Shown here: positions 1 to 64,000 of the stretch, piece by piece
Layout: the number at the start of each line of letters is the position of its first letter
Numbering within the stretch: position 1 is the first letter of the stretch
NCBI RefSeq assembly: GCF_001580915.1
Contig: NZ_LHZQ01000215.1
Coordinates: 1 to 64,000, forward strand
Direction: 5' to 3'
Origin: Acetobacter tropicalis
GTDB lineage: Bacteria; Pseudomonadota; Alphaproteobacteria; Acetobacterales; Acetobacteraceae
DNA length: 64,000 nt
The notes under the pieces: model-generated
The model's input: only the letters and a program-made list of their open reading frames with translations
Databases searched by the model: none
Told to the model about the DNA's origin: nothing
Program-made: the position numbers and the translations under genes

Positions 1-1564
1 TGAGGCTGAGGCTGAGGCTGAGGCTGAGGCTGAGGCTGACAAAAAAACGACTTTTGCTGATCTGGAACTCTCCCAGCCTATCCTGCAGGCCATTGCAGAT
101 ATGGGATACACGCATCCCACCCCCATTCAGGAACAGGCGATCCCGGCCATTCTGATGGCGCGGGACGTACTGGGGGTAGCGCAGACGGGCACCGGGAAAA
201 CGGCATCCTTCACGCTGCCGATGCTTGAAATCCTCTCCGACTCGAGAGCCCGTGCCCGCATGCCGCGCTCCCTGATTCTGGAGCCCACCCGCGAACTGGC
301 CCTGCAGGTTGCAGAGAACTTTGTTCAGTATGGCAAATATCTGAAGCTGACCCATGCACTGCTGATTGGCGGTGAAAGCATGGCGGATCAGAAGGAAGTG
401 CTGAACCGTGGCGTGGATGTTCTGATTGCAACGCCGGGCCGCCTGCTTGACCTGTTTGAGCGTGGTGGGCTTCTGCTGAACCAGACACGGATTCTGGTGA
501 TTGATGAAGCCGACCGCATGCTGGACATGGGTTTCATCCCCGACATTGAGAAAATTGTAGGGCTGCTGCCTGCCAATAGGCAGACGCTGTTCTTCTCCGC
601 CACCATGGCACCGGCCATTCGGCAACTGGCTGATGCCTTCCTGCATACGCCAAAAGAGATAACGGTTTCCCGCGCCTCTTCTGTTGCCACGACCATTGAA
701 GCAGGTCTGGTGATTGTGGATGAATACAACAAGCGTGAAACCCTGCGCCGCCTGCTGCGTGACCCGGGAATGCAGAACGCTATTGTGTTCTGTAACCGTA
801 AACGGGATGTGGATGTTCTGACGCGGTCGCTCACCAAACATGGTTTTGCCGTGGGCGCTCTGCATGGAGATCTGCTCCAGTCCGTGCGCTTTGCAACGCT
901 GGAAAAATTCAAAAGTGGCGAACTGAAGGTTCTGGTCTGCTCCGATGTTGCGGCACGCGGCATTGACATTGGTGGCCTGTCCCACGTGTTCAACTTTGAT
1001 CTGCCGTTCCATGCGGAAGATTACGTGCACCGTATAGGCCGCACCGGACGCGCCGGGCGCGAAGGCCACGCCTACAGCTTGGCCACGCCCTATGACAAAG
1101 CTCTGGCTGAAGCCATTGAAACCCTGACTGGCAAACCGATTCCGCGCCTTGAACTGGACGGAATTGAACAGTTGGAATGGTCTGAGGAAAAACGTCCTCC
1201 CCGCAATAACAACCGGCGGGACAAAGACCGGCAGGGCCGTGAAGGTCGGGCAGAAAGCCAGTCTGGCAACCGGAACCGCAATCGGGCTCCAGCTGCGCGT
1301 GACGCCGCTCCGGAACAGGAACGGGCCAGCAACCGGCCTACTCCTCCCGCAGAACAGACTCCGCGCGCCAATGCTCCCAAACCACAGCGGGAACGCCGTG
1401 TGCGTGATGAAGCGCCCCCCATGCCTGCCGGTGAAGTGGTCGGCTTTGGCAAGGATGTGCCGTCTTTCATGCTTCTACCACGTCGCACCACCGTGCTGGC
1501 TGATCTGCCAGCACCGACGGGTGATGTCTCTGTCACCGAGGAAGAAGCTGTAAAGCTGCATTAA
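1..1564 (+). CDS. DEAD-box RNA helicase, RhlE-like (5' end outside window)
   Basis: ATP-dependent RNA helicase that remodels structured RNA or ribosomal precursors. The reading frame is open from base 2, so the start lies upstream and the first internal ATG at 101 is not the real start: the codons before it encode an (EA)n tract and then the Q-motif region ending GYTHPTPIQ. Visible motifs in order: AQTGTGKT (Walker A), PTRELA, GG, TPGR, DEAD with a following RML, SAT, then in the second RecA domain ARGIDI and HRIGRTGR. The C-terminal ~120 residues are a basic, low-complexity Arg/Asn/Pro tail of the kind that adds RNA affinity, ending with a conserved-looking FGKDVPSFM block. Family assignment is firm; the RhlE subgroup is an inference from the tail and the missing specialised domains. 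Confidence 0.93.
   Translation, partial: EAEAEAEAEAEADKKTTFADLELSQPILQAIADMGYTHPTPIQEQAIPAILMARDVLGVAQTGTGKTASFTLPMLEILSDSRARARMPRSLILEPTRELALQVAENFVQYGKYLKLTHALLIGGESMADQKEVLNRGVDVLIATPGRLLDLFERGGLLLNQTRILVIDEADRMLDMGFIPDIEKIVGLLPANRQTLFFSATMAPAIRQLADAFLHTPKEITVSRASSVATTIEAGLVIVDEYNKRETLRRLLRDPGMQNAIVFCNRKRDVDVLTRSLTKHGFAVGALHGDLLQSVRFATLEKFKSGELKVLVCSDVAARGIDIGGLSHVFNFDLPFHAEDYVHRIGRTGRAGREGHAYSLATPYDKALAEAIETLTGKPIPRLELDGIEQLEWSEEKRPPRNNNRRDKDRQGREGRAESQSGNRNRNRAPAARDAAPEQERASNRPTPPAEQTPRANAPKPQRERRVRDEAPPMPAGEVVGFGKDVPSFMLLPRRTTVLADLPAPTGDVSVTEEEAVKLH
2..37 (+). repeat. GAGGCT hexanucleotide tandem repeat, coding for Glu-Ala dipeptides
   Basis: Six exact head-to-tail copies of GAGGCT, running off the left edge of the window. 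They lie in frame with the downstream helicase and encode alternating Glu-Ala. Because the unit is six bases, copy-number change would lengthen or shorten the acidic tract without shifting frame. Confidence 0.9.
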
Positions 1565-1567
1565 CTC

Positions 1568-2899
1568 GTGACCCAATCAACAGCGGCTCATGATGAGTCT
1601 ACAACCCTTGATGTCTCCATTCGGTCTCTGGGGGCTCAGGGGGATGGAGTTGCCTCTCTGTCCGATGGCAGCGCGGTGCATGTACCCTATACCCTGCCAG
1701 GAGAACTGGTTCGTCTGACGCAGGATAAGGGTGGTCGCTGGACACTCAAAGAAATCCTGACGCAGTCTCCTGACCGTGTTGACCCACCTTGCCCTCTTTT
1801 TGGCAATTGTGGGGGGTGTACACTTCAGCATATGGCACTTCCTGCCTTGCTGGCATGGAAGAGTGAGCGTGTTCACGCCGCGTTAAAAAAAGCCGGCTTC
1901 CAAACGCTTCCCACAGCAGAACAGCATCAGGTGAAATCCCATTCCCGACGGCGGGCTGATCTGGCCATCCGCCGGAATGGGAAGGATATTCTTCTGGGCC
2001 TTCATGCGCGCAGTAGCCACGCCGTGGTGGATTTGACCGAGTGCTCCGTGCTGCATCCAACAGTGGTGAACGCCCTCCCCGCTTTCCGTCAGGTGCTGCG
2101 TAGCCTAGAAGGCTTGCGGCAGGCCGGAGATCTGCACATCAATCTTCTGGAATCGGGGATGGACGTGCTTCTCGCCACTGATGGGCCGCTTTCTACCGGC
2201 GATCGAACCAGGCTGGCGGCATTTGCCGATTCGCTTTCCATCCCCCGCATCAGTTGGCGGTCCGTATCAAGCAATGCGGAACCTGAAAACGTGGCCCAAC
2301 GCGGTAGCGTACGCCACAGCTTTGGCTCAGCAACGGTTGCTCCTCCTACCGGTGCCTTTCTACAGGCCACCGCAGAGAGTGAGGCATGGATTCAGGAGAG
2401 CGTCATAGCGGCTCTCCCCAAAAAATTGGGTAAACGCGATACTCTTATTGAGCTGTATGCAGGGTGTGGAACGCTCAGCTTTCCCTTAGCCAGCCGTGCA
2501 CGCGTCCTCGCCTATGAAGGGCATGCAGCCGCAGCCTCATGCCTGCAAGCGGCTACAGGCGGCACACGCGTGACTGCGGAATGTCGGGATCTGAACCGAC
2601 GGCCCATCATGGGGAAGACGCTCAACACGGCCACCGCCGTTGTGCTGGACCCACCCCACGCTGGCGCCAAATTGCAAATGACGCAAATTGCCGCAGGCAA
2701 GCCCAAATCCGTTGTCTATGTAAGCTGTAACCCGGCCGCACTGGCAAAAGATGCAACAGTGCTATTTTCTGCTGGCTACAGCTTGAGCAGCATTAGTGTG
2801 ATTGACCAGTTTTTATGGTCAGCCGAGGTGGAAGCCGTATGCGGCTTCACACATGAAAGCTCTCGCCGCAGCCGCAGCGGCCTTTCTCGTTCGGGTTGA
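1568..2899 (+). CDS. RlmD/RumA-type 23S rRNA (uracil-5) methyltransferase
   Basis: SAM-dependent enzyme that methylates C5 of a uridine in rRNA. The start is GTG, 3 bases after the helicase stop, so the two are probably co-transcribed. An N-terminal TRAM-like domain (about 10-65) is followed by a 4Fe-4S site (C75, C81, C84 in CxxxxxCGGC, then C159), a Rossmann SAM domain with ELYAGCGTLS, a DPPHAG motif and the catalytic cysteine C387 in VSCNP. The ligand set matches RumA/RlmD; which uridine is the target cannot be told from sequence. The last ~14 residues are Ser/Arg-rich and lie antisense over the end of sufA (53-bp overlap), beyond where RumA proteins normally stop. Confidence 0.88.
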   Translation: MTQSTAAHDESTTLDVSIRSLGAQGDGVASLSDGSAVHVPYTLPGELVRLTQDKGGRWTLKEILTQSPDRVDPPCPLFGNCGGCTLQHMALPALLAWKSERVHAALKKAGFQTLPTAEQHQVKSHSRRRADLAIRRNGKDILLGLHARSSHAVVDLTECSVLHPTVVNALPAFRQVLRSLEGLRQAGDLHINLLESGMDVLLATDGPLSTGDRTRLAAFADSLSIPRISWRSVSSNAEPENVAQRGSVRHSFGSATVAPPTGAFLQATAESEAWIQESVIAALPKKLGKRDTLIELYAGCGTLSFPLASRARVLAYEGHAAAASCLQAATGGTRVTAECRDLNRRPIMGKTLNTATAVVLDPPHAGAKLQMTQIAAGKPKSVVYVSCNPAALAKDATVLFSAGYSLSSISVIDQFLWSAEVEAVCGFTHESSRRSRSGLSRSG

Positions 2900-3215
2900 T
2901 AAACACAAACCCTTCTTCAAAGTCCGACTGCTGAAAGTCCATTTCCGACCCGATCAGGAATAGTGTCGCCTTGCGATCCACCAGCAAGGTGACGTCCTTG
3001 TCCTTGATCACTTCATCCCCAGCAGTTGGCGCATCCACAAATTCCATATCGTAGGCTTTGCCTGAGCACCCTTTGGTGCTGACGGAAATGCGAAGCAACT
3101 GGCCCGCATGGGCTGTTTTGTACAGGTGGGTAAGTTGCCGTGCCGCTGCATCGCTCAGACGCATGAGCGGAGGCAGAGCCCTTTTGGCAGGTGACGCAAC
3201 TGTGGTCTGAGACAT
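2847..3215 (-). CDS. sufA: SufA/IscA-type A-type iron-sulfur carrier
   Basis: A-type carrier that receives Fe-S clusters from the SufBCD scaffold and passes them to apo-proteins. At 122 aa it has the three family cysteines: C50 (TKGCSG) and the C-terminal C114 and C116 (RCGCGESF). It is the last gene of the suf operon, 18 bp after sufT. Its 3' end overlaps the convergent methyltransferase gene, and I see no terminator between the two. Confidence 0.92.
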   Translation of the reverse strand: MSQTTVASPAKRALPPLMRLSDAAARQLTHLYKTAHAGQLLRISVSTKGCSGKAYDMEFVDAPTAGDEVIKDKDVTLLVDRKATLFLIGSEMDFQQSDFEEGFVFINPNEKGRCGCGESFHV

Positions 3216-3233
3216 CGTTCCGTCCTTTCCTGT

Positions 3234-3713
3234 TCAGAACATATTCAAGGCGAGACGGGCTTCATCACTCATGCGTGACATATCCCATGGTGGGTCCCAC
3301 ACCACTTCAACATCGGCTGAGGTCACGCCGGGAACCTTCTCCACCGCTTCCTTTACCTGCACAGGCAGTTCCTGCGCGCTGGGGCAGTTTGGAGCGGTGA
3401 GTGTCATTTCAATTTTCACGCGGCCATCGTCATACAGATCAATGGCGTAAATCAGCCCAAGTTCATAAATGTTCACCGGAATTTCCGGATCATGCACCGT
3501 GGCGATTGCTTCGATAACGGCGTCTTCAGATGCTGCGCCCTCCGGAGAGCTGGCAGCTTCAGGGGCCACGCCATCCGGGGTCCAGCTTTCTACACGCGGC
3601 TTTTCAGCCTCATCCGGCTGCCGGTCTTCATCCAGCACCTCCTGAGAAACTGAATCCACGGCATGATTTGTTTCCAGCACGTCAGGAGCATGCAGCTTTT
3701 CAGACGTCGACAT
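3234..3713 (-). CDS. sufT: SufT-like DUF59/MIP18 Fe-S assembly protein
   Basis: Member of the DUF59 (MIP18) family that helps Fe-S cluster maturation. The conserved domain fills the C-terminal two thirds, with HDPEIPVNIYELGLIY and LTAPNCPSAQ visible. The first ~55 residues are an acidic, Pro/Glu-rich extension without recognisable structure. The gene overlaps the end of sufU by 14 bp, which implies translational coupling inside the suf operon. Confidence in the family is high; its exact step in cluster assembly is inferred from related systems. Confidence 0.88.
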   Translation of the reverse strand: MSTSEKLHAPDVLETNHAVDSVSQEVLDEDRQPDEAEKPRVESWTPDGVAPEAASSPEGAASEDAVIEAIATVHDPEIPVNIYELGLIYAIDLYDDGRVKIEMTLTAPNCPSAQELPVQVKEAVEKVPGVTSADVEVVWDPPWDMSRMSDEARLALNMF

Positions 3714-4161
3714 GAGAAAGCGCCTCCTTTAAAGCGACCCACGGTAGTTCCGCACACCGGATACGAGCCCGATGCGCTCGCAGCGGAGCAAAGGCTTCAA
3801 GCTGCTCCAGAGCGGGCGTTCCTGCGGTTGCACTTGTTGCAGGCTGACCATCCTTCTCCACCAGCATGGCGGAAAACTGACGCCCCACCCCTTCAGCCTG
3901 AGCAATGTTCAGGCCCGTTATCCGCTCGGCCATCAGATCCGCTGCCGCCAGACAGATGGCGCAGCCGCGGGTGTGATGCCGAACCAGACTGATATGGTCC
4001 TGATCAAGCTGAAGTTCCACCCGCGTTTTATCTCCGCAGAGCGGATTTTTGCCTTCCCCGATCTTTTCGGGGTTTTCCAGCCGTCCGGCAAAAAGAGGTT
4101 TGCGAGCGCGCTCAACAATCAGGCGATCATAGAGCGCGCCGCTATCCACCGGCATGGTCAC
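3700..4161 (-). CDS. sufU: SufU-type sulfur acceptor / Fe-S scaffold-like protein
   Basis: Accepts persulfide sulfur from the cysteine desulfurase SufS. The protein (153 aa) shows C42-G-D44 (NPLCGD), C67 (RGCAIC) and C136 (RIRCAELPW), the Zn-binding Cys/Asp/Cys/Cys set of SufU. The insertion that separates SufU from IscU is present in the region of residues 80-125. It overlaps sufS by 4 bp (ATGA) and sufT by 14 bp. No sufE is visible in the operon, so SufU is the likely partner of SufS here. Confidence 0.9.
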   Translation of the reverse strand: MTMPVDSGALYDRLIVERARKPLFAGRLENPEKIGEGKNPLCGDKTRVELQLDQDHISLVRHHTRGCAICLAAADLMAERITGLNIAQAEGVGRQFSAMLVEKDGQPATSATAGTPALEQLEAFAPLRAHRARIRCAELPWVALKEALSHVDV

Positions 4162-5408
4162 ACAAAAAAGTTCCTGATCCGCACCAGCGTATCCGCCAGC
4201 ACGTCAATTTCTTCCTGCACGGTATAGATGCCAAAACTGGCCCGCGCGGTGGCGGTCAAACCAAGGCGGCGCATTAACGGCTCCGCACAATGGTGCCCTG
4301 CACGCACTGCAACACCGTTCCTGTCGAGCAGGGTGGCGATATCATGCGGGTGGACATCATCCATGGTGAAAGAGATAACGCCGCCACGGTCCTTTGGTGC
4401 GCCAATTACGTTCAGACCCGGCACATCAGCCAGTCGGGTCAGGGCATAGGAGGTCAACGCGGCCTCGTGAGCCGTAATGGCTTCCATGCCGACTTTTTCA
4501 ACCCAGGAAATAGCCGCCCCAAGGCCAATGGCCTCGATAATGGCAGGCGTACCCGCCTCAAACTTGTGCGGCACATGCGCCCAGGTGGAGCGCTCGAACG
4601 TGACAGTGGAGATCATGTCTCCCCCGCCCATGAACGGCGGCATGGCATCCAGCAGGGCCTTGCGTGCCCACAAAATGCCAATACCCGTGGGCCCATAGAG
4701 TTTATGGCCGGTGAAGGTATAGAAATCAGCGCCCAGAGCCTGAACGTCCGTTTTGCGATGGACCACAAACTGGCTGCCATCAAAAAGGACCTGCGCCCCG
4801 GCGGCATGCGCCATATCGGCAATCTGACGCGCTGGTGTCACGCTGCCCAGCACGTTGGACATATGGGTAATGGCCACAAGAGCAACCTGCCCATCGGACA
4901 GAATGTCCTGCAACGCATCAAGATCCAGATCGCCCTCATCCGTAATGGGGGCAATGCGGAGTTCTATGCCAGCGCGGTCCCGCAGCATCTGCCATGGCAC
5001 CAGATTGGCGTGATGTTCCATTTCGGAAATCACAACAGCCTGACCAGGCTTGAGCAGCGCACCGAAGGAATACGCCACCAGATTGATGGCTTCCGTGCTG
5101 TTGCGCGTAAAAACAATTTCTTCACGAGACGGCGCGTTCAGAAAAGCCGCCACCTGATCCCGCACGCCTTCATACGCTTCGGTCGTGCGTTCGCTCATCC
5201 AATGCAGACCGCGATGGATGTTGGCATACTGGGTCCGCATGGTGTCAGCCATGCAGTCAATAACAGCGTTTGGCTTCTGGGCCGAGGCAGCACTATCAAG
5301 AAACACCAGCGGCCGATCATGCACTTTCTGCGCAAGGATGGGGAACTGCTGGCGGATGGCAGCACTATCAAACTGATGCACCGGCCCTTTTTCCAAAATC
5401 GCAGACAT
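4158..5408 (-). CDS. sufS: Cysteine desulfurase SufS
   Basis: PLP enzyme converting cysteine to alanine plus enzyme-bound persulfide, the sulfur source for cluster assembly. Group II desulfurase of 416 aa. H133 stacks on PLP in the family (SEMEHHAN), D210 and Q213 are in FDGSQ, the PLP lysine is K236 in TGHKLYGPTG, and the catalytic cysteine is C374 in RAGHHCAEP on a short loop typical of SufS. It sits 2 bp after sufD and overlaps sufU by 4 bp. Confidence 0.96.
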   Translation of the reverse strand: MSAILEKGPVHQFDSAAIRQQFPILAQKVHDRPLVFLDSAASAQKPNAVIDCMADTMRTQYANIHRGLHWMSERTTEAYEGVRDQVAAFLNAPSREEIVFTRNSTEAINLVAYSFGALLKPGQAVVISEMEHHANLVPWQMLRDRAGIELRIAPITDEGDLDLDALQDILSDGQVALVAITHMSNVLGSVTPARQIADMAHAAGAQVLFDGSQFVVHRKTDVQALGADFYTFTGHKLYGPTGIGILWARKALLDAMPPFMGGGDMISTVTFERSTWAHVPHKFEAGTPAIIEAIGLGAAISWVEKVGMEAITAHEAALTSYALTRLADVPGLNVIGAPKDRGGVISFTMDDVHPHDIATLLDRNGVAVRAGHHCAEPLMRRLGLTATARASFGIYTVQEEIDVLADTLVRIRNFFV

Positions 5409-5410
5409 TG

Positions 5411-6685
5411 TTATTCCTCTCCCGTTACCGGAAAGCGAATTTCCATAATGTGCGCTGCCAAGGTCTGTGCCATAGCATCCGGAATCAGAGCCAGAGCTTC
5501 CGCCAGAAAAGCGTGAATCAGGATCTGCCGAGCTTCTGCTTCGGGCACGCCGCGGCTGCGCAGATAGAACATCTGTTCGTCATCCAGCGCGCCAACGGTG
5601 GCCCCATGGCTGCATTTGACATCATCAGCGTAAATTTCCAGCTCCGGCTTGGCATCAATCTCGGCCTGCTCGGAAAGCAGAAGCGCCTGATTCATCTGAT
5701 AGCCATCGGTCTTCTGGGCAATACGCTCAACCAGCACTTTCCCCTGAAACACACCGCGAGACTGCCCATCCAGCACATTCCGCACCGTCTGACGGGAGCG
5801 GCAATCGGGTGCAGCATGGGTAATGACACTCGTCACATCCCCCACCTGACGCCCCAGCAAGCGCTGCGCGCCATTCACATGCACTTCCGCATGGGGGGCG
5901 TTCAGCCGGGCATGGACTTCGTGCCGGGAAAGAGCGGCACCCAGCCCCAGAACAAAACTGTCGTATGAGCCTCGTTCTTCAATCTGGGCATACAACGTCG
6001 CCAGACAGGCGGCGTCGTCACTTTCGGTCTGGACTGTGACATGATTCAGCGTGGCGTTTGCCGCAACCGAAAGTTCCATGACCGGATTGTGCAGATAACG
6101 CCCCTGCCCACCCTGAACACAGATAAGGGACAGGCGCGCACCTTCTTCAACCGTCACGCTATGGCGCGGGTGGAAAGAAACGGGCTCATCAGCCAATCCG
6201 AGAGAAACCAGCAGCACCCGGCCCGCATCCACCCCCGCCGCGACCGTGATTTCAGCACCATCCGTCGCCAAGGCCGCATTCAGGGCTGTCAGTGCATCAC
6301 GATCCGGGCTGGATAAGGTTCCAAACGCTTCCGTCTTGCCGAAGAAAGACAGACCCACATTCTGGGGCGGAACGGACAGATCAGGCGCGTAACGCCCATT
6401 CACAAAGACCAGCCGCGGAAGATCAGCACCTTCTCCCGCTGTCAGTCCCAGCCGATCAAGTTCGGCACGGGCCTGTGCCGCATCAAACTCTTCTGACGGA
6501 GCAACAAGCGGGGTTTCATTCAGAAAACGCAGGCTGGTGTATTTCCATGCCTCTACACGGCGATCAGGCAGACCGCTCCTGTGCAGAGCGCCCAAAGCAG
6601 CTTTCCGTGCCGGATCTGTTATCGCGTCAAGACGCGCCTTGAACGGCACAAGGGTTGCTGAGGGCTGTTTGATAATTGCGTTCAC
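5411..6685 (-). CDS. sufD: Fe-S cluster scaffold subunit SufD
   Basis: Paralogue of SufB that completes the SufBC2D scaffold on which clusters are built. The 424-aa protein has the SufBD beta-helix core, the KCSHGATVGALDDEQMFYL block and the AEARQILIHAFLAE C-terminal helix shared by the family. The N-terminal helical part contains DRRVEAWKYT. It overlaps sufC by 4 bp, fixing the start by coupling. Confidence 0.95.
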   Translation of the reverse strand: MNAIIKQPSATLVPFKARLDAITDPARKAALGALHRSGLPDRRVEAWKYTSLRFLNETPLVAPSEEFDAAQARAELDRLGLTAGEGADLPRLVFVNGRYAPDLSVPPQNVGLSFFGKTEAFGTLSSPDRDALTALNAALATDGAEITVAAGVDAGRVLLVSLGLADEPVSFHPRHSVTVEEGARLSLICVQGGQGRYLHNPVMELSVAANATLNHVTVQTESDDAACLATLYAQIEERGSYDSFVLGLGAALSRHEVHARLNAPHAEVHVNGAQRLLGRQVGDVTSVITHAAPDCRSRQTVRNVLDGQSRGVFQGKVLVERIAQKTDGYQMNQALLLSEQAEIDAKPELEIYADDVKCSHGATVGALDDEQMFYLRSRGVPEAEARQILIHAFLAEALALIPDAMAQTLAAHIMEIRFPVTGEE

Positions 6686-7452
6686 GCCGCCTCCGCAAGA
6701 AACCGGGTATAGCCTTCACTATCAATCTGCTTGGCCAGTTCAGGACCACCAGAATGGATGATCCGCCCTTTGGCCATCACGTGAATGCGGTCTGGCACCA
6801 GATAATCCAGCAAGCGCTGATGGTGGGTAATAACCAGTGCAGAAAAGTCCGGGGAACGCAGGCGGTTCACACCTTCTGCCACGATACGCAGGGCGTCCAC
6901 GTCCAGCCCGCTATCTGTTTCATCCAGAATGGCGAAAGATGGCTGCAGAAGAGTCATCTGCAAGACTTCATTGCGCTTCTTTTCACCACCGGAGAAGCCG
7001 ACATTCACGTTCCGCTTCAACATGTCCGGCGCCATGGAAAGGGCCTTTGCCGCCTCACGTGCCGTTTTCAGGAAAGCGACAGCATCCAGCTCTTCCTGCC
7101 CGCGAGCACGACGCACGGCGTTAACCGCAGTCCGAAGGAAGTTGGCGTTGTTTACGCCCGGCAGTTCGATGGGAGACTGAAACGCCAGGAACAGACCGGC
7201 TGCAGCCCGCTCTTCGGGCTCCATTTCCAGCAGATCCTTGCCTTGGAAAGTCACGCTGCCCGCAGTCACCTCATAATCTTCACGGCCAGCAAGCACGTAG
7301 GAGAGCGTGGACTTGCCGGAGCCATTCGGCCCCATGATGGCATGGACCTCACCCGGCGGGATGCTCAGATCCACACCCCGCAGAATTTCCTTTTCCTGCC
7401 CGTCAGCATCAATCCGGGCACACAGACCGGAAATATCCAAAAACTGGGTCAT
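6682..7452 (-). CDS. sufC: SufC ATPase of the SufBCD complex
   Basis: Soluble ABC ATPase that drives conformational change of SufB/SufD during cluster assembly. In its 256 residues Walker A is GPNGSGKST (41-49), the signature is FSGGEKKR (153-160), and Walker B is FAILDETDSGLD (173-184), the variant typical of SufC. No membrane segments. It lies 13 bp after sufB and overlaps sufD by 4 bp. Confidence 0.97.
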   Translation of the reverse strand: MTQFLDISGLCARIDADGQEKEILRGVDLSIPPGEVHAIMGPNGSGKSTLSYVLAGREDYEVTAGSVTFQGKDLLEMEPEERAAAGLFLAFQSPIELPGVNNANFLRTAVNAVRRARGQEELDAVAFLKTAREAAKALSMAPDMLKRNVNVGFSGGEKKRNEVLQMTLLQPSFAILDETDSGLDVDALRIVAEGVNRLRSPDFSALVITHHQRLLDYLVPDRIHVMAKGRIIHSGGPELAKQIDSEGYTRFLAEAA

Positions 7453-7465
7453 GTCTTGCCCCTCC

Positions 7466-8956
7466 TTACCCTACGCTGCCTTCAAGGCTGATCTGCAACA
7501 ATTTCTGAGCTTCAACCGCAAATTCCATGGGCAGCTCTTTCAGCACATCCCGGCAGAACCCGTTCACAATCAGCCCGACTGCATCTTCTTCCGACAAGCC
7601 GCGCTGACGGCAGTAGAAAAGCTGATCTTCCGAGATCTTGGAGGTTGTTGCTTCGTGTTCGATACGCGCGCCCATGTTGCGGTTTTCAATATAAGGCACG
7701 GTGTGCGCACCACAGCGGTCACCAATCAGAAGGCTGTCACACTGCGTGAAATTGCGCGCACCATACGCCTTGGGCAATACCCGCACCAATCCGCGATATG
7801 TGCTGTCAGACTGCCCGGCACTGATGGTCTTGGCGATGATGGTCGAGCGCGTGTTGCGCCCGATATGGATCATCTTGGTGCCCGTATCAGCCTGCTGATG
7901 GTTGTTTGTAACCGCAACTGAATAGAACTCACCCACAGACCCTTCGCCCTGCAGAATACAGGACGGGTATTTCCATGTGATAGCGGAACCTGTTTCAACC
8001 TGTGTCCAGGAAATCTTGGAGCGCGCACCACGGCATGCTCCACGTTTGGTCACAAAGTTATAAATGCCGCCCCGGCCATTTTCATCGCCCGGATACCAGT
8101 TCTGCACCGTGGAATATTTGATGGAGGCATCTTCCATGGCCACCAGTTCCACCACTGCTGCGTGAAGCTGGTTCTCGTCCCGCATGGGGGCTGTACAGCC
8201 TTCCAGGTAAGAGACGGATGCCCCATCTTCCACCACAATCAGCGTGCGTTCAAACTGCCCGGTGTTACGGGCATTGATCCGGAAGTAGGTGGAAAGCTCC
8301 ATCGGGCACCGCACCCCTTTGGGCACGTATACAAAGGAGCCATCCGTAAACACGGCGGAGTTCAGGGCCGCATAGAAATTGTCCCCGGCAGGAACCACGG
8401 TGCCCAGGTATTTACGCACAAGATCCGGGTGCTCTTTCACGGCCTCGGAAATGGGGCAGAAAATCACACCGGCTTCTTCAAGCGTCTTGCGGAAGGTGGT
8501 GACCACAGAAACACTGTCAAACACCGCGTCCACCGCCACAGGCGGGCGGGCCGTTTCACCTTCCGGCAATTCCACACCGGCCAGAAGTGCCTGTTCATGC
8601 AACGGAATACCCAGCTTCTCGTAGGTCCGCAGCAGTTCCGGATCAACTTCTTCTAACGATTTGGGGCCGGGCTTCTTCCGGGGTGCGGCGTAGTAATGCG
8701 CATCCTGGTAATCAATGGGAGGATACGCGACCTTGGCCCATTTGGGCTCTTCCATCTGCTGCCACGCGCTAAAGGCCGCAAGCCGCCATTCTAGCAACCA
8801 TTCCGGTTCTTCCTTGCGGGCTGAGATCAGGCGGATGGTGTCTTCATTCAGGCCCTTGGGGGCGAGATCCATGTCAATGTCGGTCTCGAACCCCCATTTA
8901 TAGGAGGACTGCCCCAGTTTTTCGACTGCTTCACGCGTTTCGGTTACTGCTGGCAT
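7466..8956 (-). CDS. sufB: Fe-S cluster scaffold subunit SufB
   Basis: Main scaffold subunit where the nascent cluster forms. 496 aa, the usual SufB length. Conserved blocks include [17 protein letters not shown], the GCTAP stretch and [21 protein letters not shown] near the C-terminus. It begins 3 bp after the sufR stop, so regulator and scaffold are on one transcript. Confidence 0.97.
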
Positions 8957-8959
8957 AAC

Positions 8960-9424
8960 TCAAGCCCCCTCACGTTCTGCATTGGCGCAGGTCTGCACAT
9001 TCGGTTTCAGGAACGTAGAACCGCACCCGCTTTTCTGACGCATCGTTTCCAACGAAATGGCCTCCAGAGTGTCCCGAATGGCCTGGTTGATGGTGTCCCA
9101 TGTCCCGCACATCCCGCAGGACACGCCGGTATCACATTCTCCACCATCCACACACGCGGTGAGCGCAATCTTGCCATCCACTGCGGCAATGACACTGGCC
9201 ACGGAAATCTCGGACAGCGGACGCGCCAGCCGATAACCGCCTTTTGCCCCCCGCTGGGACAAAACAAATTTGTGGGCCGATAAAACCTTGAGCACCTTGG
9301 CCACAGTTGGTTCCGGCACGCCGGTTTCAGCCGCCAGCGCAGGAGAGGTTACAACGCCATCCTGCTCACCAAGGTTCACAAGTATAACGACCGCATAGTC
9401 AGCCAGCCGGGAAAGTTTCAGCAT
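8960..9424 (-). CDS. Rrf2-family SUF operon regulator (SufR/IscR-like)
   Basis: Fe-S-sensing transcription factor, expected to adjust suf expression to cluster demand. 154 aa with an N-terminal winged helix-turn-helix (about 1-65, ending SQRGAKGGYRL). Cysteines C91, C97, C103 and C106 have the spacing of the IscR ligand set (C92, C98, C104, H107), with Cys in place of the last His. Two further cysteines (C134, C146) are near the C-terminus. It is the promoter-proximal gene of the operon and probably autoregulates through the palindrome at 9447-9459. Confidence 0.9.
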   Translation of the reverse strand: MLKLSRLADYAVVILVNLGEQDGVVTSPALAAETGVPEPTVAKVLKVLSAHKFVLSQRGAKGGYRLARPLSEISVASVIAAVDGKIALTACVDGGECDTGVSCGMCGTWDTINQAIRDTLEAISLETMRQKSGCGSTFLKPNVQTCANAEREGA

Positions 9425-9435
9425 TATCCTGCATC

Positions 9436-9459
9436 ACCTGATTGGAGACCTGTCAGGTC
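9436..9459 (-). promoter_or_regulatory. Candidate SufR operator upstream of the suf operon
   Basis: A perfect 6+1+6 palindrome GACCTGTCAGGTC lies at 9447-9459, 23 bp before the sufR ATG. A third half-site ACCTGA at 9436-9441 pairs with TCAGGT at 9453-9458. On the minus strand a TTGACG at 9498-9493 could be a -35 box, but the matching -10 is poor. Being the only strong dyad in this 129-bp gap makes it the best candidate for the Rrf2 binding site; this is inference. Confidence 0.5.
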
Positions 9460-9553
9460 CTGTTTCAGACACATGGAGCCAAGGACACCAAACGTCAACC
9501 CAAAACGAACGCATATATCCAAGGCGCGCGAACGTGATGAGCCATCCATGCCT

Positions 9554-10876
9554 CTATTGTGCATTCAGCCCGAACAACAGGCGCAGAACGGCAAACAGCA
9601 GCGCTCCCACCCCGAATCCGACCAACGTTCCATTGAAGCGCACGTATTGAAGGTCCTTGCCCACGCGCAGCTCCAGCTTTTCCGCAATCTGCACGGCGTC
9701 CCAGCCAGCCACCACACGCGCGATGAAGTCTGCCATACGCTCCCTTACAAAAGGGAGCGTCTTGAAGGTGGCTTTGGTAACGCCATCCATAATGCGTTTG
9801 CGCAGCACCGGATCATGCCGTGCCTGCGTGGCCATGCGGGAAAGAGCCTCCTCAACAATAGAGGCAATGCGGCCATTGGGGTCTTCCACATCGGCTTCCA
9901 CCAGTCTGCGGAAGCGCTGCCATATATCAGCCCACCAGACCACCACACTCTCGTGCGACAGAACCCCCAGAACAGCCTGAGAAATTTCCTTCCCGCGTTC
10001 CGGATCTGTTTCAATACGGTCAATCTGCCCACGCACCCAGGTAGTAAAGCCCTCACGCAGCGTAGAGTTCTGGGGGTCTACCCGTTCCAGTTCCTTGCTG
10101 GCCGCCATCAGCACACGGGTCGCAATGGAGCCGCCAATGGCCCACCCGAGAATACGTCCTCCCTGCTCCCGCACCCTGTCTTCAATCATGGTGCGCAAAG
10201 CGCCTTCCTTTGCCTGCAAACCATCCTTGATCTGCCCCAGCAGATAAGACAGCACTTCCTGATGCCGATCATCATCCACCAGACTGCGCAGAGCCTTGGC
10301 CACAATGGGAGCCAGATTGCTTCCGCCCAGCAGACGGGGAAACACCTTGCCAATGGCCCCGCTGGCACGGCCATCTTCCAGCCGGTCCAGCATCTGCGGC
10401 ATGGAAGAAAGCAGTGACCGCGTTATAGTCTCCCTTACCGCCGGATCATCCAGCATGTTCGCCAGAAAGCTGGGCACGTCCACCTGCCCCAGCACGTTGG
10501 AGACTTCTTTTTCTGTAAAGACCTGCCCGGAGACAAAGCGCCCCAACGCCCGGCCAAGCCGCTCCTTCTGGGCCGGCAGAATCGCGGTATGCGGAATAGG
10601 CAGCCCCATGGGGTGCCGAAACAGCGCCACAACGGCAAACCAGTCCGCCAGACCACCAACCACGCCTGCCCGCGCCCCGGCACGCAGCATTTCCAGCCAG
10701 ACTCCATCCTTCACCCATCCGGCAGCAGGTGCAGCATAACCGACAACCGTAAGCCCACCCATGAAAACCAGCAGGCCTGTTGCGGCACGCTGGTAGCGTT
10801 TCAGGGTTTTTCGGGCAGCAAGATCGCTATCATTCTGAGGGTATGACGTCATGACATCTTGGATAGCACTCTCCAT
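9554..10876 (-). CDS. DUF445 family membrane protein (YjiN-like)
   Basis: DUF445 protein of unknown function, 440 aa. A hydrophobic segment near residues 31-55 and another at the extreme C-terminus (about 415-437) flank a long helical, probably coiled, middle. The family block GGLADWFAVVALFRHPMG is at about 75-93. The start at 10876 has GGGG about 6 bases upstream; an in-frame ATG at 10852 lacks a close ribosome site. It reads toward sufR, 129 bp away. No function can be assigned from context. Confidence 0.85.
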   Translation of the reverse strand: MESAIQDVMTSYPQNDSDLAARKTLKRYQRAATGLLVFMGGLTVVGYAAPAAGWVKDGVWLEMLRAGARAGVVGGLADWFAVVALFRHPMGLPIPHTAILPAQKERLGRALGRFVSGQVFTEKEVSNVLGQVDVPSFLANMLDDPAVRETITRSLLSSMPQMLDRLEDGRASGAIGKVFPRLLGGSNLAPIVAKALRSLVDDDRHQEVLSYLLGQIKDGLQAKEGALRTMIEDRVREQGGRILGWAIGGSIATRVLMAASKELERVDPQNSTLREGFTTWVRGQIDRIETDPERGKEISQAVLGVLSHESVVVWWADIWQRFRRLVEADVEDPNGRIASIVEEALSRMATQARHDPVLRKRIMDGVTKATFKTLPFVRERMADFIARVVAGWDAVQIAEKLELRVGKDLQYVRFNGTLVGFGVGALLFAVLRLLFGLNAQ

Positions 10877-10982
10877 CCCTCACCCCAAGAGTGTGTGAAG
10901 CAGTTGCGGGCAATGAGCAGACATGAAACTGTAAGCTGGTCGGTTACCTCATAAATAATTGCCAAACAGTGGACGACGCCTC

Positions 10983-13757
10983 ATGGACTATAGTTCTTTT
11001 CCGCCTGCTCTTGCCTCCCTCCTGACAACCATACGGAGGGATGCCGATGATGCCTCCAACCCTGTTATGGCCATGGCGCACATGGTTGGAATGGCGCTGG
11101 ACGATGGCAGATTAGGCCATGAGGACATTGCCGAGCTGGTACGCACCTTGCGGGATGCCGCTTTTTTACGGCGGGCGGGGCGACTACACCGCTATGTAGG
11201 TGGCGCAGGACAGGACGCCACACACCAGAGACTAAAGATGTGTGTGGAAACCCTTCTGGCAAATCTGCCTGCCAATACCCCAGAAGCCTTTACCCAAGCA
11301 GTCTCCCCAACCCGGTTTGCGGCGGTTTTTACGGCTCACCCCACCTTTGCTGTTAATAATGATGTCTATGCCGCGCTGGCAGAGTGCGCTTCTCAACCCG
11401 TGCTGCCGGACAAAGCCCCTTACTTTGAAACGCATCGGCGAAGTGCGCCGCCTACTCTTAATGAAGAATTTGATCTGGCCACGCAGGCCATTGCCCGTGC
11501 ACGGGACGCCATTGATCTGTTCACGGCCCAGTTGCTGTCTGCCGCCAGAAAGCGCTGGCCCGAAAGCTGGCACACACTTGCCCCGCAACCCATTATTGTC
11601 ACCAGTTGGGTGGGGTATGATACTGACGGTCGTACGGATATTGGTTGGTGGGATACGCTGCGCCTGCGCCTAAGCATGAAGCTATTTCAGCTTGAACGGC
11701 TGGCACAGCAGCTCACGGTAAGCGGTGCCTCTGCGCCTGCCCTTCAGGCCCGTCTGAGCCGGGCCATCAGCATTGTGAACGAACAGATTGAAGCAACGCC
11801 CGCCAGCCCGGACCCGCAGGCAGTTGCCCGGTTTGCAGATCTGTTGGTCAACCACCACGCAACAGCCCTGCAAAGCGCTTCAGAACTAGCAACGGACCTA
11901 CAGGACGCCATTGCTGCCGCAGAACCACAGGCTCAATTGCCTCTGGCCGTCGCCCGCGCGGGTTTTCTGGCGCATGGTCTGGCACTGGCGCACACACACG
12001 TGCGCCTGAACGCCACGCAAATTCATAATTTTGTGCGCCAGAAACTGAATCTTCGTGATGATCCCGGCAACCCGGCACATCGCAGGGCGCTGTTAAACCG
12101 TGTCAATGAAGCGCTGACACAGGTTACGCCGGTGGCGGTGGATTTCGGTGCACTCCTGTCCGACCCAGCCACAGCCGGGCGCCTGATGATGACCATTGCC
12201 CAGATCATCAAGCATATTGATGCTGATACGCCAGTACGCTTCCTGATTGCGGAAACGGAAACGGGTTACACCCTGCTTGCTGCCCTTTGGGCTGCAACGC
12301 ATTTTGGCATTGCAGACAAGATCGAAATTTCCCCTCTATTTGAAACTGAAGACGCTCTGGCAAATGGTGAGCGTATTGTAGAAGAAGCACTGCGCTCCCC
12401 CTCCTGGCGAGACTATATACGCCGCACGGGCCGCATAAGCTTCCAGTTCGGCTATTCTGATTCTGGCCGTTATATCGGCCAACTTGCCGCAACAAACCTG
12501 ATCGAGCGACTTCGCCTGAAAATCCACGAACAGCTTGTTTTGTGGAACCTGCAAGATGTTACAGTTATTTTCTTTGATACTCACGGCGAGAGCATTGGCC
12601 GTGGCGCCCATCCTTTCCGGATGGCGGACAGATTGCATTATCTCTCACCCCCATATGTGCGGGAGAAATTTTCCGAAACTGGCATTATCTGTCGGGAAGA
12701 AACGGCTTTTCAGGGAGGCGATGGCTACCTTCTGTTTGGAACCCCGGAACTGGCCGGAGCAACCATTGCGTCCATTGCGGAAAATCTTTTCACACCGCTG
12801 AGTTCAGCAAGCGACCCGGTTTATGAACAGCCCGACTTCTCCGCCGATTTCTTTTCCAGTATTTCTGAAGGCATGACGGCTCTGGTGGCGGACCCCGGAT
12901 ATGCTGCCCTACTGGGGGCTTTTGGCCCGGCTCTTATAGATCGCACTGGGTCTCGTCCTCCAGCCCGGCAAAGTGCGGAATCTGCCACAGGGTCCCGCCT
13001 GAGCCATCCCAGCCAGCTACGCGCCATACCCAACAACGCCATTCTGCAACAGCTAGGCTGGTGTGCAAACACTTTGCAGGGGCTGGGTTCCGCTGCCCGC
13101 AGGCATCCGGATACATTTGAAACGTTCAATACCTCCAGCCCACGTTTTCATAGAGCGCTTGATTTTGCACAGCACGCACTCGCCAGTTCTGATGATCGCG
13201 TTCTGAAATGTGTCATTCAGCTTTTGGACCCAGGCTTCTGGCTGGACCGCGCCACAGCAGAGCCATCCAAAGCGCGGCGTGCGGCTTTCCTTTCCCTTAT
13301 GAAAGATCTGGAAAAGCTGAATTTCTCCGCCGATCTGCAAGCCATGTTCCGCCGGATTCAGGCTGATCATCTTGCCCTACGTGAAGCATGGGAAGATGCA
13401 CCTCATGGATCAGACCGCCTCCGGGTGCTTCATGCGGTGCGTATCGCGCTTATTGAACGTATCTGGCTTCTGGCGTGCCGGATTCCTTTCTTCATGCCGC
13501 GCAGCGGCTTTAACCGGGAGGCCATGATGCAGCAGATCCTGTGTCTGGAAATTCCGGCTGTTTTGAAAGAAATGGATCATATTTTTCCTTCCGGCACTGC
13601 CGCGTCAGACCTTGATTTTTATGAACCCCGCGGCCCACGGGAAGAAAGCATCTATATTCGTGAACATCGGGAAATTTTTATTCCCATGCGCGAGATTTTT
13701 GAACTTGTTCGTGAAATCAGTGTCGCAGTCATGCACGATATTGGAGCCTTTGGCTGA
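10983..13757 (+). CDS. Divergent phosphoenolpyruvate carboxylase-like protein
   Basis: PEP carboxylase family, which fixes bicarbonate on PEP to make oxaloacetate. ATG at 10983 gives 924 aa; a TTG at 10959 would add 8 residues. Conserved: TAHPT with H119, PLFETED with E454 and GYSDSG with D493 (the two metal ligands), IGRG with R540, DRTGSRP at about 653-659, and LRAIP. Changed against E. coli: the lysine after GYSDS is R496, the loop HGRGG is THGES so the first loop arginine is H534, and the protein ends DIGAFG without the terminal NTG of classical enzymes. It may be a distinct PEPC subfamily or one with altered chemistry. It is followed by a strong bidirectional terminator. Confidence 0.75.
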   Translation: MDYSSFPPALASLLTTIRRDADDASNPVMAMAHMVGMALDDGRLGHEDIAELVRTLRDAAFLRRAGRLHRYVGGAGQDATHQRLKMCVETLLANLPANTPEAFTQAVSPTRFAAVFTAHPTFAVNNDVYAALAECASQPVLPDKAPYFETHRRSAPPTLNEEFDLATQAIARARDAIDLFTAQLLSAARKRWPESWHTLAPQPIIVTSWVGYDTDGRTDIGWWDTLRLRLSMKLFQLERLAQQLTVSGASAPALQARLSRAISIVNEQIEATPASPDPQAVARFADLLVNHHATALQSASELATDLQDAIAAAEPQAQLPLAVARAGFLAHGLALAHTHVRLNATQIHNFVRQKLNLRDDPGNPAHRRALLNRVNEALTQVTPVAVDFGALLSDPATAGRLMMTIAQIIKHIDADTPVRFLIAETETGYTLLAALWAATHFGIADKIEISPLFETEDALANGERIVEEALRSPSWRDYIRRTGRISFQFGYSDSGRYIGQLAATNLIERLRLKIHEQLVLWNLQDVTVIFFDTHGESIGRGAHPFRMADRLHYLSPPYVREKFSETGIICREETAFQGGDGYLLFGTPELAGATIASIAENLFTPLSSASDPVYEQPDFSADFFSSISEGMTALVADPGYAALLGAFGPALIDRTGSRPPARQSAESATGSRLSHPSQLRAIPNNAILQQLGWCANTLQGLGSAARRHPDTFETFNTSSPRFHRALDFAQHALASSDDRVLKCVIQLLDPGFWLDRATAEPSKARRAAFLSLMKDLEKLNFSADLQAMFRRIQADHLALREAWEDAPHGSDRLRVLHAVRIALIERIWLLACRIPFFMPRSGFNREAMMQQILCLEIPAVLKEMDHIFPSGTAASDLDFYEPRGPREESIYIREHREIFIPMREIFELVREISVAVMHDIGAFG

Positions 13758-13790
13758 ACAGCCCGCCTCTCACACCGTTTTCTTACAAAG

Positions 13791-13823
13791 AAAAAAGCCC
13801 CCGGAAAATCCGGGGGCTTTTTT
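13791..13823. terminator. Bidirectional rho-independent terminator
   Basis: A perfect 15-bp stem (AAAAAAGCCCCCGGA pairing with its complement) around a 3-base loop, with an A-run on one side and a T-run on the other. It lies between the convergent PEPC-like and alpha/beta hydrolase genes and can stop transcription from both. Confidence 0.93.
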
Positions 13824-13846
13824 CATTCAACCATCTTCCTACATGC

Positions 13847-14902
13847 CTAACGACCACCCAGAAAACTTTCCACGGACAGAGAAAACAAAAGAGGATTCTG
13901 CAGCAACGCAAAATGACTGGTAGAAGGCAGTATAGCGAGACCGGCATTTTCAATTGCAGCGGCAATCTGCTCCACCTGTGTGCGGTCCACCACTTCATCA
14001 TGATCCGCCGCAACAGCCCATAATGGTGCTGTAATGCGCACAAGATCCGCATTGGTCCACTGCGGAGCCTGCCGATGCAAAGCCCGCAAATCATCTCGAA
14101 GATCTGAAAAACTGCCCGACCGTGACAAACGTTTATAGTCTGCTTTTGCACGGCCCATGAAAGACTTGATCGCCTGTGCATTCTCGCCTGAGGCCAGCAG
14201 TCCATCAGGTGTCATGCGGGGCGCAAATGCGAAAACCCGTGAAACCGTGCCCGGATGTCTCATAGCTACATTCATGGCTTGTACGGCTCCATCTCCCCAC
14301 CCCACAAAGGCGGCGTTCCGAAGCCGGAGATAGGCCATCAACGTGACCACATCATCGGCCAGAAGATCATAACTTAATGGCAGTGTTCCCATGGTACTAC
14401 GGCCGTGGCCCCGTGCATCCATCACCACCACGCGGCACCGCGCCCGCAACAGAGAGCGGGCAAGATCACTCATGTAGTCAGAATGGGCCAGACCATCATG
14501 CAACAGGATCACCGGAACACCTTGCCCGGCAGAGACAAAATAGATCTGGGCACGCCCCTGCCCGGGCACAAACCCTGTATCCACCTGCTGCCCACCAGCC
14601 TCGTTCTCCAGTGGGGTGGGCGTGGGAGGCAGCGCATGCCAATCATACACGCCATTAATGGGAGGCAATCTATCTGGAGAAGACGATGCCAATGGAAGAG
14701 ACATTTGCTGCGCATACGCGCGCTGCGCTGCCATTACTCCCGCCGCACCCAGGCTTGTCGTCAAAAGCCGCCGCAATGCCTGTCTGCGGTCTAAAAGGCG
14801 GAAATCGCCCTTTCTTTCCGCTTCTCCGCCCACGACTGCAAGGGATTGCCCGTGCTGGTTTTCTCCTGACTGGGATGCAGGCCGCTCTGTTTTTTCCGCC
14901 AC
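13847..14902 (-). CDS. Tat-exported alpha/beta hydrolase-fold protein with degenerate nucleophile
   Basis: 351 aa. After a 38-residue leader comes a Tat-like signal (DRRQALRRLL, then a hydrophobic stretch to AYAQ, about 38-65), then an alpha/beta hydrolase fold with oxyanion block VILLHDG (131-137) and ARGHGRS. The nucleophile elbow reads G-W-G-D-G at 201-205, so the expected Ser is G203. I read the codon as GGA on the minus strand. The acid loop (AADHDEVVD) and the histidine loop (STSHFALL) remain. GTG start at 14902 has AGGAGAGG upstream. Probably periplasmic, and unlikely to be a classical serine hydrolase. Confidence 0.82.
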   Translation of the reverse strand: MAEKTERPASQSGENQHGQSLAVVGGEAERKGDFRLLDRRQALRRLLTTSLGAAGVMAAQRAYAQQMSLPLASSSPDRLPPINGVYDWHALPPTPTPLENEAGGQQVDTGFVPGQGRAQIYFVSAGQGVPVILLHDGLAHSDYMSDLARSLLRARCRVVVMDARGHGRSTMGTLPLSYDLLADDVVTLMAYLRLRNAAFVGWGDGAVQAMNVAMRHPGTVSRVFAFAPRMTPDGLLASGENAQAIKSFMGRAKADYKRLSRSGSFSDLRDDLRALHRQAPQWTNADLVRITAPLWAVAADHDEVVDRTQVEQIAAAIENAGLAILPSTSHFALLQNPLLFSLSVESFLGGR

Positions 14903-15092
14903 TTTCTACCTCTCCTGCCGACAGGCTCTCCTGCTCAAGATTAAGCGACCTTCCACAATCAGGGCCAGTGTCTTTTTTATAAAGACACCTTACCTGCCAC
15001 CGTTCTCTGGCATCCATAACGCGCCACACGAGTCAGCAACCGGAACCCCTCAGCCAAACGTAGCGTTTGCCTTGTCATATAGATGCAACGCC

Positions 15093-15112
15093 GGGATAAA
15101 CCTCCTTATCCC
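15093..15112 (+). promoter_or_regulatory. Inverted repeat upstream of the AsmA-like gene
   Basis: GGGATAA and TTATCCC form a 7-bp stem around a 6-base loop ACCTCC, 57 bp before the ATG at 15170. The loop is complementary to a Shine-Dalgarno core. It could be an operator or an mRNA structure; there is no T-run, so it is not a terminator. The rest of the 267-bp divergent gap shows nothing I recognise. Confidence 0.3.
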
Positions 15113-15169
15113 TCGAATATTTTGATTTTTTATCTTTTTCTCGCTTCACGCCTGCAAGGAGCCTCCACT

Positions 15170-17314
15170 ATGACTGAAACACCCCCTCAGACACGCGCAA
15201 AATCGCATCCAGTGCTGATAGGGTTAGGCTCCTTCCTGCTGGCCATTATTCTACTGATTATATTCTGGTCTTGGGACTGGTTTGTCCCATTGGTCAATTC
15301 CCGTGCCAGTGCAATGCTTCATCGCAAGACCACCATTGAGCATCTGCATGTTGCGCTCGGGCGCGTCACGACCATTCGGGTGGAAAACCTCAAGATTGAG
15401 CAACCAAAGACCTTTGCTCAGGAAAAAAATCTGTTTGCTGAGTCCAAGGAACTTGCCGTTTCAGTTGATGTCTGGTCCTACCTGTGGCATCGCGCACTTC
15501 ATATCCCCCTCATAGCCCTTACAGACCCCAAGGCAGACATTCTCGCCCGCAAGAACGGCGAAAACAATTATACCTTCACTGAAGATGGCAAACCCGCGCC
15601 GGCAAACGAGAAGAAGACGGATCAAGCCAGTAGCCTCCCTGATATCGGGGAGTTACGCATTACCAATGGTGCGTTGCATGTTCGGCATGATCCCTTACAG
15701 GCTGACATGCAGATGGGAGTGGAAACCACGCGGCCAGAGGGCAATAACCGCGGCTCACTGCGCCTCACCGCCAAAGGACGTTACGCTCAGCAGCCTATTA
15801 CGGCGCGTTTTGTAGGCGGAACCGTTCTTTCCTTTGTTGCGGATAAAGAGCCTTATCCGGTTGATCTGTTTGTACAAAATGGCCCCACGACGGCTACCCT
15901 GAAAGGGGACGTTGTTCACCCACTCACACTCGGCGGGGCTCGGCTTAAACTGCATTTTGCCGGGCCAGATATGTCCTTACTGTATCCGCTGACCGGCGTG
16001 CCCATTCCCCGCACCCCCGCCTACAGCATTGCTGGCACCCTGAACTATGCCCGCGATCATATTGTTTTCAAGGATTTTGAAGGCAAGATGGGCACCAGTG
16101 ACATTGGAGGCACCATTGAGGTCAACCCTCATGAAAAGCCCATGTCTGTGCAGGCAAACCTCCATTCCAAACAAGTGAACCTTGTTGATCTGGGTGGCTT
16201 TATTGGCGCGAAGCCAAACAAGACAAAGGCCGAAGAAAAAGCGGAAGCCAAAAGCAATACGGTGCTGCCTGATACCCCCATCAATATTCCTAAACTGAAT
16301 GCCGTGAACGCACACGTCACCTATCGTGGGGCGCATATCGAAAATCAGAAAGTGCCGCTTGATAATATTGACGCCGAATTTTTTGTTACTGATGGCGCCA
16401 TTGATCTGAAACGCCTGAATTTTGCGGTTGGACAGGGCACTCTGGCCAGTTCCGCTACGCTGAAACCAGACGGCAAGCTGTTTGATACCACGGCGCGGAT
16501 TGATTTTGCCCGCATTGACCTTTCGCGCATCATGCAGGCCACCGCCGATTCAAAAGCACAGGGTATTATTGGCGGCCATATGACCCTCAAGGCAAAGGGC
16601 AATTCCATTGCCTCGCTGATGGCGGCCGGCAATGGCGGCCTTACGCTGGTTCTGGATCAGGGGGGAGATATTACCGCCATCCTGCCCAATGTGCTGGGCC
16701 TGCAGCTAGCGAACGCCGTTCTCAGCGCACTGGGCTTGCCGTCCCATACAGATATCCGCTGCTTTATTGCGGATATGCCGCTCAGGAACGGCATTGTTTC
16801 AACCAATACCCTGCTGCTTGAAACCGGAGAAGCCCGCACACTTGGCAAAGGCACCATCAATTTCCGCACGAACAAGCTGGATTACGCCCTGACCACGCGT
16901 TCACAGAAGCCGACAATCGCGTCACTACCCGGCGCATTTCATATTACCGGCCCCATTAAATCCCCCACTGTTCTTCCCGGCGCTGAAATTCTTGGCCGCG
17001 CCGCCGCAGCGACCGGACTTGGATTTGTCTTTCCCCCGCTTGCCTTGCTTCCAACCATTCAGATTGGCGTAGGCGACAAATCTCTGTGCAGCCGCGCTGT
17101 TCAGGAAGTAAATACTAATCCCGCTGCCGGCATTGCTCCCGGAGCCCTTTCCCATGCCCGTGGTTCGGCGGGGAAACAAAAGGTACCTTCTTCCACCAAA
17201 ACCCGCACGGTTGACGGCAAGAAAGCAGTCTCCAGCCAGAACAAGAAAACAGGGCAGAAACACATGACACCTGCGGAAGTACGGGCCGCATGGGAGGCAA
17301 AGCTCAAGAAATAG
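15170..17314 (+). CDS. AsmA family protein
   Basis: AsmA-like protein, a family tethered to the inner membrane and linked to outer-membrane assembly and lipid transport. ATG at 15170 follows AAGGAG with 8-base spacing, giving 714 aa; the frame is open further upstream. An N-terminal membrane anchor (about 17-37) is followed by a long beta-rich periplasmic body with LTDPKADILARKNGENN and the C-terminal AsmA region (residues about 420-640). A Lys-rich low-complexity tail ends the protein. The gene stands alone. Confidence 0.82.
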   Translation: MTETPPQTRAKSHPVLIGLGSFLLAIILLIIFWSWDWFVPLVNSRASAMLHRKTTIEHLHVALGRVTTIRVENLKIEQPKTFAQEKNLFAESKELAVSVDVWSYLWHRALHIPLIALTDPKADILARKNGENNYTFTEDGKPAPANEKKTDQASSLPDIGELRITNGALHVRHDPLQADMQMGVETTRPEGNNRGSLRLTAKGRYAQQPITARFVGGTVLSFVADKEPYPVDLFVQNGPTTATLKGDVVHPLTLGGARLKLHFAGPDMSLLYPLTGVPIPRTPAYSIAGTLNYARDHIVFKDFEGKMGTSDIGGTIEVNPHEKPMSVQANLHSKQVNLVDLGGFIGAKPNKTKAEEKAEAKSNTVLPDTPINIPKLNAVNAHVTYRGAHIENQKVPLDNIDAEFFVTDGAIDLKRLNFAVGQGTLASSATLKPDGKLFDTTARIDFARIDLSRIMQATADSKAQGIIGGHMTLKAKGNSIASLMAAGNGGLTLVLDQGGDITAILPNVLGLQLANAVLSALGLPSHTDIRCFIADMPLRNGIVSTNTLLLETGEARTLGKGTINFRTNKLDYALTTRSQKPTIASLPGAFHITGPIKSPTVLPGAEILGRAAAATGLGFVFPPLALLPTIQIGVGDKSLCSRAVQEVNTNPAAGIAPGALSHARGSAGKQKVPSSTKTRTVDGKKAVSSQNKKTGQKHMTPAEVRAAWEAKLKK

Positions 17315-17558
17315 ACAAACCACTTTGTATGCTGGGTCATTCCTTCTGCTGAACAGGGGGTGACCCAGAAAGTGCGAGGGCTTCCTTAACCACTAATAAA
17401 AACAACAACGAAGCATCAAATGAAGGTTTTGAAAAACCTCTCTCCAGACTTTCTGCCTTTTGCAATTATCAACGGGTTACGAGTGTAATGTGATCGAAAA
17501 AAGAAGGATTTTTAGATCCTCTATCAGATCATCAAGAAGCACATCTCAAACTGGTGTC

Positions 17559-18908
17559 TTAGCGCCACACTAAAGTCAGATGCTGTTTATGGAAATAATG
17601 CAGGATTCCCTCCACCCACCAAGGCGCTGTGGCCAGATCAAACTCCCCTGTCATAAGGGAATCTGAATTGGTCACATGGCCTGTTGGCGGCATGTAGAGG
17701 GTCATTGCCTGACCTGCCCCATGTCCGGACTGCCATGTATCTGCCCGATCTGCGATGACCTGCTGCCGCATCTGCCAATCCGCCCTGATGTCAGGCAGCC
17801 TGTAAGCCAGCAGGCAGGCAAGAGCAGCAATCAACGCTCCATACGTAACGGCACGCATACGGCTGGAAACCGTTACACCGCCCAATGTTACAAGAGCCAG
17901 AAAATAGGCGGCCTCACGCAGGTTGTTGTGGCGAGTGCAGCATAATGTACCGAACTCATAATAGCCGAGCACAATGGTGCTATAGGCTCCGCCCAACAAG
18001 GCACCGATCCACAACCAGCAGGCGCGATTCCGAGGAACCTCCCGGTTTTGGCCCAGCATAAAAATCAGCAGAAAAACGATCACTGCAAGAGACACCCACA
18101 AAGACAAGCCGGGAATGTGCAGGATTTCGAACAGGAAACTGCGCGTTGCTTTCAGCATGCTGGGCATCCAGTGCCCCCCCAGGCCACTGGCTGGATCAAA
18201 CACTTCGCTTTTGGTGCCCAGCCGATGCGTTGCATTCACCAAAACGACAAACGCAGCCGCCAGAAATGGGAAACACATGGCCCGTCCATAACGGGACGTG
18301 CGCACTCCGTACAGCACCATGCAAGCCATGGTATAAATCAGCACGGTCAAGGCCCCGGCCTCCTGACTCCATGCGGCAGCTACCAACACAAACACCATGA
18401 CCCAACGGTGTCTGGTGGCATCGCCTCTGTGCAGGATACTTGCCGCCGCCAATGTGGCCCAGCATGGCACATAGCTGGCGGCTCCCATGGGCCAGTAAAA
18501 CATTTCTGCCTGCCCGCAGAGCAGCAAAGAAACAGCGAGTAGAACACAGGCCAGAAGTCCGGCTTTTGCCTGATGGCTCACTCTTCCCGCCCACCAGAGA
18601 AGAGCCACTGCCCCACCCCACACAGCCAGCAGAAACGGAGCGACAAGAGGGGTGCCATGCCAGTCTGCCAGCCAGAGGTAACTGGCGCTTACCATCTCCC
18701 CTATCGGCCTGGGGCTCCAGGATGTGATCCGCCCAAGCACCCCGGCCAACCCCTGCTCACGCAGCATTACTCCAAGACCGTATTCATCCCCCTGCCAGCG
18801 GGCCAGAGGTGTCAGTCCAGCATAAAGCGCCAACACCAACAGGACGCTAAGCCATGCAAATAGGAAAAGGATTTTTTGGGAAGCGAAGACTCTCACAACC
18901 AGGAACAT
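17559..18908 (-). CDS. Polytopic membrane protein of unknown function (DUF6056-like)
   Basis: 449 aa from the ATG at 18908, with around ten hydrophobic segments. The N-terminal loop has WQGDEYGLG followed by SPRPIGEM, a layout seen in DUF6056-like membrane proteins and distantly in GT-C glycosyltransferases (acidic residue in the first periplasmic loop). The C-terminal ~70 residues are soluble. The frame is open upstream into the fusA terminator region, so I chose the first ATG after that terminator; its ribosome site is weak. No specific function can be assigned. Confidence 0.6.
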   Translation of the reverse strand: MFLVVRVFASQKILFLFAWLSVLLVLALYAGLTPLARWQGDEYGLGVMLREQGLAGVLGRITSWSPRPIGEMVSASYLWLADWHGTPLVAPFLLAVWGGAVALLWWAGRVSHQAKAGLLACVLLAVSLLLCGQAEMFYWPMGAASYVPCWATLAAASILHRGDATRHRWVMVFVLVAAAWSQEAGALTVLIYTMACMVLYGVRTSRYGRAMCFPFLAAAFVVLVNATHRLGTKSEVFDPASGLGGHWMPSMLKATRSFLFEILHIPGLSLWVSLAVIVFLLIFMLGQNREVPRNRACWLWIGALLGGAYSTIVLGYYEFGTLCCTRHNNLREAAYFLALVTLGGVTVSSRMRAVTYGALIAALACLLAYRLPDIRADWQMRQQVIADRADTWQSGHGAGQAMTLYMPPTGHVTNSDSLMTGEFDLATAPWWVEGILHYFHKQHLTLVWR

Positions 18909-18951
18909 CCTGTTCTGACAATGGAAAAGAAACAGCAGGTAATGCAGATAC

Positions 18952-18982
18952 AAAAAAAGCCGCTCCAAATGGAGCGGCTTTT
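18952..18982 (-). terminator. Rho-independent terminator of fusA
   Basis: A 12-bp stem (AAAAGCCGCTCC with its complement) around an AAAT loop, with an A-run at 18952-18958 that reads as a U-run on the minus strand. It lies 26 bases after the fusA stop. Confidence 0.88.
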
Positions 18983-19008
18983 CTGAAACTCTGTCACCAG
19001 AAAGAAGA

Positions 19009-21096
19009 TTACTTGGACTGAGCCATGATTTCTTCTGCCACGTTGCGCGGCACCGGATCGTAGTGATGGAACTGCATGGTGAAGGATGCACGACCCTTCG
19101 TCATGGAACGCAGGTGAGAAATGTAACCGAACATTTCTTTCAGCGGCACATGAGCACGCACCATAACCGTGGAACCAGACGTTTCCTGGCTCTGGATCAT
19201 GCCACGACGGCGGTTGATATCACCCACCACGTCACCAACGTGATCGTTCGGGGTGGTTACTTCCACATCCATGATCGGTTCAAGAATAACCGGACCAGCA
19301 TGCTTCATGCCTTCACGGAAACATGCCTTTGCCGCGATTTCGAACGCCAGAGCGGACGAGTCAACGTCATGGTACTTACCGTCAAGCAGCGTGAACTTGA
19401 AGTCCACCGTCTGGAAGCCTGCCAGAACACCCGTGGAAGACTGAACGCGAATACCTTTTTCAACCGCAGGAATGTATTCCTTCGGCACGGTGCCGCCGAC
19501 AACCTTATTTTCAAACTGGATGTCTTCGTTCCGTTCAAGCGGTTCGAAAGCAATCTTCACTTCAGCGAACTGACCGGAACCACCAGACTGCTTCTTGTGG
19601 GTGTAGGTTTCAGTATGCGGCTTGGTGATGGTTTCACGATACGCCACCTGCGGCGCACCAACGTTTGCATCCACGCCATATTCACGACGCAGACGGTCGA
19701 TGATGATGTCGAGGTGCAGTTCACCCATACCGGACAGAATGGTCTGACCGGTTTCCTGATCGGTCTTCAACTGCAGGGAAGGATCTTCACCAGCCAGCTT
19801 CTGTAGGGCCAGTGTCATCTTTTCCACGGCGTCCTTCGTTTTCGGTTCAACAGAGATGTCGATAACCGGAACCGGGAAGGTCATGCGTTCAAGGATAACC
19901 GGATCAGCCGGATCTGCCAGCGTATCACCCGTCTGGCTGTCTTTCAGGCCAACAAACGCAGCAATATCACCAGCGTGAACTTCAGTCAGTTCTTCACGCT
20001 TGTCAGCATGCATCTGATAGATACGGCCAATACGTTCCTTGTGGCCTTTGGTGGTGTTCAGCACGGTATCACCCGTTTTCAGAACGCCACGATAGACGCG
20101 CACAAAGGTCAGCGTGCCGTATTTGTCGTTGATGATCTTGAACGCAAGACCAGCAAACTTGCCATCGGGGTCGACCGGGATGATGGGCTGGGCGTTTTCG
20201 TTTTCTTCTTCACCTTCCGGCGGAGCGCAACGAATGCCTTCAACGTCATCAGGAGCCGGCAGGTAATCGATAATGGCGTCAAGAAGCGGCTGAACGCCTT
20301 TGTTCTTGAAGGCCGTGCCACACAGAACCGGACGGAATTCGCCGGAGATGGCACCCTTCTTGATGCAGCGCTTCAGGGTTTCAACAGAAACATCGCCGTT
20401 TTCGAAGTACTCTTCCATAGCCTTGTCATCGACAGCCAGAGCGGTGTCGAGCAGGTTCTGGCGGGCTTCAGCAGCCTTTTCCTTCAGATCAGCCGGAATT
20501 TCCTCATCATGGAACTTCGCGCCCAGTTCACCGCCTTCCCAGACGATGGCCTTCATTTCAACAAGGTCCACAACGCCGAGGAACTGGTCTTCCGCACCAA
20601 TCGGCAGTTGCAGCGGGATAGCAACGATATCCAGCTTTTCTTTCAGCGTGTCGAATGCACGGTAGAAGTCTGCACCGGTACGGTCCAGCTTGTTGATGAA
20701 GATGATGCGCGGCACCTTATAGCGGTCAGCCAGACGCCAGTTGGTTTCAGACTGCGGCTGAACACCGGCCACACCTTCAATGATGAACACGGCACCATCG
20801 AGCACGCGCAGCGAACGGTTCACTTCGATGTTGAAGTCGATGTGTCCGGGGGTATCGATGATGTTGATGCGGTGGTCGTTCCACACACAGGTCACGGCAG
20901 CGGAGGTAATCGTGATACCGCGTTCACGTTCCTGGGCCATGTAGTCAGTGGTGGTGTTGCCTTCGTGCACTTCACCAATTTTGTGAGACACGCCGGTGTA
21001 GTAAAGGATACGTTCAGTCGTGGTTGTCTTGCCCGCGTCAATATGCGCGGTGATCCCGATATTGCGGATCTTTGACAGTTCGGATTTGGCGGACAC
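19009..21096 (-). CDS. fusA: Translation elongation factor G
   Basis: GTPase that drives ribosome translocation and recycling. GTG at 21096 gives 695 aa, matching EF-G length, and has CTGGAGG six to seven bases upstream; the frame stays open upstream but the added residues do not resemble EF-G. G1 is [11 protein letters not shown] (about 17-27), with DTPGH (G3) and NKLDRTGAD (G4) following. Domain IV-V blocks (GRGMIQ-like [27 protein letters not shown]) are intact. It is not next to rpsL/rpsG/tuf here, unlike the classical str operon. Confidence 0.95.
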
Positions 21097-21117
21097 GAAA
21101 ACCTCCAGAAAACAGGT

Positions 21118-21146
21118 CAGGCGCGATGGAATTTCCTTCGCGCCTG
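21118..21146 (-). promoter_or_regulatory. Long imperfect palindrome in the fusA leader
   Basis: CAGGCGCGA and TCGCGCCTG pair over 9 bp. After one mismatch, GGAA pairs with TTCC around a central T, giving a 29-bp dyad centred at 21132. It sits 22-50 bases upstream of the fusA GTG and just behind the ribosome site. It could be a repressor operator or an RNA hairpin that limits initiation; I cannot tell which. Confidence 0.4.
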
Positions 21147-21315
21147 TGGCCGCCGAACACCGTGCTGGCACCTGAGAAACCCAGATAGCCCGGCTGCCGG
21201 AAACCGGCCGATAGACGTAAGGCGCTGACACCCTGCCAGACGCCTGAACCACAGAAACCGGGCCGGTCAGATCATGACAGGTCCGGAAACTGCAGAATTA
21301 GGCAGAACCCCTGAA

Positions 21316-21621
21316 TCAGGCGCCAGCAGCAGCCTGCTTTTTGGCCTGAACGCGCAGCACACGGCGTTTGATCACCTGTGCTTCTTCCGGCAGCTTGCGG
21401 TTAGGCGTGCTGGTCAGGAAGGCGTCAAGGCCACCATTGTGCTCAATGGTGCGCAGGCCGCGGGTGCTGACACGCATACGCACAGCAGTGCCCAGCGTTT
21501 CAGAGGTCAGGGACGCTTCCTGCAGGTTAGGCAGGAAACGACGACGGGATTTGTTGTTGGCATGGCTGACGTTATTGCCGGTCAGCACGCCTTTGCCGGT
21601 AATCTGGCAGCGACGGGACAT
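21316..21621 (-). CDS. rpmB: 50S ribosomal protein L28
   Basis: Structural protein of the large ribosomal subunit, 101 aa. It starts [11 protein letters not shown] and has [18 protein letters not shown], the family core. The ATG at 21621 is preferred to an open frame upstream because L28 proteins begin there. The 219-bp gap to fusA makes separate transcription likely. Confidence 0.95.
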
Positions 21622-21696
21622 TGTCTCATCCTTGTCTAATAGAAACAGAGGGCCGAGACAGATTTTGCCCGGCGACCACATTCAGGATTGGCGCGG

Positions 21697-21725
21697 CTTA
21701 TGGCTGAGCCACGGCCTTCCGTCAA
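21697..21725 (-). promoter_or_regulatory. Candidate sigma-70 promoter for rpmB
   Basis: On the minus strand TTGACG (21725-21720) and CATAAG (21702-21697) are separated by exactly 17 bases and lie about 75-105 bp upstream of the rpmB ATG, starting just after the upstream hypothetical gene. Four of six bases match the -10 consensus. Not tested. Confidence 0.45.
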
Positions 21726-21734
21726 GGGTTGACC

Positions 21735-22028
21735 TCAGGCTTTCTCGCTTTCAGGGCCGTTTTCTCCGGCCATGGAAGCATGAACATCCCCTGAGCGCAC
21801 ACTCTGAGCGGCTGAATCAAGAATGCGCAGAATGGTATCCTTGTCCATGCTGCGCGCAAGCAAACCCAGCGAACCACCCAGCAAGGCTGAGGCAATAGCC
21901 AGCGGGGGCTGCTTTTCCTTGATCAGGTGCTCAACCGCACTTTCAATGACCACAGCGCACCGGGCCAGATCATCTGGCACTTCGGGAGTAGTGCCAGACG
22001 CGGGTGTATTTCCTGCCGTATCCGTCAT
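21735..22028 (-). CDS. Small hypothetical protein
   Basis: 97 aa, not recognised. Acidic ends flank a helical core with an Ala/Leu-rich amphipathic stretch (PPLAIASALLGGSLGLLARSM, about 42-62) that resembles the substrate-counting regulators sometimes found beside ribosomal genes, but I see no defining motif. The start at 22028 has AGGA about 11 bases upstream. It lies between an Atm1-type exporter and rpmB on the same strand, with plausible codon use. Confidence 0.6.
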   Translation of the reverse strand: MTDTAGNTPASGTTPEVPDDLARCAVVIESAVEHLIKEKQPPLAIASALLGGSLGLLARSMDKDTILRILDSAAQSVRSGDVHASMAGENGPESEKA

Positions 22029-22112
22029 GAAATCTTCATCCTTTTCTTTCCTAGCAAGGATACGCCGAGCCTTCCCGCCGCCTTGCGATTCGTCTCCATG
22101 CGGGCCGTCTCC

Positions 22113-23951
22113 CTAGCGGGACACAGCCTCTGCCAGACGCTCTGTAACACCTTCCGCACCCTGAGCAGCCCACATGGCTGCATAGTGCCCTCCTGCGGCA
22201 AGCAGGGCCTCATGCGTGCCACGTTCAAGCACACGCCCCTGCCCCATCACCAGAATCTCATCCGCGTCCACAATGGTGGACAGTCGGTGAGCAATCACAA
22301 GTGTGGTGCGCCGTGCGGAGACGGTTTTCAGAGCAACCTGAATCTCCTGTTCGGTATGTGTGTCCAACGCGCTTGTGGCCTCGTCAAGCACAAGAACGCG
22401 TGGGTCTTTCAAAATCGTTCGGGCAATGGCCACGCGCTGCTTTTCACCGCCAGAAAGCTTCAACCCACGCTCGCCCACCTGCGTATTATACCCCTCAGGC
22501 AGGGACATGATGAAATCGTGAATCTGGGCCAGCCGTGCTGCCTGCTCCACCGCGCTCGGGCTTGCATCAAGGCGACCATAGGCAATGTTGTAGCCTATGG
22601 TCTCGTTAAACAGGACGGTATCCTGCGGCACCACACCAATGGCCGCGCGCAGATCTGCCTGCCGATAGGCCCGGACATCATGACCGTCCACCATCACCGC
22701 GCCGGACCAGACATCATAAAACCGGAACAGCAAGCGGCTGATGGTTGATTTGCCAGCCCCTGTGGAACCCACAATCGCCAGTTTCTTGCCAGGTTGGGCA
22801 ACAAAGCTGACCCCATGCAAAATCTCGCGTTCTGGGCCGTATCCAAAACGCACATCCCGGAATTCCACTTCTGCGGCGTCCGAATCCTGAAGGTGCGCGG
22901 CAATGGGCAGCGGATGAAGAGAATCAGCGACCTCCACATCTTCTTCCACCAGCCCAAACATGTGCTCCAGATCAACCATGGCGGTGCGTATGGCTGAATA
23001 GACAGACCCCAGAAAATTCAGTGGCCCATAAAGCTGCAGCAGATAGGTGTTCACCATCACGAACTGCCCCACGCTGATTCGCCCGGCTTCCACATCCCGT
23101 CCGGCCAGCAGCATGATAAGCGTGAGAGCAACCGCAATAATGGCGGCCTGCCCAAAGTTCAGCAGGCCAAGGGAATACTGGGTCTTGCGGGCCGCCTGCT
23201 CATAACGGGCCTGTGCGTTATCATACCGTTTTGCCTCATGGGCCTCGTTGCCAAAATACTTGACGGTTTCATAATTCAGCAGGCTATCCAGCGCCTTGCC
23301 GGTTGCTTCACTATTCGTTTCGTTCATCTCGCGGCGGATGCCCAGACGCCATGCGGTGAACTTCACCGTAAAGCCAATATAAGCGGCGATCATCACCCCG
23401 ATCAGCACCACATAGCGCCAGTCAAACACCCGCCAGATCACCACAGCCACCAACAGGGCCTGCAAGATGGTGGGGGAAAGAGACATGCCCATGCGCAACA
23501 GGGTTTCCACCCCTTCCGTGCCGCGTTCAATGGCACGGGTCACGCCACCGGTGCGGCGGTCAAGATGGAAGCGCAGGGAAAGCTTGTGCATATGCTCAAA
23601 GCTGCGGAAGGCGGTCTGCCGTGCCACGCGGAAGCGCACAGGGGCAAAAAGGGAATCGCGCAGGTTGGTCAGGGCGGCCGAAACCAGCCTGACCAACCCG
23701 TATCCGATAATCAGGGCAACAGGCGCCAAGGCCAGACTCTGGTGATGGGAAAGCCGGTCCACCACCTTGCTGTAGGCCAGAGGCACGGCAAGGGTCGCCA
23801 GTTCTCCCCCCACCATGACCAGCAGGACCAGAATGACGCGCCACCGCAGGCTCCGGTTTTCACGGGGCCAGAGATACGGCAAGAGACGAGAGAGCGTGAC
23901 GGAAGCCGACTGTTCTGGCGGCCCGGAAATACGACGTTGACGAGGTGACAT
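22113..23951 (-). CDS. Atm1-type ABC exporter (half transporter)
   Basis: Inner-membrane ABC exporter of the Atm1/HMT1 class, whose bacterial members export glutathione conjugates or metal-glutathione species. 612 aa from ATG 23951 (a GTG at 23996 would add 15). Six membrane helices fill about 30-310, including the class signature LNYETVKYFGNE. The nucleotide-binding domain has GSTGAGKST, LSGGEKQRVAIART and VLVLDEATSALD, all intact. The suf operon and gshB elsewhere in the window suit a glutathione or sulfur export role, but that is inference. Confidence 0.88.
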   Translation of the reverse strand: MSPRQRRISGPPEQSASVTLSRLLPYLWPRENRSLRWRVILVLLVMVGGELATLAVPLAYSKVVDRLSHHQSLALAPVALIIGYGLVRLVSAALTNLRDSLFAPVRFRVARQTAFRSFEHMHKLSLRFHLDRRTGGVTRAIERGTEGVETLLRMGMSLSPTILQALLVAVVIWRVFDWRYVVLIGVMIAAYIGFTVKFTAWRLGIRREMNETNSEATGKALDSLLNYETVKYFGNEAHEAKRYDNAQARYEQAARKTQYSLGLLNFGQAAIIAVALTLIMLLAGRDVEAGRISVGQFVMVNTYLLQLYGPLNFLGSVYSAIRTAMVDLEHMFGLVEEDVEVADSLHPLPIAAHLQDSDAAEVEFRDVRFGYGPEREILHGVSFVAQPGKKLAIVGSTGAGKSTISRLLFRFYDVWSGAVMVDGHDVRAYRQADLRAAIGVVPQDTVLFNETIGYNIAYGRLDASPSAVEQAARLAQIHDFIMSLPEGYNTQVGERGLKLSGGEKQRVAIARTILKDPRVLVLDEATSALDTHTEQEIQVALKTVSARRTTLVIAHRLSTIVDADEILVMGQGRVLERGTHEALLAAGGHYAAMWAAQGAEGVTERLAEAVSR

Positions 23952-24073
23952 AAGCCGGATGTGACATGCCTTCCGTATTTTGCAACCCCGCTGCACCTTG
24001 CCACTGCCGCGCGCAGACCAGATATAAAGTTGCGTAATCCTCTTTTTTCTTCACCAGCACGACAGGATTCTGA

Positions 24074-24952
24074 ATGCCGTCCGACGATATGCCTTTTCTT
24101 CGTCATCTCAGGCTGTGCAACACCGCCGTCGTGCCCGGAGACCGTTTTCCTTTCTCGCTTGGCGGCAAACCGGCTGGCTGGATTGATCCGGCCATCGCCG
24201 ATCGGCTTGAGCAGGAAGGTCTCGGCTCCCGCACCAAGGGATTTGCCCTTGCCAACCCGGCGGAACTGGAAGCGCTGGGGGAAAAACTGGCTCAGGAAGG
24301 GTTTTACCGATCACATCATGAACTGTTTGATGTGATGACTGATCTGGACCAGCCTGTGATTGCCCGTATTGACCGGGGGGCCCTGCCACTGTTCGGTTTG
24401 GTGGCAATCGGTGTGCATATGAACGGGCTGGTCCGCAAATCGGACGGACTTTATCTGTGGACAGGCCGCCGCGCCCGCAACAAGCGCTTGGACCCCGGCA
24501 AGCTGGACCATCTGGTGGCAGGCGGGGTGCCAGCGGGCCATTCCCCTGCTGAGGCTTTGCTGAAAGAAGCGGCTGAAGAAGCGAGCATTGGCCCGGAACT
24601 GGCCGCACACGCCAAGGAAGTGGGGCGGATTCTCTACGCTCTCAACCGTCCTGAAGGGCTGCGGCGCGATATCCTGTATTGCTATGATCTGTTTCTGCCG
24701 GAAAGCTTTGAGCCCGTTGCGGCTGACGGAGAAGTGGAATCCTTCAGCCTGATGAAGCTGGAAGATGTGTTCGCACTGGTGCGGGACACCGACGAGTTCA
24801 AATTCAACGTGAACCTCGTGCTGATTGATCTCTTCCTACGCCATGGACTGATTGACCTGCACTCCGCCGAGGGCCGTGCCTTGCAGGACGGGCTGGCGCG
24901 TGGCCTCTCCCCGGCGAGTCCGGGCAAGGAGCATGTCACAGTACCCGCCTGA
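24074..24952 (+). CDS. DUF4743 Nudix hydrolase
   Basis: Nudix pyrophosphohydrolase with an N-terminal DUF4743 domain, as in the Nudix part of fungal thiamin pyrophosphokinase Tnr3. 292 aa. The Nudix box region reads LVAGGVPAGHSP...LLKEAAEEASI (about 155-178), with the Glu residues that bind metal. The N-terminal domain (1-110) contains LFGLVAIGVHMNG at its end. The usual substrate is an oxidised thiamin diphosphate or similar nucleotide; that is from the family only. Divergent from the Atm1 exporter. Confidence 0.83.
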   Translation: MPSDDMPFLRHLRLCNTAVVPGDRFPFSLGGKPAGWIDPAIADRLEQEGLGSRTKGFALANPAELEALGEKLAQEGFYRSHHELFDVMTDLDQPVIARIDRGALPLFGLVAIGVHMNGLVRKSDGLYLWTGRRARNKRLDPGKLDHLVAGGVPAGHSPAEALLKEAAEEASIGPELAAHAKEVGRILYALNRPEGLRRDILYCYDLFLPESFEPVAADGEVESFSLMKLEDVFALVRDTDEFKFNVNLVLIDLFLRHGLIDLHSAEGRALQDGLARGLSPASPGKEHVTVPA

Positions 24953-24972
24953 AACGGCAGCCAAACCTCATG

Positions 24973-25015
24973 AAAAAGGGCAGTGCACTCATCCGGGTGC
25001 TACTGCCCTTTTTTA
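24973..25015. terminator. Bidirectional terminator between Nudix gene and glnD
   Basis: AAAAAGGGCAGT pairs with ACTGCCCTTTTTT, and an inner GCAC/GTGC extends the stem with a one-base bulge. A-run and T-run on the two sides let it serve both convergent genes. Confidence 0.9.
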
Positions 25016-25034
25016 TACAGTCTTATGCTACCAC

Positions 25035-27986
25035 TCAGGCGGACAGGCGCGCGTCCAGCAGCGCCTTGGCTTCTGCTTCGGCCGCTTTCATGCAGGACAG
25101 CAAACGGTCACGGATTTCGTCCAGCCGCTTCTTGTCTGTAATTTTAAGCCCGAACAGATCTTTCACATAGAAAACGTCAACAGCCCGCACGCCATAAGTG
25201 GTAATATGGGCAGAGGCGATCTGAAGGTTTTCCTCGCTCATGGCCGCTGTAACGTCATGCAGCAGGCCGGGGCGGTCCCGCCCGTTAATCTCGATCACGG
25301 TGTACGTGTTGGATGCCCCGTTATCGATCACCACACGCGGCGGCACATGGATGGCCCGCATCCGCAGCGGCATATGGCCAAACCCGGCCCGGGCAATTTC
25401 CGTCCCGATATCAAGCTGACCGCTCAAGGCCTGTTCAATAAGGGAAGACAGACGCGCAAGCCGATGCGTTTCTTCATACGCGCTGCCTGCCGTATCCTGA
25501 ATCCAGAAGGTATCCAGTGCCATGCCGTGCATCATGGTATGAATACGCGCATCCACAATGGATGCGCCGGCCAACGCCAATGCCCCGGCAATTTTGGAAA
25601 ACAGGCCGGGAACGTCGATGGTATAGACGGTCACTTCCGTCACCCCGCGCGCAGGCAGAGGCAGCACCTCAACCGTCAGCGGCGCATCCTTGGCATCAGC
25701 CTCGCGGATCAGACGGGCATGGCGTTTGTGTGTCTCATGATCGAAGGAGAGCCAGTAACCGGCATAGCCCAGATCAAGAAAGCGGTTGATGTCACTTTCC
25801 GGCACCCCGTCTTCGGCCAGAATTTCAGCCGTTATTTCCTTGGCATGGCGTACGCGCACATCGCGCTCGGTTGTGGCCAGCCCGCCCGCCAGCACTTCTG
25901 CCACGCGCACATAAAGCTCCCGCAGTAGCGTGGCTTTCCACGCGTTCCACACGCGGGAACTGACGGCGCGCATATCCACAATGGTCAGCAGCAACAGCAG
26001 GCGCAGCCGTTCCGGTGACTGCACGATATCCGCAACGTCCAGAATGGTTTTGGGGTCATCAATATCGCGCTGGAACGCAGTATGGCTCAGCAGCAGATGA
26101 TGCAGCACAAGCCAGGAAACCGTTTCCGTTTCCTCGCCAGACATCCCCAGCCGAGGGCAGAGATCGGCGGCTATTTCCGAACCAATCTCCGAATGATCGC
26201 CACCCCGGCCCTTGGCAATGTCATGCAGCAGCACGGCCATATAGAGCGCCCGGCGGGAATGCAGCCCCTTTACCAACTCATACGCAACCGGAATTTCATC
26301 CGCCATGCGGCCAGAGGCCACTTCATCCATGATGCGGACGGCCTCTATCGTGTGCTCATCCACGGTAAACACATGATAGGTATCAAACTGCATCTGGCCC
26401 ACAATACGGGCCCAATCTGGGATAAGACGACCAAAAATACCGGTTTCATTAAGGATATGCAGCCAATGGGCGTGACCGGGTGGTGTGGGTTGCTCATAAG
26501 AGGGAACAGCCGTGGCAGCCACCTCTCCCTCCGGCACGGCAGCTTCCTTCCGGCGACGTGGGGGTTCGAGAGAAGTTGTTTCCCCGCACAGCAAATCCAG
26601 AAAAATACGCGCCGCTTCCGGGTCATCACGCAACGCAACAGCCCGACGCTCCCAGCGGATCAACTGATGCCGGGCCAGAGGATGCAGCGGTCTGCGCCGC
26701 AGGCGCGCCCAGTCCAGCAACTGCATCATTCTGATGGGTTCCTGATCGAACGAGATACCCCGTTCGGGCAGAATTTGCCCATCCAGCAACGTAAAGCCTG
26801 CTTCCCGCATGGCCTCATCCGGCTTGGCAGCCGTGGCAACCGGTCCTTGTGCCTGCCGCAGCACGGCTGGTTCAAGCACATGGGTCAGCCGCATAACTTC
26901 ACGCGCAGTCAGGAAGTAATGGCGCATGAAGCGCTCAACACCGTTCTGGCGACCGTGACGGGTATAGCCCATACGCGCGCCAATAACGGGCTGCATATCA
27001 AAGGTCAGGCGTTCTTCGGCTCGCCCGGCCACGTAGTGAAGGTGCAACCGCACCGTCCACAGGAAATCCCACGAGCGGCGCGCACGGGCGGCTTCCTGCT
27101 CGGTCAGAATCCCCATCCAGATAAAGTCTGGAGCCAGCAGGTCTGTCACATGGCGGGTGCCAAACGTGTTGCGGCACATCCAGTAGAGCGTTTGCAGATC
27201 ACGCAGCCCGCCGCGCCCTTCCTTGATATTGGGCTCGACCAGATAAGGGCTGTCTCCAAACCGGCGGTGCCGTTCCAGCCGCTCACGCCGTTTGTCCTGA
27301 ATAAAGCCAGCAGGCCCTGCTTCCACACACGCCACAATGTAACGCGCTTCAAACATGGCGAAGAGCGCGGCATCACCCGTCAACAAGCGCGCATCCAGCA
27401 GAGCCGTACGCACCGTGCTGTCCTTACGCGCTTCTTCAATACACTCGCTTATGGTGCGCGTAGCATGCCCGACCTTTAAGCCCAGATCCCACAGGAAATA
27501 GAGCACATATTCCACCAGCCGATGGGCAGCTTCCACATTATCTTCTTCTGTCAGAAACAGAAGATCAATGTCGCTGAACGGGGCAAGAAGTCCGCGTCCA
27601 TACCCCCCGGTGGCCGCTACAACCAGACGGCCCGCTGGACGATGATCCGCTTCTTTTTCTTCAGCCCCATTCGCTTGCCCTGTGGCCCGCAAAGCCAGAT
27701 CGACAATGCTGCGGAGCATCACATCCGTAAACGCGGCAATCAGCTTGGCCGCCCCTGTGCCCTTGAGCACATGCTGCTCAAACCGGCTGCGGACATCCGC
27801 CTGATAGCGCCCCAGATGCCGACGAAAAATGGCAACGGCTTCATCACGCGGTGGAATAGCCGCGTCTTCTGGTGTGGCGTCCCTCAATTCCCGGGCAAGG
27901 CAAGCCGCCAGCCCCTCCGGAGTAAGGAGAGCCAGTGCGGTGACATCGGGCTGCCCGGAGGCAGCTGGTGCGGGGGAAGTCGACAT
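25035..27986 (-). CDS. glnD: PII uridylyltransferase / uridylyl-removing enzyme
   Basis: Nitrogen sensor that adds or removes UMP on PII according to glutamine level. 983 aa. The nucleotidyltransferase motif GGYGRG (127-132) with D139 and D141 (SDIDLL) is intact, so UTase activity is expected. The HD domain for UMP removal (LLHDIAKGRGGDHSEIG) is near 585-602. Two C-terminal ACT domains start near 780 and 892. It is 51 bp downstream of mutS on the same strand. Confidence 0.95.
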   Translation of the reverse strand: MSTSPAPAASGQPDVTALALLTPEGLAACLARELRDATPEDAAIPPRDEAVAIFRRHLGRYQADVRSRFEQHVLKGTGAAKLIAAFTDVMLRSIVDLALRATGQANGAEEKEADHRPAGRLVVAATGGYGRGLLAPFSDIDLLFLTEEDNVEAAHRLVEYVLYFLWDLGLKVGHATRTISECIEEARKDSTVRTALLDARLLTGDAALFAMFEARYIVACVEAGPAGFIQDKRRERLERHRRFGDSPYLVEPNIKEGRGGLRDLQTLYWMCRNTFGTRHVTDLLAPDFIWMGILTEQEAARARRSWDFLWTVRLHLHYVAGRAEERLTFDMQPVIGARMGYTRHGRQNGVERFMRHYFLTAREVMRLTHVLEPAVLRQAQGPVATAAKPDEAMREAGFTLLDGQILPERGISFDQEPIRMMQLLDWARLRRRPLHPLARHQLIRWERRAVALRDDPEAARIFLDLLCGETTSLEPPRRRKEAAVPEGEVAATAVPSYEQPTPPGHAHWLHILNETGIFGRLIPDWARIVGQMQFDTYHVFTVDEHTIEAVRIMDEVASGRMADEIPVAYELVKGLHSRRALYMAVLLHDIAKGRGGDHSEIGSEIAADLCPRLGMSGEETETVSWLVLHHLLLSHTAFQRDIDDPKTILDVADIVQSPERLRLLLLLTIVDMRAVSSRVWNAWKATLLRELYVRVAEVLAGGLATTERDVRVRHAKEITAEILAEDGVPESDINRFLDLGYAGYWLSFDHETHKRHARLIREADAKDAPLTVEVLPLPARGVTEVTVYTIDVPGLFSKIAGALALAGASIVDARIHTMMHGMALDTFWIQDTAGSAYEETHRLARLSSLIEQALSGQLDIGTEIARAGFGHMPLRMRAIHVPPRVVIDNGASNTYTVIEINGRDRPGLLHDVTAAMSEENLQIASAHITTYGVRAVDVFYVKDLFGLKITDKKRLDEIRDRLLSCMKAAEAEAKALLDARLSA

Positions 27987-28037
27987 TGGGGTCGGATTCT
28001 GCTCCTGAGGACGGTCTTTATTTAGTGGAGATCCACA

Positions 28038-30704
28038 TTACCCGTTAACGGGACTGCTTTCTTCCTGAACGGCCTGCTTATGAAGCTCGTACAGAATATC
28101 CAGCGCCGCACGTGGTGTAAGGGTATCTGGATCAACCTCTGACAAACGCTTTCTTAACGTATTTTCTTCTTCATGCGGTAATATCTTCTGCGTGTCGAAC
28201 AAGGGTAACGGCTTGGGACCTGTCGCATGCTCGCGTTCCAGTTCCTTCAATAGCCGCCCGGCCCTGTCCACAACGGATGCAGGCACACCCGCCAAGCGCG
28301 CCACATGTACACCCCAGCTTTTTTTTGCTGATCCCACAAGGACTTCGTGCAGAAAAACGATCTGCCCGCGCCATTCCCGCACCGCCATGGTGTGCGGAGC
28401 CAATCGTGGCAGAGTATCCACAAGATCGGCCAGTTCGTGGAAATGCGTTGCAAAAATTGCACGGCAGCGCACTGTTGAATGCAGAGCCTCCAGCACGGAC
28501 CACGCAATGGCCAGTCCATCCAGCGTGGCAGTACCACGCCCGATCTCATCCACCACCACAAGAGACCGTGGCCCAGCCTGATTGAGAATGGCGGCTGTTT
28601 CCGTCATTTCCACCATGAAGGTGGAGCGGCCCCGCGCCAGATCATCCGATGCCCCAACACGAGAGAAAAGCTGGTCTACCACGCCAATGGTGGCTTTTTC
28701 CGCCGCCACAGGAAAACCGCCCTGTGCCAGAATCACCGCAAGGGCTGTCTGCCGCAAAAAAGTGGATTTACCGGCCATGTTCGGCCCGGTCAGCAACATC
28801 ACGCGCCGATTGGGAGAAAGATCACAGCCGTTGGGCGTAAAGCGCGTGCCTTTGGGTAGAGCAGATTCCACGACCGGATGGCGGCAGGCCTGAAGATCAA
28901 ACGCGGTATCATCTGTCACATCGGGGCGGCACCAGCTTCCGCCAGCCGCCAGCATGGCGCAGGACTGCATCACATCCAGAACAGCCAGTGCCTTAGCCAG
29001 AACCGGTAGGGTCTGCTCCGCCAGAATGGCCTCTACCAACGCATTGAAAACCGCCTTTTCACGTGCCGCAGCCCGCTCGGCAGCTTCGGCAATACGGGCA
29101 TCCAGCCCAGCCAGTTCTTCCGTGGAGAAACGGGCATTGCTGGCCGTGCCTTGCCGGAACATCAGATCATCCCGGTCTTTCATGCGGCTGCTTGCCCCTA
29201 CGGGGACCTCAATCACATAGCCAAGCTGGGCATGATGTTTGATTTTCAGACTCGCCACGCCGTAGCGGCTGGCATATTCGGTCTGTAACCCGGCCACAAC
29301 ACGGCGGGAATTGTCACGCAGACCACGGTAGCCATCCAGCTCTCCATCATAGCCTGCTGCAATCACGCCACCATCATCCAATCGGGCCGGGAGATCTTCC
29401 GCCAGCGCCCGAACAAGTTCAGCCTCCAGTTCCTGTGCCCCGCCAAGGCTTGCCGCTGCTTTCGACAGATAGGGCGGCAGGCGAGAGACATCACCCAAAG
29501 CTGCTGCGGCTGCCCGCGCCGCGTGCAGGGCATCCCGAATGGCAGAAAGATCACGCGGTTGCCCGCGCCCCAGAGACAGCCGCCCTAAGGCGCGCGCAAC
29601 ATCCGGCGCTTTTTTCAGGGCATCCCGCAACGCCGTGCGACAACTGGCGGAGTCCCGCAGCCAGCACCAACCGTCCTGACGGGCTGCAATACGACCAACA
29701 TCGGTGAGAGGAGCCGAAAGCCATTCCGCCATCAGCCGCGCACCTGCGGCGGTTACGGTCTGGTTCACTGCGGAGAACAGCGTGTGTTCCATCCCGCCAT
29801 CACGCGCGCGCAGCAGATCAAGGCTGGCGCGGGTGGCCGGATCTATACCCAGAATACCACCATCCGTCTGCGGTGTAGGGTGCGTCAACCGGGGCAGCTT
29901 TCCGGCCTGACTGCGCTGCACGTAATCCACGGCCACGGCGGCGGCCATGGCTTCCTCATCCGAAAATGTGCCGAACGCATCTACGCTGGCGACATCAAAT
30001 GCGGACGCCAGCCGTTGGCGGGCGGCTTCTACCCCCGGCACCAGAACCTCCGGCGCACGACAGGCGTCAAAATCTCCCAGCGCCAGATCGGCTGGGGCCA
30101 GAATTTCTGCCGGGTCCAACCGCCCGAGCAGACCTGCAAGGGAAGCCTGCGTTACACTTGCCGTTTCAAACAAACCTGTGGACACATCAATCCACGCAGC
30201 CCCAAGCGGCGTATCCGCCTGCACTTTCTGAGCTTTTTCCGCGCCCTTGCCTTTGCGGCCTCGGCCTGTGGAGGCCGGACCTTCCACCAGCGCCAGCAGC
30301 AGATTGGAACGGCCGGGTTCCAGCAGTTCATCTTCCGTCAACGTGCCGGGGGTGACAACCCGCACCACAGCACGCGCCAATGGGCCTTTGGCCGCGCCTT
30401 TCCCCTTGCGCGGCGCCTCCGTCTGTTCGGCCACAGCCACACGGAAGCCCCGGCGAATCAGGCGCGCCAGATAGGCGGGAGCCGCTGCAACCGGCACACC
30501 GCACATGGAGATTGGCTCACCAGCATGGGTGCCGCGTGCTGTCAGCGCGATATCCAGCGCTGCGGCTGCGGCTGTCGCATCGTCAAAAAACAGTTCGTAA
30601 AAATCGCCCATGCGAAAAAACAGCAGGGCTTCAGGATTTTCCGCCTTCAGCGCAAACCATTGCGCCATGGCGGGGGTGGCGCCCTCAGGAGAATAACGTT
30701 TCAT
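28038..30704 (-). CDS. mutS: DNA mismatch repair protein MutS
   Basis: Recognises mismatches and small loops and recruits MutL. 888 aa from ATG 30704, which lies 7 bp after the upstream gene's stop. The mismatch-binding F-Y-E (F35, E37 in GDFYELF) is present. Walker A TGPNMAGKST is at about 633-642 and Walker B VVDEIGRGTAT at about 715-725. Clamp and lever domains are full length. Probable operon: TPR/GT-like gene, mutS, glnD. Confidence 0.96.
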   Translation of the reverse strand: MKRYSPEGATPAMAQWFALKAENPEALLFFRMGDFYELFFDDATAAAAALDIALTARGTHAGEPISMCGVPVAAAPAYLARLIRRGFRVAVAEQTEAPRKGKGAAKGPLARAVVRVVTPGTLTEDELLEPGRSNLLLALVEGPASTGRGRKGKGAEKAQKVQADTPLGAAWIDVSTGLFETASVTQASLAGLLGRLDPAEILAPADLALGDFDACRAPEVLVPGVEAARQRLASAFDVASVDAFGTFSDEEAMAAAVAVDYVQRSQAGKLPRLTHPTPQTDGGILGIDPATRASLDLLRARDGGMEHTLFSAVNQTVTAAGARLMAEWLSAPLTDVGRIAARQDGWCWLRDSASCRTALRDALKKAPDVARALGRLSLGRGQPRDLSAIRDALHAARAAAAALGDVSRLPPYLSKAAASLGGAQELEAELVRALAEDLPARLDDGGVIAAGYDGELDGYRGLRDNSRRVVAGLQTEYASRYGVASLKIKHHAQLGYVIEVPVGASSRMKDRDDLMFRQGTASNARFSTEELAGLDARIAEAAERAAAREKAVFNALVEAILAEQTLPVLAKALAVLDVMQSCAMLAAGGSWCRPDVTDDTAFDLQACRHPVVESALPKGTRFTPNGCDLSPNRRVMLLTGPNMAGKSTFLRQTALAVILAQGGFPVAAEKATIGVVDQLFSRVGASDDLARGRSTFMVEMTETAAILNQAGPRSLVVVDEIGRGTATLDGLAIAWSVLEALHSTVRCRAIFATHFHELADLVDTLPRLAPHTMAVREWRGQIVFLHEVLVGSAKKSWGVHVARLAGVPASVVDRAGRLLKELEREHATGPKPLPLFDTQKILPHEEENTLRKRLSEVDPDTLTPRAALDILYELHKQAVQEESSPVNG

Positions 30705-30711
30705 CCCATTA

Positions 30712-32679
30712 TCATAAGGGCGTCTTCTGGCGGAGCAACCGCCTTCCTGCACTCTCGCGCACAAGAGCGCGCAAGGCCTGCGTTACGGCCTCGACTGGCT
30801 GCTGCCACGGAGAGGCTCCTTCCCTTGGCTCGGATTGCCCGAATACACGCAGACTCGGGTACCAGAGATTATGAGGCTGACCGTCTGCGCCTATCGCGGT
30901 CGATCCTTTTTCCCATCGCCAGTCTCCACCAAAACGGTTGAGCAACCAGACGGGCTTTCCCATCATGCCTGCCAGATGGACAATAACCGTATCCACCGTA
31001 ATCACCACATCCAGCCCCGCCATAACACGGGCGGTTACCAACATATCCCCCTCCGGCAACGGCAGGATTGGAAAAGAGGGTGCCTCCCCCTGCTTCTGGA
31101 GGGACTGAAAAGTGACACCCTCCACCTCAGCCAATGGCATCAGCCCATCAGGCGCAAGAGAGCGACGGCGATCAAATCGGTAATCAGGGTTACCAGACCA
31201 GCACAGACCAACCTTCAGAGCGGCATCATCCGTTTTTTGTTCCGCGCCAGCCAGAGAAGCGGGGTCACAAACAGTCTGCCACGACAAGGGCATAGCCAGC
31301 CCCAGCACATGCGGGAGGCTCAGCAGGGAGCATGCGGCCACCGCCCCATACTCCCGCGCTTTCGCTCCTGCAGGCAGCACTGTGACACCTGTCTGCCGGG
31401 CATAAGCTGTTGCGCTCACCAATGCCTGCAAACTTTCTGGTACCGCCAGAATCACAGGAGCCCGTGAGGCAGCCGGGAGGACATACCGAAGGAACTGCAC
31501 CGTATCCCCCAGCCCTTGCTCGGCGTAGAGCAGCACCGGAGCCTGCTGAGGTTGACCGTCCCATGACGGCAGGTTTTCAGTCCGGCCTGCTGGCAAGATC
31601 TGCTTGCGCGCCTCAAACCGTTTCCATCCTTCCTGAAAGTGCCCTTCCGCCAGTAGGAGTGTGCCAAGATTGAACGTAGCCCGCGCCTTGTCCTGTTCAG
31701 ATGCCGCAGAAGTCATGCTGTGCCGGAACATGGTCTCAGCTTCCTCACGTCGTCCCAAATCGGCCAGAACGGTGCCGTAGTTTACGGCCAATCGCGCATC
31801 CACCGGCCTTAACCTGCAAGCGGCACCCAGTTCTTGCTCCGCTTGAGGCAAAGCTCCCAATGCCATGAGCACCAACCCCAGATTGCTGCGCGTTTCTGCC
31901 GCGTTGGGATTGCGGGCTGCCGACTCCAGCAAAACAGAGCGTGCCTGATCAAACGCGCCTGTGGCGAACAAAGCCGCCCCATAGTTTGCAAGTGCTGCGG
32001 CATCATGCGGCAAGGCCGTGGCAACCGCCGCAAAGTAAGGCTCCGCCTGCGCCGTGCGACCTGCCCGCTCCAGCAGCAGAGCATGCTGGTTTTGCGTGAA
32101 GATATCCTGCGGCGCGAGCGCCACAGCGTTTTCAGAAATCTGCAAAGCCTCCGCTGTCTGCCCATGTCGCGCCAGAAAAGCCGCAAGCTCCAGATGTCGT
32201 GCAGCCTCCAGCGGCCGAAGCCGCAGGGCATTACGTAAAGCCTGCCCTGCATCCACCAGCCTGCCCTGCGCTTCCAGAATCTCTGCCATGGCCTGATGCG
32301 CGCGAGGGTCTCGCGGTGTCCCAAGCACAGCAACATGCACAGCCGCTCGGGCAGGTTCCACATGCCCCAAGGCCAACAGCGCCAACCCCAGTGTAATGTG
32401 AAAATGCGGTTCTGGCGTGATGTGAATGGCCCGCCCTGCCAACCCTACAGCAGACTGAGCATCACCCCCTGCCCGCGCAACGCAGGCCATGGCATGCCAG
32501 GCTTCGGCATCCTGACTGTTCGCACGCAGGAGGCTCCGCAGCATCTCTGCAGCCCTTTCGGCATTGCCCCCAGCCAACAAAGCCAGAGCGACAGAAACAG
32601 AAGGGGCTGTAGTGGTCTCTGAGCTTTGAGGCATGAAAAATGGTAGCACCTTGGATAAAACAGAGTGTGGATCATACAC
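30712..32679 (-). CDS. TPR-repeat protein with glycosyltransferase-like C-terminal domain
   Basis: 655 aa. About ten tetratricopeptide repeats fill residues 25-365. The C-terminal ~250 residues resemble the GT-B fold glycosyltransferase 9 / O-GlcNAc-transferase-like domain often fused to TPRs in bacteria, with YAEQGLGDTVQFLRY, VGLCWSGNPDY and the VDTVIVHLAGMMGKPVW acceptor block. GTG at 32679 has a GGGGG ribosome site; ATG at 32634 is an alternative. The donor and acceptor cannot be told. It reads into mutS. Confidence 0.75.
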   Translation of the reverse strand: MYDPHSVLSKVLPFFMPQSSETTTAPSVSVALALLAGGNAERAAEMLRSLLRANSQDAEAWHAMACVARAGGDAQSAVGLAGRAIHITPEPHFHITLGLALLALGHVEPARAAVHVAVLGTPRDPRAHQAMAEILEAQGRLVDAGQALRNALRLRPLEAARHLELAAFLARHGQTAEALQISENAVALAPQDIFTQNQHALLLERAGRTAQAEPYFAAVATALPHDAAALANYGAALFATGAFDQARSVLLESAARNPNAAETRSNLGLVLMALGALPQAEQELGAACRLRPVDARLAVNYGTVLADLGRREEAETMFRHSMTSAASEQDKARATFNLGTLLLAEGHFQEGWKRFEARKQILPAGRTENLPSWDGQPQQAPVLLYAEQGLGDTVQFLRYVLPAASRAPVILAVPESLQALVSATAYARQTGVTVLPAGAKAREYGAVAACSLLSLPHVLGLAMPLSWQTVCDPASLAGAEQKTDDAALKVGLCWSGNPDYRFDRRRSLAPDGLMPLAEVEGVTFQSLQKQGEAPSFPILPLPEGDMLVTARVMAGLDVVITVDTVIVHLAGMMGKPVWLLNRFGGDWRWEKGSTAIGADGQPHNLWYPSLRVFGQSEPREGASPWQQPVEAVTQALRALVRESAGRRLLRQKTPL

Positions 32680-32784
32680 AACGAACGGCCCCCTTTTGTC
32701 TGAGCCACGTTTGCTGCCAGCAGAACCTGTTTGTCATGCTCAGGTCATTCCGTCCGACAGGTTCCTGATTTATGATCCGGTCCC

Positions 32785-34290
32785 ATGAATAAAGCCTATC
32801 AGAGCCTTGAGCGCCACTTTGCCCGTCTTTCCTCCCTGAGCGATGCCCTTGGCATCCTGTGCTGGGACAAGGAAGTGATGATGCCCCACGGCACGGCAGA
32901 CCGCCGTGCGGATAATCTGGCCATTCTGGAAGGATTGCGTCATGAAATCCTGACAGCACCGGAAATGGCCGACCTTCTGGCCGAGGCCGACGCTGGTGAG
33001 GACCTATGGCGACGCGCCAATCTGGCCGAAATGCGCCGCGTTCATACCCACGCCACGGCCCTGCCGGGCGATCTGGTGGAAGCCTGCACCCAAGCCACAA
33101 CGCGGAGTGAGATGGCGTGGCGCGAAGCCCGGCAGAACAGTGACTTTGCCGGTTTTCTGCCGCATCTGACCGAAGTGCTCAACCTCACCCGACAAGTAGG
33201 AGAGGCCAAGGGGGCTGCTCTGGGCCTTTCCCCCTACGATGCCTTGCTGGATTCGTTTGATCCCGGCACGCGGCAGACAGATATTGACCCCATTTTTGCC
33301 CGCCTGCGCACGGAACTGCCCGGCCTGATTGCCGCGGTGCTGGAAAAACAGACTTCCTTGCCTGCCAGCATTCCCCTTGAAGGTCCGTTCCCCATTGCAC
33401 GGCAGGAGGCTCTCGGGCGCAGGCTGATGCAGCAACTTGGGTTTGACATGACCCGTGGGCGGCTGGACGTGAGTGCTCACCCCTTCTGCGGAGGGGCCAC
33501 CCACGATGTACGCCTGACTACCCGGTATGAAGAAGAAGACTTCATTCCGGCCATGATGGGTGTGCTGCATGAAACCGGGCACGCCATGTATGAACAGGGC
33601 TTGCCGCAGAACTGGCTCTCGCAACCTGTAGGACAGGCCGCAGGTATGACCGTGCATGAAAGCCAGTCCCTGATGATTGAAATGCAGGTCTGCCGATCCC
33701 GCGCGTTTGTTGAGTGGGTCGCCCCTCTATTGCGTCAGACTTTTGATGTAGCAGAAACCACCCCATCATGGCAGCCAGACAATCTGCACCGTCTGCTGAC
33801 CCACGTTCAGCCGGGCCTGATCCGGGTAGACGCGGATGAAGTGACTTACCCGGCCCATATTCTCATCCGCTATGACCTCGAAAAAGCGATGATAAAGGGA
33901 GATCTTGCGCTGCATGATCTGCCTGCCGCTTTCAATGACGGAATCCACAGTCTCCTGGGCCTGAGTGTGCCCGATGACCGGCGAGGTTGTTTGCAGGACA
34001 TCCACTGGCCCGAGGGGCTGTTTGGTTACTTCCCCTGTTATGCTCTTGGTGCTCTGGCATCCGCACAGTTGCGCACGGCCGCGTATCAGCAGGATGCCAG
34101 CCTGGCTCCTGCCATCGCACAGGGCAATTTTGCGCCGCTGATGCAATGGCTGCGTACCAATGTGCACAGCCGCGCCAGCAGTGCGTCCATGCCGGAGATC
34201 ATCCGGGCAGCAACGGGTACCCCTCTCAGCGCAGATGCCTATCTGGCACACGTGCGCCGCCGCTATCTGGATCATGCACCAGACGCCTGA
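32785..34290 (+). CDS. M32 family metallocarboxypeptidase
   Basis: Zinc carboxypeptidase (Taq carboxypeptidase type) releasing C-terminal amino acids. 501 aa, the usual length. The zinc motif H262-E-T-G-H266 is followed by MYEQGLP and by HESQSLMIEMQV (third ligand Glu region). Other conserved blocks are HPFCGG and DVRLTTRY upstream of the motif. Cytoplasmic, no signal peptide. Divergent from the TPR gene by 105 bp. Confidence 0.93.
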   Translation: MNKAYQSLERHFARLSSLSDALGILCWDKEVMMPHGTADRRADNLAILEGLRHEILTAPEMADLLAEADAGEDLWRRANLAEMRRVHTHATALPGDLVEACTQATTRSEMAWREARQNSDFAGFLPHLTEVLNLTRQVGEAKGAALGLSPYDALLDSFDPGTRQTDIDPIFARLRTELPGLIAAVLEKQTSLPASIPLEGPFPIARQEALGRRLMQQLGFDMTRGRLDVSAHPFCGGATHDVRLTTRYEEEDFIPAMMGVLHETGHAMYEQGLPQNWLSQPVGQAAGMTVHESQSLMIEMQVCRSRAFVEWVAPLLRQTFDVAETTPSWQPDNLHRLLTHVQPGLIRVDADEVTYPAHILIRYDLEKAMIKGDLALHDLPAAFNDGIHSLLGLSVPDDRRGCLQDIHWPEGLFGYFPCYALGALASAQLRTAAYQQDASLAPAIAQGNFAPLMQWLRTNVHSRASSASMPEIIRAATGTPLSADAYLAHVRRRYLDHAPDA

Positions 34291-34385
34291 GTCTCTGCGT
34301 CTCCAGCCGCTTCTTCGCTGTGCTCCCGTGCGCCATGCGAAGAATGCGGTTGTGGGAGACATCAAAACAGGCTGAGACTACACCC

Positions 34386-35573
34386 ATGCTTCTGCCGACA
34401 CGCCATAAGGCGCTCCCTGATCTCTGCTCCGTTCAGCCCTCATCCCGCACGGCAGGCCGTGTCGTTCTGGCTGCCCTCGCCACCGTCAGCCTCACGCTGT
34501 TGCAGCCGGCACGTCCGGCTCTTGCTGTGCATATGCCCAAAGTGGCGGAGCTTCCTGCCTCCGCGCTGGAACCGTTCACGCAATCTGACAAACAGGTTTG
34601 GGATGCGGTGGTCATGCTGCCGGATGGCCGTGCGCTGCTGGAAGCCCCAATCTGGGTAGGCAATACCGGACCACAGTTGTCCGTGCGCTCTGCAGATGGC
34701 AGTTTTGCGCCTTATCCTGATGCCGCATGGAACGCGGAAGACGGCGATGCCAGCAAACGCATTGTCTCCATTGCGGGCATGACCCTTCTGGCAGATGGCA
34801 CCTTATGGGTGCTGGATAGTGGCATGCCCAATCATAAAGCCGCTGCTGTTGCCCCGGCCAAACTGATCCAGATTGATACCAGACAGAATACCGTGGTGCG
34901 TGTTGTGCCCATTGAAGCCTCGGCCCTGCACAAGGACAGCGTTCTCTCGGGCGTGGCCGTGCACGAAAACACGGCCTATGTGGCCGATTCTGGCGTTGCG
35001 GGTGTGCTGGTGATTGACCTTCCCTCCGCCTCCGCCCACCGTTTTCTGGACCGGCATCCCGCCATCAGCGCGACACGCCCCATCATGACGCCCAGTGGCC
35101 CGGTTACCACGGCAAACGGAAATCTGCTGGCCATTGACTCCAGCATGATCGCCGTCAGCCCGGACGGAAAATGGATTGTGGTGCAGCCCCCCGGTGGCTA
35201 CCTCTCCCGAGTGGAAACAACCATTTTCACAGACCCGGATGTCACCCCTGCCGCCATGGAAGAAAGCGTGACGCAGTGGTATAAAACGCCGTCTCTGGGT
35301 GGCATGACCATCGGGCCGGACGGCACACTATACTGGTCAGATATCAGCACCGGCAGCATTCTCAGCTATACAATAGGCCGTATTCCACGGCGTTTGATAA
35401 CCGACCCACGCCTGAAATGGCCCGCCACACCTGGTCTGGACACAACCGGCCATCTGTATGTTCCTGCCGCCCAGCTGAACCACACGGCAGCCTTCCAGAA
35501 CGGAAAATCCTCAGTCGAATGGCCGGTAACCGTTTACAAACTGACGCTGCCCACCACCTCGCCACCCACGTAA
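34386..35573 (+). CDS. Major royal jelly / yellow family beta-propeller, secreted
   Basis: 395 aa. The first ~50 residues are a signal-like segment (VVLAALATVSLTLLQPARPALA). The body matches the MRJP/yellow family, with GMTLLADGTLWVLDSG, SGVAVHENTAYVADSG and SLGGMTIGPDGTLYWSDI as propeller blades. In bacteria these proteins are often annotated SMP-30/gluconolactonase-like; the substrate is unknown. The frame is open upstream to 33987 within the carboxypeptidase gene, so I take the first ATG after that gene's stop. Confidence 0.75.
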   Translation: MLLPTRHKALPDLCSVQPSSRTAGRVVLAALATVSLTLLQPARPALAVHMPKVAELPASALEPFTQSDKQVWDAVVMLPDGRALLEAPIWVGNTGPQLSVRSADGSFAPYPDAAWNAEDGDASKRIVSIAGMTLLADGTLWVLDSGMPNHKAAAVAPAKLIQIDTRQNTVVRVVPIEASALHKDSVLSGVAVHENTAYVADSGVAGVLVIDLPSASAHRFLDRHPAISATRPIMTPSGPVTTANGNLLAIDSSMIAVSPDGKWIVVQPPGGYLSRVETTIFTDPDVTPAAMEESVTQWYKTPSLGGMTIGPDGTLYWSDISTGSILSYTIGRIPRRLITDPRLKWPATPGLDTTGHLYVPAAQLNHTAAFQNGKSSVEWPVTVYKLTLPTTSPPT

Positions 35574-35734
35574 GCGCAGCAGGTTTCACGCCTCCTGCCG
35601 TCTCGCGCTTCTCTCTGTTCCGACCTTGCTCTGAGGTCGGGAAGAGTGTGGCGTCATGCCAGCCCGCAAAAGGGTGACGCAAACAGTGCAGAAGCCTACT
35701 TCGCGCCACTCTTTATTCAGGGTATAACCCGCGC

Positions 35735-37135
35735 ATGCGCTATATTTCGACCCGGGGGAAGGCTCCCGCTCTTTCGTTTTCCGATGTCCTGCTGGCAGGT
35801 CTGGCCGAAGATGGCGGCCTGTATCTACCGGAAACCTGGCCCTCATTCTCCCTGTCAGAATGGCAGGCCATGCGTGGGCTGCCCTACCCTGAACTGGCAG
35901 CCCGTGTTCTGGCGCCGTTTGTGGGGGACGATATTGATGAAGCCACCCTGCGCCGCCTGTGCGCACAGGCTTATGCCGGGTTTGACCATCCCGCCATTGT
36001 GCCACTGACACAGGTGGAAGATGGCCTGTTTGTGCAGGAATTGTTCCACGGCCCCACGCTGGCCTTCAAAGACATGGCCATGCAGGTGCTGGGCCAGTTG
36101 TTTGAACATGTGCTGACCCAGCGTGACAGCCACGTCACCATTGTGGGCGCAACATCAGGGGATACCGGATCGGCTGCTATTGAAGCCTGCCGCGGACGCA
36201 AACGGCTTTCCGTGGTCATTCTGCACCCCAAGGGTCGTACCTCCGAGGTACAGCGCCGCCAGATGACCACCGTTCTGGACGCCAATATCACCAATCTGGC
36301 CGTTGAAGGCACGTTTGATGATTGTCAGGATCTGGTCAAAGCCTGCTTTGCCGATGCGCCTTTCCGGCAGGACATGCATCTTTCCGCCGTCAATTCCATC
36401 AACTGGGCCCGTATCGCCGCGCAGGTGCCCTACTATGTGTATGCCGCCCTGAACTTCGGCGCGCCGGAACGGGAAGTCTCTTTTGCCGTGCCCACAGGGA
36501 ACTTCGGCAACATTCTGGCCGCATGGACTGCACGCAAGATGGGCCTGCCCGTGCGCCATCTGTGCGTAGGCTCCAACCGCAACGATATTCTGACCCGCTT
36601 CCTGAACGCGAATGACATGACCATGAAAGAGGTTGTTCCCAGCCTCTCGCCCTCCATGGACATTCAGGTTTCTTCCAACTTTGAACGGCTGCTGTTTGAG
36701 CTGCTGGGACGTGATGCCGAAGCCTGCGCCCGGATCATGACCACCTTCCGCACCAGCGGGCACATGGACGTCCCGCCTGAAGCATGGAATACGGCGCGAG
36801 AACTCTTTTCCGGTCTGGCCCTTGACGATGCAGGGACGGAAACCGAAATCAGGACCCTGCACCAGCGTTCCAACTATCTGGCAGACCCGCACAGCGCCAT
36901 TGGCATTGCCGCAGGCCGACGCTTCCGTGAACCAGGTGTTCCTATGGTGGCCATGGCAACCGCTCACCCGGCCAAATTCCCGGATGCCATGGTTGCGGCA
37001 ACAGGGATTCATCCCGCCCTGCCCGTGCATCTGGAAGACCTTTTCTCGCGCGAGGAACGGTATCGCACCGTTCCGGCCACGCCAGATGCCGTAAAAGATG
37101 CGGTGCGCGCCGCTGTTCTGTCTAACGCTGCATAA
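35735..37135 (+). CDS. thrC: Threonine synthase
   Basis: PLP enzyme converting O-phosphohomoserine to threonine. 466 aa, the longer class typical of proteobacteria and yeast, starting MRYISTRG. PLP lysine K112 is in GPTLAFKDMAMQ, and the phosphate-binding ATSGDTGSAA follows at about 137-146. A 7-bp hairpin without a T-run lies in the 161-bp gap before the gene (CCGACCT/AGGTCGG near 35620-35640). Confidence 0.95.
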   Translation: MRYISTRGKAPALSFSDVLLAGLAEDGGLYLPETWPSFSLSEWQAMRGLPYPELAARVLAPFVGDDIDEATLRRLCAQAYAGFDHPAIVPLTQVEDGLFVQELFHGPTLAFKDMAMQVLGQLFEHVLTQRDSHVTIVGATSGDTGSAAIEACRGRKRLSVVILHPKGRTSEVQRRQMTTVLDANITNLAVEGTFDDCQDLVKACFADAPFRQDMHLSAVNSINWARIAAQVPYYVYAALNFGAPEREVSFAVPTGNFGNILAAWTARKMGLPVRHLCVGSNRNDILTRFLNANDMTMKEVVPSLSPSMDIQVSSNFERLLFELLGRDAEACARIMTTFRTSGHMDVPPEAWNTARELFSGLALDDAGTETEIRTLHQRSNYLADPHSAIGIAAGRRFREPGVPMVAMATAHPAKFPDAMVAATGIHPALPVHLEDLFSREERYRTVPATPDAVKDAVRAAVLSNAA

Positions 37136-37150
37136 TTTCTTTCTTTTTCA

Positions 37151-37177
37151 GGCCGCCTCCCCGCGGCCTTTCCTTTC
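37151..37177 (+). terminator. Weak terminator-like hairpin between thrC and the M16 gene
   Basis: GGCCGC and GCGGCC form a 6-bp GC stem with a CTCCCC loop, followed by a pyrimidine run broken by C. It could partly terminate thrC transcription or attenuate entry into the M16 gene. Confidence 0.5.
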
Positions 37178-37186
37178 AGGACAAGA

Positions 37187-38452
37187 ATGACTGACCCGAT
37201 CAATCTGACCCGTCTGCCCTCCGGCCTGACCATTGTAACTGAACGAATGGAACGGGTAGAAACCGTCTCATTCGGGGCGTATGTGTCCACCGGCACGCGC
37301 GATGAAACGGCGGAAGAAAATGGTGTGTCCCACTTTCTGGAACACATGGCGTTCAAAGGCACCACAAGCCGCTCCGCCCTGCAGATTGCGGAAGAAATTG
37401 AAAATGTGGGCGGCCATATCAACGCCTACACCGCGCGGGAACAGACAGCCTTCTACGTCAAGCTGCTGAAGGAAAACATGGATCTGGGCGTTGATATCAT
37501 TGGTGATATCCTTACCCACTCCACCTTTGATCCGACTGAGATCGAGCGGGAACGCGGCGTGATCCTTCAGGAAATCGGCCAGGCAAATGATACGCCGGAT
37601 GATGTGGTGTTTGACCATTTTCAGGCCACAGCCTTCCCTGACCAGCCCATGGGCCGCCCCACGCTGGGTACGGAAGATCTGATCCAGTCCATGAGCCGTG
37701 ATACGCTCATGTCCTACATGCGCACACATTATACGGCTGAAAACATGGTGGTGGCGGCTGCTGGCAACCTGCACCATGAAGACGTTGTAGAACGCGTGCA
37801 GCGCCATTTTGCAGACCTGCCGCTGACATCACAGATCCCAACCCCACCCTCGCTTTATGGTGGAGGCGAATTCCGTCAGGAAAAGGATCTGGATCAGGCC
37901 CATGTGGTTCTGGGCTTCCCGTCCGTCGGGTATAATGACCCGGATTATTACGCCACACTGCTACTTTCCATGGTTCTGGGCGGCGGCATGTCCTCCCGCC
38001 TGTTTCAGGAAATCCGGGAAAAACGTGGGCTGGTTTATTCCGTCTATTCCTTCAGCGCCCCCTTCATTGATGGCGGCCTGTTCGGCATTTACGCGGGCAC
38101 GGGTGAAAAACAGTGTGCCGAGTTGGTGCCTGTAACCTTGGAAGAACTCCGCAAGGTCCAGCTTTCGGTCGGGCAGGATGAATTGCTCCGGGCACGGGCA
38201 CAGTTGAAAGCCTCCCTGCTGATGTCTCTGGAAAGCACAGGCAGCCGGTGTGAGCAGATTGCACGCCAGCTTCAGCTTTTTGGCCGTATCATCCCGGTTG
38301 CGGAAACCGTGGCACGGGTTGAAGCCGTAACCCCGGCTGATATCTGCCGCGTGGCTGGCCGTATCTTTACCCAGCAGCCCACCTTGGCCGCCCTTGGCCC
38401 GGTCAGCCATGTGCTGCCCCTGAACACCATTGCGGAGAAGCTTGCAGCATGA
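37187..38452 (+). CDS. M16 family zinc peptidase (processing-peptidase-like)
   Basis: Insulinase-family protease related to the mitochondrial processing peptidase beta subunit. 421 aa. The inverted zinc motif H49-F-L-E52-H53 (SHFLEHMAFKGT) is intact, and the third ligand region IERERGVILQEI is near 127-138. The glycine-rich GGGMSSRLFQEIREKRGL block is at about 265-283. It overlaps the pmbA/tldD-like gene by 4 bp. Confidence 0.92.
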   Translation: MTDPINLTRLPSGLTIVTERMERVETVSFGAYVSTGTRDETAEENGVSHFLEHMAFKGTTSRSALQIAEEIENVGGHINAYTAREQTAFYVKLLKENMDLGVDIIGDILTHSTFDPTEIERERGVILQEIGQANDTPDDVVFDHFQATAFPDQPMGRPTLGTEDLIQSMSRDTLMSYMRTHYTAENMVVAAAGNLHHEDVVERVQRHFADLPLTSQIPTPPSLYGGGEFRQEKDLDQAHVVLGFPSVGYNDPDYYATLLLSMVLGGGMSSRLFQEIREKRGLVYSVYSFSAPFIDGGLFGIYAGTGEKQCAELVPVTLEELRKVQLSVGQDELLRARAQLKASLLMSLESTGSRCEQIARQLQLFGRIIPVAETVARVEAVTPADICRVAGRIFTQQPTLAALGPVSHVLPLNTIAEKLAA

Positions 38453-39789
38453 GCGCACAAACCCTCGAAAAGATCTCTGATCTTGTCCGCCGTGCGCGCA
38501 CTGCCGGAGCCGATGCTGCCGATGCAGTCTTTGTCTCCAGCACCGCCATAGGCGCGGGGGTCCGTAACCGGGTTACGGAAGAACTGGAGCGATCAGAAAC
38601 AACAGATCTGGGCCTGCGTGTCTTCACAGGCCGGAAATCTGCCATTGTTTCCACCACCACGCTTGATCCCAGCCGGTTTGATGGCTTGGTGGAACAGGCT
38701 CTTGCCATGGCCCGTGTGCTACCTGAAGACCGTTTTGCCGGTCTGGCCCCGCACGCGCTTACCGGCACGCTTACCTCCAACACGCTGGACCTGACCGATA
38801 CGGCCGAGCCTGATGCCAATGCCCTGCTGGCCCGCGCCCGTGAGGGGGAAGAAGCTGCTCTGGCCGTCAATGGCGTGACCAACAGCGCTGGTAGCAGTGC
38901 ATCCTGGGGGCGCACGGACATCGCGCTGGTCACCTCGCAGGATTTTGCAGGCACTTATGCCCGCACCCGCCATTCCACCTCTGTCTGCGTGCTGGCGGGC
39001 AAAGGTGAGACCATGCAGCGCGATTACGATTACCACGGCACGGTGCATCTGGCTGATCTGGACAACGCTGCTGTTCTGGGCCGCAGTGCCGGAGAAAAAG
39101 CGGTAGCTCGCGTTAATCCCGTCCGTCCCCGTACAGGCCGCTACCCGGTGGTGTTTCATCCGCGCGTGGCCAACAGTTTTCTGGGGCATTTTATTGGTGC
39201 CATCAATGGTTCCTCCATCGCCCGTGGTACGTCTTTTCTGAAAGAAAAACTGGGCCAGCGTCTGTTTGCTGAAGGCGTCACCATAACGGATGATCCCACG
39301 CGCCACCGTGGGCTGCGCTCTCGTCCGTTTGACGGCGAAGCAATGCCTGTGGCGCCATTGGAGTTGGTGCGTGACGGCGTGCTGCAAACGTGGATACTGG
39401 ATACGCGCAGCGCCCGCCATCTTGGCCTGGAAAGCAACGGACGCGCGGCACGTGGCACGTCTGGCCCGCCTTCCCCTTCTGCCACCAATCTGTCCTTTGG
39501 TCCCGGCACGCTCAGCCCGGAAGAGTTGATGGCGGATATCAAGGAAGGGCTGTTCATTACCGAGATGATGGGCTCCTCCATCAATGGTCTGACGGGCGAC
39601 TACAGCCGAGGCGCATCCGGCTTCATGATCCGTGATGGCCAAGTTGCCGAGTCCGCAGCCGAGTTCACTCTAGCCGGGAACCTGCTGGAAATTTTCGCGT
39701 CCCTTACTTTAGCGAACGATTTACAGTTCCGTTTTGGCACCGACGCCCCCACATTAAGGGTAGAAGCCCTGAGTATTGCCGGGGCGTGA
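38449..39789 (+). CDS. TldD/PmbA family metallopeptidase subunit
   Basis: PmbA-like (TldE) protein; with TldD this family forms a zinc protease that matures or degrades modified peptides. 446 aa with the typical N-terminal half (GLRVFTGRKSAIVSTT) and C-terminal GLFITEMMGSSINGLTGDYSRGASGFMI. As in PmbA/TldE there is no HExxxH motif, so a TldD partner should be encoded elsewhere. Coupled to the M16 peptidase by a 4-bp overlap. Confidence 0.9.
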   Translation: MSAQTLEKISDLVRRARTAGADAADAVFVSSTAIGAGVRNRVTEELERSETTDLGLRVFTGRKSAIVSTTTLDPSRFDGLVEQALAMARVLPEDRFAGLAPHALTGTLTSNTLDLTDTAEPDANALLARAREGEEAALAVNGVTNSAGSSASWGRTDIALVTSQDFAGTYARTRHSTSVCVLAGKGETMQRDYDYHGTVHLADLDNAAVLGRSAGEKAVARVNPVRPRTGRYPVVFHPRVANSFLGHFIGAINGSSIARGTSFLKEKLGQRLFAEGVTITDDPTRHRGLRSRPFDGEAMPVAPLELVRDGVLQTWILDTRSARHLGLESNGRAARGTSGPPSPSATNLSFGPGTLSPEELMADIKEGLFITEMMGSSINGLTGDYSRGASGFMIRDGQVAESAAEFTLAGNLLEIFASLTLANDLQFRFGTDAPTLRVEALSIAGA

Positions 39790-39814
39790 TGACCGTCTGG
39801 AGACACAAGACCTC

Positions 39815-40777
39815 GTGAAAAAGCGCACTCTCTCTTCCGCTCTTGCCGCCTTGATGACCGTGAGCCTGCTCAGTGGCCCACTGGCTTATCATGCTGATGC
39901 GCGGCCCGGACAAGGCGGCTCCATGGGCAGCCGCGGGAGCCGGACCTGGAGCGCTCCCCCGCCCACACGCACCACGCCTTACGGGGCTGCGCCGATGGAT
40001 CGTTCCATTACGCCGCGCACACCCGGGCAAAGTGGATACGGGGCGCAGGCCCCTTATCAGCAGGGTATGTTCAATCAGGCCATGCGCCCGCGCCACCCGT
40101 TCCTGACCGGCTTTGCTGGCGGGATGCTGGGCGCAGGTCTTTTCGGGCTGCTGTCCGGCCATGGATTCTTTGGTGGGGTTCACAGCTTTTTCGGGCTGAT
40201 CGGTCTCATGCTCCAGATTGCTCTGGTTGTGTGGATCATCATGTGGCTGGTGCGGCGGTTCTCCGGCAACCGTACGGCGAGTAGTGCCGGAGGCGGGCTG
40301 GGCTTTACGCCGGGAACCAGCTCTCCCCCTCCCTCCGCTGGCGGAACGCCCGCAGCAAGATCCGGCACTCTGCCTATTACCACCAGTGACTATCAGGCTT
40401 TCCAGCAGACATTGCTGGATATCCAGACTGCGTGGAACCAGCAGAATATTCCAGCCATGCAGCAGATGGCCACGCCGGAGATGGTCTCTTATTTCAATCA
40501 GCAGCTTGCAACACTGGCCGCTCAGGGGGCCCGCAATGTTGTCTCTGATGTTCATTTCATTCAGGGCGATCTGGCGGAGGCGTGGCAGGAAGGCGGCATG
40601 GATTACGCGACCGTTGCCATGCGCTACAGCCTAATTGATCTGACAACCAACGCCACCGGCCAGGTTATTGAAGGCAGCTCCACTGAACCGGTGACAATAA
40701 CCGAATTGTGGACCTTCACTCGTCCGTCTCGCGGCGGGCGCTGGCTGCTTTCCGGTATTCAGCAGACACGCAGCTAA
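39815..40777 (+). CDS. Tim44-like domain membrane protein
   Basis: 320 aa from GTG 39815 (GGAG upstream). A signal-like N-terminus is followed by a Gly/Pro/Ser-rich stretch with MGSRGSRTW, a glycine-rich hydrophobic block (about 95-140) that probably spans the membrane once or twice, and a C-terminal Tim44-like domain (about 190-318). In alphaproteobacteria such proteins are presumed to be inner-membrane proteins facing the periplasm or cytoplasm; the role is unknown. It begins 25 bp after the pmbA/tldD stop. Confidence 0.82.
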   Translation: MKKRTLSSALAALMTVSLLSGPLAYHADARPGQGGSMGSRGSRTWSAPPPTRTTPYGAAPMDRSITPRTPGQSGYGAQAPYQQGMFNQAMRPRHPFLTGFAGGMLGAGLFGLLSGHGFFGGVHSFFGLIGLMLQIALVVWIIMWLVRRFSGNRTASSAGGGLGFTPGTSSPPPSAGGTPAARSGTLPITTSDYQAFQQTLLDIQTAWNQQNIPAMQQMATPEMVSYFNQQLATLAAQGARNVVSDVHFIQGDLAEAWQEGGMDYATVAMRYSLIDLTTNATGQVIEGSSTEPVTITELWTFTRPSRGGRWLLSGIQQTRS

Positions 40778-40790
40778 AACCTGCATTTTC

Positions 40791-40829
40791 CTCCCGGTCA
40801 CATCTGATCATGTGAACCGGGAGCTTTTC
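40791..40829 (+). terminator. Rho-independent terminator after the Tim44-like gene
   Basis: CTCCCGGT/ACCGGGAG with an inner CACAT/ATGTG makes a 13-bp stem, followed by CTTTTCTT. It ends the thrC-to-Tim44 gene run. Confidence 0.85.
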
Positions 40830-40877
40830 TTCTGTCCCGTCCCCTAACGGCCTCATTCCTTTGGCAGGACACCCCCC

Positions 40878-41075
40878 ATGCTTGCGCTTGAAATTGTCAC
40901 CCTGCTTGTGGCTGTATCCGCCACTGGCTTCAGCATTTTTCTGCACTTCTGGAACAAACGAAAAGTTGCGGACCTAGAAGCAGAAATTACGAAGCTTCAG
41001 GAAAAAGGCATTAAGGTGCAAATGGATACAGTGCTCAATGCCGCCCGAACCTCTTCTAAAAAAGAAAAAGCCTGA
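40878..41075 (+). CDS. Small single-pass membrane protein with coiled-coil tail
   Basis: 65 aa, unrecognised. One membrane segment (about 2-24) is followed by a Lys/Glu-rich helix (ADLEAEITKLQEKG) that could form a coiled coil. The codon pattern is gene-like, but the ribosome site (GGCAGGACACCCCCC) is only fair. It lies alone between two terminators. Confidence 0.55.
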   Translation: MLALEIVTLLVAVSATGFSIFLHFWNKRKVADLEAEITKLQEKGIKVQMDTVLNAARTSSKKEKA

Positions 41076-41185
41076 GTTCCTCGCCGTGAGCTGGCAAAAT
41101 ATTTTATGGGAAATTCTTAAAAAATTAAGACGTCGGATATAAAGCTTTCCCGAAGTCTTTGCTCTCCCAGAACGTCAGCCTGAAA

Positions 41186-41230
41186 ACCCTCTCCCTGATA
41201 TCTCAAGAAGACAGGACATTCTGAGAGGGT
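41186..41230. other. Nested inverted repeat in the gap before the ctaB operon terminator
   Basis: ACCCTCTC pairs with GAGAGGGT, with CCTG/CAGG nested inside. No T-run follows on the plus strand. The function is unknown; it may help stop plus-strand transcription from the small upstream gene. Confidence 0.35.
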
Positions 41231-41232
41231 AG

Positions 41233-41267
41233 AAAAAAAGCGATCTCTCCAGTCTTTGCAAGATCGC
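41233..41267 (-). terminator. Terminator of the COX1-like / ctaB / coxF operon
   Basis: GCGATCT and AGATCGC form a 7-bp stem around a 14-base loop, and seven A's at 41233-41239 read as a U-run on the minus strand. It starts 7 bases after the last stop codon of the operon. Confidence 0.85.
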
Positions 41268-41274
41268 AGTTTTG

Positions 41275-41415
41275 TTAAAGATGAGTGAGGGTCAGACCAT
41301 ACATGACCCCGGCAATCAGAATCATGAAGCCGACCATAGCCTTCAGACGCTCATTCTGCCTGCGCTGCTTCTCAGCCAGTTCAGCCTGGCTCAATGTGAT
41401 TTGTGTTGTTTCCAT
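41275..41415 (-). CDS. CoxF-like small membrane protein
   Basis: 46 aa. A charged amphipathic N-terminal half (AELAEKQRRQNERLKA) is followed by one membrane span (about 27-44). Its start overlaps the ctaB stop as TGATG, so translation is coupled. Small proteins of this shape, often called CoxF, lie between ctaB and ctaG in alphaproteobacterial aa3 oxidase operons; here ctaG does not follow and the operon ends. The assignment rests on position and topology. Confidence 0.65.
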   Translation of the reverse strand: METTQITLSQAELAEKQRRQNERLKAMVGFMILIAGVMYGLTLTHL

Positions 41416-42371
41416 CAAATCCACCCTTGCAGCATATGGTCTGCCAGCAACCCGCAAAACAGCAGAAATAGGTAGGCCAGAGAAAACCGGAAAGAAATAC
41501 GGGCCGCTTTATCTCCTGCCAGGCTTACGCCGTTTTCATCCTGCGGTTCGCGCAGAACACGGATAGCACACAGAACAAAGCCCAGCCCCAGAACCAATGC
41601 CGTAGCAGTATAAAGCCAACCACACAGATGCAGCATGGACGGAATAAGAGAGATAGCCAGCAGCACCAGTGTGTAGACAAAAATATTCCAGCGGGTGTGA
41701 CGGGCACCTTTAACCACTGGCAGCATGGGAATTCCGGCCCGCCCATAATCCTTGCATGCATACAGGGAGAGAGACCAGAAATGCGGGGGTGTCCAGAAAA
41801 ACACGATACCAAACATTACAATCGGCAGCACCGCCATATGGCCAGTGGCCGCTGCCCACCCGATCATCGGCGGAAAAGCACCCGCTGCCCCGCCAATCAC
41901 AATATTCTGTGGCGTAGAGCGCTTAAGCCACATGGTATAAATGACAGCGTAAAAGAAAATGGAGAATGCAAGAATACCCGCTGCCAAAGCATTGGTTGCC
42001 ATCCACATGAGGCAGACTGACAGGCAGGACAGGCCAACGCCATAGGCCAGCGCTTCGTGTTCAGGAATACGCCCACCGGGAATAGGCCGGGTGATGGTGC
42101 GTTGCATCACGGCATCAATATCGCGGTCATACCACATATTGATGGCACCAGCGGCCCCAGACGCCATGCATATACATAGAATGGCCACGGCAGCTTCAAA
42201 CAGCGAAAGATGCCCAGGGGCCATGATCATGCCAGCAGCCCCTGTAAACACCACCAGCGATATCACCCGTGGTTTGAGGAGCTGCACCCAGTCTTTCGCA
42301 GTAGTGCCAACACGGTCAGCCTTGAAACGTATCCGCCCAGAAGCAGAAACCTGAGCTGTTGTCTCGCTCAT
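41415..42371 (-). CDS. ctaB: Protoheme IX farnesyltransferase (heme O synthase)
   Basis: UbiA-family membrane enzyme that adds a farnesyl group to heme b to make heme O for heme-copper oxidases. 318 aa with about nine membrane helices. The prenyl-diphosphate site NMWYDRDID and the WLKRSTPQNIVIGGAAGAFPP block are intact. It overlaps the COX1-like gene by 4 bp and the small downstream gene by 1 bp. In acetic acid bacteria heme O is needed for the bo3/ba ubiquinol oxidase, which explains why this gene would survive without a cytochrome c oxidase. Confidence 0.93.
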   Translation of the reverse strand: MSETTAQVSASGRIRFKADRVGTTAKDWVQLLKPRVISLVVFTGAAGMIMAPGHLSLFEAAVAILCICMASGAAGAINMWYDRDIDAVMQRTITRPIPGGRIPEHEALAYGVGLSCLSVCLMWMATNALAAGILAFSIFFYAVIYTMWLKRSTPQNIVIGGAAGAFPPMIGWAAATGHMAVLPIVMFGIVFFWTPPHFWSLSLYACKDYGRAGIPMLPVVKGARHTRWNIFVYTLVLLAISLIPSMLHLCGWLYTATALVLGLGFVLCAIRVLREPQDENGVSLAGDKAARISFRFSLAYLFLLFCGLLADHMLQGWI

Positions 42372-43615
42372 GACCGCACCATTGTTTCTTCAGGCTCAAA
42401 GGCAACATCTTTTCCGGCTATTTTTTCGACCATCGGACGGTTCTGCACAAAGCTCAAACCCATGGTCAGCAGGAAACAGAGCACGGAAGCACCGAGCAAT
42501 CCGCCGCTCCACATCTGACAGGCGACCGGAAGAGCGGGAACTGCCAACGCCGTACCTGCTGCCATCAACCCGAACTGCACGGCAGCCAAAGGCGTGGGAT
42601 ACCAGCGGCCACACCCTTCTCCACGCCAGAGATACAGACCGCAGAACACTGCATAAAGTGTGCCTACCTGTAGAGCGGAATGCAGACCATCCCCCTGCAT
42701 GAATTGGCTGATCCAGCCAGTAGAGACCACAACCAGAAACCCAAGCCCCCACAGCATGGGGATTTTGACTGTCATGCTTGCGCGCCACGTACCCGCCATC
42801 CACAAGGCAGCCAGCAATACGGAAGCCAGAGTAGCAGCACTTAACACCAGTGTCTGGGCAGACAGCAGGGTGGCGACAGTCGCGGCCCCCGCCAGCCCGT
42901 GCGCAAAAACGCTTTTAACCCATAGAATGCTCCCTGCAGCCGCAGAAGCACTCATGACCCCGGCAACAGGAAAAGGAGAAAAACGGGCAACCTTTGCGCC
43001 TGTTTCAAAAACAATTCCAAACCCGGCCAGCAGCGTGACCAGCATAATGGGCTCAGCAAAACCATCCAGCACAGAAGGCGTAAAGGCGGCACCACTCCAC
43101 ACTTGATGGCTGAGAATGGCGGCCAACACCGGCACCGTAAGCAAAAGCACGGCAGACGCCAGCATTTCCCCCCACACAAAGGGAGAGAACGGAGCGCGGG
43201 GAGCGGAATCGGCGCGGCTGTCAAAAATGGTAGCCAGAACAACCATCACTGCCAGCAGGGTGCCTACGCACCACAACAAAGCGGCTTCAGTCTGCCACGG
43301 AGACGCCACCATCAGCACGCCTGCGGCTGAGACACTGGCCAGAGAAAGCTTATTCAGCCCGGGAAGAACCGTGCCTTCACGCTGAAGAGCACGTGGCAGC
43401 CACAAAGTGCCAAAGCCACACACCAGCGCTGGAACAACCACAAACAGCAGCATAAGAGCACCATGAGCCTGTTCAATTCCGGCCCACAAACCCGTATGCG
43501 GCACCATGCCAAGCTGCTGAAATGCAGAAACACCGCCTCCAAGCAGACCTGCCAGAGCAGCAACCAGCAGATAGCCTGCTCCTACACCATCAACCGATGC
43601 AGTCTGCCGTAGCAT
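42368..43615 (-). CDS. Degenerate heme-copper oxidase subunit I-like membrane protein
   Basis: 415 aa with about 12 hydrophobic segments, shorter than real COX1 (about 530-560). Homology to COX1 is visible at AHGALMLLFVVVPALVCGFG (50-69, low-spin heme His H51 kept), SPFVWGEML, LLAGFGIVFET (195-205) and VKIPMLWGLGFL (283-294), plus FCGLYLW. The position of the first CuB His (HPEVY) is E188, only one His of the HH pair remains (H239-G240), the HFH segment is deleted (about 13 residues after H312) and the D-channel Asp is Gly. It cannot form the heme-CuB site, yet the frame is open and coupled to ctaB. ATG 43615 has AAGGG upstream. Confidence 0.75.
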   Translation of the reverse strand: MLRQTASVDGVGAGYLLVAALAGLLGGGVSAFQQLGMVPHTGLWAGIEQAHGALMLLFVVVPALVCGFGTLWLPRALQREGTVLPGLNKLSLASVSAAGVLMVASPWQTEAALLWCVGTLLAVMVVLATIFDSRADSAPRAPFSPFVWGEMLASAVLLLTVPVLAAILSHQVWSGAAFTPSVLDGFAEPIMLVTLLAGFGIVFETGAKVARFSPFPVAGVMSASAAAGSILWVKSVFAHGLAGAATVATLLSAQTLVLSAATLASVLLAALWMAGTWRASMTVKIPMLWGLGFLVVVSTGWISQFMQGDGLHSALQVGTLYAVFCGLYLWRGEGCGRWYPTPLAAVQFGLMAAGTALAVPALPVACQMWSGGLLGASVLCFLLTMGLSFVQNRPMVEKIAGKDVAFEPEETMVRS

Positions 43616-43818
43616 GCTATTTCCCTTATTCTGGCCTTGTTCCGCACAAGCAGATGCCATGTTCGCACCCCACGCCTTTAACAGATGTGTTCCGGGTGAC
43701 GAGACGCCCCCCTGAGAGCCCCTTCTATAGCGGCTTTCCTGTAGCTTAACGACCCATTTAGCTCCGCATGCCTATCGCCCCTGCCCTGTGTAGAAAGGGC
43801 GACAGCACGGAAGTGTGA

Positions 43819-44544
43819 TCAGATGTTTTCAAGCGTGACGAGGGTAAAAAGGCCGGCCGGTGGCACTGGCTGAATTCTCGCCCGCACCAGATCTTCCGGC
43901 GGCAGAAGGGATTCCATGGCAAAATCAGGATGCCAGCCCAGAGAACGGGACGCGCGCGCCATACCACGTTCCACAGCGCCACGAACACCGCCGGGAGCCA
44001 GAAAGTGGTTTACAAACAGGATGTGACCGCCGGGTTTGACCACCCGTTTGAGTTCACGCAGCAGCCTGCGCGGATGCGGTACAACGGACGCCACAAACAT
44101 GGCCACAGCAATATCGAAGGAGTCGTCCTCGAACGTTGTCTCTTCGGCATCCATTTCCAGAAGGGCATCGACATTATTCAGATGCTCTTTCTGTACGCGT
44201 TCACGCGCACGGGCCAGCATGTCACCAGACAGATCAATGCCGGTAATATGCTTGTCCTTGCGATAGTGCGGGAGAGCGAGCCCAGTACCAACACCAACTT
44301 CAAGAACGCCAGTACCGGGCAGGGCATTGACAGCTTCAACCGCTCGACGGCGACCAAAGCCAGAAACGCCACCAAACACGGTGTCATACACACCTGCCCA
44401 CCGGCGGTAAGCGACCTTTACGGCCTCGGCATCCAGCGCTGAACGCGACGGAGCCGGATCTTCACCCTGACCGGGCGAGCATTTGTGGAGAACGTCACTC
44501 ATGGTTTCTCTCTGCCCGCTGGCGGCAATTTCTTCAAGAGCCAC
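43819..44544 (-). CDS. PmtA-type phosphatidylethanolamine N-methyltransferase
   Basis: SAM-dependent methyltransferase of the Rhodobacter-type Pmt family, which methylates phosphatidylethanolamine stepwise to phosphatidylcholine. 241 aa. VYDTVFGGVSGFGRRRAVEAV (about 52-72) is the family entry block, and the SAM site is VLEVGVGTGLALP. GTG 44544 has AAGGA nine bases upstream; ATG 44502 is an alternative start. Soluble or membrane-associated. Phosphatidylcholine is a major lipid in Acetobacter. A closer match to a UbiE/menaquinone-type methyltransferase cannot be excluded by eye. Confidence 0.75.
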   Translation of the reverse strand: MALEEIAASGQRETMSDVLHKCSPGQGEDPAPSRSALDAEAVKVAYRRWAGVYDTVFGGVSGFGRRRAVEAVNALPGTGVLEVGVGTGLALPHYRKDKHITGIDLSGDMLARARERVQKEHLNNVDALLEMDAEETTFEDDSFDIAVAMFVASVVPHPRRLLRELKRVVKPGGHILFVNHFLAPGGVRGAVERGMARASRSLGWHPDFAMESLLPPEDLVRARIQPVPPAGLFTLVTLENI

Positions 44545-44655
44545 AACGCATCTTCCTTTGTTTTAAATAAAATGCGCCATAAAAGCGCCCTTGTCTCCAT
44601 GCCCATTGTCCCCTTACCTTCCGTCTGCCTGGAACTGTTTTAGAAGAAAAGAGAC

Positions 44656-44874
44656 ATGCTGGAATTCCTGCTTGCCGTCCTCAGCCTTATTATCTGGTCA
44701 TCGATTTTCGTTTTCTATTTCCGAGACTCTATTTTTAGCTGGCTCGACAACCGCTTCGGCAAAGATACCGTCCTCCCCCCTCTGGAAGACAAGGCTGCCG
44801 ACCGAGCGGAACCGACTTTTTCAGCGCCCAACACTCAACAGCCGGAAGCATCCGAACCGGTCAAAGAAGCCTAA
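44656..44874 (+). CDS. Small membrane-anchored hypothetical protein
   Basis: 72 aa. One membrane segment at about 3-24 (hydrophobic, aromatic-rich), then a short Arg/Lys loop and an acidic Pro/Ala/Glu-rich tail. AAGAGA lies just before the ATG. It ends 7 bp before the convergent gshB stop, and I see no terminator between them. No family recognised. Confidence 0.5.
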   Translation: MLEFLLAVLSLIIWSSIFVFYFRDSIFSWLDNRFGKDTVLPPLEDKAADRAEPTFSAPNTQQPEASEPVKEA

Positions 44875-44881
44875 CCGTTTT

Positions 44882-45880
44882 TCAGGCCCCCTTTTTCAGC
44901 TTTGCTTCAATGCAGTCCCATATGGCACCCGCTCCGTTGACGCCATCAAAACGCTCCAGTTCCTGAAGGCCGGTAGGAGAAGTCACATTGATTTCCGTCA
45001 GGTAATCACCAATCACATCTATGCCCACAAAAATCAGACCGTGTTCCTTCAGGAACGGCCCGATGGCAGCACAGATCTCCTTGTCTCGCTCTGTCAGGGC
45101 CACTTTGCGCGCCACCCCCCCAACATGCATGTTGGAGCGGTGATCATCTCCTGATGGCACACGGTTAATCGCGCCTACAGGCAGGCCATCAACCAGAATA
45201 ATGCGCTTGTCCCCCTGCTTTACGGCGGGTTCGTAACGCTGAATCATCAACGGTTCACGAGAGCGCGCAAAGTGCATTTCCAGAAGAGCATTCAGATTCT
45301 GGTCATCTTCCTTGATACGAAAGATGCCACTGCCGCCATTGCCGAAAAGCGGTTTGACAATGATATCCCGCCAATGCGCACGAAAAGCCCGGATTTGCCC
45401 GACATCCCATGTGACCAGCGTAGGGGGCATGAGGTGTGGGAAATGCGTTACCAGCAGTTTTTCAGGAGAATCCCGCACCCAGCGCGGATCATTGACCACC
45501 AGAGCCTTGTCTGCACCAATCCCATGAACGTGGTCCAGCAGATGGGTTGCGGTAATATAGGCCATATCAAATGGCGGGTCCTGCCGCATCAGCACCACAT
45601 CCATCTCCCCCAGGGACCGACGAACAGGCTCGCCAAACGTGGCGTGATTACCCTGCTCCCGCCGCACCGTGACAGAACGTAGGGAGGCGCTGACATGGGC
45701 AGAGGTTGCACCACCCGGCGAGGTTGTTCCCTCCCCAAGCGCCAGGGACGGAACTTCATACACAAACAGCTTGTGGCCGCGCCCCTGCGCCTCCAGCATC
45801 AACGCGAACGTAGAATCTCCGTTGATATCAACATGCTCCAGGGGGTCCATCTGGACAGCAACATTCAATGGAGATGACAT
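44882..45880 (-). CDS. gshB: Glutathione synthetase
   Basis: ATP-grasp ligase joining gamma-glutamylcysteine and glycine. 332 aa. It starts with [25 protein letters not shown], the prokaryotic GshB N-terminus, followed by [10 protein letters not shown]-like [13 protein letters not shown], the ATP site [12 protein letters not shown] and [11 protein letters not shown] at the C-terminal active site. Monocistronic as far as visible. Confidence 0.95.
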
Positions 45881-45986
45881 ACGCGCCCGCTTTCCTTAGA
45901 ATTTCAGGGTCAAATGAGATAACTATCCGTTACCGTATCGCTGTTCTGTCCGGCTGTCCAAGGCACGAAAGCACGTCTCTTTCTCT

Positions 45987-47456
45987 TTAGTGTCGAGACG
46001 GCAGCAAAACGGCATTCTGGCCATGGCCTGCGGCATCACACTGCGTCCGCACGTGGTAGAGCGCATATCGCTCACCCACCGCGCCATCACGTTCCCGCGC
46101 AAGATCCTGTTCCTGTGAAAGCACTGTGAACAGTGCGGTATCCGGCATGTCATGCCGCCGCCGACTACGGATGAGGTATCCTTCCCCACACGCAGCCTTC
46201 GGAAAGGTAAACAGACTCCACCGGGGCTCAACCGCCACAACCGGGCGGCCTACAGGGGCATAAAACGCCAGTTCAGCAGCCAGACCATATTCATCCGCAA
46301 TCAGAACAGAGTCGGCAGGCACGTGCGCCACAACAATCCGGCCAAAATCCGGCCATCCCCCCATCTGGCGTAATGTCATGTCCAAATGCGGAGAAAGTTT
46401 AAGCGGGGACGCCACCGCCTGAATGACAATCAGCGCCACAAGGGCAATACCCACCCCGCTGGCGACCTTCCACCCGCGCCAACGGGGCAGCGCCGCCGCC
46501 ATGGCCAGTGCCGGATAAAGAACAACAGGCCAGTTTGCCTGCACCCGCGCTCCTACGGCATGCTGCACAAATACAGCCAGTGGCACCAAAATCATGCACA
46601 GCAGCAGGCGCGAGAACGAGTCCCGCTGTTTCCACAGCACCACGCAGCCGCCGATAAAAAACAGGAATACACCGGGGGACATCAACCCGACCTGTCCGCC
46701 CACCAACTCGCTGAAATAGGTCAGCATTCTGGCAGGATGCCAGTCTCCGGTGCGGCCTCCCTGCTTCATGAAGCTGGCCCAGTGATGCGAGGCATTCCAC
46801 CAGACAACCGGACTGACACACACAGCGGCCACAGCACCGCCCAGCCATGGCCACCACGTTTTCAACCATCCCCTGCCCGCCTGAGTAGCGAGAAGCCATA
46901 CCCCCATGCCGCCTGCGGGAAGAAGCGCTGTGTATTTGCTATCAAACCCGAGCCCCACGGCAGCCCCAACCAGCAACCACCATGCACCGTTGCCGGTTAC
47001 GCAAAGACGCCCAAGACTCCACACCATCAGCGTCATGAAAAGCAGGAGGGGGGTATCCGGCGTCATCAACAGTGTGCCAACACCAAGCGCTACAGTTCCG
47101 TTCAGCAAAACTGCGGTACGCACCCCTGCTCTTTGAGCATCTTTCGCACTGTAACCCGCCAGATGCTGTAACCAGTCCCGCGTTGCCATTGCCAGCAGAA
47201 TCGTGCCGACTGCAGCGGACAAAGGCCCCAAGAACCTTACGCCACAGGCATTATCTCCTGCTACCAACAAACCAAGCTTGATGAACACCGCCACCATTGG
47301 AGGATGATCGAGATATCCGGCAGCAGGCGCCAAGGCCCACAGGCGGTAATAGGCTTCGTCCGGCGTGAGAGGCACCACAGCCCCCATGACAATCCGGATG
47401 GCGGTAAGCACCAACAGTGCCAGCCCCCACCCATAATAGGGAGACTTCAGATGCAT
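45987..47456 (-). CDS. GT39-family (ArnT-like) membrane glycosyltransferase
   Basis: Polytopic GT-C enzyme of the PMT/ArnT family that transfers a sugar from undecaprenyl phosphate to a periplasmic acceptor. 489 aa from ATG 47456, 11 bp after the upstream stop. The first periplasmic loop carries the family acidic site LTPDEAYYRLW and YLDHPPM. About 11-12 membrane helices follow, then a ~110-residue soluble C-terminal domain. It is the third gene of a cassette with an Lrp-type regulator and a GT2-GtrA fusion, which supplies its lipid donor. The acceptor is unknown. Confidence 0.85.
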   Translation of the reverse strand: MHLKSPYYGWGLALLVLTAIRIVMGAVVPLTPDEAYYRLWALAPAAGYLDHPPMVAVFIKLGLLVAGDNACGVRFLGPLSAAVGTILLAMATRDWLQHLAGYSAKDAQRAGVRTAVLLNGTVALGVGTLLMTPDTPLLLFMTLMVWSLGRLCVTGNGAWWLLVGAAVGLGFDSKYTALLPAGGMGVWLLATQAGRGWLKTWWPWLGGAVAAVCVSPVVWWNASHHWASFMKQGGRTGDWHPARMLTYFSELVGGQVGLMSPGVFLFFIGGCVVLWKQRDSFSRLLLCMILVPLAVFVQHAVGARVQANWPVVLYPALAMAAALPRWRGWKVASGVGIALVALIVIQAVASPLKLSPHLDMTLRQMGGWPDFGRIVVAHVPADSVLIADEYGLAAELAFYAPVGRPVVAVEPRWSLFTFPKAACGEGYLIRSRRRHDMPDTALFTVLSQEQDLARERDGAVGERYALYHVRTQCDAAGHGQNAVLLPSRH

Positions 47457-47467
47457 GGGGAAGAAGC

Positions 47468-48589
47468 TCACACGCGCCAGACGACGGTAGAGGAGACGGC
47501 ATAGTTCCATACAACCGCCAGAATGGCGCCCGCCACACTGGCTTGGGTCAGTCCCTCATGCGCCTGGAACAGCATTTGCGCGACGCCCACGTTGGCCACC
47601 GCACCTATGGAACACACCAGCATGAAAGCCAGTAGGCCACCCACAAACCGAAGACCACGCAGGCGCTTATCCCGATAGGTGATGTTATTATCGAGCACAA
47701 AATTGAGGATCATGGCGACAACTGTGCCAACCCCTTGCGCCACGGGAAAATCGCCCCCCATGGTGCGAATGCTCTGCATGACCGCCAGATTGACGCCAAC
47801 CCCTACAGAACCCACCAGACAGAATGCCACAAAACGCAATGGCAACCAGCCACGACAAAGCTTGTCCAACACCAGCGCCAGAAACTGGAGCATGACCAGC
47901 GCATCCAGTTTGCTCTCACCGGCAAGTCTGGCCCGGAACCCACAGGGCACTTCCTGCACGCGCAACGGCTTGGAAGAAGACAGCAGAAGATCCAGTAAAA
48001 TCTTGAACCCGGTTCCGGAAAGGCGTGGGGCAACAGCCGCAAACACATCCTGCCGTAACGCGAAAAAGCCACTCATCGGGTCACTTAACCGGACGGGCAG
48101 AACCATCTGCGCCAGCTTTATTCCACCGTCAGAAAGCGCGTGGCGCCATGCGTTTGCCAGTCCGGCATTGTTGCCACCTTCAACGTGGCGGCTTCCGACA
48201 GCAATATCACACTCGCCGCTTTGCACGGCGTCAATCAGCGCGCCAAGACGGGAGTCGTCGTGCTGAAGGTCTCCGTCCATCACCGCCACAATCTGGGCGG
48301 AGGACGACAAAGCTCCTTCAATAACTGCGGAGGAAAGGCCGCGCCGCCCAACCCGGCAAAGGCCGCGCACCCGCGCATCCTTTTGGGCAAGCGCCCTTAC
48401 GGCCTGCGTGGTGCCATCAGGTGAATTGTCATCCACAAACACCACTTCCCAATGGCGGCCAGCCAGCGCGCGATCCAGAGCCGCCACCAACGGCGCAATA
48501 TTCCTGACTTCATTATAGCAAGGAATAATGACACTGATGTCAGGACCGCCACGCGCAGCGCCCGGCAATGCCGGAGCGTCTGAAATCAC
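47468..48589 (-). CDS. GT2 polyprenyl-phosphate glycosyltransferase fused to GtrA
   Basis: 373 aa. The N-terminal ~235 residues are a GT2 domain of the dolichol-phosphate-mannose-synthase type, with SVIIPCYNEVRN, VDDNSPDGT, MDGDLQHD and GSRH. The C-terminal ~130 residues are a four-helix GtrA domain (VAFCLVGSVGVGVNL through VWNYAVSSTVVW), the presumed flippase of the lipid-linked sugar. One chain therefore makes and flips undecaprenyl-phosphate sugar. It overlaps the Lrp-type gene by 4 bp. Confidence 0.88.
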   Translation of the reverse strand: MISDAPALPGAARGGPDISVIIPCYNEVRNIAPLVAALDRALAGRHWEVVFVDDNSPDGTTQAVRALAQKDARVRGLCRVGRRGLSSAVIEGALSSSAQIVAVMDGDLQHDDSRLGALIDAVQSGECDIAVGSRHVEGGNNAGLANAWRHALSDGGIKLAQMVLPVRLSDPMSGFFALRQDVFAAVAPRLSGTGFKILLDLLLSSSKPLRVQEVPCGFRARLAGESKLDALVMLQFLALVLDKLCRGWLPLRFVAFCLVGSVGVGVNLAVMQSIRTMGGDFPVAQGVGTVVAMILNFVLDNNITYRDKRLRGLRFVGGLLAFMLVCSIGAVANVGVAQMLFQAHEGLTQASVAGAILAVVWNYAVSSTVVWRV

Positions 48590-49071
48590 GGACGACTACC
48601 TTCCGATCCGACAACGAGCGGCACCCCGGTTCTCTCCAGACTTGTGCGAATGGTTTGCAAAGTCTGCACCCGGATAACGTGTGGTCCTTCGGTCAGCCGT
48701 CGGGTCAACTGGTTTTCATGGGCGGCATCCCGCGCAATCAGGCGCACCAGAAAATCACCTCCACCGCGAATCATGTGGCATTCGCGCACTTCCGGCCACT
48801 GGGCCAGCTCCTGCTCAAACGCGGAAAGAATGGCCTCTTTTTGGCTATCCAGACCAATCAGCGCGAAAAACGTAATCGGCCAGCCCAGCATTCCGGCATC
48901 TGGCTCGGCGTGGTAGCCGCGAATAACCCCCAGTTCCTCCAGGCGCCGCACGCGCCGCAGGCACGGCGGGGCCGATATCCCCACACGCCGCGCCAGCTCC
49001 ACATTGGTCATCCGGCCATCGTCTTGCAGTTCCGCCACAATACGCAGGTCAACAGCGTCAAGTTCTGTCAC
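48586..49071 (-). CDS. Lrp/AsnC family transcriptional regulator
   Basis: 161 aa. The N-terminal helix-turn-helix (about 5-55) reads TNVELARRVGISAPPCLRRVRRLEELGVI. The RAM/ACT-like C-terminal domain has GGGDFLVRLIARD. Divergent from trxB, an arrangement I associate with alphaproteobacteria. The stop overlaps the start of the GT2-GtrA gene, so it may regulate the glycosylation cassette, trxB, or only itself. Confidence 0.88.
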   Translation of the reverse strand: MTELDAVDLRIVAELQDDGRMTNVELARRVGISAPPCLRRVRRLEELGVIRGYHAEPDAGMLGWPITFFALIGLDSQKEAILSAFEQELAQWPEVRECHMIRGGGDFLVRLIARDAAHENQLTRRLTEGPHVIRVQTLQTIRTSLERTGVPLVVGSEGSRP

Positions 49072-49126
49072 CTTATCTGTTCCATTTTACGCCGCAGCCT
49101 TTTCCTGAACATCTTGCCCCGTATAT

Positions 49127-49144
49127 GCCATGCGTCTGCATGGC
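49127..49144. promoter_or_regulatory. Perfect inverted repeat in the lrp-trxB divergent gap
   Basis: GCCATGC and GCATGGC form a 7-4-7 dyad, 55 bp before the regulator's ATG and 122 bp before trxB. Lrp-type proteins often bind dyads near their own promoter, so this is a candidate operator. No convincing -35/-10 pair was assigned. Confidence 0.35.
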
Positions 49145-49266
49145 TCGCAAACCACTTACGCCTCTTGCCCAAACGGAAGGCTCCCGCCATATCGCAAGCA
49201 GGAATATTAAGGTGCGTGCCACGCGCTGCTTCACACTGACATTCACCAGGAAGGCCTGCCTGAACA

Positions 49267-50217
49267 ATGACTGAGACCATTACAACTGAACTGCTGGTTA
49301 TTGGCGCTGGCCCTGCTGGCTACACGGCGGCCATTTACGCAGCCCGTGCAAATCTCAAGCCAGTTCTTGTGGCGGGTCTTCAGCCTGGTGGCCAGCTCAT
49401 GATCACGACCGATGTTGAAAACTATCCCGGCTTTGCCGAGGCCGTGCAAGGCCCGTGGCTGATGGAACAGATGGCGGCGCAAGCCGAACATGTGGGAGCC
49501 CGTATTCAGCACGACATCATTACATCGGTGGATTTCCAAGCTGGCTCCCCTTTCCGGATGGTGGGAGATTCCGGCACGCAGTATGTTGCAAAGTCCGTGA
49601 TTATCGCCACCGGTGCACAGGCAAAATGGCTGGGCCTGCCCAGTGAGAAGCGTCTGCAAGGGGCTGGTGTTTCCGCCTGCGCAACATGCGATGGGTTTTT
49701 CTACCGTGGCAAAAACGTGGTGGTAGTGGGCGGCGGCAACACTGCCGTTGAAGAAGCCCTGTATCTGACGCACCACGCAGCACACGTTACCCTTGTGCAC
49801 CGGCGCGATACGCTGCGGGCTGAAAAAATCCTGCAGGACCGTTTCTTCGCCAACCCGAAAACTTCCATTATCTGGAACAGTGTAGTGGAGGACATTCTGG
49901 CCGATGGCACGCCAGCCGTTGTCTCGGGCATCAAGCTCCGCAACACACAGGACAACACAACAACCGTTTATCCTACGGATGGTGTTTTCATCGCTATTGG
50001 GCATTCTCCCAACACGGGCATTTTCGCAAACCAGCTTTCACTGGATGACGAAGGCTATATTCTGACCACCCCCGGCTCGACCCACACATCTGTGCCCGGC
50101 GTATTTGCCGCAGGCGACGTACAGGACAAGATCTACCGTCAGGCCGTAACGGCAGCGGGAAGCGGCTGCATGGCGGCGCTGGATGCCGAGCGCTATCTGG
50201 CTGAAATACAGGACTAA
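49267..50217 (+). CDS. trxB: Thioredoxin-disulfide reductase
   Basis: FAD/NADPH enzyme that reduces thioredoxin. 316 aa. FAD motif GAGPAGYTAAIYAARANL (13-30), redox cysteines C138 and C141 in CATC, NADPH motif GGGNTA (155-160), and C-terminal GVFAAGDV FAD block. AAGG near the ATG is weak, but the start matches the family. Confidence 0.96.
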   Translation: MTETITTELLVIGAGPAGYTAAIYAARANLKPVLVAGLQPGGQLMITTDVENYPGFAEAVQGPWLMEQMAAQAEHVGARIQHDIITSVDFQAGSPFRMVGDSGTQYVAKSVIIATGAQAKWLGLPSEKRLQGAGVSACATCDGFFYRGKNVVVVGGGNTAVEEALYLTHHAAHVTLVHRRDTLRAEKILQDRFFANPKTSIIWNSVVEDILADGTPAVVSGIKLRNTQDNTTTVYPTDGVFIAIGHSPNTGIFANQLSLDDEGYILTTPGSTHTSVPGVFAAGDVQDKIYRQAVTAAGSGCMAALDAERYLAEIQD

Positions 50218-50270
50218 TCACAGCAGGTCTCTTGACCACGCCTTACAATTACTGCACGTAATGAACGAAT

Positions 50271-50286
50271 GGTATGAATTCATACC
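50271..50286. promoter_or_regulatory. Perfect 16-bp palindrome before the LysR gene
   Basis: GGTATGAATTCATACC is a perfect even-centred palindrome 35 bp before the GTG at 50322, in the gap after trxB. It is a candidate autoregulatory site. The spacing does not fit the T-N11-A rule for LysR boxes, so the assignment is uncertain. Confidence 0.4.
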
Positions 50287-50321
50287 GTTAATCACTTTAT
50301 TCAATATTGCAGGAGGCATGC

Positions 50322-51203
50322 GTGGACTGGGACAAACTCCGGGTTTTCCATGCTGTAGCCGAAGCGGGTTCCTTTACCCACGCTGGAGATGTCCTGAACC
50401 TGAGCCAATCTGCTGTTTCTCGGCAGATTTCGGCTCTGGAGGACGTTCTTCAGGTTCCTCTTTTTCACCGCCACGCCCGGGGACTGATCCTCACTGAACA
50501 GGGCGAGACGCTGCATAAGACGGTGCGCGAAGTCTTTTCAAAACTTGAAATGACCCAAACGCTTTTAACCGAAAGCAAGGAAAAGGCAGCCGGTCGGCTA
50601 CGGGTTACAACCACTACAGGCTTTGGCAATTGCTGGCTTATGCCACGGCTGCACAAGTTTATGTCCGCCAATCCCGATATCGATATCTGCCTGATTCTGG
50701 AAGATAACGATCTTGATCTTGGCATGAGAGAAGCCGATGTGGCCGTGCGTATGCATGCCCCACGCCAGCCTGACCTCATTCAGCGGCATCTGGCGGATTT
50801 CCATCTGCCTATTTTTGCGGCCCCACTTTATATAGAAAAGTATGGCACCCCCAAATCCATTGAAGATATCAGCACACACCAGCTTGTTCTTTTCGGAGAA
50901 CATCATCCGCCGGTAGCGCATATCAACTGGCTGTCTGAAGCAATCCGTCACAATGGTACCAAGCAGCAGGCCCGGCTGGAAGTCAACAGCATGGCCGCCA
51001 TGGCATCCGCCATCGCATCCGGCTTGGGTATAGGCTCCATTCCCACTTACGCGGCAAAAGAATTTCCGGATCTGGTTCAGATTCTTCCTGAAGTTGCCAC
51101 GCCAACAGTGGACGCCTATTTTGTCTATCCGGAAGAGCTTCGGAGCTCCAAGCGTGTAGCCGTGTTCCGTGACTTCCTGATGAGCGAATTGGGAATCCGC
51201 TAA
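50322..51203 (+). CDS. LysR family transcriptional regulator
   Basis: 293 aa. GTG at 50322 has AGGAGG five bases upstream and gives the typical start VDWDKLRVFHAVAEAGSFTHAG. The helix-turn-helix (about 3-60) includes LSQSAVSRQISALE. The effector domain begins near residue 95 (LRVTTTTGFGNCWLMPRL). It follows trxB on the same strand and ends before a strong terminator. The effector is unknown. Confidence 0.88.
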   Translation: MDWDKLRVFHAVAEAGSFTHAGDVLNLSQSAVSRQISALEDVLQVPLFHRHARGLILTEQGETLHKTVREVFSKLEMTQTLLTESKEKAAGRLRVTTTTGFGNCWLMPRLHKFMSANPDIDICLILEDNDLDLGMREADVAVRMHAPRQPDLIQRHLADFHLPIFAAPLYIEKYGTPKSIEDISTHQLVLFGEHHPPVAHINWLSEAIRHNGTKQQARLEVNSMAAMASAIASGLGIGSIPTYAAKEFPDLVQILPEVATPTVDAYFVYPEELRSSKRVAVFRDFLMSELGIR

Positions 51204-51232
51204 AAGCAGCGTTTCTGCTTTCATTTCCTTCC

Positions 51233-51262
51233 AAAAAAGCTCCCCTTCGGGGGAGCTTTTTT
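51233..51262. terminator. Bidirectional terminator with UUCG loop
   Basis: A perfect 13-bp stem (AAAAAAGCTCCCC with complement) closed by TTCG, with A-run and T-run. It separates the convergent LysR and manC genes. Confidence 0.95.
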
Positions 51263-51282
51263 GTTATTTGTGCTTTTATTTA

Positions 51283-52722
51283 TCAGTTTCTATTATAACT
51301 GTCTTCAATACGGATAATATCGTCTTCTCCCAAATATGCACCTGATTGCACCTCAATCAGCGTCAATGGGATCTTTCCCGGATTTTCCAGCCGGTGCGTG
51401 CATCCCTGCGGCAAATACACACTCTCATTTTCGCGCAGCAAAAGCTGCTCTTCATCCCGCGTTACCAGAGCCACACCCGCCACTACCACCCAGTGCTCGG
51501 AACGATGGAAGTGTTTCTGCAAGGAAAGCTTGCCACCGGGGTTCACCACAATCCGCTTTACCTGAAAACGGTCGTTACAGATCAACCCTTCATAAAACCC
51601 CCAGGGCCGGTAACATCTCTGGTGCGTAAAGGCTTCTGAGCGCCCGTCCCGCTTCAACTGATCCACCAGTTTCTTAACGTTCTGCGCCTGACTTTTATGC
51701 GTCACCAGCACTGCGTCAGACGTCACCACCACAACCACATCATCCAGACCAGATACAGCAGTGAGCATCCCTTCCGAGCGAACGTAACACCCGTGCGCTC
51801 CTTCCGTCAGAACATCCCCAATCAGAACGTTATTGTCCGCATCCTTGTTACTGATATCCCACAGGGCATCCCAACTTCCTACGTCAGACCAGCCCAGATC
51901 TGCCGGGATAACGGCTGAAACATCGGTTTTTTCAGCAATGGCGTAATCGATGGAAATATCCGGTGCCTGAGCAAACGCGTCTTTATCAAGCCGGATAAAG
52001 TCCAGATCCGTTGTTCGCTTTTCAAAAGCAGCCTGCACATGCTCCAGCACCTGCGGGGCATATTTGTGCATCTCTTCCAGCAATACATCCGCGCGGAAGA
52101 CGAACATGCCTGAATTCCAGAAATAGTTTCCATCCTCCACAAAACCTTTGGCTACATCTGCCGACGGTTTTTCACGAAACGAACGAATAACAAACGCTCC
52201 GTCCACTCCGGGCAGCGGCTCGCCTTTTTCAATATAGCCATAACCCGTTTCCGGGCGTGTGGGAGTCATGCCGAATGTGACAATCCGCCCGAGCCGGGCA
52301 GCTTCAACCGCTTTTTCCATAACGGTTTGCAGCGCAGGATGATTTTTGATTTCCGCATCCGCTGGCATCATCCACAGAATGGCCTGCGGGTTTGTCTGGG
52401 CCACCAGCAGAGCTGCCGCCGCAATGGCAGGGGCTGAATTACGCCCTACCGGCTCAAGCAGAATACTTGGTCTTTCAACCATCACTTCACGCAACTGCTC
52501 TGCAATAAGAAAACGGTGTTCTTCATTGCAAACAATAACAGGGGGCGCAAAACCAGCAGAATGTCCCCGCAGGACTGTTTCCTGCAGCATGCTGCGCTCA
52601 CTCAGTAATGCCCAGAGCTGCTTGGGAAAACTGGCTCGAGACATGGGCCAGAGACGGCTCCCGGTCCCACCAGACAACACGACAGGCACAATGCCTGATT
52701 CCGTCTTACCGCCCTGCCCCAT
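51283..52722 (-). CDS. manC: Mannose-1-phosphate guanylyltransferase / mannose-6-phosphate isomerase
   Basis: Bifunctional type II enzyme that makes GDP-mannose for polysaccharide synthesis. 479 aa from ATG 52722 (AAGGA eight bases upstream). The nucleotidyltransferase domain starts SGGTGSRLWPMSRASFPKQ. The cupin isomerase domain (about 380-475) has RPWGFYEGL, KLSLQKHFHRSEHW and the terminal DIIRIEDSYNR. Probably feeds exopolysaccharide or LPS; no other sugar-nucleotide gene is next to it. Confidence 0.93.
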   Translation of the reverse strand: MGQGGKTESGIVPVVLSGGTGSRLWPMSRASFPKQLWALLSERSMLQETVLRGHSAGFAPPVIVCNEEHRFLIAEQLREVMVERPSILLEPVGRNSAPAIAAAALLVAQTNPQAILWMMPADAEIKNHPALQTVMEKAVEAARLGRIVTFGMTPTRPETGYGYIEKGEPLPGVDGAFVIRSFREKPSADVAKGFVEDGNYFWNSGMFVFRADVLLEEMHKYAPQVLEHVQAAFEKRTTDLDFIRLDKDAFAQAPDISIDYAIAEKTDVSAVIPADLGWSDVGSWDALWDISNKDADNNVLIGDVLTEGAHGCYVRSEGMLTAVSGLDDVVVVVTSDAVLVTHKSQAQNVKKLVDQLKRDGRSEAFTHQRCYRPWGFYEGLICNDRFQVKRIVVNPGGKLSLQKHFHRSEHWVVVAGVALVTRDEEQLLLRENESVYLPQGCTHRLENPGKIPLTLIEVQSGAYLGEDDIIRIEDSYNRN

Positions 52723-53122
52723 TTTTACAGTCCTTGTTTTTATGTTCTGACAAATCGCCACTGTTGTTCAGCATTGTCTCGGGCAAACTTCAAGATAAAC
52801 AGCGTACAGCCTGAGACCGGCCTTAATAGCCCCCTGATGAAAGCTGATCATCCTGCCTTAAAATACCAGCACAACGCCGATCAGATGGTTATGGTTGCAA
52901 AAAATGACTACTCATTCTTCAGACGTTTCCACAGCACGCAGAAACAGAGATTACAAAACGTTTATTTTACTTGACGTTTATCTTTGCCCTTCCCACAAAA
53001 TGGCTACTCGATAAAGAAAAGACGCTTTATTCAGCGCCATTTCAATATTTTCTATTCACAAACAAGAATACTGATAGTATGTGTTACTGCATATCAGCCG
53101 ATAAAATAAAAATGGATCCATC
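52723..53122. other. 400-bp AT-rich intergenic region between manC and the Ros/MucR gene
   Basis: No gene I can support. A 66-codon open frame at 52774-52974 has no family resemblance or ribosome site. The region is AT-rich toward the right. It contains ACGTTTAT twice (52958-52965 and 52974-52981), plus ACGTTT at 52923 and ACGCTTTAT at 53022, a possible binding cluster. A -10-like TAGTAT at 53075-53080 lies 42 bp before the Ros/MucR ATG, without a good -35. Confidence 0.6.
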
Positions 53123-53584
53123 ATGACTGAGAACCAGAGCTACCCCATCATTCTCGACCTGGTTGCGGAAATTGTTTCTGCCCACGTCTCCAATAACGCA
53201 ACGGACCCGGCAACGATCCCAGCCCTGATAAAAGATGTTTATCAGGCTCTGAAATCAGCGGATCAGCCGGTCAGCGAACCTGAAAAACTTCAGCCTGCCG
53301 TTCCGGTCAAGCGCTCCGTTTTCCCTGACTACATCATCTGTCTGGAAGATGGTAAAAAACTGAAAATGCTTAAGCGCCACCTGCAAAGCGCTTACGGCAT
53401 GACCCCTGAACAGTACCGTGAACGCTGGGGCCTGCCTGCCGATTACCCCATGGTTGCTCCAAACTATGCGGAACGTCGTTCCACTCTGGCCCGTGAAATT
53501 GGCCTCGGCCGCAAGATCCACGCCACTCCGGAAGGGGAAGATGCAAATGGTCGCGGTCGTCGCACCAAGAAAGCATCTGCCTGA
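53123..53584 (+). CDS. Ros/MucR family transcriptional regulator with a degraded zinc site
   Basis: 153 aa. The prokaryotic zinc-finger block is YIICLEDGKKLKMLKRHLQSAYGMTPEQYRERWGL (about 71-105), and DYPMVAPNYAERRSTLAREIGLG follows. Of the four Ros ligands, Cys is kept in ICLED, the second Cys is Asp, the first His is kept in KRHL and the last His is Tyr. A basic C-terminal tail ends the protein. Family members regulate polysaccharide and motility genes; proximity to manC is suggestive only. Confidence 0.88.
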   Translation: MTENQSYPIILDLVAEIVSAHVSNNATDPATIPALIKDVYQALKSADQPVSEPEKLQPAVPVKRSVFPDYIICLEDGKKLKMLKRHLQSAYGMTPEQYRERWGLPADYPMVAPNYAERRSTLAREIGLGRKIHATPEGEDANGRGRRTKKASA

Positions 53585-53595
53585 GGATAGGACAG

Positions 53596-53637
53596 AACCC
53601 CGTGAGCACTCCTCTGGTTCGTGCTGACGGGGTTTTT
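53596..53637 (+). terminator. Rho-independent terminator after the Ros/MucR gene
   Basis: AACCCCGT/ACGGGGTT and AGCAC/GTGCT form a 13-bp stem with one G-G mismatch and an 11-base loop, followed by a T-run. Confidence 0.88.
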
Positions 53638-53673
53638 AGGTATTGACGAACAATACCGCCATAGTGAAAGCTT

Positions 53674-53712
53674 AAATGCGTAATCTGGTTTGATGTCACA
53701 GGATACGCATTT
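53674..53712. promoter_or_regulatory. Long-spaced inverted repeat upstream of ihfB
   Basis: AAATGCGTA (53674-53682) and TACGCATTT (53704-53712) form a perfect 9-bp inverted repeat with arms about 30 bp apart centre to centre, roughly three helical turns. It lies about 95 bp before the ihfB ATG and may be a dimer or tetramer binding site. Confidence 0.35.
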
Positions 53713-53806
53713 TGGTTTTGGTGGTGGTATTCTCTGAAAAAAAGAGAGCGCCTAGATTACCCACTCCATAATGTGGTCAGATCATAAGTGAGTCCGGAAG
53801 GTAAGT

Positions 53807-54097
53807 ATGACGAAATCTGAGCTCATTGCTGCTCTCATGAGAAAGCATCCACACCTTCAGCTCAAAGACATCAATCTTATCGTCAACACTGTATTTGGGG
53901 CCATTTCCAAAAGTCTTGCCGATAACAACCGTGTAGAGCTTCGCGGATTCGGGGCGTTTTCCATCAAGGAGCGCGATCCCCGTGTTGGCCGCAACCCCAA
54001 GACCGGGGAGCAGGTTCAGGTTTCCAAAAAGTTCATTCCGTTTTTCAAAACAGGAAAAGAGCTGCACGCCCGCATTAACAAGGCGCGCGAAAGCTAA
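53807..54097 (+). CDS. ihfB: Integration host factor subunit beta
   Basis: DNA-bending nucleoid protein, partner of IhfA. 96 aa, starting MTKSELIAALMRKHP. The conserved [26 protein letters not shown] stretch carries the beta arm, with the Pro of NPKTG that intercalates DNA. GGAAGG lies just upstream of the ATG. It overlaps the convergent DUF4130-UdgX gene by 4 bp. Confidence 0.93.
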   Translation: MTKSELIAALMRKHPHLQLKDINLIVNTVFGAISKSLADNNRVELRGFGAFSIKERDPRVGRNPKTGEQVQVSKKFIPFFKTGKELHARINKARES

Positions 54098-55392
54098 AGA
54101 ACACTCGGCTGAGTGCTCTGGCTCTCTTCCATAAACCGTTTCACCTGCCGCAAATCTTCCAGAAAACGCTGATACTCGCGCTGTTTGTCTGCCTCATTCG
54201 GTAAACGAAGCAGATAGGATGGGTGCACGGTTACCAATCCATGGCTGCCATCTTCCAGCGGAAAAATACGTGATCGCTCACGAGAAATCGTGACAGGACG
54301 TTTGAGCAGGCTTTGGGCCGCCGTAACGCCCATCATCACAACCAATATAGGCTGAATGAGACGTCGTTCTGCGTTCAACCATATGCGACAGGCGTCAACA
54401 GCCTCTTGGTCAGGTTTTTGATGCAGACGCCGGGTATTTCTCCATACAAACCGGAAATGCTTGACGGCATTTGTTACATACACGTCTGGCCGTTCAATCT
54501 CTGCTTCTCGTAAAGCCCGATCAAGCACCTGCCCTGCTGGCCCTACAAAAGGATGCCCAGCCAGATCTTCCTGATCTCCCGGTTGCTCGCCTACCAGCAT
54601 GACACGCGCGGTTACCGGCCCCTCTCCAAACACTGTTCGCGTTGCAGGCTCCCACAAAGCACAGGCACGGCAGTCCATAGCTTCGCTACCCAGTTGGTCC
54701 AGCGTACGCGTTTTGGCGACCTCATCTGCCGTGGGAGGCAATACAGTTTTGGGATATCCTTGCCACACACCCGCCCCATCTCTTTGCCAGGAAAGAGGAG
54801 CATTCTGCCCTTCTTCACTACCGGGGCCGAACTGGATAATACGCCCATCCCATTGCATTCGCCTATATCCCGCCTGCACAGCCCAAGGCTCTGCAACACG
54901 CTCCAGACAATAGGCGGCATTGGCCTCAATAATATAATGGGCGGGCTCGCACGCCCACGCACCCCGCCTATCATGGCGAAAGGTGGCCGCAAAATCAGCA
55001 CGGAACCTATGAGTTTCCTCAGTAACGACCTCAGCCAGCGCGTCCAGTTGTTCCACATCAGGATCACCCACCGCAGCGCGAATATCCAACTGTTCATGCA
55101 CAACACGGAAAACAAGCCGATAAAGCAACGAAAACCGCTCGGACTCATGTGCCTGAATTGCCAGCACCAACCGCTCGACCAAACGACGCGGAAGACGAAG
55201 AAGCCCTCCCTTACCCTCATCAGGTGTGGAGAAGAGTGTCTGTGGGTCCGTAGAGGAAGGATGAAACAGCGCCTCCGAAGGCTGCACCAGCCATGTGATA
55301 TCTTCTGGGCGTGTTCCTGCAAACACGTGATACCGCGTAGCCCGCCGCCATGTTGCCAGATCAACCTGATGCGCCAGAAGAATTTGGGTCAC
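54094..55392 (-). CDS. DUF4130-UdgX fusion, uracil-DNA binding protein
   Basis: 432 aa. The N-terminal ~230 residues are a DUF4130 domain. The C-terminal ~200 are a UdgX-type uracil-DNA glycosylase domain with C241xxC244 and C335 as Fe-S candidates, GEQPGDQEDLAGHPFVGPAG (268-287), TNAVKHF, RRLHQKP (321-327) and VHPSYLLR. H324 is the position of the histidine that in mycobacterial UdgX bonds covalently to uracil-containing DNA. No SOS box was recognised. The neighbours give no added clue. Confidence 0.85.
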   Translation of the reverse strand: MTQILLAHQVDLATWRRATRYHVFAGTRPEDITWLVQPSEALFHPSSTDPQTLFSTPDEGKGGLLRLPRRLVERLVLAIQAHESERFSLLYRLVFRVVHEQLDIRAAVGDPDVEQLDALAEVVTEETHRFRADFAATFRHDRRGAWACEPAHYIIEANAAYCLERVAEPWAVQAGYRRMQWDGRIIQFGPGSEEGQNAPLSWQRDGAGVWQGYPKTVLPPTADEVAKTRTLDQLGSEAMDCRACALWEPATRTVFGEGPVTARVMLVGEQPGDQEDLAGHPFVGPAGQVLDRALREAEIERPDVYVTNAVKHFRFVWRNTRRLHQKPDQEAVDACRIWLNAERRLIQPILVVMMGVTAAQSLLKRPVTISRERSRIFPLEDGSHGLVTVHPSYLLRLPNEADKQREYQRFLEDLRQVKRFMEESQSTQPSVL

Positions 55393-55420
55393 GCTCTTCC
55401 TTTCCTATACTGACACCCTT

Positions 55421-56971
55421 TTAAACGCCCTTCTTCCCAAAACGACGCCGAAGACGTGCCAGAACACTTGCCCCATCAATAATACCAAAGGCATGCATCA
55501 GCACCCCGTAAAGGACTGCACCCAGAACAATCATGCTGCCCAGCCAGATCATGCGCAGCAGTAAGCCAGATGGAAAACCCACAACGACCTTCAGGCACAG
55601 CAGACCACCCGCCATTAATGCAGAAGCACCGATTGTCAGAACCATATTGCGGCCAGTTTTCGGCTCCAGTTGCAAAGCATCGCGTCGCAGCAGAAGAATC
55701 GAGAGAAAAGCTACGTTCAGAAAAGCTGCAACACTGCTGGCAAGCGGCGGTCCGACATGCAGAAGAGGTTTCATGAACAGCAGGTTCAGAATAAAATTGA
55801 AGACCAGAATGCTGATGCCCACATAAACTGGCGTCCGCGTGTCTCCCCGCGCGAAAAAGGCAGGCGATAGTACTTTCACCATCACAAACGCAGGCAGACC
55901 AATGGCATAAGCCCGCAACGCCTGCGCTGAAAGTAGGGCATCATGTTCCGTGAAAGAACCATGACCAAACAGCACAACCATAATTGGCCCTGCCAAAACC
56001 AGTAATCCTGCCACCGCAGGAAGAGTCAGCAGCAAGACATATTCAATGGAACGGTTTTGTGCGGCACGGGCGGCTTCATGATCCCCCGCTGCAAGATGAC
56101 GGGTGAGAACTGGCAGAAGTGTGGTGCCCGCCGCAGCCCCGAGTACCCCCAAGGGTAACTGATTGATACGATCTGCAAAATACATCAAAGAAACGCTGCC
56201 AGCGGGCAACAAGGTGGCAATGATCGTATCGATTGTCAGATTGATCTGCCCTACCCCGCTCCCTACCAATCCCGGCACCATACGGCGTACCAGCAACCGA
56301 ATACGCGGTGTAAGTTGCGGCCACAGTGGCATAAGCCCAAAGTCGGCCCGATGGCACGACCAAAGCAGCAACCCTAACTGCACCACCCCGGAAGCGGTAA
56401 CGCCCCACGCGGCGGCATACGCCACATTCGGCATAAATGGAGAAACAAACAGAATGGCGGCAATGCCGACCACATTGAAGGCCAGATAAGCCGCCGCAGC
56501 CATGCTGAACTTATGCAGGCCATTCAGCACCCCGGCCACAAGTGCCGCAGCACAGATCAATACCAGATAGGGAAAGGTAATACGGCTCAGGCTAACACCA
56601 AGAGCGTAACGATCACCCGTCTGCAAAAAACCTGGAGCAATAAGCCGCAAAACCTGCGGCATGAAGACTTCCCCCACCACACACAGAAAAATCAGCCATG
56701 CCAGCATCACCCCCAGCGCACGCCGTGCAAAATTACGTGCTGGTTCTTCCCCTTCCTGCGCCAGAACTGAGGAAAACAGGGGAACAAAGGCCGCGTTAAA
56801 AGCGCCTTCCCCAAATAGCCGCCGAAACATGTTGGGCAGGCGGAATGCCACCTGATACGCATCCTGCAAGGCACCGGCCCCCATGAAGGCAGCCAGAAGC
56901 TGGTCGCGCACCAGACCTAGGATACGGCTGAGCATGGTCCAGCCGCCGACTGTAAGAAAATTTCTGAGCAT
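55421..56971 (-). CDS. murJ: Lipid II flippase MurJ
   Basis: MOP-superfamily flippase moving lipid II across the inner membrane for peptidoglycan synthesis. 516 aa, about 14 membrane helices. The family start block NFLTVGGWTMLSRILGLVRDQLLAAFMGAG and the GEGAFNAAFVPLFSS block are clear. The stop is 28 bp upstream of the UdgX gene start, so both may share a transcript. Confidence 0.94.
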   Translation of the reverse strand: MLRNFLTVGGWTMLSRILGLVRDQLLAAFMGAGALQDAYQVAFRLPNMFRRLFGEGAFNAAFVPLFSSVLAQEGEEPARNFARRALGVMLAWLIFLCVVGEVFMPQVLRLIAPGFLQTGDRYALGVSLSRITFPYLVLICAAALVAGVLNGLHKFSMAAAAYLAFNVVGIAAILFVSPFMPNVAYAAAWGVTASGVVQLGLLLWSCHRADFGLMPLWPQLTPRIRLLVRRMVPGLVGSGVGQINLTIDTIIATLLPAGSVSLMYFADRINQLPLGVLGAAAGTTLLPVLTRHLAAGDHEAARAAQNRSIEYVLLLTLPAVAGLLVLAGPIMVVLFGHGSFTEHDALLSAQALRAYAIGLPAFVMVKVLSPAFFARGDTRTPVYVGISILVFNFILNLLFMKPLLHVGPPLASSVAAFLNVAFLSILLLRRDALQLEPKTGRNMVLTIGASALMAGGLLCLKVVVGFPSGLLLRMIWLGSMIVLGAVLYGVLMHAFGIIDGASVLARLRRRFGKKGV

Positions 56972-57169
56972 GATTGCCGCTTATAAGAGGAGCCTGTTGC
57001 AGAGAGATAGAGGAGTTAAAGCGGCAAAGCCAAAATATTCAGCGCAATACGGCACCAAAAAGCAGCAATTATGTTACTCAGATCACTGAGCATACCTATA
57101 TTCTTACTCGACCGCGCCATCTGCCCAGCGCAACATGATTTTTTTGCTACCCGAGGAGACGCGCCCTTC

Positions 57170-58306
57170 ATGCCAGATCATCACAACCTGCCCTCTCTTT
57201 CCGGGTCGCCGCGTTGTGTTCTCGTCAAGCCCAGTCAGCGGTCTCGGCGAGGACAGGAAGTGGCGCGGGCTGTTCTGGCGTTTTTCATTCTAGCCATTGC
57301 TCTTTACACCATTCACGGTTTTCTGCCTGCGCTGGTTTGGGGCTGTGTGTTTGCCATCGCCACCTGGCCACTTTACACCCGGGCGCGCAGGGCATGGCCG
57401 CAGGCAGCAAAAGGGCTTTTGCTACCGTTTATTTTCACAGCAGCCATGGCACTGATTTTTGTCATTCCCATGATGCTCATCACGCTGGAAGCCGTGGGAG
57501 AAGCACAGAGCGCACTGGCATGGCTGGAAAAGGCCCGTCAATCTGGCGTTCCGGTGCCACAGGCCGTTTCTCACCTACCATTTGGAAGCCAGACACTTAC
57601 CTCCTGGTGGCAGGCTCATCTTGCCAATCCGCAAGATGTTTCCGGCCTGACGGGTGCTTTGGACAGCAAAGGCGTTGCCCTGACCAAAGCCGTAGGGTCG
57701 CAGATTGCTCACCGCGGCACCCTGTTCTGTTTTTCCATCGTCACGCTTTTCTTTCTTTATAAAGATGGCGTCTCCGTTATCCGGCAATGTCGCGTTGCCT
57801 CTCGCCGTGCCTTTGGCAAGCGTGGAGAAACCATAGCCCGCCAGATTGTAGCCTCCATCCATGGCACCGTGCAGGGATTGGTGCTGGTCGGCATGGCCGA
57901 AGGGCTGTTGATGGGCGTTGTCTATTTTCTTTGTGGCGCCCCCCACCCGGCGTTGTTCGGCGTTATAACCGCCGTGGCTGCCATGATCCCCTTCTGTGCC
58001 ATGATTGCCGTTGGGTTGGTGTCTCTTCTTATTCTGGCACAAGGCGCTTCCGTGGCCGGTATTGCCACGTTCTGCATAGGTGCCGTGGTTATTTTTGTTG
58101 CTGACCACTTTGTGCGCCCCGTTCTGATTGGCGGGAGCACAAAACTTCCGTTTCTGTGGGTTCTGTTGGGTATTTTGGGAGGAGCCGAAACGTGGGGGCT
58201 TCTTGGGTTGTTCGTCGGCCCCGCTGCCATGGCTGCTCTGGACCTGTTGTGGCGGCGCTGGACCACTGGGAGCGAACGGCCTGAGCCTCCCCTACCGCCA
58301 GCATAA
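57170..58306 (+). CDS. AI-2E family transporter
   Basis: 378-aa membrane protein of the PerM/TqsA (AI-2E) family with seven to eight hydrophobic segments. ATG 57170 follows GAGGAG by 11 bases; the frame is open upstream to 57071. The family C-terminal block FGVITAVAAMIPFCAMI-like and LIGGSTKLPFLWVLLGILGGAETWGLLGLFVGP is well preserved. The substrate is unknown (autoinducer-2 export or Na+/H+ antiport have been reported in the family). Divergent from murJ. Confidence 0.87.
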   Translation: MPDHHNLPSLSGSPRCVLVKPSQRSRRGQEVARAVLAFFILAIALYTIHGFLPALVWGCVFAIATWPLYTRARRAWPQAAKGLLLPFIFTAAMALIFVIPMMLITLEAVGEAQSALAWLEKARQSGVPVPQAVSHLPFGSQTLTSWWQAHLANPQDVSGLTGALDSKGVALTKAVGSQIAHRGTLFCFSIVTLFFLYKDGVSVIRQCRVASRRAFGKRGETIARQIVASIHGTVQGLVLVGMAEGLLMGVVYFLCGAPHPALFGVITAVAAMIPFCAMIAVGLVSLLILAQGASVAGIATFCIGAVVIFVADHFVRPVLIGGSTKLPFLWVLLGILGGAETWGLLGLFVGPAAMAALDLLWRRWTTGSERPEPPLPPA

Positions 58307-58458
58307 AGGCTCAGTGAACAAGCGCATATCGCCAAAGAAGGTTACATACTATGCGTGCGGTACAGCGGGTCGAAAGAAAGGCCCGCACAGGCAGAACAGA
58401 GCATTAAAGCAACCGCTGCCTATAGTACCCGTGTTTTCAACAGGATTATGTAGACAAC

Positions 58459-58487
58459 AAAAAAGGGTGTCCACTAACTGAACACCC
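58459..58487 (-). terminator. Terminator of tRNA-Pro
   Basis: GGGTGT and ACACCC form a 6-bp stem (11-base loop), with six A's at 58459-58464 that read as a U-run on the minus strand. It lies 46 bases beyond the tRNA 3' end. Confidence 0.8.
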
Positions 58488-58532
58488 GGCATTGCTTTTT
58501 GATTTTTAAGAAAACCTTCAGCAAACAAGATA

Positions 58533-58606
58533 TCGGGCAGGCGGGATTCGAACCCACGACCCCCAGTCCCCCAGACTGATGCGCTACCAGACTGCGCTAC
58601 TGCCCG
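58533..58606 (-). tRNA. tRNA-Pro (anticodon GGG)
   Basis: Folds as a full cloverleaf: acceptor CGGGCAG/CTGCCCG, D-arm GCGC/GCGC, anticodon stem TCAGT/ACTGG with loop CTGGGGG (anticodon GGG), and T-arm GTGGG/CCCGC with loop TTCGAAT. The discriminator base is A and CCA is not encoded. It is the last element of the ihfA-merR run on the minus strand. Confidence 0.95.
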
Positions 58607-58622
58607 TTTGCTTGGCGTGAGG

Positions 58623-58651
58623 TCTTTAGCAGCCTCATGCTATCCGCACAA
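58623..58651 (-). promoter_or_regulatory. Possible promoter for tRNA-Pro
   Basis: On the minus strand TTGTGC (58651-58646) and TAAAGA (58628-58623) are 17 bases apart, about 17-45 bases upstream of the tRNA 5' end. The match to consensus is moderate. Confidence 0.35.
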
Positions 58652-58668
58652 GCCACCTGATCTGTTTT

Positions 58669-59625
58669 TTATGCAGAAAGGCGACTGCGCAATGCTTGCA
58701 GTTCAAGCAGGATATCGGCCAGATCATTACGCAGCCGTGTATTCTGCTTTTTCAGTTGCACAACATTATGACCCTCACCCTGCACGGACACTTCATCCGG
58801 CTCAGGCAAGGCTTCTGTAGTGTCTACTGCATCATCACCTTGTTCAACCGAGGCAGGCTCTTCAGCACCGAACGCTGCCACCACGTCTTCTTCCGTCACA
58901 CCAGCAGACTGGTCCTGAGCAGAACCGCCTTCCAAGCTTTCTAAAGCCGAAACATCATGCTGCAGGGCAATCTCGTCTGATATGGGTTCTGGAACTAATG
59001 CAGGGAGAGCTTCAGCAGAAACGGCATCATCCACATTGGTCTCGACCACGCCAATCGCATCCTGCGGTGTTTCATCCCTCTCGGGTTCAGACACACTGGC
59101 AGGGGCCTCAGCTTCTTCGGCTATTGCGCTACCGTCTGCAGCATCAACGACCTCGACAAGCACGACCTCAACAGAGACTGGCTCAGCCTGTTGCGAAAGG
59201 TCTGTACCTGCGGAAACTGGAAGCACTGGCGCTTCTTCAGCAGCAGGCTGCACCGTTTCTGGTTGGGGCGTCGGTTCTGTCGGCGGGGCGTCCGCCACAT
59301 CTGCCGCCGTATGAGCCCCTTCGCGCAGAAGGCGCTGAACACCCTTTACAGTGTAACCTTTGCTGTAAAGCAGATCTGCAATGTAGCGCAGCAGTTCAAT
59401 ATCTGCGGGACGATAATACCGACGCCCCCCGCCGCGCTTGAGGGGACGAACCTGTTCGAACCGTGTTTCCCAGAAGCGAAGCACATGCTGCGGAACGTGC
59501 AGTTCATCTGCCACTTCACTGATTGTCCGGAACGCCAGAGGCCCTTTTTCTGACCGGGAGAAAGTGTCTTCTTCAGACTGTGTGGGAATCGAGTCTTCCG
59601 GTGAAGAAAACGTGCCTTCAGTCAT
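58669..59625 (-). CDS. MerR-type transcriptional regulator with long acidic tail
   Basis: 318 aa from ATG 59625, which overlaps the end of ihfA by 8 bp. A MerR winged helix (about 32-102) reads [46 protein letters not shown]. Residues ~105-285 are acidic and Ala/Glu/Val-rich with no clear fold. The last ~35 residues look like a coiled coil ([15 protein letters not shown]). The plsX-fabH-ihfA-merR order is shared with other alphaproteobacteria. The target is unknown. Confidence 0.87.
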
Positions 59626-59938
59626 TATCGTCATCCACACCTGCATCAAGAGATTCGTGATTCACTTCTGCCCGCAAAAGCTGGCTGGGGCGGAAGACCA
59701 GAACCGAACGTGGAAGAATTGGGACTTCCTCACCCGTTTTGGGATTACGCCCGCTGCGCTGGCCTTTCTGTCTGACAGAAAAAGTGCCAAAGCCGCTAAT
59801 TTTCACGCTTTCACCTTGTTCAAGCGCTACCATTACCGTTTCCAGAATATCTTCCAGAAGAACAGCGGATTCTTTTCGGGACAGCCCAACCTGCTGATAG
59901 ATCTGCTCTACCAGAGATGCACGCGTGACAGTTTCCAT
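59618..59938 (-). CDS. ihfA: Integration host factor subunit alpha
   Basis: DNA-bending partner of IhfB, 106 aa. [50 protein letters not shown] and the Pro of NPKTG are all present. A short acidic tail (DAGVDDDND) ends the protein. The fabH gene starts upstream and the MerR-type gene overlaps the 3' end. Confidence 0.93.
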
Positions 59939-60012
59939 AAAAGAGAAGGTAACATGTTGGCGGACCTCGTCAATTCAAACTGAACGACGACTCCTCCTTC
60001 CCTGATCAAAAA

Positions 60013-60978
60013 CTAGAAACGAGCCAGAGCAGACCCCCATGTGAGGCCGCCACCCAAGGCTTCCATCAACACCAGATCGCCTTTCTGGATACGTCCGTCC
60101 CTCACGGCTTCATCCAGCGCCAGCGGAATCGAGGCCGCGGACGTATTAGCATGACGGTCAACCGTGATCACCACCCGTTCTGGCGGAAGGTTCAGCTTTT
60201 TCGCCACCCCTTCGATGATACGGATATTGGCCTGGTGCGGCACCAACCAGGAGACATCGCCATATTCCAGCCCTTCGGCTTTCAATGCTTCATCCACGGA
60301 AGAAGAAAGCTTGGCCACGGCGTGGCGGAACACATCCCGTCCGCTCATTTTTAGATGCCCGCTCATTTCCCGGCGACCCACGGCGCCGTCCACATACAAC
60401 AGATCACCTGCGGTCCCATCACAATGCAGATGGGTGGAAAGGAGACCAGCCTCACCAGGCTCATCAGTGCCAGACAAAACGACAGCTCCGGCGCCATCGC
60501 CAAACAGCACACACGTTCCGCGGTCTGACCAATCAACAATACGGGAATAAACCTCGCTGCCAATCACCAGCACATTTCGGGCCTGGCCGCTGCGTATAAA
60601 CGCATCTGCTGTTGAAAGAGCAAAAATAAATCCGGAGCAGGCCGCCGCGAGGTCAAACCCGAATCCCTGCTGCATGCCCAGTTCGGCCTGAATTCTGACC
60701 GCCGTAGCCGGGAAAGCCTGATCAGGCGTGGACGTTCCAACAATGACCGCATCAATATCTGCCGGAGTCAGGCCTGCATAATCCAAAGCACGACGGGCCG
60801 CCTGAGCACCCATGCTGGTTGCCGTATCATTCGGCCCTGCAATATGACGCTGGGTTATGCCAGTGCGGGTTTTGATCCAGTCATCGGATGTATCAAGCTG
60901 GGCTGCCAGTTCATCGTTAGTCACGACACGATCTGGCAGGAACCCACCAAACCCTACCAGAAGCGAACGTCTCGCCAT
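60013..60978 (-). CDS. fabH: Beta-ketoacyl-ACP synthase III
   Basis: Starts fatty acid synthesis by condensing acetyl-CoA with malonyl-ACP. 321 aa from ATG 60978 (a GTG at 61002 would add 8). The triad is C114 (AAACSGF), H248 (VPHQANIRI) and N278 (RHANTSAASIP). It sits 65 bp after plsX and upstream of ihfA. Confidence 0.95.
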   Translation of the reverse strand: MARRSLLVGFGGFLPDRVVTNDELAAQLDTSDDWIKTRTGITQRHIAGPNDTATSMGAQAARRALDYAGLTPADIDAVIVGTSTPDQAFPATAVRIQAELGMQQGFGFDLAAACSGFIFALSTADAFIRSGQARNVLVIGSEVYSRIVDWSDRGTCVLFGDGAGAVVLSGTDEPGEAGLLSTHLHCDGTAGDLLYVDGAVGRREMSGHLKMSGRDVFRHAVAKLSSSVDEALKAEGLEYGDVSWLVPHQANIRIIEGVAKKLNLPPERVVITVDRHANTSAASIPLALDEAVRDGRIQKGDLVLMEALGGGLTWGSALARF

Positions 60979-61043
60979 CTCTGCTCTTTCATTATCCAGC
61001 ACCGGCTACCACACGGGCATCAATGCTGTGCTATTCTATCCTG

Positions 61044-62150
61044 TCAGGACGCCGTCACGGCGGGTTCACGTTCCATGGAAGCCTGCTGGTGGGATAGAAG
61101 CGCCCCCATATGGGTCAGACGCTCGCGAATACCATCATTGAAGCCGTGGGTGACCATATCCATGGCAACATCAACTGCGGCGGCGAAGCCTTCCGCATCT
61201 GTGCCGCCGTGGGATTTTACAACCACGCCGTTCAGACCAACAAACACGGCTCCGTTATAGCGGCGGGGATCAAGCCACTCTTTCATCCGCTCAAGGCCGG
61301 GCCGAACCAGAAGATAACCAATCTTGGCGATAATACCGCGACTGAAAACCTGACGCAGAAGAGAGGTTGCCATTTTCAGCACCCCTTCCCCCGTTTTCAG
61401 CGCGACATTTCCTGTAAAGCCGTCCGTCACCACAACATCCGTAGTGCCGGCTGTAATATCGTGGCCTTCAATAAAGCCATGGAACTGGGACGCCAGCGGG
61501 CTTTCCCGCAGGACTTCAGAAGCGATACGCAGCTTCTCGTCGCCTTTAAGTTCCTCTGAACCGATATTGAGGAGACCGATCCGTGGAGCGGGAAGACCAA
61601 GAACAGCCTTTGCAAAGGCTTCCCCCATCACCGCAAATTCCACCAGATTGCGCCAATCGCACGCCACATTGGCACCGAGGTCAAGCATGACCACGTCGCC
61701 TTTGATTGTGGGGCTGATGGCCGCCATGGCAGGACGGGAAATGCCGGGCATGGTTTTGACCACAATCTTGGCCAATGCCAGCATGGCCCCGCTGTTACCA
61801 GCGGAAACAACGCCTCTGGCCCGACCGCTTGCCACAGCATCCATGCCAAGACGCATGGAAGATTTCCGCACGCGCAGGGCGGCGGTTGGCTTCATGTCCA
61901 TCGGCACGGCCTCATCCGTATGCCAGATGGTGCAGATGGACTCAGCCTTTGGGTGCTTGGCCAAAAGTGGACGAAGCTTTGCTTCATCTCCTGTTAGCAG
62001 CACCCGCATGCCGGGATGACGATCAGCAGCTATAGCAAGCCCAGCGACAACCACATCAGGAGCTCCATCGCCTCCCATTCCATCAACAGCAAGGCTGAAC
62101 ACCTCACTCTGTTCTGAAATGGAAATATCTGGACTCTCTTTCTTGCTCAT
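61044..62150 (-). CDS. plsX: Phosphate acyltransferase PlsX
   Basis: Makes acyl-phosphate from acyl-ACP for glycerophospholipid synthesis. 368 aa. It starts with FSLAVDGMGGDGAPDVVVAG and has VSAGNSGAMLALA and the VTDGFTGNVALKTGEG block. Between rpmF and fabH, as in many bacteria. Confidence 0.95.
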   Translation of the reverse strand: MSKKESPDISISEQSEVFSLAVDGMGGDGAPDVVVAGLAIAADRHPGMRVLLTGDEAKLRPLLAKHPKAESICTIWHTDEAVPMDMKPTAALRVRKSSMRLGMDAVASGRARGVVSAGNSGAMLALAKIVVKTMPGISRPAMAAISPTIKGDVVMLDLGANVACDWRNLVEFAVMGEAFAKAVLGLPAPRIGLLNIGSEELKGDEKLRIASEVLRESPLASQFHGFIEGHDITAGTTDVVVTDGFTGNVALKTGEGVLKMATSLLRQVFSRGIIAKIGYLLVRPGLERMKEWLDPRRYNGAVFVGLNGVVVKSHGGTDAEGFAAAVDVAMDMVTHGFNDGIRERLTHMGALLSHQQASMEREPAVTAS

Positions 62151-62231
62151 GCCTGCTTCTCTGCCATGCTGCAGATGCCTTACCCTCGCATTGTGCCCTC
62201 TCTCCTCAGGGAGAGACGAGCACTTTCATTT

Positions 62232-62435
62232 TCAGGCGCGCACAGCGACTTTCAGCGCTTTGCCCGCAGCAATCACTTCACGGCCATCATAATGACCACA
62301 GTGGCTGCAAATGTTGTGCGGACGCTTCAGCTCACCACAGTTGGAGCATTCAGCATAGGCCTCCACACGCAGGGCTTCATGGCTGCGACGCATGCCACGA
62401 CGTGAAGGCGAGGTTTTTCTTTTGGGTACAGCCAT
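62232..62435 (-). CDS. rpmF: 50S ribosomal protein L32
   Basis: 67-aa large-subunit protein that starts [39 protein letters not shown] keeps the four zinc-ribbon cysteines. ATG 62435 has GGAGGGG upstream. It lies between yceD and plsX, the usual order. Confidence 0.95.
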
Positions 62436-62597
62436 GGGCCCGAGCCCCTCCAAACAGATCTAAAGACCACCGGCGCCACAACACTCAGGCCATGCCGCCA
62501 GCAAGACAAAACAGGTTAATCACCAGATTGAGGGCGGGCTCTAGCAGAGAGCTGCCCCTTTCGCAAGCAACACTGCAAGAAATCCGCCCCCAACAGG

Positions 62598-63152
62598 TCA
62601 GCTATCTTTACGGCGCAACTGTTCAAGCGCGGAAAATGGCGTGTTTCCTCTGGCACGCGCCTCTTCCTGCGCCCGTTTCTCCGCCTCTTCCTCGGTCATC
62701 ACAAGTCCGGGGGGCAAAACCGCATCCGGCGCGTGAGGATAAGGCTCCAGATCCAGAGCAAACTGCTCTACAGCCGCTTCTCCAAGATCAATGGAGTCTC
62801 CTTCATAAGGAATTTCATCAATCGCTTCCAGATCAGGCTCGGCACTTTCTTCAAAATCTTCCGCAGGCACAAACTGCACCACAAAAGATCCTGCCAGAAC
62901 ATCTTCAAACGGTTCAAGGGTGACTACACAGGTCTGCTTGAACCGGGCTGCCAGTGCGCCGTGCGCGGTAACGCAGTCCCGCCCCGTAGCGGTCAGGTGA
63001 TATTTGCACCGCACCATGCTGACTTCAGGCAACCCGAGGCGCACGGCAATCTGCTCGCATTCCTCAGGTGTTGCCTCAACAGTCACATCCAGCCCTCCCG
63101 GCGCGATTCGGCGTACGGCCGTCAGGCGGGAAAATTCCGGTTTAGCGGCCAT
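62598..63152 (-). CDS. YceD family (DUF177) protein
   Basis: 184 aa. DUF177/YceD proteins are linked to 23S rRNA or ribosome biogenesis through their genomic position beside rpmF. ATG 63152 has CAGGAGG five bases upstream and is preferred to the ATG 24 bases further out. Visible: a central acidic FVPAEDFEESAEPDLEAIDEIPYEGDSI-type stretch (about 98-125), and DLGEAAVEQFALDLEPYP, the family core. Divergent from bamE. Confidence 0.87.
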   Translation of the reverse strand: MAAKPEFSRLTAVRRIAPGGLDVTVEATPEECEQIAVRLGLPEVSMVRCKYHLTATGRDCVTAHGALAARFKQTCVVTLEPFEDVLAGSFVVQFVPAEDFEESAEPDLEAIDEIPYEGDSIDLGEAAVEQFALDLEPYPHAPDAVLPPGLVMTEEEAEKRAQEEARARGNTPFSALEQLRRKDS

Positions 63153-63433
63153 GGGAGCCTCCTGAAACAAAGACATCTCTGATGTTTAATTCAAACACGC
63201 TGCCACCGCTGTATTTGCAGGGAACAGACACTGACAGCCCTATCACAAAGCCTGCGTTCCGTAAGGGCGGAACATGGGCTTTCCTGTAAAACACCCCTAT
63301 GATGGAATTCAGGAATTGACGCCCTCCGCCTGTTCGGGCATCCGACAGAAGCAGGTGCCTACGTGTGGGCAGCCCTGTCTTTTTTTATCTCGACACGTTA
63401 GAGTGACTGCACAAACCGGGGTGCTTTACTGAC

Positions 63434-63991
63434 ATGATGCCGCAACGCTCAAGAAAAATTGCCAATGTCCGCGCAAAGTGCGGGTTATTGGCAGCCCTGT
63501 GCGTTCTTTCTGGCTGCAATGTGTTCCGCCCCACCCCTATCCCCCGTGGCTCCCTGATTGAAGCTGATGACTACAATCAGCTTATTCCCGGCACGAGCAC
63601 ACGGGCTGATGCGGTCGATCTTCTCGGCTCCGCCACGACCAAGGGGGCCTTTGACGACAACACATGGATTTATATTTCCATGGCCACCTATCTGCGCCCC
63701 ATAGATTTTCCGGGCATCAAGAAACAGCAGGTTGTTGTTCTCAAGTTTGGTGGCAACGGTACATTGGAAAGCCTGCGGACCCTCAGCCGCCGGGATGCGC
63801 GTCCCGTGGCGATGATCAGCCAGGTAACGCCAACCCCGGGCACCAGCATCAACATCCTTCAGCAGATTCTGGGTAACGTGGGCCGTTACAACCCTATGCA
63901 GAACATGATGGGCGGCGGCAGCACATCCGGCAACGGCATGATGGGCAACAACAGTGGCCCCGGCCACTTTGGCTCCGGCAATACGCTTTAA
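63434..63991 (+). CDS. bamE: BamE/SmpA-type outer membrane lipoprotein
   Basis: Lipoprotein of the BAM complex that inserts beta-barrel proteins. 185 aa with a lipobox LSGC (acylated C28). The SmpA/OmlA core (about 38-125) has LIPGTSTRADAVDLLGSATTKG and DDNTWIYIS. The last ~45 residues are Gly/Ser/Asn/Met-rich and look disordered, an addition to classical BamE. The 257-bp gap to yceD holds no recognised element beyond presumed promoters. Confidence 0.87.
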   Translation: MMPQRSRKIANVRAKCGLLAALCVLSGCNVFRPTPIPRGSLIEADDYNQLIPGTSTRADAVDLLGSATTKGAFDDNTWIYISMATYLRPIDFPGIKKQQVVVLKFGGNGTLESLRTLSRRDARPVAMISQVTPTPGTSINILQQILGNVGRYNPMQNMMGGGSTSGNGMMGNNSGPGHFGSGNTL

Positions 63992-64000
63992 GAGTAGTGG

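Follow-up and report, generated by a model that had tools for sequence, protein, structure and literature searches.

A three-gene run between trxB and gshB

The window, a 64,000-nucleotide stretch of Acetobacter tropicalis DNA, carries at 45987-49071 three genes that a first-pass annotation had read as an Lrp-type regulator, a GT2-GtrA fusion and a GT39-type transferase. All three open reading frames were confirmed on the minus strand, with domains that match these names (Table 1). The Lrp product combines an AsnC-type helix-turn-helix with an AsnC ligand domain, both above the Pfam cut-offs. A phospholipid N-methyltransferase-like gene (43819-44502) lies downstream of gshB and is kept behind it in many Acetobacter loci.

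Table 1. Genes and intergenic region of the locus, in window coordinates.
Feature	Position	Strand	Evidence and remarks
gshB, glutathione synthetase gene	44882..45880	-	TIGR01380 and NF003573 above cut-off; 106 bases behind the transferase gene
PMT_2 (GT39-type) transferase gene, predicted GT-C	45987..47510	-	PF13231, E 5.8e-28; alternative start at 47456 gives 45987-47456
GT2-GtrA fusion gene, probable polyprenyl-phosphate mannose synthase with transmembrane GtrA domain	47468..48589	-	PF00535 (residues 19-183), PF04138 (residues 256-371)
Lrp/AsnC-family regulator gene	48586..49071	-	GTG start; heads the run and is divergent from trxB; PF13412, PF13404 and PF01037 above cut-off
Intergenic region, divergent lrp and trxB	49072..49266		Open reading frame positions
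trxB, thioredoxin reductase gene	49267..50217	+	TIGR01292 above cut-off; conserved partner, divergent from the Lrp gene
LysR-family regulator gene behind trxB	50307..51203	+	PF00126, PF03466; LsrB/VtlR position
Bifunctional mannose-1-phosphate guanylyltransferase/mannose-6-phosphate isomerase gene	51283..52761	-	TIGR01479, E 1.5e-206, above cut-off; GDP-mannose supply

The four-base overlap ascribed to the run exists at the Lrp/GT2-GtrA junction (48586-48589), not at the GT2-GtrA/transferase junction. There, the frames overlap by 43 bases if the transferase begins at its first ATG (47510) and are separated by 11 bases if it begins at the ATG at 47456. Residues 1-19 mostly have low confidence values in the structure model, which makes the later start plausible. 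A site scan of the window found no terminator-like site between the three genes, so a single transcript is plausible, and the arrangement named beforehand as telling against it, a regulator in its own terminated unit, was not found. Nor was a terminator-like site present between the transferase gene and gshB, which is possibly on the same transcript. A promoter of the run would sit in the lrp-trxB intergenic region, for which the scan reported no sigma-70-like site. In the locus L104 (6434-9111), motB-, motA- and Gre factor-like genes, recognized by eye, stand between the transferase gene and gshB; ten loci of this type among the best 80 of 575 relatives have gshB nearly 3 kb further away.

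A probable mannose synthase and its transferase

The GT2-GtrA protein is probably a polyprenyl-phosphate mannose synthase of the dolichyl-phosphate mannose synthase (DPMS) type. By phmmer, it aligns with the Pyrococcus furiosus enzyme (5mlz) over residues 17-372 of 373 (E 3.8e-50, 174.7 bits), whereas ArnC and GtrB score 42 bits (E 6.6e-10) and 22 bits (E 7.7e-4). The structure paper on the Pyrococcus enzyme names the side chains that hold GDP-mannose and the lipid phosphate (PMC5526996, in the part available), and at all 14 that could be mapped the window protein and all 17 orthologue rows have the identical residue. E206, which makes its contact by the main chain, is kept in 14 of the 17 alignment rows. 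The most telling of the side chains is His94, kept in all 17 rows, which is described as contacting a mannosyl hydroxyl and is replaced by Asp in GtrB (PMC5526996, same part). An ArnC-like GT2 protein encoded elsewhere in the genome likewise has Asp at this place (DGDGQD). A scripted motif search for DPMS matched 6 of 18 loci, with the misses ascribed to the narrowness of its pattern.

Full-length DPMS kinship together with 14 of 14 conserved binding side chains makes mannose the very probable sugar, and the nearby GDP-mannose gene also counts for this reading. The resemblance is no proof of mannose, since AepG, a DPMS-like archaeal enzyme, is reported to produce Dol-P-GlcA (PMC9943897, in the part available). 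The Pyrococcus enzyme and the GT2-GtrA fusions of its class share with the window protein the two-domain, full-length alignment and all mapped side chains. Unlike the Pyrococcus enzyme, to which it is likened by sequence, the window synthase is bacterial, and its lipid is presumably undecaprenyl phosphate. The three-component GtrA/GtrB/GtrC glucosylation systems presumably follow the same make-flip-transfer logic with GT2 and GtrA domain types; the window synthase, however, is far nearer to DPMS than to GtrB, and its genes are not on a phage. That logic, proposed for the run in the first-pass annotation, gains support from a DPMS-type synthase with a fused GtrA domain beside a predicted GT-C transferase.

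The transferase was assigned to no family by sequence, since searches against solved structures (phmmer, PDB) and NCBIfam, including the ArnT model, both returned no match. We therefore do not class it as ArnT proper. Its structure model (mean pLDDT 90.6) has a predicted GT-C fold, and Foldseek places ArnT first (5f15, E 4.1e-9, TM 0.60; also 5ezm), followed by ALG12 with Dol-P-Man, with Pmt4 and Pmt1-Pmt2 scoring weaker. Residues D51 and E52, which form the acidic first-loop motif, are invariant in 29 alignment rows. The closest named match among the best 80 of 575 relatives is from A. senegalensis (81% identity). As in the ArnC/ArnT and RgtE/RgtD/RgtF lipid A systems, a lipid-phosphate sugar synthase is combined with a predicted GT-C transferase, a likeness drawn for the Rgt proteins without direct comparison. 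Here, however, the predicted sugar is mannose, the synthase is fused to GtrA, and it is by fold, not by phmmer, that the transferase resembles ArnT.

A conserved pair in an older trxB-lrp neighborhood

Across 60 Acetobacteraceae genomes, with a transferase orthologue defined by E < 1e-50, synthase and transferase are both present in 51 and both absent from 9, with no discordant genome (naive Fisher p 7e-11, uncorrected for relatedness). Three of the nine hold weak PMT_2 paralogues only (E 1e-14 to 1e-17) and were scored absent. By hand count, with contig breaks making each figure a lower bound, the synthase gene is next to the transferase gene in at least 33 of the 51 pair-bearing genomes (some of the other 18 have them at contig ends), the Lrp gene is next to one or the other in at least 34, and all three stand together in at least 21. 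Beyond the family, a transferase at E < 1e-60 was found in only 6 further genomes of 289 sampled from the class. Two of these, from the same family, have an adjoining GT2-GtrA gene, and in a third, a weak GT2 match (32%) lies at a distance of about 500 bases; neither Lrp nor trxB occurs in the stretches read around the transferase gene in any of the six.

Among the best 80 of 575 named relatives, which do not include Bradyrhizobium or Granulibacter, one locus holds all three genes in 57, so the arrangement is not due to chance; the expectation of a shared order outside the genus was thus borne out. A start giving the four-base overlap is available in 35 of these 57 loci (hand count). The synthase gene is in the locus in 61 of the 80, the Lrp gene in 74 and trxB in 75. 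The remaining 19 of these best 80, which include Komagataeibacter species, A. cibinongensis, A. thailandicus and A. orientalis, all have a DPMS-type synthase elsewhere in the genome, according to a search that also took in two genomes with the local fusion. For 12 of the 19 remote synthases, the catalytic part alone was matched, in frames of about 264-310 residues, which probably lack the fused flippase domain; the loci L160-L170, from Komagataeibacter and some Acetobacter, show this pattern. Such genomes seem to manage without the GtrA domain and would need a different flippase.

The regulator follows a different pattern. An Lrp orthologue is present in 58 of the 60 family genomes, and 8 of the 9 without synthase and transferase are among these (Fisher p 0.28 for co-occurrence with the cassette); in 17 of the 51 cassette genomes it is next to neither enzyme gene, a hand count that contig breaks make an upper bound. 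In all 14 regions inspected from cassette-free (8) or unlinked (6) genomes, it is divergent from trxB with the LysR gene behind. Elsewhere in the class, outside this family, 15 of 20 regions, picked from the hit list rather than at random, have trxB within about 5 kb on either side of the Lrp gene; GT2-GtrA occurs in none of the 20 over the same distance. At 1.5 kb on either side, trxB accompanies 14 of the 30 best class-wide Lrp loci, which include the window and two relatives. That Lrp keeps to trxB without the cassette indicates that the regulator is part of an older trxB-lrp block, in which the pair appears to have settled.

We weighed these counts against the proposal that Lrp serves the cassette as a dedicated switch responding to amino acids, a claim about control that is compatible with any acceptor. 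Shared transcription with the pair is likely, and the available overlap start in those 35 of 57 three-gene loci also speaks for the proposal. However, Lrp tracks trxB and not the enzymes, in cassette-free genomes, in unlinked regions and in other families alike. The dedicated control put forward in the first-pass annotation was thus dropped as the default; Lrp is probably no such switch, and we consider the proposal unlikely. In one locus from another family (L238:2377-3864), a 27%-identical PMT_2-type protein is encoded between trxB and Lrp. Five loci with no linked cassette (L186, L190, L192, L232 and L237) have greA-like genes, some with carB, beyond the Lrp gene, as judged by eye; these perhaps represent its older neighborhood.

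The statement that no role had been described for such an arrangement is not quite right. In Sinorhizobium meliloti, according to the parts available of two papers, an Lrp gene heads the LPS glycosyltransferase operon lrp3-lpsCDE, which is activated by LsrB, and LsrB also controls gshA and gshB (PMC8226930, PMC7486931). The window cassette is similarly flanked by a trxB-LysR pair and by gshB, the counterpart of an LsrB regulon member. The lpsCDE products are presumably core glycosyltransferases and not the GT2-GtrA/PMT_2 pair. The LysR gene behind trxB has the position of LsrB/VtlR, but its product lacks the conserved LsrB cysteines C144 and C273 and has cysteines only at 5, 109 and 128, which lowered our estimate of thiol control through an LsrB-like regulator. 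Since, moreover, A. tumefaciens VtlR is described, in the text available, as not binding the homologous promoter, we claim no redox control.

Lipid A as the likeliest acceptor

We propose that the GT2-GtrA protein and the PMT_2 transferase form a two-gene mannosylation module with lipid A position 4' as the likeliest acceptor, a reading to which we give a probability of about 0.5. On the cytoplasmic face, the GT2 domain would charge undecaprenyl phosphate with mannose taken from GDP-mannose, a step for which the sequence argues strongly; the fused GtrA domain, by analogy with its family, may help the product to cross the membrane; and the transferase, which by its predicted fold very probably faces the periplasm, would hand the mannose to the acceptor. 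At lipid A position 4', the result would be the alpha-mannose found in acetic acid bacteria in place of the 4'-phosphate. An alpha-mannose product fits two inverting steps. Such a pair would have settled into the older trxB-lrp neighborhood.

The choice of acceptor draws on published structures. In the parts available of two papers, lipid A of A. pasteurianus and Granulibacter is described as free of phosphate, position 4' bearing mannose and position 1 glucuronate (PMC7956469, PMC8036547), and an RgtF-like gene is linked to position 1 (PMC8036547). A. pasteurianus LMG 1262 carries the pair. The A. tropicalis genome has three PMT_2 genes: the one in the window, an ArnT-like one and one near integrase-like genes. 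The ArnT-like gene belongs to a second lipid-sugar pair (L036:3829-5525), in which an ArnC-like GT2 gene (251 residues) is followed by the transferase gene, cut by the contig end; this pair stands behind ATP synthase-like genes. ArnT-like genes occur in 40 of the 60 family genomes and are decoupled from the window pair (Fisher p 0.70). With two core lipid-sugar pairs and two lipid A sugars, elimination would give glucuronate to the ArnT-like pair, which fits as a candidate for it, and mannose to the window pair; this assignment to 4'-mannosylation stands at about even odds. The third PMT_2 gene lies with a gene for a sugar-binding-region glycosyltransferase between integrase-like and relaxase-like genes (L037:4264-6884, by eye), a region that looks mobile.

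The run itself contains no known lipid A gene, and none was recognized by eye in the open reading frame lists of eight flanking loci. Two of the counts above also speak against the assignment: the 18 of 51 family genomes in which the synthase and transferase genes do not adjoin, and the mere 6 genomes beyond the family, of 289 in the class sample, with the transferase. Bradyrhizobium lipid A, too, carries mannose at 4'. We found no paper in the open-licence literature naming the mannose gene of acetic acid bacterial lipid A. LpxK is present in the genome, so a 4'-phosphatase would be required; in a PAP2 search of the genome for both lipid A phosphatases, only one protein passed E 1e-3, and no 4'-phosphatase was assigned.

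The same chemistry might instead serve another periplasmic acceptor, such as the LPS core, an exopolysaccharide, a hopanoid or another lipid. Specificity is not readable from sequence, and the pair is absent from 9 of the 60 family genomes. Moreover, the stand-alone DPMS gene of A. cibinongensis and A. orientalis adjoins, at a separate locus, a gene for a different PMT_2-like membrane protein of about 500 residues (L171:5584-7915, L174:3450-5796; by eye), so more than one enzyme there may draw on the mannosyl-lipid. However, the pair is single-copy in 51 of the 60 genomes and forms one conserved orthologue group, which suits a core trait of the envelope better than polysaccharides that vary between strains, and we regard a different acceptor as possible but doubtful. 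It is less probable still that the transferase is a bacterial PMT acting on exported proteins: the PMT_2 family is named after protein mannosyltransferases and the Foldseek matches include Pmt proteins, but these rank below ArnT, and the PMT domain itself (PF02366) is absent, PF13231 being the sole Pfam match. An exchange of sugars, in which the window pair would add glucuronate at position 1 and the ArnC/ArnT-like pair mannose, is very improbable: AepG is a precedent for a DPMS-like enzyme using GlcA, and the ArnT-like gene is tied to glucuronate by elimination, not directly, but His94 and the other mapped side chains are kept in the window synthase, the ArnC-like protein resembles GtrB at that site, and PMC8036547 links position 1 to an RgtF-like gene.

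The enzymes are ordinary and of known kinds, and the chemistry of acetic acid bacterial lipid A, with mannose and glucuronate in place of phosphates, is already published; what is new is a conserved mannosylation pair that the literature searched leaves without assignment and that most likely acts at lipid A 4'. Tentatively, at somewhat less than even odds, the pair may be the 4'-mannosyltransferase system so far missing for lipid A in acetic acid bacteria, an equivalent of RgtD that handles mannose and whose synthase carries a fused flippase domain of its own; given its place beside trxB, a regulator in the LsrB position and gshB, mannosylation of a lipid A that lacks phosphate may be linked to thiol status or to acid stress. 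If the assignment is true, the 4'-mannose structure can be probed by deleting either of two genes in harmless food bacteria, and a different 4' group is to be expected in the nine family genomes that lack the pair.
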